DNA from: Candidatus Zhuqueibacterota bacterium
GTDB taxonomy: Bacteria; Zhuqueibacterota; QNDG01; JABMRT01
Length of the DNA stretch: 50,653 nt
Direction: 5' to 3'
NCBI GenBank assembly: GCA_013202295.1
Contig: JABMRT010000137.1
Location: 1 to 50,653 of the forward strand
Position 1 is the stretch's first letter, and each line of letters starts with the position of its first letter. Below are positions 1 to 50,653 of this stretch, piece by piece. Under the pieces are notes generated by a model. The model made no database searches. It saw only the letters and a program-made list of their open reading frames with translations, and was not told where the DNA came from. The translations under genes and the position numbers were made by a program.

Positions 1-498
1 AACTGCGAAACCATGATTGCGCATATGTTAGGCGGTCGTGCAGCTGAATGGGTGATGTTCAAACATTTGAGCACGGGAGCGGGAAATGATATCGAGCGCA
101 CCACAGAACTTGCCCGGAAAATGGTATGTGAATGGGGGATGAGTGAAAAAGTGGGCCCGGTTACTTATGGCAAGAAGAATGAAGAAATATTTCTGGGACG
201 TGAAATTACTCAGCATCGCGATTACAGTGAACAGACAGCGATTCAGATAGATCAGGAAGTACGACAGGTTGTTGAGGCTGCCGCTGCCCGTGCGGAGAAA
301 ATTATCAGGGCAAATAAAAAAATACTCATTAATCTTGCTGATGCTTTACTCGAAAGAGAAATCATGGATGGGGATGAGATTGATTTAATCATGAGTGGTA
401 AATCCCTGGCTCCAAAGAAAAAAGAAGCACCCATCAAGCCGAAAAAAGCAACAAAGAAAAAAACCGCTATAAAAAAGGATGATGGAGGCAAAACGTAA
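1..498 (+). CDS. ftsH: FtsH ATP-dependent zinc metalloprotease, C-terminal part (5' truncated by window)
   Basis: The reading frame is already open at base 1, so this is the last 165 codons of a longer gene. It matches the C-terminal half of the FtsH (M41) peptidase domain: GGRAAE, then the segment STGAGNDIERTTELAR, whose Asp (codon at 88-90) corresponds to the third zinc ligand, followed by the helical region ending in ALLEREIMDGDEI. The AAA domain and the HEXXH motif lie outside the window. In the family this is a membrane-anchored hexamer that degrades misfolded membrane proteins. The tail after residue 130 is a low-complexity Lys/Ala/Pro/Thr stretch, common at FtsH C termini and probably disordered. 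Identification is secure. Confidence 0.95.
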   Translation, partial: NCETMIAHMLGGRAAEWVMFKHLSTGAGNDIERTTELARKMVCEWGMSEKVGPVTYGKKNEEIFLGREITQHRDYSEQTAIQIDQEVRQVVEAAAARAEKIIRANKKILINLADALLEREIMDGDEIDLIMSGKSLAPKKKEAPIKPKKATKKKTAIKKDDGGKT

Positions 499-557
499 GA
501 CGGTTTGCTTTAACCCGATCCTGCTGGAATCAATATAAATTTCGCCAAATTTGTTTA

Positions 558-1955
558 TTGATTTCGCTTATTGCGATCACATCTTGTACTAAAATGCCTT
601 GGGGGAATGATCCGATACGAATCGGATGCATGCCTGTATTTCATTCTACCCCGTGGCACGATATTACATTGCTGGACATCGTTCAATCCCATCTTTCGGA
701 ATTGGATTCACGAGAATATTTATATATTCCCTTTGATTGGATAAATCAATCCATCAATCAGGATTCGGTCTCCAACCCGGATTATCGTGTGCATTTTGCA
801 CAACGTTGTGATTATGATATGCTGATATTGGCGTATACAGATTCCTTAAAACCAAACAAAATCAATGTGACCTTTGATGTATATGATTTCCATGCTTCCA
901 AACGATCAGTATATCATGTCGAAAAGCTCCTTCCTTTTATCCATGTGGATTCCACTCTTAATAACACGATCCAAACCCTTTTTCAGGAAATGGGGATTTC
1001 TTCTCTTCCAGTCGCTCAATTCTCCAAACCAAAAAGTACAGACTATACAAAGGGACGTTATTCTCAATTGACGGGTGATCTTGAATCTGCAATAAATATA
1101 TTTGATCGTGCTTTTCAAAAGGATGCTTCGGATGCAGACGTCCGATTGGCTTTATGTCAGTCGTTAATTGAAGGAACTATTGAGAAGGATGATCCCACAA
1201 ATCCGTACAATCCAGCATTTATTCGATCCAGAACATTGCTCTCGGCGCTTTCTGATTCAGGAGAACATACTTATCCGATCCATCAACTTCTCGCACTCGT
1301 GGATGTTTATCAGGAACATTGGAATGCAGTGGAGAATCATTTGCGTGCGATATGGCCGGATGAGGATAAAAATGAGGATCCAGATCTGTTGTTCCTTTTG
1401 TCAAGATTGAATACAGCCCGACAAAAAACATTTGGATATCGAAGTAAGAAGGCAATCCTGAAACGCATTATTGCGTTGAATCCAGCACACCAGAAAGCCT
1501 GGCTGGATCTGGCGCAGTATTACTTTTATCATAATCAGATGAAACGGTCTGAGAATACTTATCTTGAAATGCTAAGAATTCATCCACATTGCCTGAGTGC
1601 ATGGATGGGACTTGGCAAACTCTACCTGGTTCAGGATCGATTTGGTGCAATGATCGCGTTGTACGAGAAGATTGTGAAGCGTTGGCCTGATTCTTCGGAT
1701 GTGATATATAATCTGGGATTGGCCTACCATTATCAAGACGACACTCAAAATGCAGTCCGGTTTTTTCAACGGGCGATTGAAATCGATAACCATGCCTATT
1801 CTCATTACTTTTTGGGGATCATAGCATTAAATAAAAACCAGCAGACAGAGGCACTCACACATTTCCGACAATGCCTGATTTCTCATCCACAAAAAGATGA
1901 TCCGTATGTGGTTATGTCACGGCAAGAGATTCAAAAACTGGTCGCCTCAGAATAA
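558..1955 (+). CDS. TPR-repeat lipoprotein (unknown function)
   Basis: About 465 residues with a Cys lipobox (ITSC) near the N terminus, a non-repeat domain of about 150 residues (PIRIGCMPVF...), then at least six TPR-like helical pairs from about residue 170 to the end (for example DVIYNLGLAYHYQDDTQNAV). It is probably an envelope-anchored scaffold; the function is not recognised. The start is problematic. The only NTG start in this frame is TTG at 558, which leaves a nine-residue leader without basic residues. Reading in frame upstream gives a much better signal peptide (KFRQICLLISLIAITSC) with no usable start codon. An ATG at 482 that overlaps the ftsH stop is in another frame and ends at 536-538. 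A frameshift or a sequence error near 485-540 would reconcile this. Confidence 0.7.
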   Translation: MISLIAITSCTKMPWGNDPIRIGCMPVFHSTPWHDITLLDIVQSHLSELDSREYLYIPFDWINQSINQDSVSNPDYRVHFAQRCDYDMLILAYTDSLKPNKINVTFDVYDFHASKRSVYHVEKLLPFIHVDSTLNNTIQTLFQEMGISSLPVAQFSKPKSTDYTKGRYSQLTGDLESAINIFDRAFQKDASDADVRLALCQSLIEGTIEKDDPTNPYNPAFIRSRTLLSALSDSGEHTYPIHQLLALVDVYQEHWNAVENHLRAIWPDEDKNEDPDLLFLLSRLNTARQKTFGYRSKKAILKRIIALNPAHQKAWLDLAQYYFYHNQMKRSENTYLEMLRIHPHCLSAWMGLGKLYLVQDRFGAMIALYEKIVKRWPDSSDVIYNLGLAYHYQDDTQNAVRFFQRAIEIDNHAYSHYFLGIIALNKNQQTEALTHFRQCLISHPQKDDPYVVMSRQEIQKLVASE

Positions 1956-1976
1956 TCCGATTATCGCAGGGATCAG

Positions 1977-2846
1977 ATGGTGAACACAGAAATAGAACAC
2001 ACACAATCTCTTCGGATATCTGGCAAAGAGTACGATCTGTCTTCACGAACACTCGTTATGGGGATTGTGAATGTGACTCCAGATTCATTCTTTGATGGCG
2101 GACGGTTTTCAGATCCAAAACTGGCTTTGCGTCATGCGCTTCAATTGAAAGAGCAAGGCGCGGATATACTGGATATCGGTGGAGAATCCACCCGGCCTGG
2201 ATCGAAATCTGTTTCGGTGGATGAAGAAATTGAGCGTGTCGTTTCGCTAATCGAACAACTCACAAAGGATGGTGTGGGGCCTGTTTCAATTGATACCCAA
2301 AAATCCGAAGTCGCAGAGGCAGCGATTCAAGCGGGTGCAGCCATGGTGAACGATATTGGCGGTCTGCAGAATGATCCTGGAATGGTGGATGTGGTCAGGT
2401 GGCACGATGTGCCTGTTGTTGTGATGCATATGGCGGGAACGCCGCAGAATATGCAGATTCATCCCGAATACACAGATTTGATCCGGGAGATAAAAACATA
2501 TCTCCAGAAGTCGATCCAAATTGCAGAGGATAAAGGAATTCAAAAGTCGCAACTTATCCTGGATCCGGGGATCGGATTCGGTAAATCCGTCAAAGATAAT
2601 TTTATCATCCTTCAACGGCTAAATGAGTTTTCAGATTTGGGGTGTTCCATTCTTACGGGAGTATCCAATAAATCCTTCATCGGCAAGAGTCTGAATCGAC
2701 CTGTTGATGAACGATCATGGGGGACTGCGGCAGCAGTAGCTGCTTCTATCCTGAACGGCGCGGCTTTGGTCAGAGTGCATGCTGTTCAAGAAATGATTGA
2801 CGTTGTGCGAATAATCGATTATATTAAACATCCAGATTTTTTGTAA
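1977..2846 (+). CDS. folP: Dihydropteroate synthase
   Basis: 289 residues covering a complete TIM-barrel dihydropteroate synthase. The family signatures are visible: MGIVNVTPDSFFDGG near residue 28 (pterin/diphosphate loop), DIGGESTRPGS near residue 61, and the later ILDPGIGFGK segment. The enzyme condenses dihydropterin pyrophosphate with p-aminobenzoate in folate synthesis and is the sulfonamide target. It starts 21 bases after the TPR lipoprotein stop and lies 22 bases before cdaA, so it is likely co-transcribed with both. Placing folP beside a diadenylate cyclase and ftsH is a recurrent arrangement in several phyla. No abnormality seen. Confidence 0.96.
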   Translation: MVNTEIEHTQSLRISGKEYDLSSRTLVMGIVNVTPDSFFDGGRFSDPKLALRHALQLKEQGADILDIGGESTRPGSKSVSVDEEIERVVSLIEQLTKDGVGPVSIDTQKSEVAEAAIQAGAAMVNDIGGLQNDPGMVDVVRWHDVPVVVMHMAGTPQNMQIHPEYTDLIREIKTYLQKSIQIAEDKGIQKSQLILDPGIGFGKSVKDNFIILQRLNEFSDLGCSILTGVSNKSFIGKSLNRPVDERSWGTAAAVAASILNGAALVRVHAVQEMIDVVRIIDYIKHPDFL

Positions 2847-2868
2847 CGAATCAGAGAATATAAAATCG

Positions 2869-3657
2869 ATGAATCTGAATATTAAATTGATACAAATCGG
2901 ATTTTTACCCATCGGCCTGATTGACGTGCTTGATATTATATTGGTGTCCTATGTTTTATATAAATTGTATTTCATTATGCGTCGAACGCGGGCAGTGCCC
3001 ATGTTCATTGGAATTGCCATTATCTTTCTGGTTTCATTCGTTGCCCAGGCCATCAATATGCAAGAAACCAGCTGGATATTTAAAAATCTCAGAACCATCT
3101 GGCTTGTTGCGTTTGTAATACTTTTTCAACCGGAATTAAGACGTCTTCTCACATTAATGGGGCAGAGTCGATTTATGCGTGCGTTCATTAAAGAGCAGCC
3201 GAATCTGGTTGTTGAAGAAATCTCTAGAGCTACTTTTGAATTGTCAAAAAGGGGATTCGGCGGATTGATGGTTATAATCCGGGATACAGGATTAAAAGCG
3301 ATTCTTGAGACGGGCGTGCAATTGCAAGCTTTGGTTTCATCCGCATTGCTTATTTCGATTTTTAATCCAAGATCACCATTGCACGACGGTGCGGTTGTTA
3401 TTCGAAACGAATTTATTGAAGCAGCAAAATGTATTTTACCACTTAACAGGCATACATATGTCGATAGACGTTTCGGAACACGTCATCGCGCGGCGCTTGG
3501 TATTTCAGAAGAGTCAGACTCCTTAATCATCGTGGTTTCTGAAGAGACCGGTCAGGTTTCATTTGTTCAAAATGGAGAAATTCTGCAAGGACTTGATGAA
3601 AAGACGTTAACAAAACTACTGATCCAGGCGATGGGATATAAGGATAAGGCTGCATGA
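2869..3657 (+). CDS. cdaA: Diadenylate cyclase CdaA (c-di-AMP synthase)
   Basis: 262 residues. Three hydrophobic segments occupy roughly residues 10-95 (the CdaA membrane anchor), followed by a DAC domain with the diagnostic motifs D173-G-A (LHDGAVVI) and R205-H-R (RHRAALGISE). These bind and position two ATP molecules to make cyclic di-AMP. Family members act at the inner face of the cytoplasmic membrane and govern potassium and osmotic balance and wall stress. No CdaR/YbbR regulator gene follows; instead the PorU-like protease start codon overlaps this stop by four bases (ATGA), so translational coupling is likely. Confidence 0.95.
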   Translation: MNLNIKLIQIGFLPIGLIDVLDIILVSYVLYKLYFIMRRTRAVPMFIGIAIIFLVSFVAQAINMQETSWIFKNLRTIWLVAFVILFQPELRRLLTLMGQSRFMRAFIKEQPNLVVEEISRATFELSKRGFGGLMVIIRDTGLKAILETGVQLQALVSSALLISIFNPRSPLHDGAVVIRNEFIEAAKCILPLNRHTYVDRRFGTRHRAALGISEESDSLIIVVSEETGQVSFVQNGEILQGLDEKTLTKLLIQAMGYKDKAA

Positions 3658-6600
3658 GTCAACGTATGAAATTCAATTTCAATAAACTTCTTTTCAACCG
3701 CTGGTTTCTCTTCCATCTGGCATTTCTCCTGCTGTTTTATCCTAAAGCGAATTATGGGATGTCAGACTATTCTGTTCTTGAAACTTACCAGGATTCACTT
3801 GTCATTGAAGTTAAATTTCCGCAGCCTGCTTCGTTTCAATCCGGATTGGAACAAGAAACTGTCTTACAAAATTTCAAACAAATTTATATCACGACTCAAG
3901 GGAAATTGGCACGGATCGCTCCGATAAAAGAAGAGTGGATTCAATTGTCATCGGGTTTGATGCAGGCTGTCATCAAGGATATGTCCATTGGCATGGAAAA
4001 TACACCCGATCGATACCGACCTGATGATGCCTTGTCCACAAATTGGTACACTATTGATCAAATATCTTCAGAAGGTAATCATACTCTCTGGCGTATCCGA
4101 ATTAATCAATATGAAATTGATCAAAACAAACACGCAACCCGTTATTTAAAAAAGGCAATATTTCACCTCTCCGGTAATGAGATAAACACTACAAAGGGAC
4201 TAAATCCAAATATTGACAAGTCAGAAAATGCGATTCGATCCCAAATTAGAAATTCTGATGTAACCCTTCAAAATGTGACGTCAAATCCAAATGAAAGTCA
4301 TGTTTCACGTCTTCATATTCCCATCAGTCAGGAAGGGCTTTATGTTATTACCCGCAACCAGATGCTTGAGGGCGGGTGGAAAGATTTTAATACTGATCCC
4401 AGATATCTTCGAGTGACCAGTAAAGATGGCGAAATCCCCATACGGATTGCTGGTGAGTCAGATGGCCGCTTTGACGCAGGAGATTATATTGAGTTCTGGG
4501 GAGAGCCAAATTGGGAATTCAATAACGCAAACGACTATCATAAGAATCCGTACGACACATTGAATGTGTACTGGCTTGAAGTTGCAGACCATCCTGGTTT
4601 GCGCATGGGCAGTGAAAGTGGCGTGCCGGCTGAGCCATCTTCAAGTATAATAAACGGGCCAAGGTCCTTTTTATATACAGAGCATTTTGAAAAGGATGGA
4701 CATTTTGATCGTCTGCCTTATGAGCTTGATTTAGAGGAAGGGGATAGATGGTTTTATAATTCTCCGATTATTGGCGGGGCGAAACGTGAATATGTACTGA
4801 AAACACCGAGCCAGGATGAATATGCAATCAACCTTGCGACCTTTAGGATTAAAGTTCGGGGGCTTTCCTCCAATTTGCTTCCACAGCCGGTTGAAATATT
4901 TATCAATGATCGACTGGTAATTCCCGAAACTCAAGTGCATAACCAGACAATGATTCTGGAAAGTTCGGGTTTCAGCCCTACTTATTTAGCTGATGAAAAC
5001 ACCATCACAGTTTCCAACCGTTCCTCTGAAAACGAGCTGGCGAAATTATATGTGGACTGGTATGAAATTACGTATCCATGCCTCTATGAAACAGAAACGG
5101 ACTTTCTTAAATTTGCAGCACCAAAAAACAGCCTGAATCGACAGGTTAGATTCGAAATTTCCGGATTTAGCAATTCAAACATTGAAATCTATAAACTGAA
5201 TTCGGGTCGTTTTCATGGTTTTGAGGTGGAATCCATCACGGACACATTGGACAATACTACTTTTACAGCCATTTTAATGGACCAGGTTTTCAGTGAATCG
5301 GATCAATATGTGGCGCTTACTCCTCGTTCAAAATCTCTGCCGGATACGGTTTATCAGGTCATGACACCTGATTTAAGGATTTCCGGTCTAGGCGCCGATT
5401 ATATATTCATCACACCAGATGATTCATTGGGACAGGATATCCTGCAGCCATTGATTGATGTGCGGGAATCTCAGGGATTGACCTGTAAAGTTGTCTGTCT
5501 TGATACAATCTTTGATAATTTTAGTCACGGGATACGCGGTCCAGAAGCGATCCACATGTTTCTGCAGTATGCCTATACACACTGGACTCCACGCCCTAGA
5601 TTTTGCCTTCTAATTGGCGACGGATATTACAGACATCTTCAAAATATCGGTGTTGAGAATCTGACTCCTGTCTATCATTTTCAGACATGGAAGTATGGTG
5701 CAGCAGCTTCAGATTATCGATATAGTCTCCTTGTAGGCGATGATGATTTCGCTGAGATTGCTATCGGACGGTTACCAGTCCAGGATCAAGAGGAACTGTC
5801 TGTTATTGTAGATAAAATCGTGTCTTATGAAACATCTCCTCCGGAACCTTGGAAAAACCGTTATTTGCTTATTGGATCTGGAGGGACCGACGATGTATTC
5901 CGCGTCCAGTCTGAACATATCATCAATGAGATTGTCCCTGATGCAATCCGACCTGAGAGACTCTATCTATCAGGCAGTTTATTAGATCCCTATGTGGGTG
6001 GCACGGAAGATTTGCTGCGCCACATGCGTGATGGGGTGGCGTTGGTGAATTTCAGAGGGCACGGAGGTGGCGCCATCTGGGCCGATGCCGGGCTATTGGA
6101 TCTGGATGATATTGAACTCATCGATAATTCCGGCCGCTTGCCGATTATGACCAGCATGACCTGTTTTACAGCCGATTTCGCGAGTCAGCGCATTTCATTG
6201 GGCGAAGCTTTGATTTGTGAACCTGAAAACGGTGCAATAGCATTTTGGGGAGCTTCAGGTGTGGGATGGGTTAATGCCGACTATTATATGGTTCAGGAAC
6301 TGTTCAAAATATTCGAGACCCAACCTGAATTGACTTTGGGCGAGATGATTCAATTGGCCAAAAGAAATTTCCTGATTGCGTACCCAGGAACAATTTCACG
6401 TTCTGACGCATATCAATACAATTTACTGGGTGATCCTGCGATGACAATGCCCTTTCCGAAAAATGAATTAGAATCTGAAATCGCGGAACGATCCATCGCA
6501 TTTGATACGCCCATTCAGATTTCAGGCATTTCTGAATCCGCACCATTCAATATTTCAATTGAAATTACAGGAGAGAATGGCGACCCTCAGTTCATCCAGG

Positions 6601-8378
6601 AACTCTCATTTAATAATACGACATTTAATGCAGAAATTTTACCCCCCTCGACACTTCGAACAGGGGGTGTCCGCCTTTACGCCTGGAATGAAGAAGATGG
6701 ATATCAAGCCAATGCGTATCTTCCTTTTGAAATCGGAAACGCATTTTTTGATTCTTTACAGACTGAACCTGCTGAACCTGCATTTGGTGATACCTTGTTT
6801 TTCAGCGTGCGGGTCGCTGATTATCAAGGGATAGAGAGCATCTGGTGTCAATTAAATATTTTATCCAAGGATACGACACTTTCTTTTCCAGACAGTCTTA
6901 TGATGGAACCCACGTCAAATCCCGAAATCTATCAGACTGCTGAAGGCCTAACCGGATTTCAACCCGGTGATTTCATACAATATGAAATCGGCATTCGAAA
7001 CAATGCGAGCGAAAAGCATTTTTCTGGAACTCAATTTCTCAACATTCAGACTTTGCCTGATCTAATTCCTCAAAATGTTCGACTGGGTGGTGTAGATCAA
7101 GTTTTGCTCCAGGTTGACATCAGAAATATTGGCAGACAATCCGTTCAAAATGTGCCAATCCGTTTTTTGAATCAAAACACAGGATGGACGACCTCCATCG
7201 TCACAGATATACCGAGCTCCCAAACAATAACAGCCGAGATACCATGGAATGAAAATGTAAGCAAGATGGACATTCAAGTGACTGTAAATAGCGATTCCAC
7301 ATTGCTCGAAAGTCGATATGAGAACAATATCATACAATCCAGTATTGAAGTGAATCATTATTTAATTACGGCTTCACACGGATCCGGTGGATGGATTGGA
7401 TTCACCGGCGAATTTCAGGTTTCTGTTCCAGAAAAATCCATATCACAAAACAATGTATTGTCCATTGACCGGATTTCACAAAATCAACTACCTGGTACCA
7501 ATCAGTCCATGCATGGCAGCGCAACAGCATATGATTTGAATCTGCCAGACTCTTCATCTATTTCATCGGTACAACCCCCATTCAGTATGCGCTGGACTAA
7601 TTCCAGTAATGATTCTGCTGAATCGCTATATCCATATTACTGGAGTATTAAACAAAATCAATGGGTGTTCTTACAATATGACCAATCCGATTCTATCTAC
7701 ACATTTCAAAATGATCAACTGGGGTATGTATGGTTTATGGAAAAATCTGACGATCAAGCTCCAAATATTGAAATTCATGTGGATAATCAACTTATTGTAT
7801 CAATGGCATATGTGCCAAAAAATCCAAAAATTTCTGAGCTTATTTACGATGAAACCGGTGTGGATAAACGTCTTGAGAATCTTCAAATTCTACTCGATCA
7901 TCAGGTGGAGGATCCGAATCAGCTGATGCTTTCAGACTCCACTGTGGGTGATTCAAAGCGTATGCATGTTCAGTTTCAACCCCAGTTGACCCCGGGGAAT
8001 CACCGCCTTGAAATCCAGGCGAGCGATATCAATGGAAATGCAGGATTTTCGGATCCAGTAGATTTTCAGGTTTCATCCCGGTTCCAGGCAATTTTTCTTG
8101 GAAATTATCCCAATCCTTTTTCATATGAGACTGTATTTGTTTACTCATTGACAGACATGGCAGAGCGCGTGACATTGAAAATCTATACAGTTTCAGGTCG
8201 GTTGATTCGTAAGTTTGACAATCCGGCCATGACTGCTCCCGACTATCATGAATTGGTCTGGGACGGCAATGATGAATGGGGCGAAGAAGTGGCGAACGGT
8301 GTCTATTTCTTCAGATTGAAAGCGGATGGATTTAGTCGAAATGATGAGGTGACTGGTAAAATTGCAAAAATTCGCTAA
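3654..8378 (+). CDS. PorU-like secreted C25 (gingipain-fold) peptidase with type-IX-like C-terminal domain
   Basis: 1574 residues. A hydrophobic signal segment lies at about 12-35. A long N-terminal beta-rich region is followed by the caspase-like C25 domain (about 600-960) with a His-Gly-His-type motif, FRGHGGG (His803), and a nucleophile MTSMTCFTADF (Cys837), as in gingipains. Ig-like domains follow, with a CARDB-like region near 1125-1215. The C-terminal 90 residues form a FlgD/T9SS type-A-like module (NYPNPF...YTVSGRLIRKF...WDGNDEWGEEVANGVYFFRLKADG). In the family PorU removes the C-terminal signal of type IX cargo. The next gene is a PorV/PorQ homologue, which supports that role. It overlaps cdaA by four bases. 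Whether a complete type IX system exists cannot be judged here. Confidence 0.85.
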   Translation: MSQRMKFNFNKLLFNRWFLFHLAFLLLFYPKANYGMSDYSVLETYQDSLVIEVKFPQPASFQSGLEQETVLQNFKQIYITTQGKLARIAPIKEEWIQLSSGLMQAVIKDMSIGMENTPDRYRPDDALSTNWYTIDQISSEGNHTLWRIRINQYEIDQNKHATRYLKKAIFHLSGNEINTTKGLNPNIDKSENAIRSQIRNSDVTLQNVTSNPNESHVSRLHIPISQEGLYVITRNQMLEGGWKDFNTDPRYLRVTSKDGEIPIRIAGESDGRFDAGDYIEFWGEPNWEFNNANDYHKNPYDTLNVYWLEVADHPGLRMGSESGVPAEPSSSIINGPRSFLYTEHFEKDGHFDRLPYELDLEEGDRWFYNSPIIGGAKREYVLKTPSQDEYAINLATFRIKVRGLSSNLLPQPVEIFINDRLVIPETQVHNQTMILESSGFSPTYLADENTITVSNRSSENELAKLYVDWYEITYPCLYETETDFLKFAAPKNSLNRQVRFEISGFSNSNIEIYKLNSGRFHGFEVESITDTLDNTTFTAILMDQVFSESDQYVALTPRSKSLPDTVYQVMTPDLRISGLGADYIFITPDDSLGQDILQPLIDVRESQGLTCKVVCLDTIFDNFSHGIRGPEAIHMFLQYAYTHWTPRPRFCLLIGDGYYRHLQNIGVENLTPVYHFQTWKYGAAASDYRYSLLVGDDDFAEIAIGRLPVQDQEELSVIVDKIVSYETSPPEPWKNRYLLIGSGGTDDVFRVQSEHIINEIVPDAIRPERLYLSGSLLDPYVGGTEDLLRHMRDGVALVNFRGHGGGAIWADAGLLDLDDIELIDNSGRLPIMTSMTCFTADFASQRISLGEALICEPENGAIAFWGASGVGWVNADYYMVQELFKIFETQPELTLGEMIQLAKRNFLIAYPGTISRSDAYQYNLLGDPAMTMPFPKNELESEIAERSIAFDTPIQISGISESAPFNISIEITGENGDPQFIQELSFNNTTFNAEILPPSTLRTGGVRLYAWNEEDGYQANAYLPFEIGNAFFDSLQTEPAEPAFGDTLFFSVRVADYQGIESIWCQLNILSKDTTLSFPDSLMMEPTSNPEIYQTAEGLTGFQPGDFIQYEIGIRNNASEKHFSGTQFLNIQTLPDLIPQNVRLGGVDQVLLQVDIRNIGRQSVQNVPIRFLNQNTGWTTSIVTDIPSSQTITAEIPWNENVSKMDIQVTVNSDSTLLESRYENNIIQSSIEVNHYLITASHGSGGWIGFTGEFQVSVPEKSISQNNVLSIDRISQNQLPGTNQSMHGSATAYDLNLPDSSSISSVQPPFSMRWTNSSNDSAESLYPYYWSIKQNQWVFLQYDQSDSIYTFQNDQLGYVWFMEKSDDQAPNIEIHVDNQLIVSMAYVPKNPKISELIYDETGVDKRLENLQILLDHQVEDPNQLMLSDSTVGDSKRMHVQFQPQLTPGNHRLEIQASDINGNAGFSDPVDFQVSSRFQAIFLGNYPNPFSYETVFVYSLTDMAERVTLKIYTVSGRLIRKFDNPAMTAPDYHELVWDGNDEWGEEVANGVYFFRLKADGFSRNDEVTGKIAKIR

Positions 8379-8397
8379 AAATATACAATCCATCACC

Positions 8398-9414
8398 ATG
8401 AAACAATTCATACGCAGGATTGCTTTGCTTTTAATGCTTCTTTGGATGCATCCGGTTCAGGCGGGTAAATATGCCAATGCTTTTCTTGAGATTGGATGTG
8501 GCGCCCGGGCGATGTCGCTTGGCGGGGCTGTAACCAGTTTTATTGATGATGGCACTGCGTTTTATTGGAATCCTGCTGGACTGTCTTTCATTAAAAAAGC
8601 ACAAATCAGCGGCATGTATGGACCTCAATTCGGCACGATACAAAATCCTCTGGCCAATTACCATTTTATTGGCATTGCGCTTCCTCTGGTCGGTGATGCG
8701 GTAATTGCTGTGAATTGGATTAGGTTGGCGGTTGACGAGATTCCAATTTTTCCTGATTTATTGGGCGCTTCCTATTATGAACGGCTTCTCAATCCCGGTT
8801 TGAGACCGTCGGGTGAGCCGGCGGGATACCTTTCTGATATTGAAAATGCGGTTTTTATCAGTTTTGCCAAACAGAATCATATGCGGGTCAATCTGGGCTG
8901 GGTATTTCATTATGTTCGAATGGACATGCCATTTGGTATAAATATAAAGTGGATTCGACAATCCATTGGATCATACTCTGCTTCAGGGATTGGCATTGAC
9001 ATCGGGGCAATGATTCGTATTTCCATGGCCGATCTCGCACAAAGTAAACGTCTGGGTATGATCGGTTTTGGTATGCAGCTACAGGATATCACACGTTCAA
9101 CCATGACCTGGAATACCCGGCATCAGGACAGTGTCCCCATAAACGCAGTGTTTGGCATGTCGTATGAACAGGAGATCTTCAGGAAAAAGGGAAAAATCAT
9201 TGTCTCGATAGACAGGGAATCACGCTGGGGTGGCAGAAATCGCATGGGATTAGAGCTGCAGGGATTTAACCGGTTATTTCTTCGAGTTGGAAGTGTTCAG
9301 TCTCGCTTCATGGGAGGCATGGGAATAAGTCTCTGGAAATTTACTGTGGATTACGCATTCCAGACCCATGAATTGGATGCATTGCATCGTGTCAGCTGCA
9401 GTTTATCCTTTTAG
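8398..9414 (+). CDS. PorV/PorQ-family outer-membrane beta-barrel protein
   Basis: 338 residues from the chosen ATG. The N terminus MKQFIRRIALLLMLLWMHPVQAG is a good Sec signal peptide cleaved near VQA-G. It is followed by the family hallmark EIGCGARAMSLGGAVTSFIDDGTAFYWNPAGLSF (quoted in parts: GARAMSLGGA, WNPAGL) that opens PorV/PorQ and related FadL-like barrels. Alternating hydrophobic strands continue to a terminal aromatic Phe, as expected for BAM-assembled barrels. A longer in-frame start at 8362 would overlap the previous gene and put 12 residues before the signal peptide, so it was rejected. Directly after the PorU-like gene, it probably acts as the shuttle or receptor for the C-terminal signals. 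Confidence 0.82.
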   Translation: MKQFIRRIALLLMLLWMHPVQAGKYANAFLEIGCGARAMSLGGAVTSFIDDGTAFYWNPAGLSFIKKAQISGMYGPQFGTIQNPLANYHFIGIALPLVGDAVIAVNWIRLAVDEIPIFPDLLGASYYERLLNPGLRPSGEPAGYLSDIENAVFISFAKQNHMRVNLGWVFHYVRMDMPFGINIKWIRQSIGSYSASGIGIDIGAMIRISMADLAQSKRLGMIGFGMQLQDITRSTMTWNTRHQDSVPINAVFGMSYEQEIFRKKGKIIVSIDRESRWGGRNRMGLELQGFNRLFLRVGSVQSRFMGGMGISLWKFTVDYAFQTHELDALHRVSCSLSF

Positions 9415-9432
9415 TCAACAGGGAGAAGGATT

Positions 9433-10146
9433 ATGGGCAAAATACGTTGTTTTATCTTGATTTTAGGGGTACTTTTATTTATCTTGAACTGCACTGAAAA
9501 AAGCACCCAGCCAGTGATAACACCGGATCGTGTCCAAATGATTCCGAGCGGCTTGCCGTATGATAAAATTGAAAGTGGCATTGATGCTGTTCCAGAATCA
9601 AACGATATTTATCTTGAATGGCTTGATCCAGACGATCCAGGTGTTGAGTTTTATGAAATTTACAGAAGTGAAGATCCAGCTGAACGTTTTGTACCAGTAG
9701 GAAAGGTCTTTGATCCGGATACGAGTTTTTCAGATGAGGACGTCGATCTCTTCACGCGGTATTATTATTATGTACTTGCTGTAAGTGATCAGAATACGCG
9801 AAGCGAATCTTCCGATACACTGTTTTATACGTTGTTGGAGAAACCAACCAATCTCAGCCCCTCTGGGGTGCGGGAAGAAACGAAACCTCAACTCAGGTGG
9901 GAACTTGTAGATGGGGAGGATCATTATTTGGCCCGTATTATGGACAATCAACTGGATGAAATCATTTGGATGGCAGAATTGGAATTTCAATATAATAATC
10001 CAGTAACTGTTAATTTTGACTCGGCAAATGTAATATCCATTGATTCACTCCAAAGAAATAGAGACTACAATTGGCGTGTGGACGTACTCCGCCAAGAATA
10101 CAATAGCGGTTCCGAAAGTCTTTGGGTACCTTTACGAATTGAATGA
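9433..10146 (+). CDS. Fibronectin type III-like lipoprotein
   Basis: 237 residues. The leader MGKIRCFILILGVLLFILNC ends in a lipobox-like ILNC followed by polar TEKSTQP. Residues about 50-130 read as a fibronectin type III domain (DIYLEWLDPDDPGVEFYEIYRSEDP...FTRYYYYVLAVSDQ, in parts), and a second beta-sandwich-like region follows (LRWELVDGEDHYLARI...NRDYNWRVDV). A good ribosome site (GGGAGAAGG) lies just upstream. It sits between the PorV-like barrel and an SLBB protein, so a surface or periplasmic structural role is inferred. No enzymatic motif seen. Confidence 0.75.
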   Translation: MGKIRCFILILGVLLFILNCTEKSTQPVITPDRVQMIPSGLPYDKIESGIDAVPESNDIYLEWLDPDDPGVEFYEIYRSEDPAERFVPVGKVFDPDTSFSDEDVDLFTRYYYYVLAVSDQNTRSESSDTLFYTLLEKPTNLSPSGVREETKPQLRWELVDGEDHYLARIMDNQLDEIIWMAELEFQYNNPVTVNFDSANVISIDSLQRNRDYNWRVDVLRQEYNSGSESLWVPLRIE

Positions 10147-10153
10147 GGTGAAT

Positions 10154-10657
10154 ATGTTACGATCGAATCCAAATAAATTTATACTTATTAATTTAGCGTT
10201 CATTTTCATGGTTACGTCTGCATACACGCAGATATCGGGATCAGCTGTAAGCCGCGGTGCGCAATATTATCTCGGCTCGGAAGATGAACTGCTTGTGCCA
10301 ATCAATATCTGGGGATTTGTACAGAAACCTGGGCAATATCTGGTTCCCAACAATACAGATTTGATATCATTGCTTTCTTTTGCAGGAGGTCCAACAGAAG
10401 ATGCAAAGATCAGTAATATTCGTATTGTGCGAAGTGATCCCAAACTTGGTAGTCAAATCTGGAAAATTGATGTGGATCGATACATTGAAACAGGGGATGA
10501 ACGGTTGATTCCTACATTAAAGCCGCATGATACTGTTATTGTTAAAGGTACGACATTTTATTGGGTAAGCCGCATGTTTGAATTCGTATCGAGATTGGCG
10601 GTTTTCGCGCAAATGTATTACTTTATAATATTAGCTGATAGTTATAAGAATAGATAA
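10154..10657 (+). CDS. SLBB-domain exported protein (polysaccharide-export-like)
   Basis: 167 residues from ATG 10154, chosen because it follows GAGGTG and gives a proper signal peptide (MLRSNPNKFILINLAFIFMVTSAYTQ, in total 26 residues); a longer frame would overlap the preceding gene by over 100 bases. Residues about 50-135 form a single SLBB domain (INIWGFVQKPGQYLVP...LLSFAGGPTEDAKISNIRIVR), the soluble-ligand-binding beta-grasp found in Wza-type exporters. A short hydrophobic stretch closes the protein. There is no Poly_export domain, so it is not a full Wza. The nucleotidyltransferase downstream makes a role in surface glycans plausible but unproven. Confidence 0.72.
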   Translation: MLRSNPNKFILINLAFIFMVTSAYTQISGSAVSRGAQYYLGSEDELLVPINIWGFVQKPGQYLVPNNTDLISLLSFAGGPTEDAKISNIRIVRSDPKLGSQIWKIDVDRYIETGDERLIPTLKPHDTVIVKGTTFYWVSRMFEFVSRLAVFAQMYYFIILADSYKNR

Positions 10658-10671
10658 TTGAGGAATATTGT

Positions 10672-11406
10672 ATGAAGGGTGTTGTTCTGGCAGGTGGATT
10701 GGGTACGCGGTTGAATCCTTTAACCAAAGTTACAAATAAGCATTTGCTGCCAGTTTATAATAAACCCATGATTTATTACCCCATTGAGACTTTAGTTTCA
10801 GGAGGTATAGAAGAAATACTCATTGTGACCGGTGGAAATAATGCTGGCGAGTTTTTACGTTTACTCGGAAATGGAAAAGAATTTGGGCTAAAACATATTA
10901 ATTATACATATCAAGAAGGTGAAGGCGGGATTGCTGATGCACTGAAACTGGCTGAATTTTTCGCAGATGGAGATCCCATTGTCGTCATCCTCGGTGACAA
11001 TATAATCGAAGCCAATATCCACTCTGCTGTTGATACTTTTAAAAAGCAGGAAAGTGGAGCGAAAATATTTCTTAAACAGGTAGATGACCCAGAAAGATTT
11101 GGTGTTGCAGAGATTGACGGTAAATACATTCGTGGAATTGAGGAGAAGCCCAAACATCCAAAATCAAATTATGCAGTAACGGGTTTATATATGTACGATG
11201 CCTCTGTTTTTGATATTGCTCGAAGTTTGAAACCATCCGATCGTGGCGAGTTTGAGATTACGGATGTGAACAATTATTATATTAAACAGCAAAACATGAC
11301 ATTTGAAATCCTTGATGGTTGGTGGACTGATGCCGGAACTTTCGAGTCTCTGTTCCGTGCAAATAGTCTTGCTGCTGAGAAATATCAGGGAAAGCAGTCC
11401 GGTTAA
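10672..11406 (+). CDS. Sugar-1-phosphate nucleotidyltransferase (RmlA-like, short form)
   Basis: 244 residues of the RfbA/RmlA nucleotidyltransferase family. The nucleotide-binding signature VVLAGGLGTRLNPLT is at the N terminus, followed by PVYNKPMIYYPIETL, VVILGDNI (metal-binding Asp) and EEKPKHPKSNYAVTGLYMYD. The family makes NDP-sugars, typically dTDP-glucose from dTTP and glucose-1-phosphate. It is about 45 residues shorter than classical RmlA because the C-terminal allosteric helices are missing, which fits the short thymidylyltransferase subgroup. No other rml genes are nearby. It could supply sugars for surface glycans or protein glycosylation. Confidence 0.85.
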   Translation: MKGVVLAGGLGTRLNPLTKVTNKHLLPVYNKPMIYYPIETLVSGGIEEILIVTGGNNAGEFLRLLGNGKEFGLKHINYTYQEGEGGIADALKLAEFFADGDPIVVILGDNIIEANIHSAVDTFKKQESGAKIFLKQVDDPERFGVAEIDGKYIRGIEEKPKHPKSNYAVTGLYMYDASVFDIARSLKPSDRGEFEITDVNNYYIKQQNMTFEILDGWWTDAGTFESLFRANSLAAEKYQGKQSG

Positions 11407-11430
11407 TCGCCTTTAATTTGGAGTTCACTT

Positions 11431-12594
11431 ATGATGCGACATCTATTGATAATTTGCCTTGTGGTTCTCTTGGTCTCATCCAGTGCAACTGGAACACCAA
11501 TGACTGGTGGAATTGGGCTGATGTATGTCAAGTCAGCTCAAACACTATCACCCGGATATCTAGACTTCAATACGGGTACACGTTATTTTGGTAAAATTGC
11601 CAGTTTTGGTAGTGATCAAAAAGCATATACACTCTGGACAGTCCGTATATTCTCCTCAATTAATTATGGAATAAATGATCATATTGAATTGGCTATATCT
11701 CCAGTCTTGTATCAAGATACAAATAAAGGGGGCAGTGGTTTTTCTAAAGAGTCAGTCAATTTTCCAGATGATATTCTGCTTTCATTGAAATTTGGATCAT
11801 ATGGTTCATTGGAAAGCCCTTTTCTGTACGGAAGCCAACTATCACTTCAACTGCCAACTGCGCGCAAGCATAACATCATTTATGAGGCTTATTCTGCTGG
11901 GAAGATTGAGGTTGGTTTAACCGGCTTGATTTCTTATTACAGCAATTTAACCTTTCCAAACGAGGGATGGTCCATACACGGGAACATCGGGTATCTCAAT
12001 CATAACGACGTGGGTGTTGACCTTACTGATGATGATGACGATCCTTCCCCCAATGCCATGAGCTCCGAAATTCTTTTTGGCGCAGGTGCTCTTTTCCCGG
12101 CAGGAACCTTTGATTTTTCAGTGGAACTTAATGCGCGTGCATTTCTCAATCATCCTCCGGTAACCGCATATAGCCGGGAATATGTGTCTTATTTGACTCC
12201 TGCAATTTATTATAAACCAGCCCGCTGGATTTCAATAGAATATGCGATGGATCTCCGATTGCTATCCGGTGACGACGTCACAGAGTATTCGACGAATGGA
12301 ACCACTCATTTACCCCCCCCACCCACGGCAAATTTTCCAAATTATCCATCCTGGAGAGGAATTCTTGGTGTAAAAGTGGATATTTTACCCCGTTCTCTTT
12401 ATCATACACAAGAAAAAGCATTTCGTGAAAAAGCAACCGACAGGCGTAGAATACTTGAAAAAATGCTTGATAGTGAAGAGGATACTGAAAGCGCTGAAGA
12501 AGAGCTGGTTCGAATTCAATCTGAACGCCGCAGGGTTGAAGAAGAACTTGAACGTCTCAGAAAGCTATTGGAAGATGAAAAATCTAACAATTGA
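11431..12594 (+). CDS. Outer-membrane beta-barrel protein with C-terminal coiled coil
   Basis: 387 residues. A signal peptide (MMRHLLIICLVVLLVSSSATG) is followed by about 300 residues of amphipathic strands rich in Tyr, Gly and Ser, typical of a transporter-like outer-membrane barrel. The last 55 residues are strongly charged heptads (EKMLDSEEDTESAEEELVRI...VEEELERLRKLLEDE), a coiled coil that would lie in the periplasm. The coiled coil next to a giant TPR protein suggests a partner interaction (inference). ATG at 11434 is an alternative start. It is followed after 35 bases by an intrinsic terminator-like hairpin. Function not recognised. Confidence 0.68.
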   Translation: MMRHLLIICLVVLLVSSSATGTPMTGGIGLMYVKSAQTLSPGYLDFNTGTRYFGKIASFGSDQKAYTLWTVRIFSSINYGINDHIELAISPVLYQDTNKGGSGFSKESVNFPDDILLSLKFGSYGSLESPFLYGSQLSLQLPTARKHNIIYEAYSAGKIEVGLTGLISYYSNLTFPNEGWSIHGNIGYLNHNDVGVDLTDDDDDPSPNAMSSEILFGAGALFPAGTFDFSVELNARAFLNHPPVTAYSREYVSYLTPAIYYKPARWISIEYAMDLRLLSGDDVTEYSTNGTTHLPPPPTANFPNYPSWRGILGVKVDILPRSLYHTQEKAFREKATDRRRILEKMLDSEEDTESAEEELVRIQSERRRVEEELERLRKLLEDEKSNN

Positions 12595-12629
12595 TCATTT
12601 TATTTTCTGAATGACTCTTGCACTGTATT

Positions 12630-12657
12630 AAACCCTGTCTCAAAATGGACAGGGTTT
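12630..12657 (+). terminator. Hairpin terminator-like structure
   Basis: A perfect 10-bp stem (arms AAACCCTGTC and GACAGGGTTT) with an eight-base loop lies 36 bases after the barrel gene. It is followed by a short pyrimidine run (CTTCGT) rather than a long T-tract, so termination may be weak or the element may work as an mRNA stabiliser. It separates the barrel gene from the large TPR gene. Confidence 0.7.
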
Positions 12658-12683
12658 CTTCGTAAAAGCCGGAGTGATATACC

Positions 12684-15600
12684 ATGAAAATTAAGTTTAG
12701 AACTTTCAATAAAAAAGAATTTATTATTTCACTTTTTTGTTTTGTTTTGTGCTATGCATATCTGGGCCTTGCACAGACGGCAAACGAACGAGATGAGTTC
12801 GGATATGGTAAAAAGTTATATGAAGACAAATTTTATGACCTTTCAGGTCTCCAATTTTCAGAATTTCTCCGTAAATATCCTGAAAGTCCACTTTCAGTGG
12901 ATGCGCTTTATTTATTGGCTGAATCTTATTTTTATGAGGGAGAGTTTTCAGAAGCGCAAAAAGGATACTTGAATTTATTAATAACTCATCCTCAGTCTGA
13001 TTATTGTGCACATGCTCAATTCAAGATCGCTGTCAGCCATGAAAAACAGTCGAGGATGGAATCAGCCATTGAATCCTATTTCAGAACTTATATTTTTTAT
13101 CCAAAAAATCCGTGGGCGTTTAAGGCCCTGCTAAGATCGAGTCAACTGGCATTTCAGTTGAAAGATTATGCCAAAGCTGAATCTCTGTTATTCCTTTTAA
13201 TTGATCAGGTGGATAATGCGACGATGCGCGCACAGGCACGATTTGGTTTGGTGCAAGTTTATCAAGGATTGAAAGAATATGAAAAAGCGTTAAACCACCT
13301 GGATCGGATTCAATCAGAAACCACGTCTGATGCAATTCTCTCTTCTGTCCATTTATACCGAGGACAAATCTATAAAGCAATTGGTCATATTGCAAAAAGT
13401 GAAGACAGTTTCAGACAGGGATTGATCTCGGCACCATCCGATTCGATGAAACAACAGCTGGCTTTTCAGCTTGGGCTGCTTCAATTAAAAAACTTCAATT
13501 TATCTGGTTCAAAGCAGAATTTAACACTGGCTGCAGAATTTGATTCTGATCCAAAAATCACAGTCATGGCTTTATGTCGTTTGGGATCAATCCAGTTAAT
13601 GCAGGAAGAAAATCCCTCAGCGATTCAAACCCTAAACCAATGTCTCGAACTTCAGCCAGATGACTCGACAGAACAATGGATTCGCTATCAACTAGCAACT
13701 GGATATCGACTCAATGGACAATACGACACTGCAGAAAAGCAACTTCAGAATCTCATTTCTGAATCAGTTATTTATCTTGGAAAGAACGAGGATCCCTTTC
13801 TAAGCTTGGCAGTCTTATATGTAGAAACGCAGCAATATGAGCAAGCTCTTAAACAATATATTGTATGGATAAATAGGTCTCCGGATTCCAAATTGATACC
13901 ATACGTTCTATTTCAGACCGGATCCATATATATTGACCAACTTCGATTGATTGGTGAAGGATTGCCCTTCCTTCAAGAGATATGGCAGAAATATCCCTCA
14001 CATACACTGGTGCCTTCTGCCAAAATGAAATATGCTGAGGCACTTGAATTTGTAAAGAGGTACAATGAGGCGCGTCAGATTTATCAATCGATTCAGGAAT
14101 CTTATCCGGGAAGTGCTGCATCTTTCAAAGCAGCGGATCGACTTGAACATGTTCCAGTGATTGATCAGGCTGTTATTGAAATGTACTCTACTGAGATGCT
14201 AAACACAATACTCCCATCCAGTGAATGGAAGACACAGATATATCTTGCTAAGTCGTATCAACATCAGGCAAAAGCGTATTCACTTGCCATACAAAAGTAT
14301 AAAACATGCCTCAATACGATTTTTGATGAAACACAAATCAATACGATCCATTTTTCAATCGGAAAAGCATATCAATCATTGTATCATCAATCTGATAGAA
14401 CTGAATATCGAGATAGTGCAATTGTATATTTCTACCTTGTTGAAAACAGTAATCAATCCGCTGATATTCAGGGTCAGGCCAGATATTCCCGCATCCTACT
14501 GGAAACGGAAAATGATCCTTCAGCTCAGGTGATGAAACTCAGACAATATCTTTCATCATTCTCCAAAGCTGAACAATCCGATGATGCTGTGTATCAGCTG
14601 GGAAGCGCTTTATCCACAATCGATTCATCACAACAGGCAATACAACTAATTAAACCGCTGCTCATAAAGAATGACAAATCACTAATTATCCTGAAGGCCA
14701 AGCTGCTGTATGGCCAAATGCTCAGAGGACAAGGTAAATACCAAAAGGCTGATTCCGTTTTAATTTTAGCTGAGAAGACAGATTCGAAAAGTAGTTTTTT
14801 ACCTCAAATCCTTTATGAGCGAGCTGGAATCCAATCACAATTTAAGAATGTGCCGGATGCAATTGAATTATTCAAGAAAGTCCAAAACAAATATTGGTAT
14901 GCGATATATGCTGATAGTGCAAGTTTATATTTGAGAAGTCTCTTTTTAAACACGAAAAACTATATATCTGCAGAAATGCTTTGTCAGGATTTGGTTCAGG
15001 TTGACAGCCTTCAGAGAAATGCATTTCATTTTCAACTCATCTCGACCAGCCCTGCAGAATCGCTCTCAAATCTTCTTGGATTGGCAGAAGCATATGAAGG
15101 GCTTAAAAAATATGCGAAATCCAATAAAATATATATAGAATCGCTCTATTTAAATCCGGACAATGCACAAAAAGAAAAGATTTATCGTGCGTTGAGCCGT
15201 ATCGCAGAGAAGCAAGGAAATACAGTGCGTGCGATTCAATATCTTGAACAAATCTCGTTGATACCCGGAACCAAGTCCACTTTTACAGATTTGGGAAAGC
15301 TCTATTTTGAATCCGGACAATATGCCGATGCGACCACTGCCTTCCGAAATGCTTTGGAAACGGCTGCATCGGATTCTGCGAAGATGCGTTTGACATCCTC
15401 TCTGATAAAATCTCTTCTTAAACAGAATCAACTGCCACAAGCTGAAACACGAATGAAATTTTTCGAAAAAACATACAATAAGCTGGATGGCTTCGACAAT
15501 TTAATTGCGGAACTTATATTTGAGCAGGGAATGGCTCACTTTTCGAACAAAAACTTTGATCTGGCTCTTGAATCTTTCGAAACAATTAAAAAAAAACACA

Positions 15601-16358
15601 AAATAAGCAAGTTTTTACCAAAGGCTGAACTTGAGATTGGACGCACGCTCCTGATTACCAATAAGACAGATGATGCGCTGAATTTGCTCACATCCCTTCC
15701 GGAAAAATATCCCGAACATATAATTCTTGATAAAGTCTATCTCAATCTTGGAGATCACTATTTCCGTTCTAATCAATACGATAATGCTATTGTCGCATTC
15801 AAACGGGTTATAGAGAGCAATAAGGATCAAACCGCCGTGCCGCTTGCCATGCGTTATCTGATTCGGGTTTATGAAGCATTGAGATTATATGATGCAGGAT
15901 TGGCCGTAACGCGTCAGTACCTTGATGTGTTTCCTGCGGCCGAAGATCAGATCCAAAAGAGAGTACAAATCGCCATATTCCTGATGCGCTTGAAAGAATA
16001 TCCGAGAGCAATCGATCAATTACGTAAAGTAAAGATAGAAGCGGATGCTGAAACAGAGGCCGAAATCCAATATTGGATTGGCAAGTGTTATGAAGAAATG
16101 GGCCAGTTTCAGCAGGCAGCTTTCGAATATCTGAAGGTGAAGTATCTTTCAAGGCCCACAAAACTGCCCTGGGCATCTACCTCCCTTTTTGAAGCAGCCA
16201 AAGCATATCAGCGGCTTGAAGAATATGAGAAAGCCAAGAAATTGTTTCAGGATATCGTCCGTATAGAAGGCAGTACAAGCGATCTGGGGCGTATATCCAG
16301 AAAGAAGATAGAGGTTATAAATACAAACCTGTCGAGCACCGGAGAGAACAATTTATGA
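12684..16358 (+). CDS. Giant tetratricopeptide-repeat protein (exported)
   Basis: 1224 residues. After a basic start and hydrophobic segment (about 12-33, FIISLFCFVLCYAYLGLAQ) nearly the whole chain is TPR and BamD/YbgF-like helical repeats, for example ALYLLAESYFYEGEFSEAQKGY, AALLYV-like pairs and YLNLGDHYFRSNQYDNAIVAF. The predicted location is the periplasm or the periplasmic face of the inner membrane. Such giant TPR proteins act as scaffolds for envelope assembly in FCB bacteria. The stop overlaps nadC by four bases (ATGA), so they are translationally coupled. No catalytic motif seen; the function is not known. Confidence 0.8.
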   Translation: MKIKFRTFNKKEFIISLFCFVLCYAYLGLAQTANERDEFGYGKKLYEDKFYDLSGLQFSEFLRKYPESPLSVDALYLLAESYFYEGEFSEAQKGYLNLLITHPQSDYCAHAQFKIAVSHEKQSRMESAIESYFRTYIFYPKNPWAFKALLRSSQLAFQLKDYAKAESLLFLLIDQVDNATMRAQARFGLVQVYQGLKEYEKALNHLDRIQSETTSDAILSSVHLYRGQIYKAIGHIAKSEDSFRQGLISAPSDSMKQQLAFQLGLLQLKNFNLSGSKQNLTLAAEFDSDPKITVMALCRLGSIQLMQEENPSAIQTLNQCLELQPDDSTEQWIRYQLATGYRLNGQYDTAEKQLQNLISESVIYLGKNEDPFLSLAVLYVETQQYEQALKQYIVWINRSPDSKLIPYVLFQTGSIYIDQLRLIGEGLPFLQEIWQKYPSHTLVPSAKMKYAEALEFVKRYNEARQIYQSIQESYPGSAASFKAADRLEHVPVIDQAVIEMYSTEMLNTILPSSEWKTQIYLAKSYQHQAKAYSLAIQKYKTCLNTIFDETQINTIHFSIGKAYQSLYHQSDRTEYRDSAIVYFYLVENSNQSADIQGQARYSRILLETENDPSAQVMKLRQYLSSFSKAEQSDDAVYQLGSALSTIDSSQQAIQLIKPLLIKNDKSLIILKAKLLYGQMLRGQGKYQKADSVLILAEKTDSKSSFLPQILYERAGIQSQFKNVPDAIELFKKVQNKYWYAIYADSASLYLRSLFLNTKNYISAEMLCQDLVQVDSLQRNAFHFQLISTSPAESLSNLLGLAEAYEGLKKYAKSNKIYIESLYLNPDNAQKEKIYRALSRIAEKQGNTVRAIQYLEQISLIPGTKSTFTDLGKLYFESGQYADATTAFRNALETAASDSAKMRLTSSLIKSLLKQNQLPQAETRMKFFEKTYNKLDGFDNLIAELIFEQGMAHFSNKNFDLALESFETIKKKHKISKFLPKAELEIGRTLLITNKTDDALNLLTSLPEKYPEHIILDKVYLNLGDHYFRSNQYDNAIVAFKRVIESNKDQTAVPLAMRYLIRVYEALRLYDAGLAVTRQYLDVFPAAEDQIQKRVQIAIFLMRLKEYPRAIDQLRKVKIEADAETEAEIQYWIGKCYEEMGQFQQAAFEYLKVKYLSRPTKLPWASTSLFEAAKAYQRLEEYEKAKKLFQDIVRIEGSTSDLGRISRKKIEVINTNLSSTGENNL

Positions 16359-17206
16359 AACTCAACTGGGATCAAATCGAACAAATTATCCAGAACGCCT
16401 TGCAGGAAGATCTCGGGACTCAGGGTGATTTAACAACTCACTTTGCATTATCGGATGATATTATCGGCAAGGCTCAATTTGTTGCAAAGGAGAAAATGAT
16501 ATTGGGCGGATTGCCTGTTGTTGAACGCGTGTTTCATCGAGTGGATTCTGGTTTGGTATTTGATGCATTTCACCATGATGGTGATTCGATTGATAAGGAT
16601 ACCATTATTGCTGAAATTTTTGGAGATTTACGATCTATTCTCACAGCTGAACGTACGGCTCTCAATTTCCTTCAGCGTCTGTGTGGCATTGCCACATTGA
16701 CACGGCAATATGTAGATGCGGTGAAATCCACAAATACCATCATTCTTGACACTCGAAAAACGACTCCGCAACTTCGGTCACTTGAAAAGTATGCGGTTAG
16801 AATGGGAGGCGGGAAAAATCATCGATTTGGATTGTTTGATTTGATTCTTATCAAGGATAACCATATTGCGGCGGCCGGTGGGGTGGAAGAGGCGATTTCT
16901 CGCTGCCGAGACGCACTGGAAAAGATGCAGTTGAATATCTCCATTGAAGTTGAAGTGCAGAATATTGATCAATTAAAAGAAGTCCTTGAACATAAAATTC
17001 AACAGATCATGCTTGATAATATGGATCTTGAAGAGATTCAGGAAGCGGTGAAGCTGATCGACGGCAAGGTCAAGGTTGAAGCCTCCGGGAATGTTTCACT
17101 CAGCAATGTAACCAAGATCGCGGAAACAGGAGTGGATTATATTTCTGTTGGGGCATTGACCCATTCAGTCAAGGCAGCTGATATCTCATTGCAGGTTTTA
17201 CAATAG
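16355..17206 (+). CDS. nadC: Nicotinate-nucleotide pyrophosphorylase (carboxylating)
   Basis: 283 residues, the usual length for quinolinate phosphoribosyltransferase. The motifs seen are EDLGTQGDLTT near residue 17, AERTALNFLQRLCGIAT near 96, ILDTRKTTPQLRSLEKYAVRMGGGKNHR (in parts: DTRKTTP, KYAV, GGGKNHR) and the C-terminal VEASGNVSL / VDYISVGALTHS barrel ends. It converts quinolinate and PRPP to nicotinate mononucleotide, CO2 and PPi in de novo NAD synthesis. It overlaps the upstream TPR gene by four bases. nadA and nadB are not in the window. Confidence 0.96.
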   Translation: MKLNWDQIEQIIQNALQEDLGTQGDLTTHFALSDDIIGKAQFVAKEKMILGGLPVVERVFHRVDSGLVFDAFHHDGDSIDKDTIIAEIFGDLRSILTAERTALNFLQRLCGIATLTRQYVDAVKSTNTIILDTRKTTPQLRSLEKYAVRMGGGKNHRFGLFDLILIKDNHIAAAGGVEEAISRCRDALEKMQLNISIEVEVQNIDQLKEVLEHKIQQIMLDNMDLEEIQEAVKLIDGKVKVEASGNVSLSNVTKIAETGVDYISVGALTHSVKAADISLQVLQ

Positions 17207-17296
17207 AACGAGTAGCGCCTCTCATTTTATTTACTAAAAATTGAATCAATTTCTGCAATTCATTCAACGGTTATAAAAATATTCATGAGAAATGGG

Positions 17297-17325
17297 TTGC
17301 AACAAATCCGTTCAGGTTTTATATT
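17297..17325 (+). promoter_or_regulatory. Sigma-70-like promoter before the 2-oxoacid oxidoreductase operon
   Basis: The 172-base gap after nadC is AT-rich and holds TTGCAA (17297-17302), a 17-base spacer and TATATT (17320-17325), about 50 bases upstream of the first subunit gene. Spacing and hexamers fit a housekeeping promoter. An AGAGGATTAG ribosome site precedes the ATG at 17379. No clear operator or riboswitch was seen in the gap. Confidence 0.55.
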
Positions 17326-17378
17326 TAGTAAGTCTTTGATTATATGATTTTAAACCCTTTGTCTGCCAAGAGGATTAG

Positions 17379-17933
17379 ATGGTTGAAATACGGTTTCATG
17401 GACGGGGAGGGCAGGGCGCTGTAAAAGGTTCAGATATTCTGGCCGTTGCGGCATTTCATGAGGGGAAAGAAGTCCAAGCTTTCCCCTTTTTTGGTGTGGA
17501 ACGCAGAGGCGCACCGGTAACAGCATTCACACGGATCAGTAATGAAGAAATCCGAATTCATTGCTATATCTATGATCCGGATGTACTGGTCATTCTGGAC
17601 CCCACTTTGATTTGTGCTGTGCCCCTATCAGATGGATTGAAGGAAAACGGTAAAATTATTATTAATTCAATGAAAGAGCCGTCAGAATTTTCTTTTCCGG
17701 ATGCAAAAAATCCACATGTTTATACAGCGGATTGTTCTTCCATTGCAATGAAATTTGGATTGGGTACGCAAGAATCTCCGATTATCAACACAACAATCCT
17801 TGGCGCGGTTGCCAAAGCGACCGGATTGGTTAAAATCGAATCTGTAGTAAAAGCCATTCGCGAACGCATCCCCACCAGAACAGAACCGAACGCGCAGGCA
17901 GCCATTGAAGCATTCGAGCAATTGCATGTGTAA
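17379..17933 (+). CDS. porG: 2-oxoacid:ferredoxin oxidoreductase, gamma subunit
   Basis: 184 residues of the POR/KOR gamma family, opening with FHGRGGQGAVKGSDILA and followed by FGVERRGAPVTAFTRI, both diagnostic. It is the first of four adjacent genes (gamma, delta, alpha, beta) in the order seen for the archaeal/Thermotoga-type heterotetrameric enzyme. The complex oxidises pyruvate or branched-chain 2-oxoacids with CoA, giving acyl-CoA, CO2 and reduced ferredoxin. Downstream butyrate kinases and acyltransferases argue that branched or longer 2-oxoacids may be the true substrate, but por versus vor cannot be settled by eye. Confidence 0.87.
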   Translation: MVEIRFHGRGGQGAVKGSDILAVAAFHEGKEVQAFPFFGVERRGAPVTAFTRISNEEIRIHCYIYDPDVLVILDPTLICAVPLSDGLKENGKIIINSMKEPSEFSFPDAKNPHVYTADCSSIAMKFGLGTQESPIINTTILGAVAKATGLVKIESVVKAIRERIPTRTEPNAQAAIEAFEQLHV

Positions 17934-17943
17934 GGAGAAGCAT

Positions 17944-18243
17944 ATGGGGAAGAAACAAAAAAACGATCAACCTGTTGAATTTAAATCCATAAAAGATATG
18001 CCCGATACACCGACTTCAGTCGGGAGTATGCTGGTTAATAAAACATCCACTTGGCGGTCTATTCGGCCCGTTATTATTGATGAAAAATGCAAGCGTTGTA
18101 TGATATGCTGGAAGTATTGTCCGGAGCCGGCCATCCATCCAACCGATCCTCCCAGCGTGGATTATAATTATTGCAAGGGATGCGGCATTTGTTATGAAGA
18201 ATGTCCGTTTGATGCCATCATAATAGAACAGGAAGGCAAGTAA
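17944..18243 (+). CDS. porD: 2-oxoacid:ferredoxin oxidoreductase, delta (2x[4Fe-4S] ferredoxin) subunit
   Basis: 99 residues from ATG 17944, chosen for its strong ribosome site (AAGGAGAAG); an in-frame start at 17905 would overlap the gamma subunit. Two ferredoxin cluster motifs are clear: CKRCMICWKYCPEPAI and CKGCGICYEECPFDAI. This subunit passes electrons from the thiamine-bound intermediate to external ferredoxin. It lies 10 bases after gamma and 11 before alpha, so the operon is tight. Confidence 0.92.
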   Translation: MGKKQKNDQPVEFKSIKDMPDTPTSVGSMLVNKTSTWRSIRPVIIDEKCKRCMICWKYCPEPAIHPTDPPSVDYNYCKGCGICYEECPFDAIIIEQEGK

Positions 18244-18254
18244 GCGGAGAATAT

Positions 18255-19409
18255 ATGAAAAAAGTCCTTACCGGAAATTTTGCAGCCGCTTATGGCGCGA
18301 CTGCCGCGAAAGTGAATGTGATTTCAGCCTATCCGATCACGCCGCAAACCACGATTGTTGAAATCCTCTCTGAAATTGTAGCAGACGGCGAATTGAACGC
18401 CGAGTTCGTGAAAGTGGAGTCAGAGCATTCCGCGCTTGCCTGCTGCATTGGTGCTCAGGCCACCGGAGCGCGTACTTTTACAGCCACATCCTCACAAGGA
18501 CTGGCCTTGATGCATGAATTGATACATTGGGCAGCCCGCGCTCGTTTGCCTATTATTATGGTGAATGTCAATCGTGCAATGGCTCCTGGATGGTCGATTT
18601 GGGCGGATGCGACTGATTCTATTTCCCAGCGCGATACGGGCTGGATCCAAATGTATTGTGAGAATAATCAAGAAGTTTTTGATACGGTTCTGATGTCATA
18701 TAAAATTTCTGAATCTGAATCCGTTATGTTGCCCGCATTGATTAATCTGGATGCCTTCTTTTTATCTCACACCTCGCAGGTGGTGGATCTCTATAATGAA
18801 GCGAGGATCGATCAGTTTTTATCCAAATACGATCCCAAAATCAAGCTGGATGTCGATGACCCTCACGCGTTTGGCGCTTTGACTTCACCGGAGCACTATT
18901 ATGAATTTTCATATAAAATGCATGAAGCACAGATTAATGCCATCCGGGTTATTAAAGAAGTGGGTCAAGAATTTGGGAAGATTTTCGGCCGCACGTACGA
19001 TCTCACTGAATCGTATCGCTGTGATGATGCGGAACTCATCCTTGTGAGTTACGGCACCATCGCCGGTACTGCTAAAGAAGCAGTTGATCAAATGCGGAAT
19101 AGCGGGATTGTTGTGGGTGTGCTTAAGATCAGATACTTCCGTCCTTTTCCGACTGAAGATGTTATAAAAGCGCTTCATCCTGCAAAGAAAGTCGGAGTGA
19201 TTGACCGGGCTGTTTCTTATGGCCAATCCGGCCCGTTTTTCAACGAAATTAGAAGTACCTTATATCACGAATCCACACCTCTTTATGGATTTATTGCCGG
19301 ATTAGGCGGGCGAGATGTATCTACTCATGACATTGAAAACATGGTTGATATCATGCAGAATGATCCTGCACAGGATTTGATTTGGATAGGAGTGAAAAAT
19401 GTCGACTGA
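18255..19409 (+). CDS. porA: 2-oxoacid:ferredoxin oxidoreductase, alpha subunit
   Basis: 384 residues. The N terminus (GNFAAAYGATAAKVNVISAYPITPQTT, in parts GNFAAAYGA and AYPITPQTT) is the pyrimidine-binding domain signature of the alpha subunit, and ATSSQGLALMHELIHWAARARLP matches the conserved CoA-side segment. With beta it forms the thiamine-diphosphate active site. It overlaps the beta gene by 11 bases, which implies coupled translation. Length is normal; no defect is seen. Confidence 0.92.
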   Translation: MKKVLTGNFAAAYGATAAKVNVISAYPITPQTTIVEILSEIVADGELNAEFVKVESEHSALACCIGAQATGARTFTATSSQGLALMHELIHWAARARLPIIMVNVNRAMAPGWSIWADATDSISQRDTGWIQMYCENNQEVFDTVLMSYKISESESVMLPALINLDAFFLSHTSQVVDLYNEARIDQFLSKYDPKIKLDVDDPHAFGALTSPEHYYEFSYKMHEAQINAIRVIKEVGQEFGKIFGRTYDLTESYRCDDAELILVSYGTIAGTAKEAVDQMRNSGIVVGVLKIRYFRPFPTEDVIKALHPAKKVGVIDRAVSYGQSGPFFNEIRSTLYHESTPLYGFIAGLGGRDVSTHDIENMVDIMQNDPAQDLIWIGVKNVD

Positions 19410-20340
19410 GGTCAAAGCTAAGAAACGTTCCATTAAGTTGACATTGCCCGAAGATGAGATTATGTGCCCGGGGCATCTTGCCTGTCAGGGATGTGGCGCC
19501 ACCATAGCAATGCGCTATGCCTTAAAAGCATTGGGTCCGAAAACAATCACTGCAATTCCTGCCTGCTGCTGGGCCGTGATTGATGGCCCTTTCCCATATT
19601 CTGCGGCCAGTATTCCTGTTTATCATTGTGCGTTCGAGACAGCGGCTTCTACGGCATCCGGAATCAGTCATGGATTGTCTTCCCTCGGTAAAACTGACGT
19701 GACGACATTGGCCTGGGCAGGGGATGGTGGAACATTTGATATCGGAATTCAGGCCCTATCTGGTGCTGCTGAACGCGGTGACAACATGATTTATGTGGTG
19801 TATGACAATGAAGCCTATATGAATACTGGAATTCAGCGTTCTTCATCGACACCCCATGGCGCGTGGACAACCACCACACCTGTAAAACATTATAAAAAGG
19901 GTCCAAAGAAGAATATTATGGAAATCATGGTTGCCCATCATATTCCTTACTGTGCGACTGCCAATATTGCTTTTCCTGAAGATTTTGTGAAAAAGCTGCA
20001 GAAGGCAAAAACCATGAAGGGTATGAAGTTTATCCATCTGTATGCGCCATGCCCAACGGGCTGGAAACATCCGCCCCGAAATACAGTAAAAATCGCCCGT
20101 CTGGCTACAGAAACCAATGTGTTTCCGATTTATGAAGTTGAAAATGGAGTATACAAGATCAACAAGCGGATCAAGACTCCCAAGCCGGTCTCGGAATATC
20201 TTAAACTACAGGGTAGATTCCGCCATCTTACTGCGGATGTCATTGATTTCATCCAGCAAGGCGTTAATGATCGGTTGACTCGAATCGAAAAACTTGAACA
20301 AGCATTTGGGGCAAACAGCCAAGATAGTCCAACTTCATAA
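19399..20340 (+). CDS. porB: 2-oxoacid:ferredoxin oxidoreductase, beta (thiamine-diphosphate) subunit
   Basis: 313 residues. CPGHLACQGCGATIAMRYALKAL carries the proximal cluster cysteines (in parts CPGHLACQGCG), and WAGDGGTFDIGIQALSGAAERGDN followed by VVYDNEAYMNTGIQRS is the canonical thiamine-diphosphate and Mg binding fold (GDG...N). Serine/threonine-rich TPHGAWTTTTP after it is typical of PorB. It completes the heterotetramer and is followed after 26 bases by iorA. Confidence 0.93.
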   Translation: MSTEVKAKKRSIKLTLPEDEIMCPGHLACQGCGATIAMRYALKALGPKTITAIPACCWAVIDGPFPYSAASIPVYHCAFETAASTASGISHGLSSLGKTDVTTLAWAGDGGTFDIGIQALSGAAERGDNMIYVVYDNEAYMNTGIQRSSSTPHGAWTTTTPVKHYKKGPKKNIMEIMVAHHIPYCATANIAFPEDFVKKLQKAKTMKGMKFIHLYAPCPTGWKHPPRNTVKIARLATETNVFPIYEVENGVYKINKRIKTPKPVSEYLKLQGRFRHLTADVIDFIQQGVNDRLTRIEKLEQAFGANSQDSPTS

Positions 20341-20366
20341 TCTATAATATTTAACGGCTGACTATA

Positions 20367-22142
20367 ATGAAAGCCATCCTTTCGGGAAATGAAGCGGTTG
20401 CGAGGGGCTGCTATGAAAGCGGTCTTCATATAGCCACAGCCTATCCCGGCACACCCAGTACTGAAATCCTCGAGAACATCACTCAATATCCAGAGATCAA
20501 GGCTCAGTGGGCACCCAATGAGAAGGTCGCTTTTGAGGTCGCCATGGGCGCTTGCTTCGAAGGCGCACGCACTTTGGTTGCCATGAAGCATGTGGGATTA
20601 AACGTGGCTGCTGATCCTTTCATGTCCGTCAGTCTGATCGGCGCTCCGGGTGGATTGATCGTGGTGACTGCGGATGATCCGGGCATGCACTCATCTCAAA
20701 ATGAACAGGATAACCGTACATACGCCAAATTCGCGGGATATCCCTGTTTTGAGCCTGCGGACAGTCAGGAATCTAAAGATTTTATAGCTGAGGCCCTGCG
20801 AATCAGCATAGAGTATGATGTCCCTGTTTTGTATCGGATGACCACACGCATTTGTCATTCAAAAGGGATAGTTGAATTGGGTGACCGTGTTGATTATCCA
20901 ATCTCAGGATTTCAGCCTGATCCCAAGAAATTTGTGGTGCTGCCCGCGCACGCACGGGTTCGCCGACATTGGGCACTCGAACGGCTGCATCGACTCACAG
21001 AATACGCTGAAATTACTCCTTTGAATACAATTGAGACAGGATCACGGCCCATTGGTGTGATCACAAACGGTATATCCTATCAGTACGTCTGTGAGATCAT
21101 GCCGGATGTTTCTATTCTCAAATTAGGCGTCTCTTATCCTTTGCCCATGCAAAAGATCCAGCAATTCGCGCAAAGTGTGGATCAACTCTTTGTGATTGAA
21201 GAACTTGAGCCGTTTATTGAGGATCAAATCCTTGCTGCGGGAATAGCCTGTCAGGGAAAGCAGTTTTGGCCAACAACCGGTGAGTTTACGCCTGATATTG
21301 TCCAAATTGGATTTGTCAAAGCTGGAGTTTTAAAAGAGACCTCCGCATTTGTAAAACCTGAAGAGGTTATTGCCCGTCCACCGATCTTTTGTCCAGGATG
21401 CCCGCATCGGGCTGTATACGTGGCTCTAAACAAGTTGAAGGCCACGGTCTCATCTGACATCGGATGTTATACTTTAGGTGCTCTACCGCCCTTGAGCGCG
21501 ACGGATACATGCGTAGAGATGGGCGCGTCCATCGGTGTGGCTGTGGGCATGGCCACGGCGCGTGGCAGCGGCAAGGGAATTGTCGCCACGATTGGGGATT
21601 CCACGTTCATGCACTCAGGTATGACTGGATTGCTCAACGCGGTGACTCAAAACGCGGGGATTACAGTGGTAATCCTGGATAACAGCATTACAGCCATGAC
21701 AGGCGGTCAGCATCATCCGGGAACGGGCAAGAATCTGGATGGTCGCAGCTCCAAACCTGTAGAATTTGCGAAACTCTGCCAATCCCTCGGTGTAGATCGA
21801 ATCAAGGTCATTGATCCATACGATCTCATACAGACTCAGGAAGTACTTAAAGCTGAAATGGAAACCGACACACTGTCCGTTGTCCTCACCAATCGTCCCT
21901 GTGCGCTTTATCCGCCTGAAAACCGTAAAAAAGTCCTTCAGGTTCCGTTTCATGTGAACACGGATGTGTGTATCGGGTGTCACGCCTGTTTCCGTGTCAG
22001 CTGTCCCGCGATCAGTGAGGCTGACACGAAAACAAAAAAAGGACTCACGCAATCCTGTATCGATCCCCAGCTCTGTACTGGTTGCTCGGTTTGCGCGCAG
22101 GTCTGTCCGGTTCAAGCGATTCAGCGGGTGAACCATGAGTGA
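20367..22142 (+). CDS. iorA: Indolepyruvate ferredoxin oxidoreductase, alpha subunit
   Basis: 591 residues, the expected size for IorA. An N-terminal PFOR-like domain (GNEAVARGCYESGLHIATAYPGTPSTEI in parts), a thiamine-diphosphate domain near 355-480 (CPGCPHRAVY, IGDSTFMHSGMTGLLNAV, ILDNSITAMTGGQHHPG) and a C-terminal pair of cluster motifs (CIGCHACFRVSCPAI and CTGCSVCAQVCPVQAI) are in order. It oxidises aryl pyruvates from Trp, Phe and Tyr to aryl-acetyl-CoA with ferredoxin reduction. It overlaps iorB by eight bases. Confidence 0.94.
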   Translation: MKAILSGNEAVARGCYESGLHIATAYPGTPSTEILENITQYPEIKAQWAPNEKVAFEVAMGACFEGARTLVAMKHVGLNVAADPFMSVSLIGAPGGLIVVTADDPGMHSSQNEQDNRTYAKFAGYPCFEPADSQESKDFIAEALRISIEYDVPVLYRMTTRICHSKGIVELGDRVDYPISGFQPDPKKFVVLPAHARVRRHWALERLHRLTEYAEITPLNTIETGSRPIGVITNGISYQYVCEIMPDVSILKLGVSYPLPMQKIQQFAQSVDQLFVIEELEPFIEDQILAAGIACQGKQFWPTTGEFTPDIVQIGFVKAGVLKETSAFVKPEEVIARPPIFCPGCPHRAVYVALNKLKATVSSDIGCYTLGALPPLSATDTCVEMGASIGVAVGMATARGSGKGIVATIGDSTFMHSGMTGLLNAVTQNAGITVVILDNSITAMTGGQHHPGTGKNLDGRSSKPVEFAKLCQSLGVDRIKVIDPYDLIQTQEVLKAEMETDTLSVVLTNRPCALYPPENRKKVLQVPFHVNTDVCIGCHACFRVSCPAISEADTKTKKGLTQSCIDPQLCTGCSVCAQVCPVQAIQRVNHE

Positions 22143-22725
22143 GATTAAAAACATCCTGCTCGTCGGTGTAGGTGGACAGGGCGTGCTGCTTGCGAGTGAA
22201 TTGCTCTCGGACGCGGCATTCAAGTCTGATTTTGATGTGAAAAAGAGTGAAGTGCACGGCATGGCGCAGCGAGGTGGCGTTGTATCCAGTCATGTGCGCT
22301 TTGGTGAAAAAGTCCACTCACCATTGATCCCGCAAGGGGATTGTGATGTGATGCTCGCCTTTGAGCAGGCTGAGGCGTTGCGCTGGCTGCATTTTATGAA
22401 ATCCTCAGGCGTGGTCATTGTGAATCAGCGTGTTTGGGTGCCGCCTATCGCTTTGATGAAAGGTTTCGAATATCCTCAAGATCCACTGGGAATGGTGCAG
22501 GAGCGTATGCAACGCGTTCTCAAAATCAATGCACAGCAGATGGCTGAGGATTTGGGTAATCCCAAAGTTGAAAATACACTTCTCCTGGGCACACTTTCCA
22601 CAGTTATTGAACTCCCCGTAACTATTTGGCAGGATGTCATCCGTGCTCGCGTACCCAAAGGCACGGACGCACTCAATTTGCGCGCGTTTGAGCTCGGCCT
22701 GCAATCCGTGACCGGGGAGAAGTAG
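22135..22725 (+). CDS. iorB: Indolepyruvate ferredoxin oxidoreductase, beta subunit
   Basis: 196 residues of the IorB family, related to POR gamma: NILLVGVGGQGVLLASELLSDAA at the N terminus and SEVHGMAQRGGVVSSHVRFG immediately after, which is the IorB hallmark. It partners IorA in aryl-pyruvate oxidation. Its start overlaps the iorA end, and butyrate kinase follows after five bases, tying aryl/acyl-CoA formation to substrate-level phosphorylation. Confidence 0.93.
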   Translation: MSEIKNILLVGVGGQGVLLASELLSDAAFKSDFDVKKSEVHGMAQRGGVVSSHVRFGEKVHSPLIPQGDCDVMLAFEQAEALRWLHFMKSSGVVIVNQRVWVPPIALMKGFEYPQDPLGMVQERMQRVLKINAQQMAEDLGNPKVENTLLLGTLSTVIELPVTIWQDVIRARVPKGTDALNLRAFELGLQSVTGEK

Positions 22726-22730
22726 ACTCC

Positions 22731-23795
22731 ATGTTTCGCATTCTCGTGATTAATCCCGGCTCTACTTCCACAAAACTTGCATTATACGAAGATCAAATCC
22801 CGGTTTGGACCGAGCGCATCCCATATACCTCCGAAGACTTGGCTCCATTTCACAATGTATTGGATCAACTTCCCAAACGAAAGGCGGATATTCTTGGATT
22901 ACTGGAGGATAAATCATTAGATTTAAATACTTTGTCTGCGATTGCGGCACGGGGTGGGCCGTTCAAACCTCTCGAAAGCGGTACATATCGAATTACTTCC
23001 GAAGTTATTGATGACATCAGGAATGAAAATGTTCAAGCTGATCATGTATCTAACCTGGCTTCGTTGATTGCGTATGATCTGACGCGTGACACCAATATCC
23101 CTGCATTCTTTGTTGATCCAGTCTGTGTGGACGAAATGGAACCATTGGCGCGTTTTTCAGGGATTCCGGATCTGGAGCGTAAAAGTTTGTTGCACGCTTT
23201 AAACGTCAAGGCTGTAGCGCGGAAAACATCCGAAAAAATGGGCAAACCGCTGGATTCTCTGAATCTGGTCATCGTGCATTTGGGAGGGGGAATCACAATC
23301 TGTCCGCTTAAAAAAGGACGGATTATTGATGTAAACAATGCCAATGAAGAAGGCCCGTTTTCCCCTGAACGATCCGGATCATTGCCAGTGAGTTCCTTTC
23401 TGAGACTTTGTTTCAGTCAAAAATATACGCAATCCGAGTTGAAGCGGAGAATCAATAGGCAGGGAGGAATAACCGCATATCTTCAAACCAATGATTTAAA
23501 AGAGGTTGAGCAGCGTATACAGAATGGAGATTCTTTAGCAAAGTCAGTGCTTGAGGCCATGGCTTATCAGATCGCAAAGGAGATCGGGGCCATGTCCACC
23601 GTCCTTTTAGGAAAAGTGGATGGTATTGTGATTACCGGAGGCGGTGCGAATTGTAAATTACTCACAGACTGGATCACGGAGCGGGTTCAATTCATTGCTC
23701 CAATCAACCTGTTTCAAGGTGAATTTGAGATGGAAGCGCTCGCAATGGGAGTTTTGCGTGTTTTAAAAAATGAAGATGAGGTGAAAGTTTATTAG
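22731..23795 (+). CDS. buk: Butyrate kinase (first copy)
   Basis: 354 residues of the acetate/butyrate kinase (ASKHA) family. VINPGSTSTKLALYE is the N-terminal phosphate-binding loop, DPVCVDEMEPLARFSGIP the butyrate-kinase signature, and VIVHLGGGITICPLKKGRIIDVNN and PFSPERSGSLP the adenosine and substrate segments. It makes ATP and a carboxylic acid from acyl-phosphate. Its stop (TAG) is followed directly by the ATG of the second kinase with no gap. The two copies are clearly paralogous but well diverged, which suggests different acyl chains. Confidence 0.93.
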   Translation: MFRILVINPGSTSTKLALYEDQIPVWTERIPYTSEDLAPFHNVLDQLPKRKADILGLLEDKSLDLNTLSAIAARGGPFKPLESGTYRITSEVIDDIRNENVQADHVSNLASLIAYDLTRDTNIPAFFVDPVCVDEMEPLARFSGIPDLERKSLLHALNVKAVARKTSEKMGKPLDSLNLVIVHLGGGITICPLKKGRIIDVNNANEEGPFSPERSGSLPVSSFLRLCFSQKYTQSELKRRINRQGGITAYLQTNDLKEVEQRIQNGDSLAKSVLEAMAYQIAKEIGAMSTVLLGKVDGIVITGGGANCKLLTDWITERVQFIAPINLFQGEFEMEALAMGVLRVLKNEDEVKVY

Positions 23796-24872
23796 ATGAA
23801 AAATAAATCGAATTACATTCTTGTGATTAATCCGGGGTCTACATCCATGAAAGTGGCTGTTTTTCAGAATGATAAGGAATGCACAAGTGAGAGTATTTCG
23901 CATTCAGAAGATGAAATTCGTCAATACGCGCATATCACCGATCAATTTCATTTTCGGTATCAGGTGATCCGCGATTTTTTGGATAAATCAGACTATTCTC
24001 ACATTCAGTTCGATGCTGTGGTGGGTCGGGGAGGCTTGCTCCGGCCAATCCAGGGGGGCACGTACGCGATTAATGAAAAGATGCTGAATGATTTACGATC
24101 CGCAAAACGGGGTGAACATGCCTCAAACTTGGGCGGATTACTTGCACATGAGATGGCTAAATTAGACAAAGTCCCTGCCTATATCGTCGATCCGGTTGTG
24201 GTAGATGAAATGGAGCCTGTGGCCCGTTTAAGCGGTATTCCTGAAATTGAGCGCCGTAGTATCTTCCATGCATTGAATCAGCGTGCTGTGGCGTTTAAAG
24301 CGGCCAAAGAGCTGAATTTGGCGTATGAAGAGGCCAATCTCATCGTGGCGCATCTGGGAGGCGGAATTACCATAGGATGCCATCAGAAGGGGCGTGTGAT
24401 TGATGTGAACAACGGACTGAACGGCGATGGCCCATTTTCACCTGAAAGAGCCGGTGGCCTGCCTGCTGGAGCGCTTGTGGATCTCTGTTTTTCCGGTAAA
24501 ATGACTCAGTCGGAAATCCAAAAGGCGTTGACGGGTCAAGGCGGATTGGTTCGTTATCTGAAAACAAAGGATTTACGTGAGGTGAAAAAGCGCATTAAGA
24601 AAGGAGATGAGCATGCCAAACTGGTGTATGATGCGATGGGATATCAGATTGTCAAGATGATCGGCAGTATGGCGGCTGTGTTGAACGGGAAAGTCGATGC
24701 GGTTGTACTCACTGGCGGGCTTGCCCATGATAATGATCTGGTCGATGAAATCACTGAAGCGTTAGACTGGATCGGTTCTGTGATTGTGTATCCCGGTGAG
24801 CAGGAGATGCAGGCGTTGGCTGAAGGGGCTTTGAGAGTGCTGAGGAGTGAGGAGAAGGTGAAGATTTATTAA
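23796..24872 (+). CDS. buk: Butyrate kinase (second copy)
   Basis: 358 residues, a paralogue of the preceding gene with the same motifs (VINPGSTSMKVAVFQ, DPVVVDEMEPVARLSGIP, VAHLGGGITIGCHQKGRVIDVNN, PFSPERAGGLPAG). The conserved segment LSGIPEIERRSIFHALNQRAVAFK is the textbook butyrate kinase form. It follows the first copy without spacer. Its 3' part (24763-24796, encoding DWIGSVIVYPG) recurs in degenerate form at 25406-25439 and, more weakly, at 28419-28444, so the region behind this gene has been a repeated insertion target. Confidence 0.94.
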   Translation: MKNKSNYILVINPGSTSMKVAVFQNDKECTSESISHSEDEIRQYAHITDQFHFRYQVIRDFLDKSDYSHIQFDAVVGRGGLLRPIQGGTYAINEKMLNDLRSAKRGEHASNLGGLLAHEMAKLDKVPAYIVDPVVVDEMEPVARLSGIPEIERRSIFHALNQRAVAFKAAKELNLAYEEANLIVAHLGGGITIGCHQKGRVIDVNNGLNGDGPFSPERAGGLPAGALVDLCFSGKMTQSEIQKALTGQGGLVRYLKTKDLREVKKRIKKGDEHAKLVYDAMGYQIVKMIGSMAAVLNGKVDAVVLTGGLAHDNDLVDEITEALDWIGSVIVYPGEQEMQALAEGALRVLRSEEKVKIY

Positions 24873-24900
24873 TGCTTATCCAAAAAGAGAGAGGGAAGCC

Positions 24901-25374
24901 ATGAAGAATTTAATCACAGTAATCATTGGAATTGCAATTTTGATGAGCAGTTGCACTCAGGTGGTAGACATCGCTGTTGAAGAAGCAAAGGTCAATACTG
25001 TCATTGATCAATCTACTGAGGTGGTAAAAGCTGAAGATATGGACTTGTTTTCCAAAGTTTTTGCTCAAGACGCTGACATGATCGTTTTCGGTACTGATTC
25101 ACCTGAACGGGCTGTTGGATATGAAGCTTTAAAAGAGTTAGTACAGAAACAGTTTGAAGAAACTGAAAGCACAAAGATTTCCGCAAAGGATCGCATTATC
25201 AAAGTTCACGATTCAGGCCGGGTTGCCTGGTTTTCTGAAGTGATTGATTGGGAAATCGAAGCTGAAGGCCAAACCGTGAAGCTGGAAGGTGTCAGAGGCA
25301 CTGGTATTCTTGAGAATCGAAATGGCAACTGGGTGATTGTGCAGTTGCATTATTCGCTTCCTGCGGGGGGATGA
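24901..25374 (+). CDS. NTF2/SnoaL-like lipoprotein
   Basis: 157 residues with a strong ribosome site (GAGAGGGAAG). MKNLITVIIGIAILMSSCTQ is a lipoprotein leader with lipobox MSSC. The rest reads as a SnoaL/DUF4440-type NTF2 fold: a helix with DMDLFSKVFAQDADMIVFGTD, then SGRVAWFSEVIDWEIE and a final strand NGNWVIVQLHYSLP. Such domains bind small ligands or act as ketosteroid-isomerase-like enzymes; no specific function can be given. It is an insertion candidate, since a degenerate copy of the 3' end of the upstream kinase lies directly behind it. Confidence 0.78.
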   Translation: MKNLITVIIGIAILMSSCTQVVDIAVEEAKVNTVIDQSTEVVKAEDMDLFSKVFAQDADMIVFGTDSPERAVGYEALKELVQKQFEETESTKISAKDRIIKVHDSGRVAWFSEVIDWEIEAEGQTVKLEGVRGTGILENRNGNWVIVQLHYSLPAGG

Positions 25375-25391
25375 ACAGCTCGGTATTTAAC

Positions 25392-25440
25392 CTGGTCGTA
25401 GGTTGTAGACTGGATCGTATTTGTGATTGTGTGTCCCGAG
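25392..25440 (+). pseudogene. Degenerate copy of butyrate kinase 3' segment
   Basis: Bases 25406-25439 match 24763-24796 of the second butyrate kinase at 29 of 34 positions, in the same codon frame (DWI..VIV.P.E). Seven more bases upstream (CTGGTCG at 25392) match 24738-24744 with a deletion between. The similarity stops near 25440. The NTF2-like gene lies between the intact kinase and this remnant. Confidence 0.7.
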
Positions 25441-25442
25441 TG

Positions 25443-25503
25443 CATGTCATTTCCGGACATGATAGATATTCTGTCCAATAGTTATCGGCTATCTAATATA
25501 ACG
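25443..25503 (+). repeat. 61-base repeat, copy A, ending at an integron-type G|TT site
   Basis: About 82% identical to 28449-28509 and about 70% to 27271-27331. All three are 61 bases from ATGTCATTTCC to the G of GTTA. An internal stem GGACA...TGTCC is kept by compensating changes. The right end reads CTAATATAACGTTA, like the R' end of an attC site, and the cassette gene starts 18 bases further on. No convincing R'' partner was found for this copy. Confidence 0.65.
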
Positions 25504-25521
25504 TTATATCACGGTAAAATC

Positions 25522-26055
25522 ATGACAAACTATGTGTATATCGCTCAGAGTTTGGACGGCTTTATTGCCGGCCCCAATGGTGAATTAGATTGGTTGGAAA
25601 ATATCGACAATCCAGAACAAAGTGATTTTGGTTTTTCAGCCTTCATGGGCACAATTGACGCTTTAGTCATGGGTAAAAATACTTTTGAAAAAGTCCTTTC
25701 GTTTGGAATGTGGCCCTATGATAAACCCGTTTTTGTAGCTAGTAGCTCATTATCTGTATTGCCATCAAGCGTTGAAGGAAAAGCATTTTTACTTAAGGGC
25801 ACTCCCAAGGACATGATTACAGGGTTACATAAAAAGGGGTATGCAAACTTATATATAGATGGCGGGGCTGTAATCCAAAACTTTTTAAGAGAAGACTTAA
25901 TCGACGAACTTATAGTTTCAACTATTCCAGTATTGCTTGGTGAAGGTATCCCGTTATTTGGTTATTTGCCGAAGCAAGTACAGCTTAAATTAGTTTGCTC
26001 AGAAGTACTGTTAAATCAGTTGGTAAAAACACGTTATCAAGTAAAGAAGGCATAA
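25522..26055 (+). CDS. Dihydrofolate reductase-family protein (RibD C-terminal domain), cassette gene
   Basis: 177 residues from ATG 25522. An in-frame upstream extension from 25423 runs through the kinase remnant and the 61-base repeat, so it was rejected. YVYIAQSLDGFIAGPNGELDWL opens the reductase fold, DALVMGKNTFEKVL is the nucleotide-side motif and YANLYIDGGAVIQNFLREDLIDELIVSTIPVLLGEGIPLF (in parts YIDGGA, LIDEL, PVLLGEGIPLF) is the RibD_C signature. It is an NADPH-dependent reductase of unknown substrate. The stop codon lies inside the R'' box of the attC site that follows, as is normal for integron cassettes. Confidence 0.83.
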   Translation: MTNYVYIAQSLDGFIAGPNGELDWLENIDNPEQSDFGFSAFMGTIDALVMGKNTFEKVLSFGMWPYDKPVFVASSSLSVLPSSVEGKAFLLKGTPKDMITGLHKKGYANLYIDGGAVIQNFLREDLIDELIVSTIPVLLGEGIPLFGYLPKQVQLKLVCSEVLLNQLVKTRYQVKKA

Positions 26056-26115
26056 CCAATTGTTCCACTGGAACCCCGCAAACAGCGCGGGCCAGTGAAC
26101 GCCATGTTATGTGTA
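26046..26115 (+). repeat. attC recombination site (integron cassette boundary)
   Basis: The site has the full attC architecture. The R'' box GGCATAAC (26048-26055) pairs over its last six bases with R' GTTATGTG (26106-26113). Between them are an unpaired spacer (CAATT against GCCAT), an L''/L' pair GTTC/GAAC with one extra-helical C, then CACTGG/CCAGTG and CCCGC/GCGGG closing on an AAACAG loop. Cleavage would fall between G26106 and T26107. Recognition is by structure; no sequence search was possible. Confidence 0.82.
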
Positions 26116-26145
26116 AAATAATAATCAAATATTTGTAGGGTAGAA

Positions 26146-27225
26146 ATGAATTTAAGAAACACATTGGCAGTCGCGCTCCTATTAGTACTTCTACTAAGCA
26201 ATTTCTCGAAAGCTACCCAAAACAGTTCCTGCAATTTACCCGATTCAATTGACATCTTTATACTCGAAGAGGCAAATCATATTTGGGATGCTTTCGGAAA
26301 AGATATCTGGCAAGGTTTTGATATCGATGATATTTCAATTTTACTTTTCCAGTCTTCTGATCAACAGTGGTTACTAAATCATCCAAATTCACCCGATGAT
26401 TTTCGCAATACAAATTATCTTAACTATTCTATTTCGATTCAATGTTCTGACTGTGAACCATTGTGGAATTACACTTCTGCTACCATATGGCCATTATATG
26501 GCAGTTGGACTACAATTCTGCCTACACATTCGGCGTGGAAATTATTTTGTGAACAACGTCATATACCTGGTTCTATATTCACGCCAGATAAATTGGTCTT
26601 GATATCATTGCACGAACGATTTCACGCGTTTCAGATGCGATGGCTCGAAGAGGACTTCAAGAATTTACTCAAAATCTCTACTTTTAATTCTCCTCCGGAA
26701 TCAAGAGAGGAAATCCTGTTAGATATCTCCGATCAATCTGAGCAGGCTGTTCTTTGTATTAAAGAGCAACAAGCCCTGTTCCAGGCTTATGTTGAGAAAG
26801 ATGCACTGATTTCCCAAAAAGATATTTCAGAATTTTTAAAGTTTAGAAATCAGAGATTAATGCTCATGAATGAGAAGGAAATTGAAACAGAAAATTTTAT
26901 GGAGTTGATTGAAGGAACAGCCCAATATATTGAGTTTCAATTGGCAGAATATCTTCAAAATGGTTATCAATCGCTCGATACTATCAATAATCATCCTGAA
27001 TTTCAAAATTATAAGAATGCAGCAGATTCACCAAACTTATCAATAAATAATGCTAAGAATGGAATATTAGAATCCAGCAGAGTCTACACAACTGGCACGC
27101 TTATGTGTCTTTTAATGGATCGTTATTCTAAAGACAAGTGGCAAATAGAACTATTTAAAAATTACCATGATAACAAAGTAAATCTTAGCAATTTGTTAGC
27201 AAACAGCATAGTGTTAGCACAATAA
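26146..27225 (+). CDS. Secreted zincin-like metallopeptidase (HEXXH), cassette gene
   Basis: 359 residues. MNLRNTLAVALLLVLLLSNFSKA is a Sec signal peptide. HERFH (H156-E-R-F-H160) is a HEXXH zinc site preceded by a hydrophobic strand (DKLVLISL), and ELIEGTAQYIEF about 95 residues later offers the glutamate third ligand (E256-G-x-A-x-Y). That layout is typical of gluzincins; the exact family is not recognised. The gene is AT-rich compared with the flanking operon. Its last codons (VLAQ and stop) fall in a 24-base sequence repeated at 27831, so the 3' end may have been altered by insertion of the next element. Confidence 0.62.
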   Translation: MNLRNTLAVALLLVLLLSNFSKATQNSSCNLPDSIDIFILEEANHIWDAFGKDIWQGFDIDDISILLFQSSDQQWLLNHPNSPDDFRNTNYLNYSISIQCSDCEPLWNYTSATIWPLYGSWTTILPTHSAWKLFCEQRHIPGSIFTPDKLVLISLHERFHAFQMRWLEEDFKNLLKISTFNSPPESREEILLDISDQSEQAVLCIKEQQALFQAYVEKDALISQKDISEFLKFRNQRLMLMNEKEIETENFMELIEGTAQYIEFQLAEYLQNGYQSLDTINNHPEFQNYKNAADSPNLSINNAKNGILESSRVYTTGTLMCLLMDRYSKDKWQIELFKNYHDNKVNLSNLLANSIVLAQ

Positions 27226-27331
27226 AAACTCCTTAATCTCGTTCCAACGCGGAGCATTTGAACGAGGTGATATGTCATTTCCATTCCAGGATGGATGTCC
27301 TGGCCGATAGGTACGGCTATCTAATATTATG
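27214..27331 (+). mobile_element. Gene-less cassette-like segment
   Basis: 118 bases lie between two G|TT sites. Its first 21 bases, together with the three before them (27211-27234), repeat exactly at 27831-27854, where the toxin-antitoxin cassette begins. Its last 61 bases are copy B of the repeat that ends the toxin-antitoxin cassette. In between is a REP-like palindrome with arms CTCGTTC (27238-27244) and GAACGAG (27260-27266). It therefore looks like a toxin-antitoxin cassette that has lost its genes. Confidence 0.55.
27271..27331 (+). repeat. 61-base repeat, copy B, ending at G|TT
   Basis: Same length and ends as the copies at 25443 and 28449, but the centre has diverged and its hairpin is different (CCAGGA...TCCTGG). 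The right end is CTAATATTATGTTAGCAG, and the GNAT cassette starts at the TT. Confidence 0.6.
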
Positions 27332-27352
27332 TTAGCAGTAGGGGCGGTAGTG

Positions 27353-27826
27353 ATGGCATATAAAATACGAGAATACAGAACGGACGATTTGGGCGGCGTT
27401 ATGTCGTCTTGGGAACATGCTAACGAGCTAGCTCATTCCTTCTTGCCTAAAGAGTTTGTGGATAAAGTACGGCACGACATCCCTAATCTGTATTTACCAA
27501 ATGCAGAGACATGGGTGGCTGACTGTAATGGAAGGGTCGTCGGCTTTATTGCCCTGATTGGGAATGAGATCGGGGCAGTGTTTGTCGAGCCGAAGTTCCA
27601 TAGCAAAGGTATCGGTAGGGCGTTAGTGGACAAAGCTCAAGAATTGCGAGGTGAGCTTGAAGTCGAAGTGTTTGAATTGAACGCTATCGGGCGGAAATTC
27701 TATTCCAAGTGTGGCTTCAGGCTTATGAATGAAAAAATACACGAAGATACCGGCAACAAAGTGTTGCGCCTAAAATTGACTGCTAACAAATCGCTCAACG
27801 TGGATCGCGAAGACACGGCCGATTAG
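27353..27826 (+). CDS. GNAT-family N-acetyltransferase, cassette gene
   Basis: 157 residues from ATG 27353; an upstream in-frame ATG at 27329 spans the recombination site and was rejected. The GNAT core is present: VGFIALIGNEIGAVFVEPKF (beta4), then HSKGIGRALVDKAQE, the acetyl-CoA pyrophosphate loop (Q/RxxGxG/A type), and FYSKCGFRLMNEK. The substrate is unknown; small-molecule acetylation is common for such cassette genes. The C-terminal tail TANKSLNVDREDTAD is encoded by the attC site itself, a typical feature of cassette proteins. Its Shine-Dalgarno (GGGGCGG) is weak. Confidence 0.85.
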   Translation: MAYKIREYRTDDLGGVMSSWEHANELAHSFLPKEFVDKVRHDIPNLYLPNAETWVADCNGRVVGFIALIGNEIGAVFVEPKFHSKGIGRALVDKAQELRGELEVEVFELNAIGRKFYSKCGFRLMNEKIHEDTGNKVLRLKLTANKSLNVDREDTAD

Positions 27827-27841
27827 CTCCGTGTTAGCACA
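27778..27841 (+). repeat. attC recombination site of the GNAT cassette
   Basis: R'' ACTGCTAAC (27779-27787) is the exact reverse complement of the nine bases GTTAGCAGT at this cassette's own left end (27331-27339), as expected when a circular cassette has integrated. Inside are AATCGCT and CGTG on the left arm and CACG and AGC on the right arm, followed by CCGTGTTAGC with the G|TT at 27833/27834. Cassette limits are therefore 27332-27833. Confidence 0.82.
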
Positions 27842-27852
27842 ATAAAAACTCC

Positions 27853-27888
27853 TTGACATTATGACGTCATGGCGTTATAATGTGTCAT
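27853..27888 (+). promoter_or_regulatory. Consensus promoter with embedded palindromic operator (toxin-antitoxin)
   Basis: TTGACA (27853-27858), a 17-base spacer and TATAAT (27876-27881) are perfect sigma-70 hexamers. The spacer holds the 10-base palindrome ATGACGTCAT (27861-27870), and a further half-site GTCAT lies at 27884-27888. This is the expected layout for autorepression by a ribbon-helix-helix antitoxin with its toxin. Confidence 0.8.
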
Positions 27889-27918
27889 AGGGTATTTCTT
27901 TATTCAAGGAGAACTATC

Positions 27919-28152
27919 ATGGCAGTTTTGAAGAAAAGAGCAACTATTTATTTCGATCCTGATATCCATCGGGTTCTGAAATTTAAATCCGCATCCACAA
28001 ATAAATCTATATCAGAACTTATTGATATTGCGATAAGATATGAATTGGCTGAAGATGAAGAAGACATTCGAACATTTAAAGAAAGAGAAAAAGAATCTAC
28101 GATATCATTCGAATCTGTTCTGAAGGATTTAAAGGATAATGGAAAAATATAA
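27919..28152 (+). CDS. Ribbon-helix-helix antitoxin (RelB/CopG-like)
   Basis: 77 residues from ATG 27919, which follows AAGGAGAAC; a start at 27880 would lie within the promoter. RATIYFDPDIHRVLKFKSASTNKSISELIDIAIRYEL (in parts RATIYFDPDIHRVL and SISELIDIAIRYEL) is a ribbon-helix-helix DNA-binding fold of the CopG/MetJ type. The charged C-terminal tail (EDEEDIRTFKEREKE...) would bind and block the toxin. It overlaps the toxin start by 14 bases and most likely represses its own promoter through the ATGACGTCAT operator. Confidence 0.88.
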   Translation: MAVLKKRATIYFDPDIHRVLKFKSASTNKSISELIDIAIRYELAEDEEDIRTFKEREKESTISFESVLKDLKDNGKI

Positions 28153-28396
28153 AATTGAATTCATAAAATCTGCTGTAAAAGAACTTAATTCTATCCCTGA
28201 TAAAGACATTAATAAAATCATTAAAAAAATTCAATCATTAGAACAAAATCCAAGACCTGATGGATGTGTTAAACTCACAGGTAAAGAACAATATAGAATT
28301 AGACAGGGACGTTATAGGATATTATATTCTATAGAAGATGATCGATTGATAATTTTTGTAGTAAAAATTGGTCATAGGAAAGATATTTATAGATAA
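28139..28396 (+). CDS. RelE/ParE-superfamily toxin
   Basis: 85 residues, the normal RelE size: YKIEFIKSAVKELNSIPDKDINKIIKKIQSL, then NPRPDGCVKLTGKEQYRIRQGRYRILYSIEDDRLIIFVVKIGHRKDIYR (in parts). The motifs LTGKEQYRIRQGRYRILY and the terminal HRKDIYR carry the Arg, Lys and Tyr residues used for ribosome-dependent mRNA cleavage in RelE. It is made with the upstream antitoxin from an overlapping frame. Such modules are frequent in chromosomal integrons and are thought to stabilise cassette arrays. Confidence 0.9.
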   Translation: MEKYKIEFIKSAVKELNSIPDKDINKIIKKIQSLEQNPRPDGCVKLTGKEQYRIRQGRYRILYSIEDDRLIIFVVKIGHRKDIYR

Positions 28397-28418
28397 TTTT
28401 AATCTTTTTAGGCAACGA

Positions 28419-28444
28419 GATCGCGTCTGTGATTGTCCATTCCG
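28419..28444 (+). pseudogene. Second degenerate butyrate-kinase 3' segment
   Basis: 26 bases match the butyrate kinase segment starting at 24770 at 21 positions, including an exact TCTGTGATTGT. It lies directly behind the RelE toxin and directly before repeat copy C, the same order as at 25392-25503. The match is short, so the call is tentative alone; it gains weight from copy A. Confidence 0.5.
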
Positions 28445-28448
28445 TGTG

Positions 28449-28509
28449 TATGTCATTTCCGGACAGGAGGGATATTCTGTCTGATCGGTAGCGGTTATCT
28501 AATATAATG
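28449..28509 (+). repeat. 61-base repeat, copy C, ending at G|TT
   Basis: About 82% identical to copy A. Internal stem GGACAG...CTGTC; the right end is CTAATATAATGTTATACC. The next cassette begins at T28510 and its first bases match its own R'' box at 30974-30983. Confidence 0.65.
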
Positions 28510-28527
28510 TTATACCCAAGTAAAATT

Positions 28528-30972
28528 ATGCAAAAAAAATTAAAAATAAAGAAGGTGAAGTTTAACAAGGATGACTATGAGGGCTATCAATATGGTCCGC
28601 TAAAAATCGAAAGATATGGTAAAAATATTATTTATTCATCAGATTGGACGCCAGATGAATTTGAAAAACATATAGAAAAAACAAAGAAAGAAAGACCAAA
28701 TCTAAAAATTCAAATTGATCAAAAAGTACAAGAATTAGTAAAAGCATTGAAATCATCAAATATACTTCATGTTTTAACTTCCATTGCCTTTCAAAATATA
28801 TTTTTTAATCCAGAAGTCGATACTGAATCTAGTTTTGAAGGTAATCAAGCATATATTGAGTTTGCTTTGAGCGTTATTACAGCACTGGAAGAGTATTCAT
28901 TTCCTGAGAAAAGCGGAGAATTGTCAGAAAAAGAAACTGACGATGAAGTTGAAGATGGCATAAACGAAAAAATCAAAAATCTAATTAAAGATATTTTAGA
29001 TACTACAATTTGGTATTTCGCTAGTGAGAATGTAGTAAAAAAAGATAGTCGCGAGAAATCAGAAATAAGATATTTATCATTAATGAATTTTTTATTCGTA
29101 CGAGGGGACTCATATAATCAACACAACCTTGAATTGATGAAAGAATTATTCACGCCTCATAATGAATTTTTAAATACACATTTTGGTATAACTATTGATC
29201 AAGTTCTAGTAATAATTAATGATATAGAACAACAGATTGAACAAAATTTAAAAAGGCAAGTCGAACAACTTACTATTTTAAAAAAGATGCATGGATTATA
29301 CATAAAATATGCTGAGGACCCGTCAAACTTTGAAGGGTTAACTTTTGAAGATTTCATGAATAATTATAAACTATTACCAGAAGTGGTTGAATATAAAAAT
29401 GAGTTAGATTTAGCAAGCGAAAATATTAAAAATATACTTTTTGAAATAGATGTTCAAACCAATAAAAAATTCATGGATAACATATCAATTTCACTTGGAG
29501 AAAACAAAGAGTTTTTAAATTTTAAAAAGAGCCCAGGGTGGCCAACTAACAATTCTTTGATTTATCAAAAACCAGTATTACGACATGAAGATAAATATTA
29601 TTGCTTTTGTCCAAAGATACTATCTGAAAACATTAAGCCACTTTTGGAAAGTTGGATACAAGAAAGGGACTCACAATATTTTGACAGGCGTTATCAAAAA
29701 ATTCGTGGAAAATATTTAGAAAATAAAGCGATGGAATATTTAGCGGCCCTATTGCCATCTTCTAATTCATATAAAAATTTGTATTATACTTATGATGAAA
29801 AGGGACAAACCATTCAGGCAGAGTGTGATGGATTAATTATTTATGATAGCAATATTTTAATTGTGGAGATGAAATCATCTCCTTTATCATTATCTGCAAA
29901 AAGAGGAGGTCTAACCTCACTAAAAGAGAATTTAGATGAAATTATTGATTCAGCTTATTCACAAGCGATGCGAACAAGAGATTATATATTTAATACAGAT
30001 GCTCCGGTATTTCGAAATGATAAAGGCGAAATTGAGTTTGAAATTAATGATAAAAACAAATACACCAATTTTTATATTATAAATGTCACACTTGCAAATC
30101 TATCGCCGATTTCATCAAATTTATACTCATTAAAGAATATAAATCTTCTGAAAGAAAGAGAATGGCCTTGGACAATATTTATAAACGATTTGAGAGTGAT
30201 TTCAGAAATTTTAGAAAATGAAACAGTTTTTTTGCTTTATTTAAGTCGAAGAATTCAGGCGAATGAGTTTCCTCAATTTCATGCTTTTGATGAACTTGAT
30301 TTTTTAATGTATTTTTTAAGTGTTGGTCTATATTTCACAGACAATGACTTTCAAGACGTTGATAAATTTATACCAAGAGGTTATACTGAAGATCTAGACA
30401 ATTACTATTTTTTTCTTGAAGGGAAAAGAAGCCATTTTGATAAGCCAAAGTTAAATGTTGATAATCGTATTATTGAACTAATTCGAGAAATTGAATCCGG
30501 AAGAAAATTTGGTTTTTCTGAGATAACTATGATCTTATTGGGATTGTGTAATGAGTCTCATCAAGAATTTTTAGATGCCCTTTCCAAGCAAATTACAAAG
30601 TCCCAATCAGATAAGAAAGACCATGATTTTTCGCTTATACTTAATGACTTTGGTTTAACAACTATAATTACTCATGATATGAACAGAGTTTATCCGAATG
30701 AAGTGGATAGTTATTGTAATTTGAAAATGTATCAAACTAAATATGACACATGGTATTGCCTTGTGGTTGATATTTCTAGCTTTCCACTAAAGACATATAA
30801 GCATAAAAGTATTAACACTACATGGAAATATGATAGTGAATTGGAAAGTAGATTAAAAGAAAAAAAAGAGAAAATACTCAGGCAAGTAAAGTCTCTGAAT
30901 ATGAAAATTGGAAGGAATGATTTGTGTCCATGTTATAGTGGAATTAAATATAAGTTCTGTTGTGGAAAATGA
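28528..30972 (+). CDS. Large PD-(D/E)XK-like nuclease protein with C-terminal SEC-C motif, cassette gene
   Basis: 814 residues from ATG 28528; an ATG at 28507 spans the recombination point and is rejected. Three regions can be seen: a helical N-terminal half (about 1-390, with charged coiled-coil stretches); a restriction-endonuclease-like core in which D434 (ECDGLIIYD) and E447-x-K449 (ILIVEMKSS) have the PD-(D/E)XK spacing, preceded by a Glu-containing helix KYLENKAMEYLAALLP; and a zinc-binding SEC-C end (GRNDLCPCYSGIKYKFCCGK). The DNA is very AT-rich, unlike the flanking operon, which points to recent transfer. Related architectures occur in phage-defence islands, so an anti-phage role is a reasonable guess, not shown. 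Confidence 0.6.
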   Translation: MQKKLKIKKVKFNKDDYEGYQYGPLKIERYGKNIIYSSDWTPDEFEKHIEKTKKERPNLKIQIDQKVQELVKALKSSNILHVLTSIAFQNIFFNPEVDTESSFEGNQAYIEFALSVITALEEYSFPEKSGELSEKETDDEVEDGINEKIKNLIKDILDTTIWYFASENVVKKDSREKSEIRYLSLMNFLFVRGDSYNQHNLELMKELFTPHNEFLNTHFGITIDQVLVIINDIEQQIEQNLKRQVEQLTILKKMHGLYIKYAEDPSNFEGLTFEDFMNNYKLLPEVVEYKNELDLASENIKNILFEIDVQTNKKFMDNISISLGENKEFLNFKKSPGWPTNNSLIYQKPVLRHEDKYYCFCPKILSENIKPLLESWIQERDSQYFDRRYQKIRGKYLENKAMEYLAALLPSSNSYKNLYYTYDEKGQTIQAECDGLIIYDSNILIVEMKSSPLSLSAKRGGLTSLKENLDEIIDSAYSQAMRTRDYIFNTDAPVFRNDKGEIEFEINDKNKYTNFYIINVTLANLSPISSNLYSLKNINLLKEREWPWTIFINDLRVISEILENETVFLLYLSRRIQANEFPQFHAFDELDFLMYFLSVGLYFTDNDFQDVDKFIPRGYTEDLDNYYFFLEGKRSHFDKPKLNVDNRIIELIREIESGRKFGFSEITMILLGLCNESHQEFLDALSKQITKSQSDKKDHDFSLILNDFGLTTIITHDMNRVYPNEVDSYCNLKMYQTKYDTWYCLVVDISSFPLKTYKHKSINTTWKYDSELESRLKEKKEKILRQVKSLNMKIGRNDLCPCYSGIKYKFCCGK

Positions 30973-30973
30973 A

Positions 30974-31076
30974 TGGGTATAACCCACTTGATTGTCCAGG
31001 GGGTGTGCCCCTGGGCGCAAAGAAAAGGAGGGCTAAGCCCTCCAACATAATCCGTCCCGGGGCAGAACCCCAGGAC
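30974..31076 (+). repeat. attC left half plus three palindromes (end of cassette array)
   Basis: R'' TGGGTATAAC (30974-30983) is the exact complement of the left end of the SEC-C cassette (GTTATACCCA, 28509-28518). A stem CCAGGGG/CCCCTGG (30996-31014) follows where the attC hairpin should be, but no GTTA R' box is present, so the site looks truncated. Two further palindromes follow: GGAGGGC/GCCCTCC (31027-31043) and GTCC-GGGG/CCCC-GGAC (31054-31076). These resemble dispersed intergenic palindromes. The acyltransferase gene starts 22 bases later. Confidence 0.65.
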
Positions 31077-31098
31077 GATACAATAAAGGCTTTTTCCC

Positions 31099-32043
31099 AT
31101 GCAACAAATAAAAAAACTTGAAGATCTGGTTCAGGCGGTTAAAAAGAACCAATCCATGACGCTTGCGGTAGCGGCCGGAGAAGATCCCGCAACGATTGAA
31201 GCGATCGCGAAATGTGTTGAAGATGATCTGCTGCGTGTCATCCTGATCGGCAGCGCAGAAAAGGTCGAGGCCATTGCCAAATCGCACAGTGAAGCGTTCG
31301 CGGGTGAGGTTGAAATTGTTCATAGCGAAGACGAAAAGGATGCCGCGCAAAGGGCGGTTCAGCTTGTTCGCAACGGCAAAGCGGGCTTGTTGATGAAGGG
31401 GCTGTTAAGCACCGCCACATTCATGAAAGCAATCCTGGATAAGGAATTCGGTCTGGTGCCGCCCGGTGGATTGCTCACCCATGTCGCGGTCATGGAAGTG
31501 CCCACTTATCCCAAATTACTCATTGTTTCTGACGCGGGAATTATTCCCAATCCCACCATGGATGAAAAGGTCACCATCCTGAATCATACAATCAGGATCG
31601 CGCATCAGTTGGGCAATGCGAATCCCAAAGCCGCGTTGATTTCAGCGGCTGAAAAAATCAACTTCCGGCTGCAATCTTCCATTGACGCCGCAGTGATCAA
31701 GGCCATGGCTGAGCGCAAACAGATCAGGGGTGCGATTGTAGACGGCCCGCTGGCGTTGGATGTCTCACTTTCTCCTGAACATTGCCGGATCAAAGGATTG
31801 GAAAGCCCAATTGACGGCCAGGCCGATATTTTAATTTTCCCCAACATTGAAACCGCAAACACTTTTTATAAAAGCGCCATAATTCTTGCGCATGGCCAAA
31901 GCGCCTCGATTGTGGCGGGGTCGTCCGCGCCGATTGTGCTTTCCTCCCGCGCGGATGACGATGATACCAAATTCTACTCGATTGTTCTCGCCGCGTATCT
32001 GGCGTCGCAGGGCAATCAAATCGAGGATGCGTCCATTGACTAA
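31099..32043 (+). CDS. ptb: Phosphate butyryltransferase (first copy)
   Basis: 314 residues of the Ptb/Pta family: KAGLLMKGLLSTATFMKAIL, LLTHVAVMEVPTYPKLLIVSDAGIIPNPTM (in parts) and AIVDGPLALDVSLSPE are diagnostic. It converts acyl-CoA and phosphate to acyl-phosphate, the substrate of butyrate kinase, so it completes the por/ior-buk route although the cassette array now separates it from the kinases. The stop overlaps the proposed cobO start by eight bases. Confidence 0.93.
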   Translation: MQQIKKLEDLVQAVKKNQSMTLAVAAGEDPATIEAIAKCVEDDLLRVILIGSAEKVEAIAKSHSEAFAGEVEIVHSEDEKDAAQRAVQLVRNGKAGLLMKGLLSTATFMKAILDKEFGLVPPGGLLTHVAVMEVPTYPKLLIVSDAGIIPNPTMDEKVTILNHTIRIAHQLGNANPKAALISAAEKINFRLQSSIDAAVIKAMAERKQIRGAIVDGPLALDVSLSPEHCRIKGLESPIDGQADILIFPNIETANTFYKSAIILAHGQSASIVAGSSAPIVLSSRADDDDTKFYSIVLAAYLASQGNQIEDASID

Positions 32044-32563
32044 ACGCATCGGACTCACAATGCTCATCACAGGAGAGGGCAAAGGCAAAACCACCTCCGC
32101 GTTGGGTCAGGCACTGCGTGCGTCCGGGCAGGGTTTGCGCGTGCTGTTCATACAATTCATGAAAGGGCAGGATGAAACCGGCGAGTTTAAATCCGTCCAA
32201 CAGCATGGATTGTTTGAGATGGTTCAATTTGGCCGATCCGGATTCGTGAATCCATCCAAACCTCAACCGGAAGATTATGAGCTGGCAAAGCAGGGATTCG
32301 AACTGGCCAAGAAAGCTGTCCAAAACAAAACATATGACATGATCATACTGGATGAGATTTTAGTTTCTGTTCACTTGAAATTACTTAAACTTGAGGATGT
32401 GAAATCCTTGATTCAGAATAAACCGGATGAATTGCATCTTGTACTCACCGGCCGTGACGCGCATCAGGATCTCATTGAAATGGCTGATCTCGTGAGCGAG
32501 ATTCGGGCGGTAAAACATCCATTTGAAAAAGGGATTGGAGCGCAACCTGGCATTGAATATTAA
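32036..32563 (+). CDS. cobO: Cob(I)alamin adenosyltransferase (CobO/BtuR type)
   Basis: 175 residues from TTG 32036, chosen because GAGG precedes it and it gives the expected lead-in TKRIGLTMLITGEGKGKTT; ATG 32060 is the alternative. The P-loop GEGKGKTTSALGQALRA is characteristic, followed by VLFIQFMKGQ and MIILDEILVSVHLKLLK (Walker-B-like). It adenosylates cobalamin with ATP to form coenzyme B12, which the class II reductase NrdJ in this window needs. Its place within an acyltransferase operon suggests a link to a B12-dependent acyl-CoA mutase elsewhere (inference). Confidence 0.88.
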   Translation: MTKRIGLTMLITGEGKGKTTSALGQALRASGQGLRVLFIQFMKGQDETGEFKSVQQHGLFEMVQFGRSGFVNPSKPQPEDYELAKQGFELAKKAVQNKTYDMIILDEILVSVHLKLLKLEDVKSLIQNKPDELHLVLTGRDAHQDLIEMADLVSEIRAVKHPFEKGIGAQPGIEY

Positions 32564-33191
32564 ATCCGTGGACTGGTCGCTGTACGCCATTCTAGATGAA
32601 GAGTGGAGGAACGGACGGGACATCCAATCTCTTGCCGAGGACGCGATTCGGGGCGGCATCACTGTCCTGCAATATCGCAACAAAGTGGATGAAAGCGGTC
32701 TGTTTTTTGAAAAAGCAAAGGCGTTGTCAGCGATCACGAAGACACTGGATATTCCACTCATCATTAATGATCGCACAGATATCTCTCTCGCTGTGGACGC
32801 GGACGGCGTGCATGTGGGCCAGCAGGATTTGCCGGTGTTCAAAGCCCGTGAACTTCTTGGTCCTGGTAAAATTATTGGTTTGTCCATCACTAATCCAGAT
32901 CAAATGTCTACCATAGACTTCACGGATTATCTCGGTGTGGGCTCGGTCTATCCTACGGACTCCAAGGCGAATGTCCATTTGGGTGGAATCGGATTGCTGA
33001 AAACCATACGCAAACTCACGACCCTTCCGATTATAGGAATTGGCGGAATCAATGCGGATAATCTTGCACCCGTGTTTCAAGCCGGGTGCGAAGGTGTGTC
33101 TCTGATCTCCGCCATTTTCGGATCGGATAATGTGAAAGGTGCCGCGCGAGAGTTGCGGAAAGCCATTGACATGGCCAGAGAATCCAATTAA
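32553..33191 (+). CDS. thiE: Thiamine-phosphate synthase
   Basis: About 212 residues from TTG 32553, with the true start uncertain (TTG 32523 or 32535, GTG 32568). The barrel motifs are all present: ITVLQYRNK, IINDRTDISLAVDADGVHVGQQDLP (in parts INDRTDI, DGVHVGQQDLP), GVGSVYPTDSK and IGIGGINADN. It joins hydroxymethylpyrimidine diphosphate and thiazole phosphate to thiamine phosphate. Thiamine diphosphate is the cofactor of the Por and Ior complexes encoded upstream, a sensible functional pairing. It overlaps cobO by about 11 bases. Confidence 0.9.
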   Translation: MNIKSVDWSLYAILDEEWRNGRDIQSLAEDAIRGGITVLQYRNKVDESGLFFEKAKALSAITKTLDIPLIINDRTDISLAVDADGVHVGQQDLPVFKARELLGPGKIIGLSITNPDQMSTIDFTDYLGVGSVYPTDSKANVHLGGIGLLKTIRKLTTLPIIGIGGINADNLAPVFQAGCEGVSLISAIFGSDNVKGAARELRKAIDMARESN

Positions 33192-33203
33192 AGGATAACG
33201 CGA

Positions 33204-34100
33204 ATGCTTCAATCGTTTGATCAAATATTTAAAATAGCAAAGCAAAAAGGCGCGAAACGATTCGCAGTGGCCGGCCCGGAAGGGGCGGAGGTACTCAAAG
33301 CTGTGGATGATGCTTACAAAAGAAATTTGATGGTGCCGACTCTGTTTGGCAATCAAGAAGCCATCCAATCGCTGGCAGGTGAACTTCAAATCTCTCTTCA
33401 AAAAATGGAAATTGTTCATTGCCAAACCCCTGATGAGGCCGCGCAGCGTGCCGTCCGTCTGATCGCAGACGGCAAAGCGGATGCCTTGATGAAGGGGATG
33501 ATTTCCTCCCCGTTACTTTTACGGCAAGTGCTTCGACAAGAGTTTGACCTCAGAACCGACCGCCTCCTCAGCCATATCGCAATCCTTGATATTCCAGCGT
33601 ATCACAAACTTGTTGGCATGACGGACGGAGGGATGGTGCCTCATCCAAGTATGGAGCAGAAAGCACAGATTCTCGAAAACGGCCTGGATTTTCTATCCAA
33701 ACTGGGATTGGAATCTCCGAAGGTGGCGATCCTTGCCGCCAATGAAAAAGTCTCCGAAAACCTGCCAGAAACTGTGGATGCGGCCCAGCTTGTCCAAATG
33801 GCGGTGCAGGGACGATTCGGCAAAGCCATCATTGAAGGGCCGGTCTCCCTTGATATTGCGTTTTCCAAAGAGGCGGCGCAAATTAAGCATATTGAAAGTC
33901 AGGTCGCAGGTGATGTAGATTTGCTCTTGATGCCGGATGTGAGCTGCGGCAACATTTTCGCGAAAGGGCTGGTTTACATGGCAAATGCCCTGATCAGCGG
34001 TATAATTGTGGGAGCGAAAATGCCCATTGTGCTCATTTCTAGAGCAGAAAAAACGGAAACTTTGGTGCGATCCATTGCTTTGGCGTGTGCGGTGTCTTGA
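33204..34100 (+). CDS. ptb: Phosphate butyryltransferase (second copy)
   Basis: 298 residues, a paralogue of the gene at 31099: ADALMKGMISSPLLLRQVL, LLSHIAILDIPAYHKLVGMTDGGMVPHPSM (in parts) and AIIEGPVSLDIAFSKE. The two acyltransferases mirror the two butyrate kinases, suggesting two acyl-CoA/acyl-phosphate pairs with different chain preference (for example branched-chain and aryl). It ends the energy-conserving operon. Confidence 0.92.
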   Translation: MLQSFDQIFKIAKQKGAKRFAVAGPEGAEVLKAVDDAYKRNLMVPTLFGNQEAIQSLAGELQISLQKMEIVHCQTPDEAAQRAVRLIADGKADALMKGMISSPLLLRQVLRQEFDLRTDRLLSHIAILDIPAYHKLVGMTDGGMVPHPSMEQKAQILENGLDFLSKLGLESPKVAILAANEKVSENLPETVDAAQLVQMAVQGRFGKAIIEGPVSLDIAFSKEAAQIKHIESQVAGDVDLLLMPDVSCGNIFAKGLVYMANALISGIIVGAKMPIVLISRAEKTETLVRSIALACAVS

Positions 34101-34189
34101 AAGAGATGGGAAAAGGTGTATGGGAAATAAAAGCGATATATCCTGACCTGAAAGAAAACCAATCGAATGATAGTGCATTTGTGAAAACG

Positions 34190-34573
34190 ATGAGCCAATT
34201 AAAAAAATATTTGGTACCGGGAGATTATCTCCTCATTGTTTTCATACTATTCCTTGCTGGAGCGATTCACGTCCTCCTGCATCAGAATGTCGCGCAAGGA
34301 GAAACGGCCATTGTTTCCGTGAACGGGGAAGAAGTGTATCGTTTGTCTTTAAAGGAAATTCATGATATTCCTATACTCGGAACCATAGATACAGTGCATG
34401 TCCAAACTAACGGTTCACAAATCTGGCTGCATGGATCGCCTTGTCCCTATAAAATTTGCGAGAAAATGGGGAAAATCCACCTGGCAGGAGAGTTGATTGT
34501 CTGCGTACCCAACCGAGTTCTTGTCCGAATTCTCCCGCAGAAACGGGATGATCTGGACGCAACTACTATGTGA
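34190..34573 (+). CDS. NusG domain II-containing membrane-anchored protein
   Basis: 127 residues from ATG 34190, giving one N-terminal membrane segment (YLLIVFILFLAGAIHVLL). Earlier in-frame starts exist (GTG 34085, ATG 34106, GTG 34181) and cannot be excluded. The remainder is a NusG domain II-like beta fold: VSVNGEEVYRLSLKE, then WLHGSPCPYKICEKMGKIHLAGELIVCVPNRVLVRI (in parts), with the conserved SPCPYKIC. It is next to a Gx transporter gene, a pair seen in many anaerobes, sometimes near flavin or quinone redox genes. Function not known. Confidence 0.75.
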   Translation: MSQLKKYLVPGDYLLIVFILFLAGAIHVLLHQNVAQGETAIVSVNGEEVYRLSLKEIHDIPILGTIDTVHVQTNGSQIWLHGSPCPYKICEKMGKIHLAGELIVCVPNRVLVRILPQKRDDLDATTM

Positions 34574-34579
34574 GAATTA

Positions 34580-35101
34580 ATGTCCCATAAAACCACTCAA
34601 ATCGGATTGATGGTCGCAACCGCTGCAATCCTTTTCAGTGTTGAGAGTTTGATCCCGGTGCCATTTCCCTGGTTTAGACTTGGATTGGCGAATGTGATTA
34701 CTTTGCTGGCGCTCAAATGGTGGGGATTGAAGGAAAGTGTATTTATCGTTCTACTGCGTGTTGTGATTGGCTCTCTGATTACAGGGCGACTTTTACAGCC
34801 ACTATTTATTCTATCCTTGGGAGGCAGTCTGGCTGGGGCGTTGGGTATGGCTGGATTTATACGGTTTAATCAAAAAGGTTTGAGTCTGATTGGGATTAGT
34901 ATTATCGGTTCGGTTCTAAAAAATATCGCGCAACTTATTCTTACTTATCTGCTCATTATATCCGAAACACATCTCGTGATCCTCGCTCCGGCGATGTTGG
35001 TTGCTTCCATAATCACCGGATTCATTACAGGGCTAATCGCAATTATCTTGGACAACCGATTGTATAAAACTGTGATCCGGTTTGGATCAAACTCCCGTTA
35101 A
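34580..35101 (+). CDS. Gx-transporter-family membrane protein
   Basis: 173 residues, almost all hydrophobic with about five membrane segments. VESLIPVPFPWFRLGLANVITLLAL is the signature start of the Gx_transp family (often misnamed heptaprenyl diphosphate synthase component I), and SLGGSLAGALGMAG follows. It is thought to be an ECF-like small-molecule transporter; the substrate is unknown. It lies six bases behind the NusG-II gene and converges with the DUF116 gene, overlapping by four bases. Confidence 0.85.
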   Translation: MSHKTTQIGLMVATAAILFSVESLIPVPFPWFRLGLANVITLLALKWWGLKESVFIVLLRVVIGSLITGRLLQPLFILSLGGSLAGALGMAGFIRFNQKGLSLIGISIIGSVLKNIAQLILTYLLIISETHLVILAPAMLVASIITGFITGLIAIILDNRLYKTVIRFGSNSR

Positions 35102-35904
35102 GCAATCAACCTTACATTCGGGCCAAGAAATGTCCGAACGGCCTGATCCAGATCCTTTAAATCAATCGAAGTATTCTTGCAGGGCCCCTCAGGGCGTTTG
35201 TTCGGGATTCCAATAACCGGAACGTGACGAATGATGTCACGAATTCCACTGAAAAGATCTCTCTCACATGCCACGCCGATAATCGCCTTCGGACAGTTTT
35301 CCTTAATTAATTTTCTTGCAAGCTCACCTCCAGGTACGGTATATACCAGGATTTGACATCGTTTGGCATTGGTTACAATGGTTTCTCTGAGAGTTTTCTG
35401 CAGGCACCTGGGAAGCAAAATCATCAACTGGTTCGGTTTGATTGGTTTGGCAGCCAATGTGATTAGCGCATTACTCACACGAACAAATGAATGACTGATT
35501 CGATCCGGTGCAATACCCAGACGACGCCCCATTCGCTGGATGGTTGGAAGCAATGCAGTGATACAAATTTCTGTATCTTTAATTCGAATAAAAATATGGC
35601 GATGTCCAATGATCGTAAAAATCACAGACAATACCCAAGACGCACAAAGGATCCAAAGCGCAGCAAATACGAGTACAAAATATTTGGGAAGAAGCGGATG
35701 AAACTGTGCCAGTCGGGGGCTTATGAAGTACCAGATTAGAAAGGCAAAACCTCCAAGGACAAGGAGTGCGAGACATAAAAGGCCGATGAATATGCGTTTT
35801 CCTGCAGTGGCATCCATTAAAGTATCCTGAAAGTCCCCGGTCCAGTCTTTCCACTCATCGCCCAAATGTCTTTTAGGTTGATTGTTAGAATTTGATTCGG
35901 TCAT
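35098..35904 (-). CDS. DUF116-domain membrane protein
   Basis: 268 residues. Two membrane segments lie in the first 110 residues, followed by a DUF116 domain: LMILLPRCLQKTLRETIV, CQILVYTVPGGELARKLIKENCPKAIIGVACERDL (in parts) and HVPVIGIPNKRPEGPCKNTSIDL. The conserved cysteines (in LPRCLQ, KRC, ENCPKA, VACERDL and GPCKNT) hint at metal or redox chemistry. The family has no settled function. It is transcribed away from nrdJ's 3' end behind a terminator-like hairpin. Confidence 0.85.
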   Translation of the reverse strand: MTESNSNNQPKRHLGDEWKDWTGDFQDTLMDATAGKRIFIGLLCLALLVLGGFAFLIWYFISPRLAQFHPLLPKYFVLVFAALWILCASWVLSVIFTIIGHRHIFIRIKDTEICITALLPTIQRMGRRLGIAPDRISHSFVRVSNALITLAAKPIKPNQLMILLPRCLQKTLRETIVTNAKRCQILVYTVPGGELARKLIKENCPKAIIGVACERDLFSGIRDIIRHVPVIGIPNKRPEGPCKNTSIDLKDLDQAVRTFLGPNVRLIA

Positions 35905-35926
35905 TGAAAGTTGTCCAATTAAATAG

Positions 35927-35955
35927 AAAGAGACCTCTGATTGTGAGGCCTCTTT
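35927..35955 (-). terminator. Terminator-like hairpin downstream of nrdJ
   Basis: An 11-base stem (AAAGAGACCTC against GAGGCCTCTTT) with one mismatch and a seven-base loop lies between the nrdJ stop and the DUF116 start. On the minus strand it is followed by a CTATTTAATT tract. It probably ends nrdJ transcription. Confidence 0.65.
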
Positions 35956-36003
35956 GAAATACAGGAAATGGGTGAAAATGTTTCGATTTGTCGTGTAATA
36001 AAA

Positions 36004-38449
36004 TTAGCCGCAGTGAGAATATCCACAGGCTCTGCAGAGTGAGCATCCCTCATTCACCTCCATCCCTGAGCCACATTCAGGGCATTCCGGACCGTATGAG
36101 TGGGTTTGCAGAATTTCGGGTTCTTCTGATGGCGTGGTGACGGCTATTGTGGGCTCGTGGTTCACCTTGGCTTCATCACCGAATTCACTGAGAAGGATTT
36201 TTCCTATTCCATCGGGTACAGATTTAACAAGAACACCCTCGTTCCAGACCGGACGTGAGCCCGGTGATACCGATGAGCGTTTGGCTCAGTTCTTCAACAG
36301 TCACGCCTTTTTGCAGCGCTATTGAGATCAAGCGGCCGATTGCTTCAGCCAGAGCGGCAGTATCGCCGCCGCTTTTGCCAATGTTGGCAAAAATCTCAAT
36401 AGGTTTATCGCTTTCATCCGTATTGATGGTGACATACAGCGATCCCTGACCGGTATTAAGCTTGGTTGTACAACCTCGAAGCACACGCGGGCGATGTACC
36501 GCCATATTCACGATCTCAAATTGTGCGGCTTTTTCTTTCTTTTTTAACCCCTTATTTAAAACTTGAACTTCTCGACTGCCATCACGGTAAATGGTTACAC
36601 CTTTGCACCCGAGGCTGTGAGCGAGTTTGTAAACAGTGGACACATCCTCAACTGTCGCGCTATTCGGGAAATTCACAGTTTTTGAAACTGCATTGTCAGT
36701 GCAATTTTGAAAAGCGGCCTGCATACGGATATGCCAATCCGGGCTGACTTCATGGGACGTGACAAAGGTTTCTTTCATATCTACGGGTATATCTTCCACA
36801 TTTTCAAGTGATCCATGCATGGCAATCTTTTTTTGCAGCGAATCTGTGTGAATGCCGCGCCCTTTTAACTCTTCTATCAGCAATGAATGGATCTCCGGAA
36901 GCTGATCATTATCGAGCACATTGCGCATAAAAGAGAGCGCAAAGAGCGGTTCAATTCCGCTCGAACAACCAGCAATGATACTGATTGTACCTGTAGGAGC
37001 GATGGTTGTGCGCGTGGAGTTCCGAATGGGCGGTTCATTGTTCATTCCGAAAATGCTTTTTTCAAATGTAGGGAAGGAGCCTCTCTCTTGTGCCAGTTCC
37101 TGCGATTTGAGCTTGGCTGAATCCTGAATGAATTGCATAATGGACTGGGCCACTTCAATGGCTTTTTCAGAATTGTAAGGGATCTTCAATTTGATCAGCA
37201 GGTCCGCAAATCCCATCACACCCAAACCGATTTTACGTGTGCTTCGTGTCATTTCATCGATTTGTTTGATCGGATATTTATTTTTATCAATGACGTTATC
37301 TAAAAAATGTACCGAATTTCGAACGGTTTTAAGCAGTTTTTGATAATCAACTTCAAATTCATCATCTGTCGGTTTAATCATTTTTACCAGATTGATCGAC
37401 CCTAAATTACAGGATTCATAAGGAAGCAGCGGCTGTTCTCCGCAAGGATTTGTGGACTCAAGCTCTCCTAGATCGGGCGTGGGATTGAATTCATTGATCC
37501 GGTCAATAAATACCACTCCGGGATCACCGTTCTTCCATGCATGCTGGACGATAGTCTGAAAAACATCTTTTGCATTCAACTGCCCGGCGGTTTTATTATT
37601 ATGCGGATTGACTAGATCGTAATCGCTTTCATCCTGAAGGGCTTTCCAGAATTTTTCGGTAATTGCTACAGAGATATTAAAGTTGTTGAGCTTGTCATCC
37701 TCTTCTTTTGCATGAATAAAATCAAGGATGTCAGGATGGTCAATGCGAAGAATTGCCATATTTGCGCCGCGCCGGGTACCGCCCTGTTTAACAGTTTCAG
37801 TGGCTTCATCGAACACATGCATAAAAGAAATGGGACCCGATGCAACCCCCCGTGTGGATTGGACAATATCATTTTTCGGCCGGATTCTTGAAAATGAAAA
37901 ACCCGTTCCACCACCGGATTTGTGAATCAAGGCTGTATATTTTACGGCTTCGAAAATAGATTCCATGGCGTCTTCAATGGGGAGAACGAAACAGGCGGAA
38001 AGCTGACCCAGATCACGGCCCGCATTCATCAGGGTGGGGGAGTTGGGCATGAATTCAAGACGGCTCATCATGGCATAAAAGATTTTAGTAGTTTTATCGA
38101 TATCGGCGTTATTATCGTATTGGAGATCGGCAGAAGCAATATATTGGGCGACGCGCTTAAACATCTTTTTCGGTGTTTCTGCGGGCTGCCCATCATCGTT
38201 CTTTTTCAAATACCTCTTTTTTAATACAGTTAAAGCATTCTTGGAAAGATCAATTTTATCATTATAGATAGAATCTGGAATCTCTTCATCGAGGGATTCT
38301 TTCTTTCCGGATTGCCCCATGTTGAATTCATCAGAAGGATTTTTCTGGTCAAGTACCGGTTGTTTTCCATGTCCGTTGCCGTCGACTTTGAACAGGTCTT
38401 CTCCTACCAATATAGGTTGCGCGTCATTGTGTTTGGATGAGTCTGCCAT
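36004..38449 (-). CDS. nrdJ: Adenosylcobalamin-dependent (class II) ribonucleotide reductase, frameshifted near 3' end
   Basis: The main frame (38449 to 36224, 741 residues) has the class II barrel motifs NPCGEQPLLPYESCNLGSINL (in parts), GLGVMGFADLLIKL and SCFVLPIEDAMESIF. It stops abruptly with GLTSGLERGCSC. A frame one base away continues GSRPVWNEGVLVKSVPDGIGKIL and runs to a stop at 36004, ending in the zinc-ribbon CPECGSGMEV...GCSLCRACGYSHCG typical of NrdJ. Deleting one base of the CCC at 36260-36262 (GGG on the coding strand) restores ITGSRPVW, the expected sequence. So the gene is either broken, recoded, or carries a sequencing error; intact tail codons favour error or recent mutation. 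It makes deoxyribonucleotides with coenzyme B12, which CobO could supply. Confidence 0.9.
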
Positions 38450-38621
38450 GATTTCCTCTTCCGAATGTTTAGCGAGTGAATTGTTTGATACGATATCAAC
38501 AGAGCTAACTTAAAAAGGGAGGCGTTAAAAGTCAAGTAGAAAATGATAAAAATGACAATATATAGTCACTTTATTTTTCCTGATGCTATAATTAGTTGAT
38601 TTTATGCTTTGACTTTTTGAC

Positions 38622-38650
38622 TTGATTTGCAATTGAACTATCCTTATATT
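38622..38650 (+). promoter_or_regulatory. Promoter of the riboflavin operon
   Basis: TTGATT (38622-38627), 17-base spacer, TATATT (38645-38650). The start of transcription would fall just before the riboswitch. The 200-base region between nrdJ and this promoter is AT-rich, and I see no other clear signal in it. Confidence 0.6.
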
Positions 38651-38654
38651 AATC

Positions 38655-38775
38655 TATCTTCTTCAGGGCGAGGTGAAATTCCTCACCGGTGGTGATAGCC
38701 CACGTGTCTCTGTTTTCAGGGACTGAATCAGTGAAATTCTGATGCCGACGGTAATAGTCCGGATGAGAGAAGGAG
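38655..38775 (+). ncRNA. FMN riboswitch (RFN element)
   Basis: All conserved blocks of the RFN element are present in order: CTTCAGGGCGAGGTGAAATTCC, CACCGGTGGTGATAGCC (both quoted as parts), a variable stem, TCAGTGAAATTCTGATGCCGACGG (in parts), then TAATAGTCCGGATGAGAGAAGGAG. The closing stem pairs the CTTC-type 5' bases with GAGAAGGAG. It senses flavin mononucleotide and lies upstream of the complete riboflavin operon. Confidence 0.97.
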
Positions 38776-38812
38776 TATGCGCAGCTAATATTTTTTCTAT
38801 ATTTATACTCAA

Positions 38813-38846
38813 AGCCCTGAAAGTTACATTTTTTAGGGCTATTTTT
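38813..38846 (+). terminator. Riboswitch-controlled terminator overlapping the ribD ribosome site
   Basis: Stem AGCCCT/AGGGCT (38813-38818 with 38835-38840) followed by ATTTTTG. The only Shine-Dalgarno-like bases before the ribD ATG at 38849 are AGGG inside the 3' arm, so the hairpin could both stop transcription and hide the ribosome site when FMN is bound. Confidence 0.75.
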
Positions 38847-38848
38847 GT

Positions 38849-39934
38849 ATGAAAGATTCCATTTACATGCGGCGTGTTCTTCAGCTGGCAAAAAAAGGGA
38901 CAGGGCAAGTCAGTCCAAATCCACGGGTAGGCGCGTTAATCGAGAGGGACGGTGTCGTCCTTTCAGAAGGATATCACTCTCGATTCGGTAGTCCGCATGC
39001 AGAAGTGGATGCGCTAAACCGGCTCAATGGAAAATCTGCTCAAGGTGCGACTCTCTACGTGAATCTGGAACCGTGCACTCATTTTGGAAAAACACCACCT
39101 TGCGCAGATTCGATTATCCGGACCGGATTGGGTCATGTGGTGATCGGTATTCAAGATCCGAATCCTGAAGTGGCGGGAAAAGGCATTAACAAGCTGCGGG
39201 AAAATGGAATCCATGTGACGACCGGTGTGCTCCCTGAATTATGTACAGAGATCAATCGAGCCTTTATAAAATACATCCAAACCGGGATCCCCTATGTCAC
39301 ACTGAAGGTTGCACAATCTCTTGATGGCCGAATCGCCGCACAATCCGGTAAATCAAAATGGATCACAGGCGAACAATCACGGCGAATGGTTCATCGAATG
39401 CGAAAAGAACACGATGCCGTACTTGTGGGCGTGGATACTGTAATTCAAGATGATCCACAATTGACTAGTCGAACAGGAAAGAAAACTGTTTCCAAACGAA
39501 TTATTCTGGATAGCAAGCTTCGAATCCCGGAGCAGGCACGCGTTCTTCAAACAACCGATAATGAACAGACTATCATTATGACAACTGCACAAGCTGATCC
39601 TCAAAAAGCGGATAGACTTCGTCAAAATGGTGTTACGGTCTGGCCCGTTTCGCCGGATGAATCCGGAAGGGTGGATTTGAAAAACGCCTTGAAGGAATTA
39701 GGGAAAGCACAAATCGCATCTCTTTTTGTTGAGGGAGGAAGTAAGATTTTCAGTGCATTTATCCAACAAAAACTGTTTGATGAATTGATTGTGTTTATTG
39801 CGCCTATCGGATTTGGAAGTGGTCTGAATGCATTTGATCTGCCTCCAATTTCCAAACCGGCGGAGGCGTTCACATTTTCCTCCACACTCTGGAAAAAGGT
39901 GGGACATGATATGATGTTTCAAGGAAGAGTCTGA
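38849..39934 (+). CDS. ribD: Bifunctional riboflavin biosynthesis protein RibD (deaminase/reductase)
   Basis: 361 residues. The N-terminal deaminase carries the zinc motifs HAEVDALN and PCTHFGKTPPCADSI; the C-terminal reductase has KVAQSLDGRIAAQSGKSKWITG (in parts), HDAVLVGVDTVIQDDPQLTSR and FVEGGSKIFSAFI. It catalyses the second and third steps of the pathway. It is the first gene after the FMN riboswitch, and its stop overlaps ribE by one base. Confidence 0.96.
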   Translation: MKDSIYMRRVLQLAKKGTGQVSPNPRVGALIERDGVVLSEGYHSRFGSPHAEVDALNRLNGKSAQGATLYVNLEPCTHFGKTPPCADSIIRTGLGHVVIGIQDPNPEVAGKGINKLRENGIHVTTGVLPELCTEINRAFIKYIQTGIPYVTLKVAQSLDGRIAAQSGKSKWITGEQSRRMVHRMRKEHDAVLVGVDTVIQDDPQLTSRTGKKTVSKRIILDSKLRIPEQARVLQTTDNEQTIIMTTAQADPQKADRLRQNGVTVWPVSPDESGRVDLKNALKELGKAQIASLFVEGGSKIFSAFIQQKLFDELIVFIAPIGFGSGLNAFDLPPISKPAEAFTFSSTLWKKVGHDMMFQGRV

Positions 39935-40572
39935 TGTTTACGGGACTTGTGGAAGAGATAGGCCGGATCAGCCAGCTTAAGCCTGTGCCCGGCGGAATGC
40001 GTTTGACCATCCACGCGTCACGCATCCTGGATGATTTGAAGGTGGATGATTCCGTGAGTGTGAATGGCATCTGTCTGACAGCCACGGCCATCCACCCTGA
40101 TGGTTTTGAGGCCACTGCGGTTCAGGAAACCCTGGAAAGGTCTACGCTCCAAGACTGGAAGAAGGTGCATCCGGTCAATCTGGAACGGGCGCTTCGGCTC
40201 AGTGATCGGCTTGGCGGCCATCTTGTACAGGGCCATGTAGATGGTGTTGCTCGCATTCAATCCATTCAGAAAAAGGGTGAAGGAAATGTTGTCCGATTAA
40301 AATTGTCGAGATCATTGTCACCCTATCTCATAGAGAAAGGATCCATTGCCATTGATGGCGTGAGTCTGACCATTGCAGAAATCCAGGGAGATTTGATTGC
40401 TGTTGTGGTGATCCCGCATACCTGGCAGCACACCACATTTCAGTTTTTAAAGAGCGGCAAGTCCGTCAATATTGAAGTGGATCTGATTGGAAAATACGTT
40501 GAAAAAATGTTGAGATCCCGATCACATCATTCCGAAAAAGAGAGTGATTGGCTCAAATCATTGGGATATTGA
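39934..40572 (+). CDS. ribE: Riboflavin synthase alpha subunit
   Basis: 212 residues, the normal size for the two-lumazine-binding-domain enzyme. MFTGLVEEIGRI opens it; SVNGICLTATAI with FEATAVQETLERS marks the first barrel and GSIAIDGVSLTIAEI with NIEVDLIGKYVEKML the second. It dismutates two 6,7-dimethyl-8-ribityllumazine molecules to riboflavin. The start ATG overlaps the ribD stop. Confidence 0.96.
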   Translation: MFTGLVEEIGRISQLKPVPGGMRLTIHASRILDDLKVDDSVSVNGICLTATAIHPDGFEATAVQETLERSTLQDWKKVHPVNLERALRLSDRLGGHLVQGHVDGVARIQSIQKKGEGNVVRLKLSRSLSPYLIEKGSIAIDGVSLTIAEIQGDLIAVVVIPHTWQHTTFQFLKSGKSVNIEVDLIGKYVEKMLRSRSHHSEKESDWLKSLGY

Positions 40573-40632
40573 CAAGAAACGATTGATCATTTGATTTTCC
40601 ATTGTTATATTCAAACATTATAAAGGAAGACA

Positions 40633-41892
40633 ATGACTAAAACTCCATTTTGTGATGTATCAGAAGCCATAAACCTGTTTAAAAAGGGTGAAATTCTTAT
40701 TGTGGTGGATGATGAAGATAGGGAGAATGAGGGCGATTTTGTCGCAGCCTCCGATCATATCACTGCAGAACAGATCAATTTCATGGCCACCCACGGAAAG
40801 GGTCTCATTTGTGCCGCCATGAATGGTGAGCGGCTGAATGCATTAAAATTACATCCCATGGTTCATGACAATACAGCGAAAATGCAAACTTCCTTCACTG
40901 TTTCCGTGGATGCGGCCAAAAATACGACAACGGGAATCTCTGCCCAAGATCGTGCTGAAACGATTAAAGTGCTCGTGGATTCTGATGCGAAGCCAGAGGA
41001 TCTGGCCCGGCCCGGGCATGTGTTTCCTGTGAAAGCCCAATCAGGGGGAGTGATCTGTAGAGCCGGACATACTGAAGCGGTCGTGGATCTGGCCCGATTG
41101 GCAGGTCTGAATCCGGCAGGGGTTATGTGTGAGATCATGGATGCAGATGGCTCCATGGCCAGGCTGCCTAAATTGATTGACATAGCGAAGCAGTTTAACC
41201 TAAAAATCATGACCATCAAGGATCTCATCGCTTATCGTAGTGTGCATGACAAGCTTGTAAAACGCGAAGTGAGTACAATATTTCCCACTGCGTATGGTGA
41301 ATTCATTCTCAATCTTTATTCCAGTGACATTGATGTTCATCACCATCTGGCCATGGTTAAAGGCGATATTAACTCAGAGGAACCCGTATTGGTTCGAGTC
41401 CATTCTGAATGTTTAACCGGAGATGTGCTGGGTTCCATGCGCTGCGATTGCGGTGAACAGCTGCAACAATCCCTCAAGGCAATTCAGAATGAAGGAAGAG
41501 GAGTATTGCTTTATATGCGACAGGAGGGCAGAGGTATTGGCCTTCCCGGAAAGATCAGGGCGTATCAACTTCAGGATCAGGGCATGGACACAGTTGAGGC
41601 CAATGAAGCGCTGGGCTTTCCAGCAGATTTACGGGATTACGGCGTGGGTGCGCAAATCCTCGCGGATCTTGGCATCAAAAAGATTAGACTGTTGACGAAT
41701 AATCCAAGAAAGATTATTGGTTTAAAGGGGCATGGACTTGAAATCGTAGAGCGTGTCCCGCTTGAAATCCCGCCGAATCACGTGAATGCGAAATATCTTG
41801 AAACCAAGCGGGATCGGCTGGGGCATCTCATCCTTAAAGATTGGATTTTAGGTGACGCTGAAAAGAAAAATAGCGACAAGGAGGCATCATGA
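40633..41892 (+). CDS. ribBA: Bifunctional RibBA: DHBP synthase / GTP cyclohydrolase II
   Basis: 419 residues. The N-terminal half is 3,4-dihydroxy-2-butanone-4-phosphate synthase ([34 protein letters not shown]); the C-terminal half is GTP cyclohydrolase II with the zinc cysteines in [17 protein letters not shown] and the catalytic [16 protein letters not shown]. It starts both branches of the pathway. A GGAAGA ribosome site lies nine bases upstream. It overlaps ribH by four bases. Confidence 0.97.
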
Positions 41893-42359
41893 ACAAGGTC
41901 GTACAGGGGCAACTTTCTGCCAAAGATAGAAAATTTGCGATAGTGATCAGCCGTTTTAACGAATTTATTACAAGCCGTTTATTGGATGGTGTTTTAGATT
42001 GTGTGAGCCGCCATGGCGGTGATGACAAGGCCATAGATGTGATATGGGTACCAGGATCTTTTGAAATACCGCTCATTGCTCTGAAAACGGCTGAAACAGG
42101 CAAATATGACGCGGTTATCTGCCTGGCAGCAGTCATTCGAGGCGGAACGGTTCACTTCGAGTATGTGGCCTCAGAAGTCACAAAAGGAATTGCACAAGTC
42201 TCCCTGCAGACAGGAATTCCAACCATTTATGGTGTGCTTACCTGTGACACCATTGAAGAAGCCATTGAGCGGGCCGGTACCAAGCAGGGTAACAAGGGCT
42301 GGCAGGCTGCGATGAGTGCAATTGAAATGGCTGATGTAATGAGGAGAATTGCGGATTGA
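41889..42359 (+). CDS. ribH: 6,7-dimethyl-8-ribityllumazine synthase
   Basis: 156 residues. Signature segments: [55 protein letters not shown] and [23 protein letters not shown] (in parts). It condenses the products of the two pathway arms and forms a capsid-like assembly in the family. It is the last riboflavin gene; the downstream propeller gene starts with TTG overlapping its stop. Confidence 0.97.
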
Positions 42360-44539
42360 AACGAATCCTGATTTTATGGATCTGCGGTCTTTTTGGCACG
42401 ACCGCAACCCTCGGTGCTTACACATGGCAATGGAAGACCTATACATCCAAGATGGAATTCCGTTTCCTGTGCGAGACCGAGGACAAGATATGGGCCGCCA
42501 CCGAGGGTGGCTTGGTGGCTTTTGATCCTTTAACACAAGATATAGCCCAATGGACCAATACAGAAGGATTGGCCTTTAATGAGGCCACGGCGGTGTGTGC
42601 TGATTTGGATGGACGCATCTGGATTGGTTTTTACAATGGTCTGATCCAAAGGTATGATCCACTAAAAGACACATGGATGACTATTGAAGATTATGCGGAT
42701 ATTCCTGTAACGACCCTGAGTCTTCATGGTGACACACTTTTCGTGGGTTTAGACATAGGGGTCAGTCTGTATTTAATATCCCGGGCCGAGGTCAAAGAAA
42801 CCTACCGGAAACTGGGCAATGCTTTTAATACCGAAATTCCTGTGAATTCGATACTGGTACATCGCGATACCATTTGGGTCGGCACGGATCAGGGAGCGGC
42901 TTATGCTGAGTTGGGTTATGCCAATCTGCTCGATCCCCAAAGCTGGCAAAATATCAATAGCAATAACGGATTGCCAGGCAATCAGGTCAATACAATCATC
43001 TCACACGATCAGAATATTTATCTCGGTACAAATGAGGGTGTTTTCCAATTTAATGACCACGACACATTTCTTGCCAGTCAGGAAATTCAGTCATTTCTTT
43101 CTCTAGAAGATAAACTTTATGTTTTAACCACAGGAAGATTATACGAGAAGGATGCTGGAAATTGGCAGCAAATTGGGCCGAATTTAAGCGGTGGCTTGCG
43201 CCTGAGTCATCTGAATGAGCAAATCTGGATCGGTACAACAAAAGGGATCGTCACTCTTTCCGACTCACAGGATGAGTGGAACCAATTCGTCCCCAATACG
43301 CCAGAGTATAACACGTTCGGTGGCTTTGCTGTAGATCAGGATGGAGTACTCTGGTGTGCGAGTGCTCAATCCAATGGGGGAGGTTTCTCGCGATTTGACG
43401 GCGACACCTGGAGCACTTACAACACACAATCCGGGCACGGGCTGCTCACAAATAATGTTTCTGCTGTTACAGTGGATCTGAATAATGAAGTGTGGCTGGG
43501 TACGGCAGGAAAGGGTGTTGTTCATGTGACTGCTGATACACTTTTTGAATTTATTTATCTGGATGACGGCATATTCGCAGGAAGTGAAGAAAGTGCTGAT
43601 TATGTGGTTGTTTCCAATATAATTACTGACAACATCGGAACCGTGTGGTTTGCCAATTTTTATTCCAGGGTCCAACGATATATTATTTCTCTCACATCTG
43701 ATAGTTTATGGACTCACTATACTGTTGGAGATATGGATGGAATCAAAATGTCCAGAACCCAATCTATGATGAGTGATGCTCTGAACAGGCTATGGATCGG
43801 AGATGAAAACAATGGAGTGCTGGCATATGATTATGCCGGTACACCCACGGATAAAAGTGATGATCATGTTGCCGGCACATTAACCAAGTCAGATGGACTG
43901 GATAATCTCAATATTCAAGCGCTTGCTGAAGATGCTGAAGGTACAATCTGGGTTGGCACACCTGAAGGACTTTACAGTTATCGGATCGGCGATGTACAGG
44001 TCACACAAAATTATTATCCTTCATCAGATAATATTTTCGCACTCGCAGTGGATGGCGTGAACAATATCTGGGTTGGACATGATGCGGGACTATCCTATCG
44101 CTTAAACCATGATTATTCCTGGCATCATTTTCATATTGCTAATAGTGAAATTGTGAGCAATCAGATTTCCGCACTCTATTCAGATCCGGTGACAGGAAAT
44201 CTTTATATTGGTACGAGTGAGGGATTGTCTGTACTCAAGACTCCCTTTTCCCAACCTCTGACTGAAAGTAAGGCACTTCGCTTGTATCCTAATCCATTTA
44301 TTCCAGCAGAACATGTGAATGCGGTCATTGACGATCTGGTTCAAAATGTTTCTGTCGGAATTTATACTGCAAGTGGATATCTGGTCAAAAAATACAATAC
44401 CAATGATGTGCCTGGCAGGCAAATCATATGGGATGGAGTCGATAAAGATGGAAATACCGTGCCAAGCGGTGTTTATCTGGTGGTTGCCTATTCTGAATCA
44501 GGCGATAGACAAATCGGAAAACTGGCTGTGGTCAGATAG
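42356..44539 (+). CDS. Secreted two-component-regulator-type propeller protein with type-IX-like C-terminal domain
   Basis: 727 residues from TTG 42356 (overlaps the ribH stop). A signal peptide ([21 protein letters not shown]) precedes about 14 Reg_prop/YvrG-type blade repeats with the phrase IWVGT / GLSVL / GVLAYD, such as [14 protein letters not shown] and [14 protein letters not shown]. The final 85 residues ([12 protein letters not shown]...[16 protein letters not shown]...[21 protein letters not shown]) form a FlgD/T9SS-type-A-like module like the one on the PorU-like protein. No kinase domain is present, so it is probably surface-displayed rather than a sensor kinase. Confidence 0.8.
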
Positions 44540-44541
44540 CT

Positions 44542-46239
44542 GTGATTAAAGAACTTTCCATAAAAAATTACGCACTCATTGAAGATTTGCATGTTTCATT
44601 CGGTCCTGGTCTAAACATTTTAACCGGAGAGACGGGAGCTGGCAAATCGATTATTATTGGTGCGCTGGGCCTGCTGCTCGGTGATCGTGCCCAAAAAGAG
44701 GTGATTCGTCAGGGTGCGTCTACTGCAACTGTTGAGGGAATCTTTCAATCTATTCCCAAACACATTCTGGATCGCATTCAATCTGAATTTGAAATTCCCT
44801 CAACGGATGGAGAGCTGATTTTGCGAAGGGAAGTGCATGAGAATGGCAGATCCCGAAATTTTGTCAACGATTCTCCTGTTTCATTGAACAGCCTTTCCGA
44901 ACTTGGCGACTTGCTTGTGGATTTGCACGGCCAGCATGATCATCAGGCACTTTTAAAGATCAATCTGCATCTCGATTATCTCGATCGATTCGGGGTGGAT
45001 TCAGCTTTGCTTGACACAATGGAATCACTTTATCGAAAGTTTATCCACCTTACTGGCGAATTGGATCATCTGATCAAAAATGAAACACAGCTCAAGCAGA
45101 AACGTGAGCTTCTCCAATTCCAGGTCGATGAAATCCAAAGGCTTGGGCCAACTATCGAAGAAGAGGCTGAACTGGTACTGGAAGAAAAACTCATGAAAAA
45201 CAGCGAGCGTATTTTCCAGGTGTGTCAGACATTAACATCCACATTACATGAGGATGAAAACGCTGTCATCAACATCATTGCGGAAATGGAATCACAACTC
45301 ACACCGCTTCTGGATGTAGACACGCCCTTTAAGGATTGGCAATCCGAATGTGAGCAGGCGCGCATCGCGCTTCAGGATGTGGTCAATGAATTTCAGTCCT
45401 ACGCGGCTAAATTGGAGTTTGATCCCGAACGTCTTGAACAGGTACGTGAGTGTCTGGGGCAATATGCGCTTCTTAAAAAGAAATATGGCGGAGATACGGA
45501 TCAGGTCGTTCAGTTCCAGAAATCAGCGCAAAAACAGCTGGATGAAATCGGATCGATGGATTCCAGAATCCAGGAATTACAAGAGGAGTTGGAATCCAAT
45601 AAAAAAGAAATCGCTGAAGTCGCACTATTACTGGATGCACAGCGAAAAGAATCCTCTAAAAAACTTCAATCCGTGATCATGGAGGAATTGAACAAGCTCG
45701 GTTTATTGAATGGGCAATTTCTTGTTCAGCTTGAACGCGAGACAGATCCGAACGGCCCAATAACGATTGAAGGAGAAAACTGCCGTATATCCGCCAGAGG
45801 CGCAAACAAAGCCGAGTTTCTTATCTCGCTGAATCCGGGACAGGATCCCCGGCCGCTGGCGAAAATTGCATCCGGGGGAGAGATCTCGCGCATTATGCTG
45901 GCGCTAAAAACCGTGCTAGCCGAAGCAGACGCGATCCCTGTGCTCATTTTCGATGAGATTGATACGGGTATCTCAGGCCGAATCGCCCGGATTGTAGGGC
46001 AATCCCTTTCAAATCTGGCTCAAAGCCATCAACTCATTTGTATTACACATTTGCCGCAAATTGCCTCAATGGGGCGATTGCATTATACTGTAGAAAAACA
46101 ATCCGAGAACGAGGTGACCCAAACCCTGATTCGAGCGCTTTCAGCTGAAGACCGCGTGTTTGAGATCGGCAAACTGCTTGGCGGGGAAGAGGTCACAGAC
46201 TCAGTACTTCAGAACGCGCGCGAACTTCTTAATTCGTGA
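44542..46239 (+). CDS. recN: DNA repair protein RecN
   Basis: 565 residues from GTG 44542. The SMC-like ATPase head is split as expected: IEDLHVSFGPGLNILTGETGAGKSIIIGAL (in parts, Walker A GETGAGKS) and VDLHGQHDHQALL at the N terminus, a coiled coil in the middle (about 160-370), then RPLAKIASGGEISRIMLAL (signature) and VLIFDEIDTGISGRIA (Walker B) at the C terminus. It takes part in double-strand break repair. It starts two bases after the propeller gene and ends eight bases before murA. Confidence 0.96.
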   Translation: MIKELSIKNYALIEDLHVSFGPGLNILTGETGAGKSIIIGALGLLLGDRAQKEVIRQGASTATVEGIFQSIPKHILDRIQSEFEIPSTDGELILRREVHENGRSRNFVNDSPVSLNSLSELGDLLVDLHGQHDHQALLKINLHLDYLDRFGVDSALLDTMESLYRKFIHLTGELDHLIKNETQLKQKRELLQFQVDEIQRLGPTIEEEAELVLEEKLMKNSERIFQVCQTLTSTLHEDENAVINIIAEMESQLTPLLDVDTPFKDWQSECEQARIALQDVVNEFQSYAAKLEFDPERLEQVRECLGQYALLKKKYGGDTDQVVQFQKSAQKQLDEIGSMDSRIQELQEELESNKKEIAEVALLLDAQRKESSKKLQSVIMEELNKLGLLNGQFLVQLERETDPNGPITIEGENCRISARGANKAEFLISLNPGQDPRPLAKIASGGEISRIMLALKTVLAEADAIPVLIFDEIDTGISGRIARIVGQSLSNLAQSHQLICITHLPQIASMGRLHYTVEKQSENEVTQTLIRALSAEDRVFEIGKLLGGEEVTDSVLQNARELLNS

Positions 46240-46246
46240 GTAAATC

Positions 46247-47521
46247 ATGATTTATATGGATAAAATTGTTATCCTTGGGGGGAAAAACCTCAAAGGTGTT
46301 GTCGAGATTAGCGGTTCCAAGAACGCTGTGCTGCCCATTATGGCGTGTGCTCTCCTGGCCGAGGGTCAATATCATTTGAAAAGTGTCCCTCATTTGCGTG
46401 ATGTGCGAACGATGGTCAAACTTCTAAATTCCATTGGCTTAACCGTCCAATTCAACGAAAATGAAGTTCATATTGAATCAGGGCATGTTGCGCATTACGA
46501 AGCTCCTTATGATCTTGTGAAAACAATGCGCGCTTCTATTTATGTGCTGGGGCCGATGCTGAGCCGCTTTGGTGAAGCCAAAGTTTCTCTGCCTGGAGGA
46601 TGTGCATGGGGTCCGCGTCCCGTGAATCTTCATATTCAGGGATTGGAACAGCTTGGCGCGAAAATCACTATCGAAAATGGATACATTCATGCGAAAGCCA
46701 AACGGTTGAAGGGTGCCCGTATCCTTTTTAACATGCCGAGCGTGGGTGCCACAGGCAATCTGCTTATGGCTGCTGTGCTGGCCAAAGGGACGACCGTCCT
46801 AGAAAATGCTGCCCAGGAACCTGAGATTACGGCCCTGGCTGAATTTCTGGTGCAAATGGGCGCGAGGATTGATGGTATCGGCACATCCCATTTGGAAATT
46901 GAAGGCGTGGATAGTTTGCGTCCCGCGAGTACAGCCATTATCCCGGATCGGATTGAGGCCGGCACTTTTCTCGCGGTTGGACATATCGTGGGCGGAGATA
47001 TTCTGATCAAAAATGTGATTCCCGATCATGTGAGTAAAATCACGGAAAAGTTGATTGAGGCCGGAGCAGAAATTACTGAGGATTCGGACCAGATCCACAT
47101 CAAATCGAATGGTGTTTCCAAGCCTGTAGATATTGCGACGGCTGTGTTTCCGGGATTTCCGACCGATATGCAAGCGCAATGGATGGCGCTTATGAGCACG
47201 GCAAAGGGTTCCTCCGTAATCACAGAAAATATTTATTTAGATCGCTTTACACATGTGGCTGAATTGCAGCGTCTGGGTGCTGATATCCGGCTAGATCACA
47301 ATGTTGCTTTGGTCAAGGGTGTAAAAAACCTAAATGGTGCGCCTGTGATGTCTACGGATCTTCGGGCCAGCGCTTCCCTGATTATGGCAGGTCTGATCGC
47401 CAAGGGCCGTACTGATATTTCACGCGTGTATCACATTGATCGTGGGTATGAGCAGATTGAGGCGAAGTTGAAGAATCTTGGTGCTGAGATCTGGCGTGAA
47501 AAAGAACCCCTTGTGACGTAA
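46247..47521 (+). CDS. murA: UDP-N-acetylglucosamine 1-carboxyvinyltransferase
   Basis: 424 residues; ATG 46256 (MDKIVILGG) is an equally good start. ISGSKNAVLPIMACALL is the substrate-binding Lys-Asn motif, LPGGCAWGPRPVNLHIQGLEQLGA holds the active-site Cys (in parts GGCAWGPRPVNLH), and FPTDMQAQWMAL the catalytic Asp region. It starts peptidoglycan synthesis and is the fosfomycin target. The end (WREKEPLVT) is repeated in diverged form after the vapBC genes at 48184-48234. Confidence 0.96.
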   Translation: MIYMDKIVILGGKNLKGVVEISGSKNAVLPIMACALLAEGQYHLKSVPHLRDVRTMVKLLNSIGLTVQFNENEVHIESGHVAHYEAPYDLVKTMRASIYVLGPMLSRFGEAKVSLPGGCAWGPRPVNLHIQGLEQLGAKITIENGYIHAKAKRLKGARILFNMPSVGATGNLLMAAVLAKGTTVLENAAQEPEITALAEFLVQMGARIDGIGTSHLEIEGVDSLRPASTAIIPDRIEAGTFLAVGHIVGGDILIKNVIPDHVSKITEKLIEAGAEITEDSDQIHIKSNGVSKPVDIATAVFPGFPTDMQAQWMALMSTAKGSSVITENIYLDRFTHVAELQRLGADIRLDHNVALVKGVKNLNGAPVMSTDLRASASLIMAGLIAKGRTDISRVYHIDRGYEQIEAKLKNLGAEIWREKEPLVT

Positions 47522-47527
47522 AAATCC

Positions 47528-47563
47528 TTGATTTCACACATTGAAATGTGTAATTTGTTACAC
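47528..47563 (+). promoter_or_regulatory. vapBC promoter with two overlapping inverted repeats
   Basis: TTGATT (47528-47533), 17-base spacer, TAATTT (47551-47556). Inverted repeat ACACATT-GA-AATGTGT (47536-47551) fills the spacer and overlaps a second one, GTGTAA-TTTG-TTACAC (47548-47563). This is a plausible autoregulatory operator for the antitoxin complex. Confidence 0.65.
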
Positions 47564-47588
47564 AATTGAAAATTGAGGAGAATTGAAA

Positions 47589-47789
47589 ATGGCCACAAAT
47601 TTAGCAATAGATGATTCTCTAATTGAGGAAGCAAAAACTGTTGGTCATCATAAAACAAAAAAAGCAGCAGTAACTATTGCTTTACAGGAATACATACAAC
47701 GTCATAAACAGTCAGAGATAGTAAACCTTTTTGGGAATATTGAATACGATCAAAATTATGACTACAAAAAACAAAGAAATATCCCTTGA
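47589..47789 (+). CDS. VapB-type antitoxin
   Basis: 66 residues from ATG 47589, preceded by TTGAGGAG. MATNLAIDDSLIEEAKTVGHHKTKKAAVTIALQEYIQRHK (in parts) is the ribbon-helix-helix VapB/DUF2191 form: NLAIDDSLIEEA, then KTKKAAVTIALQEY. The C-terminal EIVNLFGNIEYDQNYDYKKQR is the toxin-binding tail seen with PIN toxins. Its stop overlaps the toxin start (TTGA). It is not fused to anything and lies 67 bases after murA. Confidence 0.88.
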   Translation: MATNLAIDDSLIEEAKTVGHHKTKKAAVTIALQEYIQRHKQSEIVNLFGNIEYDQNYDYKKQRNIP

Positions 47790-48187
47790 AGATCATCGTA
47801 GATACATGTATATGGTCGCTGGCTTTAAGGCGGGATTTTGATAATAACTCTGATGCAGTTAAAGAACTTGAAAAACTCATCCTTGATCAAAAAGTGCAGA
47901 TGATCGGTCCCATCCGGCAAGAGCTCCTATCTGGTATCCGACACAAAAAACAGTTTAACGCTCTACAATCCTATTTATCCGCTTTTCCTGATTTGATAAT
48001 AACAACTCAAGATTATGAGTTGGGTTCAGAATATTACAATACAAATAGAGAAAAGGGAATCCAGGGATCGAATACGGATTTTCTTATCTGTGCTTTATCG
48101 CATAATCATGAAATGCCAATTTATACGGAGGATAAAGATTTTATAAAGTTTTCAGAGCATATTCCGATTGTGCTACACACGCCTTAG
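47786..48187 (+). CDS. VapC-type PIN-domain toxin
   Basis: 133 residues with TTG start inside the antitoxin stop. IIVDTCIWSLALRR carries the first catalytic Asp, PIRQELLSGIR the Glu, GIQGSNTDFLICALSHNHEMPIYTEDKDF (in parts) the remaining acidic residues of the PIN active site. It is a Mg-dependent RNase, usually against tRNA or rRNA. It is followed without gap by a diverged murA tail. Confidence 0.9.
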   Translation: MKIIVDTCIWSLALRRDFDNNSDAVKELEKLILDQKVQMIGPIRQELLSGIRHKKQFNALQSYLSAFPDLIITTQDYELGSEYYNTNREKGIQGSNTDFLICALSHNHEMPIYTEDKDFIKFSEHIPIVLHTP

Positions 48188-48234
48188 AATTAGGAACCAA
48201 GAATTGGCGTGAAAAAGAGCCATTGGTGATATAA
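48184..48234 (+). pseudogene. Diverged second copy of the murA 3' end
   Basis: Reads LELGTKNWREKEPLVI and stop, against LKNLGAEIWREKEPLVT at the murA end. The last 30 bases match at 24 positions with 14 identical in a row, and three differences fall in REKEPLV codons without changing the amino acid. No upstream part of murA is present. This tail lies immediately behind vapC. Confidence 0.8.
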
Positions 48235-48244
48235 GTTGTTGAGT

Positions 48245-48320
48245 TGTCATTCCTGCAAAAGCAGGAATCCAGGGGTGAGGGTGAAGGTGGATTCCCGCTC
48301 AAGAGATTGCGGGAATGACA
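48245..48320 (+). repeat. Palindromic dispersed repeat (MITE/REPIN-like)
   Basis: 76 bases with perfect nine-base terminal inverted repeats TGTCATTCC and GGAATGACA. Inside are two hairpins: TTCCTGC/GCAGGAA and ATTCCCGC/GCGGGAAT. Repeats with the core GTCATTCC-GC-GGAATC are known from many genomes. No transposase is inside. Confidence 0.8.
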
Positions 48321-48340
48321 AGGTTAAGGTGAAAATCTTC

Positions 48341-49072
48341 ATGAGGTTGCATTTGAAAAAAGCTATTGGCTTTCTATTGATTCTACTTACAATTTTATCT
48401 TCCTGCGCGATTAATCGAATCAGCGACAAAAAAACTGTGATTACGCTTGATAAGGGCACAACTGAAAACCCTGTGACGATTTCGCTGACCCATGGCCCTC
48501 ATTGGTCTCACAAGTTAAAACCGGGACCTTTCGTTATTCATATCTATCCTCAAGTCGTGTTTTGGCTTGAAAACGATGCGGGCGATTTTATTGAAACGTT
48601 GTATATTTCAGGCGCAAATGGTCATTATGGGAACAACTCTACCAAAAGAAAATTGGATGATAAATTCTTTAGTATGTGTTTTCCTGTCTGGGCGGGTAAA
48701 CTCAAACAAGTGAATCAACCGCTCCCGACCTCCAGTAATCCCTACACTGACGCAGTCACGACCGCCACTCCGCAAGGTGATTTTGATTTAAAATTGAATT
48801 TGGGTGAAATCCCTGATTCATTTAAGATTCTATTTGAGATCAATAAATCGAGTGATTATAACGCGGTTTACACCAAAGATAACAGCGACTGGGTCGGCCA
48901 GCCTTCTGTTGTTTATGCGGTTGAAATTTGCGATATTAAGTCTGACTCGACTTATTATTTCGAGCCGGTCGGGCATGGTTCAAGAATCTCCGATAAACCT
49001 GAATTTGTCGAGGGGTTTGAGGGTGTTGATTCGGCGCTTGAGTTGGTGGAAGAGATTAGGGTGGTGTTTTAA
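48341..49072 (+). CDS. Lipoprotein of unknown function
   Basis: 243 residues from ATG 48341, preceded by AAGGTGAAAA; an earlier in-frame start at 48236 would translate the palindromic repeat and is rejected. MRLHLKKAIGFLLILLTILSSC is a lipoprotein leader with lipobox LSSC. The rest is a single beta-rich domain (FVIHIYPQVVFWLENDAGDFIETLYISG, in parts; WAGKLKQVNQPLPTSSNPYTDAVTTATP; VEICDIKSDSTYYFEPVGHGS) resembling DUF2271/flagellin-like periplasmic proteins, not firmly assigned. Its 3' end recurs at 49682-49762. Confidence 0.7.
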   Translation: MRLHLKKAIGFLLILLTILSSCAINRISDKKTVITLDKGTTENPVTISLTHGPHWSHKLKPGPFVIHIYPQVVFWLENDAGDFIETLYISGANGHYGNNSTKRKLDDKFFSMCFPVWAGKLKQVNQPLPTSSNPYTDAVTTATPQGDFDLKLNLGEIPDSFKILFEINKSSDYNAVYTKDNSDWVGQPSVVYAVEICDIKSDSTYYFEPVGHGSRISDKPEFVEGFEGVDSALELVEEIRVVF

Positions 49073-49076
49073 TCTG

Positions 49077-49099
49077 GTTCCCGGTCTCTGACTGGGAAC
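49077..49099 (+). repeat. REP palindrome 1
   Basis: Arms GTTCCC-GGTC and GAC-TGGGAAC just after the lipoprotein stop. It is the same type as 49791-49815, and a variant of 49865-49889 and 50462-50486. Confidence 0.7.
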
Positions 49100-49125
49100 A
49101 TAAAAAATATATTTGAGATGTTCAC

Positions 49126-49407
49126 ATGTTTGAGCGTATCATAAAAACAATACGAGAAAAGATCCGAACAAATCAATACGTTATAACACTACATGCTGAC
49201 GAGGAAATGGATAACGATGATTTGTCTATTTTCGATATTGAACGCTGTATTTTAAATGGTAAAATTACAGAACGAAACAAAGAAAAAGAGACCGGAGAAT
49301 GGAAATATACTGTTATTGGTCATTCCATACAGGGTTATCAAGTTGGAATGATTACAAAAATAAGCATTACGGGAAAATTGGTGATAATCACTGTATATAA
49401 ACTTTAA
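49126..49407 (+). CDS. DUF4258-family putative toxin
   Basis: 93 residues. ITLHADEEMDNDDLSIFDIERCILNGKITERNKEKETGEWKYTVIG (in parts: ITLHADEEMDND, ERCILNGKI) matches the DUF4258 fold, a compact RNase-like domain often encoded beside YgiT/MqsA-type zinc-finger proteins. It lies nine bases before the YgiT-type gene. Whether it is toxic is inferred from this pairing only. It is AT-rich relative to its flanks. Confidence 0.75.
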   Translation: MFERIIKTIREKIRTNQYVITLHADEEMDNDDLSIFDIERCILNGKITERNKEKETGEWKYTVIGHSIQGYQVGMITKISITGKLVIITVYKL

Positions 49408-49416
49408 GGTACTTTT

Positions 49417-49644
49417 ATGGTATGTGATATTTGTGGACAAAAAGGGGCACGTATTCGTCACGTTACCCGAACTTATGGTAAGGGCAGTAATTTGTTGGTT
49501 ATTGAAAACGTGCCTGTTGTTTCATGCTCTCACTGCGGTGAAAGTTATTTAACGGCTGAGACGTTGCATGAGGTTGAGCGAATCAAGCTTCATAAGTCAA
49601 GCTTAACCAAAGAACGAACAATTCCTGTTGCTGTTTTTGGTTAA
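49417..49644 (+). CDS. YgiT-type zinc-finger protein, putative antitoxin
   Basis: 75 residues. CDICGQKGARIRHVTRTYGKG and VVSCSHCGESYLTAETLHEVERI hold the two CxxC zinc-binding pairs typical of YgiT/MqsA N-terminal domains; the DNA-binding helix-turn-helix part of full MqsA is absent. With the upstream DUF4258 gene it forms a toxin-first module like mqsRA. A diverged copy of the upstream lipoprotein's 3' end follows after 37 bases. Confidence 0.8.
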   Translation: MVCDICGQKGARIRHVTRTYGKGSNLLVIENVPVVSCSHCGESYLTAETLHEVERIKLHKSSLTKERTIPVAVFG

Positions 49645-49681
49645 ATTGGAATCGATGCCTTTTAATTGAAACTTGATGAAA

Positions 49682-49762
49682 AATGCCTGAGTTTGTTGAA
49701 GGGTTTGAGGGTATTGATTCGGAACTTGAGTTGGTGGAGGGAATTAGCATAATATTCGAATG
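49682..49762 (+). pseudogene. Diverged second copy of the lipoprotein 3' end
   Basis: Reads PEFVEGFEGIDSELELVEGI and continues to a stop, against PEFVEGFEGVDSALELVEEIRVVF at the end of the intact lipoprotein (48998-49072). Many differences are at third codon positions, so this was coding sequence when it diverged. No other part of that gene is found here. The DUF4258/YgiT genes lie between the two copies. Confidence 0.82.
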
Positions 49763-49790
49763 ACCATATGCTCGATTCACATATTCCCCT

Positions 49791-49815
49791 GGTTCCCAGT
49801 CTCCGGCTGGGAACC
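49791..49815 (+). repeat. REP palindrome 2
   Basis: Arms GGTTCCCAG and CTGGGAACC around TCTCCGG, shortly after the lipoprotein tail copy, as REP 1 is after the intact tail. The duplication seems to include tail plus REP. Confidence 0.75.
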
Positions 49816-49864
49816 CAGTCAAGAGGCTCCTGCCTTGTATGTTCACAGATAGAGCCGTAGCAGA

Positions 49865-49889
49865 CGTTCCCAGGCAGAGCCTGGGAACG
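49865..49889 (+). repeat. REP palindrome 3 (left of transposase)
   Basis: Perfect arms CGTTCCCAGGC and GCCTGGGAACG around AGA. It is identical to 50462-50486, in the same orientation, on the other side of the transposase gene. Confidence 0.85.
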
Positions 49890-49915
49890 AGAATGTAAAA
49901 TAAAGGAGTCGTAAA

Positions 49916-50449
49916 ATAGCCAGAAGTCGGTATAAAATACTCACAGATGAAAACCGACCCTATTTTCTGACATGTTCAGTTATAAATTGGATTCCATTAT
50001 TTGGAATACCTGAGATAGCCAATCTTATCCTGGAATCTCTGAAATTCATGATCGACGAGAAACGAATTTTCCTGCATGGATATATCATCATGGAGAATCA
50101 CCTTCATATGATCGCATCAAGTGTGAACCTCTCAAAAGAAATCGGTCATTTTAAATCCTATACAGCAAGAGTCATTATTGACTTCCTCAAAGAAAACCAT
50201 TATCATGATATGTTGAAAGAATTGGCATTCTTGAAGAAAGAACACAAGCGCGATCAGACATACCAGGTATGGCAGGAGGGATCTCATCCTCAGATGATTG
50301 TCGATGAGAAAATGTTAGAGCAGAAAATGAATTATATGCATTGCAATCCTGTGCAGAAGGGGTATGTAGAAGATCCGGAGCATTGGCGATATTCGAGCTA
50401 TAGAGATTATTTAGGGCAGAAGGGATTGCTGCCCATTACAATGATTTAA
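49916..50449 (+). CDS. REP-associated tyrosine transposase (RAYT, Y1 family)
   Basis: 177 residues if read from ATA 49916. An AAAGGAG ribosome site stands seven bases before that ATA, and the protein then begins ARSRYKILTDENRPYFLTCS, which is the family's normal N terminus, so the start seems to have changed from ATG to ATA; the first in-frame ATG (50048) would remove 44 conserved residues. HUH-type motif is ENHLHMIAS (HxH), the probable catalytic Tyr lies in FKSYTARVI, and NPVQKGYVEDPEHWRYSSYRDY is the family's C-terminal block. Flanked by identical REP palindromes, its presumed substrates. Confidence 0.85.
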   Translation: MARSRYKILTDENRPYFLTCSVINWIPLFGIPEIANLILESLKFMIDEKRIFLHGYIIMENHLHMIASSVNLSKEIGHFKSYTARVIIDFLKENHYHDMLKELAFLKKEHKRDQTYQVWQEGSHPQMIVDEKMLEQKMNYMHCNPVQKGYVEDPEHWRYSSYRDYLGQKGLLPITMI

Positions 50450-50461
50450 TTTGGAATTAAG

Positions 50462-50486
50462 CGTTCCCAGGCAGAGCCTGGGAACG
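50462..50486 (+). repeat. REP palindrome 4 (right of transposase)
   Basis: Identical to REP 3 at 49865-49889, including the following AG. It lies 12 bases after the transposase stop and 20 bases before dnaE. Confidence 0.85.
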
Positions 50487-50505
50487 AGGGTAAAATTGGT
50501 TTAAC

Positions 50506-50653
50506 ATGTCCTTCGTCCACTTACATAATCATACACATTACAGCCTGCTTGACGGAGCGTGCCGCATTGGCGATCTGGTTGATGTGGCAAAAGAAACCGA
50601 TATGCCGGCGATTGCGATCACGGATCACGGCAACATGTTCGGCGCAATCCAGT
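50506..50653 (+). CDS. dnaE: DNA polymerase III alpha subunit, N-terminal PHP part (3' truncated by window)
   Basis: The first 49 codons only. [19 protein letters not shown] and [15 protein letters not shown] are the PHP-domain motifs that open bacterial replicative polymerases of the DnaE type. No clear ribosome site is seen (GAGGGTAAAATTGG is the nearest). Length and later domains cannot be judged because the window ends. Confidence 0.93.

Follow-up and report, generated by a model that had tools for sequence, protein, structure and literature searches.

A 34-base piece of a second butyrate kinase gene, buk2, has been copied downstream of that gene, and the copy makes up the left-hand part of a longer repeat, which we call D2. 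Both lie in the window, the whole stretch of 50,653 nucleotides that was analyzed, on contig C119 of a draft genome of 303 contigs. Copies 1 and 3 of D2 (25413 to 25529 and 28419 to 28535) stand in an island, 24873 to 31098, between buk2 and the phosphate butyryltransferase gene ptb. We think it fairly probable that this island is an integron-type cassette array without a local integrase (CALIN-like), and that D2 is an attI-like junction that was fused once to the buk2 scrap and then multiplied.

A copied piece of buk2

The buk2 gene (23796 to 24872; plus strand, like ptb and all the island features given below) was identified with TIGR02707 (542.7 bits; cut-off, 289), and the buk2 genes of relatives align there. 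Bases 25406 to 25439 are identical to bases 24763 to 24796 of the kinase at 29 of 34 positions, exactly as the original prediction had it. The local alignment of this scrap with buk2 scored 51, against a maximum of 36 for 1,000 dinucleotide-preserving shuffles. When the segment from 25390 to 25450 was compared by BLAST with its own 5.1-Mb genome, the sole significant second match was 24763 to 24795 (E = 4.1e-5), and the next-best match had an E value of 0.95. When 643 gene tails from about 600 kb of stretches of the genome were each compared with the 1.8 kb downstream, the reversed-sequence control peaked at 35, and the kinase scrap stood above all. The shuffle scores, the genome-wide E value and the control peak together establish that the copy is real. 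The genome's own buk2 was clearly the closest kinase to the scrap, with the kinase tails of other species scoring at most 31. This places the origin of the scrap in this lineage and points to a relic of the lineage's own buk2; import from the kinase of another species was ruled out by the same comparison.

It is very improbable that the likeness to the kinase is a coincidence and that D2 is unrelated to buk2. Such a reading draws on the nature of the match, just 34 nt without a coding signature and found by a search for such matches. It is opposed by the E value, by the distance of 610 bases between the copy and its source segment and by a score above all 643 controls. It is opposed as well by 26 nt that can be compared in buk2, copy 1 and copy 3: at all four mismatches of copy 1 with the kinase, copy 3 also has a base other than that of copy 1, and twice this is the kinase base.

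The copied segment is internal to the kinase tail, covering bases -110 to -74 counted from the gene end, and it lacks the final 76 nt of the gene. Second codon positions account for four of the five differences from buk2, and third positions for one, small numbers in both cases.

Two other gene ends are copied elsewhere in the window. The end of murA, including its stop codon (47487 to 47521), recurs at 48200 to 48234 behind a VapBC-like pair (27 of 35 positions identical), and the end of a lipoprotein gene (48998 to 49059) recurs at 49686 to 49747 behind a small two-gene cargo resembling a toxin-antitoxin module (53 of 62). Third codon positions hold 5 of the 8 differences in the murA copy, as if it had come from another murA allele, and 6 of 9 in the lipoprotein copy.

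In both, as in the kinase case, part of the upstream gene recurs on the far side of a small cargo. On a displaced-tail account, a homologous kinase tail arrived on foreign DNA and recombined into buk2, so that the former tail ended up beyond the cargo; events of this kind may have taken place at murA and the lipoprotein gene. Most of the displaced tail would later have been lost, and the remainder would have multiplied as part of D2. The position of the copy behind a one-gene cargo and the two further arrangements of gene, cargo and tail copy in the window favor this account, which we nevertheless regard as unlikely. The murA and lipoprotein copies extend to the gene end or almost to it, differ mainly at third positions and look like pieces of coding alleles, whereas the scrap has neither an extension to the gene end nor coding-allele-like differences and looks like a noncoding relic, small as these numbers are. 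Also against a displaced tail, an identical junction of scrap and D2 core recurs behind a RelE toxin gene. With no third-position bias and with the last 76 nt of the gene missing, the kinase scrap is probably the product of a different process, and the earlier view that it shares one with the two toxin-antitoxin cases is not supported.

An island between buk2 and ptb

Among 29 kinase loci of relatives, 23 have ptb following buk2 at a distance of at most about 60 bp. Within the same family or order, ptb adjoins buk2 at 9 of 10 loci, and the tenth stops at a contig end; at the remaining related loci, ptb lies several hundred bases off or was not found in the stretch compared. Here the two genes are 6.2 kb apart. 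Given the adjacency in relatives, we read 24873 to 31098 as an inserted island, and this comparison of loci indicates that an insertion separated buk2 from ptb. An insertion behind buk2 had been proposed, and the comparison bears this out; the inserted unit, thought to be a single NTF2-like gene, proved to be an island of many genes. The related suggestion that cargo need not be toxin-antitoxin modules was well founded. No recombination sites marking the island ends or the origin of the NTF2-like gene were defined, and none of the comparison strains holds an intermediate stage of the island. Known plasmid or phage DNA was rejected as its source, the only match being one of 65% between the reductase gene and a single plasmid.

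The first gene of the island encodes an NTF2/SnoaL-like lipoprotein (24901 to 25374; PF13474, E = 2.5e-21) and is followed by the scrap and D2 copy 1. A RibD_C/dihydrofolate-reductase-like gene, a putative cassette (25522 to 26055; PF01872, E = 8e-15), comes next and ends at an attC-like site of 63 nt with the boxes GCATAAC and GTTATGT (26050 to 26112). At the two best RibD-like genes of relatives, no attC was found nearby, and cassette status was rejected there. Beyond the attC-like site is a 359-amino-acid open reading frame (ORF) without a Pfam or NCBIfam match (26146 to 27225), whose last codons lie within the junction GTG↓TTAGCACAATAA, the arrow marking the putative point of joining here and below. 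This ORF terminates inside a 24-nt exact direct repeat (27211 to 27234; family D17), as a truncated cassette would, and the repeat, which is identical to 27831 to 27854, can be understood as a cassette start common to both places. The core of D2, without the scrap, follows as copy 2 (about 27264 to 27337) and leads into a GNAT acetyltransferase gene, another putative cassette (27329 to 27826; PF13508, E = 6e-15), with an attC-like site of 59 nt (27781 to 27839) whose boxes, TGCTAAC and GTTAGCA, match at 7 of 7 positions. A toxin-antitoxin pair (27880 to 28396) comprises an antitoxin gene (27880 to 28152) and a RelE/ParE-type toxin gene (28139 to 28396; PF05016, E = 9e-13), with a 12/12 consensus promoter at 27853. 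D2 copy 3, which includes the scrap, precedes the last putative cassette, a gene for an 821-amino-acid SEC-C protein (28507 to 30972; PF02810, E = 6e-5). Five bases 3' of its stop codon is an R''-like box, GTATAAC (30977 to 30983), half of an attC site, which exactly complements GTTATAC at 28509. The right flank is ptb itself (31099 to 32043; PF01515, E = 3e-43).

The island also contains a diverged REP-like hairpin sequence (27240 to 27266), which is 78% identical to the REP flanking a RAYT (REP-associated tyrosine transposase) gene elsewhere in the window (family D5). That gene, at 50048 to 50449 within 49865 to 50488, stands between two identical 27-nt REP sequences and scored 69.7 bits against NF047646, under the cut-off of 80.

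The junction repeat D2

Copies 1 and 3 of D2 are 78% identical over 117 nt, and copy 2, aligned at 27272 to 27334, had been overlooked in the original prediction. Each of the three ends at G↓TTA immediately 5' of a gene, the core ends being G25503↓TTA, G27331↓TTAGCA and G28509↓TTA, and their shared end, GGyTATCTAATATwAyG↓TTA, gave three matches against 0.04 expected by chance. The join between kinase scrap and core falls at an identical point in copies 1 and 3, which is most simply explained by one fusion that was later duplicated. The weaker buk2 match behind RelE (28419 to 28444) was confirmed as a match, with a score of 33 that 2 of 1,000 shuffles equaled. It belongs to D2 copy 3 and so does not argue for another kinase site; the idea that the RelE module had once sat behind a butyrate kinase is not supported.

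No copies of D2 were found outside contig C119 in its own genome, in 81 further genomes from the phylum or in viral contigs. A pattern scan of GTDB genomes with the D2 end motif gave no match, and one with an inner D2 stretch gave two chance-like matches in unrelated metagenome-assembled genomes. A dispersed genomic repeat was ruled out by the absence of D2 from the rest of the genome and the 81 phylum genomes. A canonical attC was rejected because D2 has no complementary box pair and the fold z scores of copies 1 and 3 are near 0; copy 2 gave z = -2.8, but with the REP hairpin in front included. A core consisting of decayed kinase end was rejected as well, since the alignment stops at the junction and the core is, by eye, unlike the last 76 nt of buk2.

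D2 does contain small hairpins (GGACAG with CTGTCC, and GATAG with CTATC), in which one stem pair is altered on both sides between copies. These could mark D2 as one end of an unrecognized nonautonomous mobile element with hairpins near that end. Such an element would have acquired neighboring host DNA and been amplified in place, and the cassettes would have arrived independently; the strictly local multiplication of D2 would agree with this. We consider such an element quite unlikely, in view of the absence of D2 and its end pattern from the genomes just named, of whole-D2 fold energies that in copies 1 and 3 do not improve on those of shuffled sequence, and of the termination of all D2 copies exactly at a cassette start.

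We propose instead, from the sequence, that D2 is a delta-attI-like junction with a fused buk2 scrap. The proposal draws on its receptor position before a cassette start box in three instances, on the resemblance of its end to other junctions and on the existence of cassettes that end in a piece of attI. The D2 end TAATATAATG↓TTATAC resembles the TAATACTATG↓TTA junctions that this genome has on contigs C8, C248 and C249, and the delta-attI2 end AATAAAATGTTRRRY (PMC12901181) resembles the end of D2 copy 3, AATATAATGTTATAC. The likeness to these junctions and to the delta-attI2 consensus extends over only about 11 to 20 nt, and as the attI of the genome's own integrase is not defined, an attI-like nature of D2 is suggested by a short resemblance.

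Integron-like features and known cassette systems

The search for attC-like sites used a simple script that included no calibrated model (not IntegronFinder). The site at 26050 to 26112 had the lowest energy per base among the attC candidates of the window (z = -3.4 on the bottom strand), and the site at 27781 to 27839 combined perfect boxes with a weak inner fold (z about -0.9). Known attC sites range from 57 to 142 nt (PMC2727003). A CALIN calls for at least two attC sites of such length with complementary R'' and R' boxes and a folded bottom strand, and these two sites have those features, the second being weakly folded and both being judged without a calibrated attC model. No R' partner was found for the half attC at 30977 to 30983.

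The start box of a cassette complements the R'' of its own attC. This complementarity is complete, at 7 of 7 positions, for the GNAT cassette (start, 27331; R'', 27781) and for the SEC-C cassette (start, 28509; R'', 30977), and reaches only 5 of 7 for the reductase; the C248 and C249 arrays show it too. Each such heptamer is expected about three times per 50 kb by chance, so it is the position at the gene end that counts.

An intact integron integrase gene is encoded on contig C8 (450.8 bits; cut-off, 265), and 7 of the 12 genomes of the order have integron integrases above the cut-off. Contig C119 has no integrase match, and none adjoins the island; on sequence grounds, this agrees with the CALIN arrangement of an integrase elsewhere in the genome and none nearby.

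Other cassette-like loci are present in the genome. On C8 (locus L020, 10936 to 12918), the integrase gene is followed by an ORF of 117 amino acids in the same direction, an attC-like site (12287 to 12412; boxes 7/7) and, where the contig ends, a cassette start; this may be an integron whose integrase gene is inverted. Contigs C248 (L030, 1 to 1120) and C249 (L031, 1 to 3700), both read on the minus strand, hold two cassette arrays without an integrase match, in which the first cassette follows a near-identical GGGTATATAATACTATG↓TTAT; these precassette sequences are possibly copies of one attI-like site. C249 also has a full attC-like site of 112 nt.

A CALIN is a cluster of attC sites without a local integrase (PMC12444791). 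As in a CALIN, at least two attC-like sites lie on a chromosome together with short accessory genes such as those for GNAT, the reductase and the toxin-antitoxin pair, and the integrase is encoded elsewhere in the genome. Unlike a CALIN, its junctions alternate attC-like sites with the non-attC D2, which carries a piece of the neighboring host gene. Cassettes can insert at chromosomal attG sites, according to the account of Loot et al. 2024 given in PMC12444791. In delta-attI-type cassettes of class 1 and 2 integrons, the attC is replaced by a piece of attI ending in GTTRRRY, and cassettes that end in an attI piece are recombined by IntI1 (PMC12901181). D2 differs from these in including 30 nt of buk2, in being present three times in one array and in a derivation from the genome's own attI that is only putative.

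We infer that an integron integrase built the island. In the explanation that we favor, circular cassettes would have been inserted at G↓TT by the integrase that C8 encodes. D2, a non-attC junction with the attI-like end TAATATAATG↓TTA, would have been the receptor in front of each of three cassettes (RibD-like, GNAT and SEC-C) and would form the 3' end of the units preceding them, a delta-attI-type arrangement. The 34-nt scrap of buk2 would have joined the D2 core one time and been carried along as D2 multiplied. Counting against this explanation are the lack of an integrase beside the island, the incomplete box match of the reductase, the weak inner fold at 27781, the island ends without defining recombination sites, the short resemblance behind an attI-like D2, the uncalibrated attC search and the lack of an intermediate among the comparison strains. 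A broader reading, which we advance as a speculative one, is that recombination of the integron type, acting at a site in the chromosome, took in a scrap of the neighboring host gene and the fused sequence became a new, multiplied receptor or junction site, that is, the birth from host DNA of a cassette-end site used by at least three cassettes.

The kinase case is removed as evidence for one general process of gene-tail duplication shared with the toxin-antitoxin insertions, and the three tail copies are best kept apart unless further evidence unites them. The locus bears instead on the origin of attI-like and other non-attC cassette ends. It shows side by side a piece of the parent gene, three junction copies, two of which carry that piece, and, by comparison with relatives, the empty site, which could let the steps be reconstructed.

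Follow-up and report, generated by a model that had tools for sequence, protein, structure and literature searches.

Two small gene modules in the window (the whole contig, 50,653 bases) each lie between an intact gene and a diverged second copy of that gene's 3' end. With these two included, 1.9 Mb of this genome gave five such gene tails, along with two loci where a 5' head is doubled. The paired ends, taken over the pooled cases, mostly diverged as functional genes in separate lineages before they came to reside together. On balance, each case probably marks a place where DNA from a moderately diverged relative was taken in by homology-facilitated illegitimate recombination, in which only one side is homologous. 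The genome comprises 5.15 Mb in 303 contigs and has assembly statistics like those of a metagenome-assembled genome (MAG); its nearest named relatives are metagenome-assembled bacteria, and MurA of the nearest relatives compared is ~70% identical.

Between 46.2 and 49.8 kb, the order is murA, vapBC, a 51-nt murA stub, a lipoprotein gene, a DUF4258/YgiT pair, and a lipoprotein stub of ~80 nt (Table 1). Gene boundaries follow simple open reading frame (ORF) rules, and several genes outside the window were named by reading, without a family search.

Table 1. Features of the two doubled gene ends and the modules between them (positions in the window).
Feature	Position	Strand	Evidence
murA, intact; 3' end 47471-47521 is the functional copy of the doubled end	46247..47521	+	TIGR01072 574.9 bits; alignment
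vapB antitoxin	47589..47789	+	PF09957 E 1.8e-18
vapC toxin (PIN domain); stop codon abuts murA relic	47786..48187	+	NF047959 E 3e-23, 82.2 bits (cut-off 80); PF01850 E 4e-7
Relic of murA 3' end; stop codon aligned; invariant residues lost	48184..48234	+	alignment
Lipoprotein gene, intact; lipobox by reading	48341..49072	+	ORF; family search: 0 families
REP-like palindrome after functional lipoprotein end	49074..49099	.	repeat family
DUF4258 protein, probable toxin	49126..49407	+	PF14076 E 7e-12
YgiT-type zinc-finger protein, probable antitoxin	49417..49644	+	TIGR03831 E 9e-16
Relic of lipoprotein 3' end; frame kept, stop one codon later	49682..49763	+	85% over 62 nt, E 5e-11
REP-like palindrome after lipoprotein relic	49789..49814	.	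88% identical to 49074-49099

The sequence-only reading from which this study started had placed a spare murA tail after vapBC and a spare lipoprotein tail after the DUF4258/YgiT pair; alignment recovered both in those places, and the observation is real. The murA pair (47472-47521 vs. 48186-48234) is 77% identical over a 35-nt core with the stop codons aligned, the gene ending in the residues NLGAEIWREKEPLVT and the relic reading ELGTKNWREKEPLVI. This pair is weak by BLAST (E 0.41 within the window); among 101,200 ungapped 17-residue windows in six frames, the spare tail scores 50 and the next best window 32, which makes it the clear best non-self match. The lipoprotein pair aligns at 48998-49059 and 49686-49747, and its E value, together with the murA window scores, rules out chance similarity of the tails. 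The murA relic starts 0-4 nt after the vapC stop codon. Beyond the stop codons, the lipoprotein copies differ over 27 nt, after which homology resumes in the REP-like palindromes, as expected of two versions of one locus.

The spare tails had also been said to keep frame and stop and to differ largely at synonymous positions. The murA stop is indeed aligned and the lipoprotein frame is kept, but the lipoprotein stop comes one codon later. Synonymous change does predominate per site (murA, pS 0.80 vs. pN 0.33; lipoprotein, pS 0.54 vs. pN 0.14), but in plain number nonsynonymous differences are as many or more. In the murA stub, LGAEIW has become LGTKNW, with the loss of residues conserved in close relatives, and one of the further stubs described below (case D) carries a frameshift; at least some stubs have thus decayed after insertion.

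Recurrence was sought piecewise in ~1.9 Mb (37%) of the same genome by searching, at the protein and nucleotide levels, for gene tails and heads repeated nearby; false matches from the antisense strand of paralogous genes were removed by eye. The five tail cases are labelled A (murA), B (lipoprotein), C (symporter), D (Wzi-like), and E (type IIG-like), and the loci with 5' heads L204 and L186. In case C, an SDF-type symporter gene (by reading) is separated from its stub by a Fic gene (PF02661; SoFic-like) and an 84-aa ORF. In case D, a secreted-protein gene lies between a Wzi-like gene (PF14052) and its stub, which has a 1-nt frameshift. In case E (by reading), a RAYT-like gene and a small ORF stand between a type IIG-like restriction gene and its stub. 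At L204, a stub of an ABC-transporter start is followed by a two-gene insert, which includes a nucleotidyltransferase-like motif without a family match, and then by the same start again on the gene itself, which is truncated further on; the two copies are 93% identical over 82 nt, with one synonymous and no nonsynonymous difference. L186 (G000:C269, whole contig) is a serial 5' case. Its order is stub, vapBC-like DUF2281/PIN pair (PIN gene broken), second stub, HicBA-like pair, and finally a four-helix-bundle-like gene of which the contig contains only the start; the two head stubs are diverged, and no further copy of the fragment was found elsewhere in the genome.

Insert sizes range from 0.5 to 1.7 kb, and stubs from 50 to 150 nt. 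The repeats flanking the inserts are 77-86% alike, with exact runs of ~14 nt, and in the cases scanned the displaced homologous segment lies on the far side of the insert. The sequence-only reading had confined the pattern to toxin-antitoxin inserts and 3' ends, which proved too narrow, since Fic, secreted-protein, and RAYT-like inserts and 5' ends also occur. Inserts are often, not always, toxin-antitoxin-like; A and B were picked by the earlier reading and L186 came from a PIN search, so this frequency is no measured enrichment. The cases come from a single genome without strain variation, were unequally sampled, and have short ends (17-28 codons each).

The divergence of the two copies bears on whether the module itself could have doubled 50-150 nt of its target on insertion, the spare copy then decaying. 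Such insertion with long target duplication has been described for restriction-modification genes in Helicobacter pylori (Nobusato et al., 2000, as cited in PMC1643837 and PMC3031569). Under this explanation, two initially identical copies come to differ through unconstrained mutation of the stub and mainly synonymous change in the gene, giving a pairwise dN/dS near one half. The pooled value for A-E, which is not resolved case by case, was 0.18 (dS 0.92, dN 0.17; bootstrap confidence interval 0.10-0.32), and the addition of one L186 head gave 0.15 (0.08-0.25). Simulated identical duplication followed by decay, with a nucleotide or amino-acid detection filter, gave medians of 0.34-0.46 and a value of 0.18 or lower in none of 960 sets. 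As the frame-blind nucleotide scan likewise recovered B-E, four of the five tail pairs, the low ratio is not a product of the protein-level search. The observed ratio and the simulation together indicate that most of the divergence between the two ends arose while both were working coding sequence, before they shared one chromosome, with an estimated synonymous divergence before insertion of ~0.75 (0.33-1.56). Target duplication with decay is therefore rejected for A-E; the two copies of L204, like the flanks of two loci found in other bacteria (L142, 50 nt, identical; L089, 145 nt, 94%), have the look of such an event. As a general account, we consider it decidedly unlikely.

The G+C content of inserts A, B, and C (0.31-0.36, vs. 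0.444 for the genome) fits a foreign origin, though low values are common for such genes.

The murA locus could be compared with sites lacking the module. In seven relatives, dnaE follows murA directly, at a distance of 11-211 bp and without a stub, and in one further relative (L066) genes read as dapF and an aminotransferase lie between murA and dnaE, again without a stub; the dnaE motif in the window lies 3.0 kb past murA, and the window contains flanking direct repeats of target sequence that are missing from the empty site. The presence of the murA stub is thus tied to the insert, and the relatives share no such old remnant, which rules out, for murA, a tandem remnant that existed without any insert. 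Module-free relatives with spare tails, which the sequence-only reading had set down as evidence against its proposal, were therefore not what was seen at murA, where the seven relatives have no spare tail. For the lipoprotein locus, no close relative was found.

The same comparison weighs on a two-step history, in which a whole foreign gene copy with its module was inserted beside the resident gene (or a tandem paralogue arose) and deletion later left no more than the last codons of the redundant copy. This would produce the same low dN/dS between the ends; however, relatives carry a single murA at this place, and two independent steps would have been needed at each of seven loci, always leaving a stub of 50-150 nt on the far side of the module. 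We regard this history as unlikely.

A site-specific recombinase acting in trans could instead have integrated small elements carrying a gene end, in the manner of islands at tRNA genes or icd. The geometry would be the same, with the element's end restoring the gene and the old end lying on the far side, and the genome does encode integron integrases. Nevertheless, the targets are seven unrelated genes, at both 5' and 3' ends, the flanking repeats are imperfect (see above), a family search recognised no recombinase in inserts A or B, and there is no attC-sized gap at the junctions, all of which makes this route very unlikely. An integron cassette specifically was rejected, as only ~0-50 nt lie between module and relic in A-C, with no palindromic site by reading and no attC-sized gap. 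One integron integrase gene lies at G000:C8:40986-41927 (TIGR02249, 451 bits, well above the curated cut-off), and a second, cut by a contig end, at G000:C241:354-1166 (369 bits). Elsewhere in the window, positions 25413-28540 resemble an integron-type cassette array, though no integrase adjoins them, comprising RibD_C/DHFR-like, unknown, and GNAT acetyltransferase genes and a ParE-type toxin-antitoxin pair, with attC-like inverted repeats between these genes at 26050-26112 (which folds with z -3.0) and 27780-27840; its long repeats (25413-25529 vs. 28419-28534, 79%) fold no better than shuffled sequences.

Activity of REP elements and their associated transposases was rejected as a general cause, because REP or RAYT sequences occur near B and E but none lies between murA and vapBC in A. 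Downstream of the lipoprotein relic, two identical palindromes (CGTTCCCAGGCAGAGCCTGGGAACG) flank a REP-associated tyrosine transposase-like gene (50048-50449; NF047646, 69.7 bits, cut-off 80) within positions 49865-50488.

In an assembly of this kind, with 303 contigs and MAGs as nearest named relatives, alleles of two strains might also have been joined in one contig. Such an artefact is extremely unlikely: seven loci show the pattern, a frameshift or the loss of invariant residues in some relics means that these are not another strain's working allele, and gene, module, and relic share no junction sequence that an assembler could use.

We therefore return to one-sided import as the preferred explanation. 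Incoming DNA would comprise a 3' or 5' gene end as found in a relative, plus the small module next to it; the homologous stretch would pair with the resident gene, and the non-homologous side would be joined illegitimately. The resident gene would remain complete, now with a foreign end and the module adjoining it, while its own end would be stranded beyond the module. Modules that are hard for cells to lose, such as toxin-antitoxin pairs, would tend to be retained. We infer the foreign identity of the gene end, the one-sided mechanism, and the role of addiction in retention. Along murA, no breakpoint or change of affinity was visible against relatives at 67-70% identity, which are too distant for a chimera scan. 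Homologous recombination between ends that are ~20% divergent is rare, which speaks against one-sided import, and L204 and L142 fit target duplication equally well.

The arrival of an element with a foreign 3' end, as first proposed, agrees with the coding divergence before co-residence and with the empty murA site; of an integrase-like element restoring the gene, there was no sign. The simpler version offered at the same time, namely two-sided homologous exchange with a relative carrying the module, fails, since it would leave no relic. Escherichia coli O157 ccdAB, a toxin-antitoxin pair likewise newly placed directly after a housekeeping gene (folA), was intended as a positive control; it has no spare folA tail, and the intergenic region has been cleanly replaced.

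Two order-level relatives, scanned over 0.4 Mb, yielded no case. In 0.9 Mb of mixed bacterial loci, one tail case (L089) and one identical-flank pair (L142) were found, and we do not claim that the pattern is special to this lineage. In L089 (2127-3885, Ignavibacteria MAG), the tail of a HEPN-like gene and ~70 nt downstream of it are doubled, and the repeats flank a DUF4143-like ATPase gene in reverse orientation. L142 (3593-6022, Bathymodiolus gill symbiont) has a 2.3-kb insert encoding a secreted protein and an IS1-like transposase; on either side of it stands the same 50-base sequence, which runs from the end of a STAS-like gene into the start of murA. Two further loci were rejected as cases: L157 is an ordinary REP-flanked RAYT, and L178 reflects a shared secretion-signal-like tail. 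In the latter, adjacent genes (5-80 and 1464-1537) have secretion-signal-like C-terminal tails with a 76-nt end that is 88% identical, perhaps a common end arising by gene conversion.

The sequence-only reading knew of no named system with this architecture. However, earlier work describes one-sided recombination and stranded old ends, as homology-facilitated illegitimate recombination (PMC5361080), and also long direct repeats flanking selfish modules, as long target duplication (PMC1643837). In Vibrio cholerae T6SS effector-immunity modules and at Rhs 3' ends, one-sided homology has been proposed to bring in a new module while the old 3' portion is kept downstream, serial events giving rise to arrays (PMC5361080). 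There, a variable toxin gene is replaced and a working immunity gene is kept, whereas here ordinary genes remain functional, the stub is useless, and 5' ends are involved as well. Homology-facilitated illegitimate recombination has been reported during conjugation in E. coli and in three transformable species (PMC3240628). The H. pylori restriction-modification insertions resemble our cases in that a selfish module lies between long direct target repeats without a transposase; they differ in that their copies are reported to be target duplications, whereas those of A-E had diverged as coding sequence beforehand.

Islands and prophages integrate at the 3' ends of protein or tRNA genes, icd being one example. 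As in our cases, the element restores the gene end and displaces the old end downstream; by comparison, our inserts measure only 0.5-1.7 kb, contain no recognised integrase, and use many target genes, including 5' ends.

No report combining toxin-antitoxin modules with homology-facilitated illegitimate recombination was found in the literature searched. As far as that literature shows, two things are new: the link with toxin-antitoxin modules beside ordinary genes, which involves 5' as well as 3' ends and serial insertion, and the codon-level test that tells import from target duplication.

These observations bear on how chromosomal toxin-antitoxin modules without a recombinase of their own move between genomes. 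They also carry a warning that such stubs need not be target-site duplications. There is a slim chance that toxin-antitoxin modules spread in this lineage by a process favouring ordinary gene ends, in which the donor end would serve as the landing address and the relic would record both the transfer and the distance of the donor. If insertions leave a readable scar, consisting of an intact gene, a module, and a diverged stub, this route could be scanned for in any genome, the divergence of the donor could be measured from synonymous sites, and one-sided import could be compared between toxin-antitoxin and other genes.
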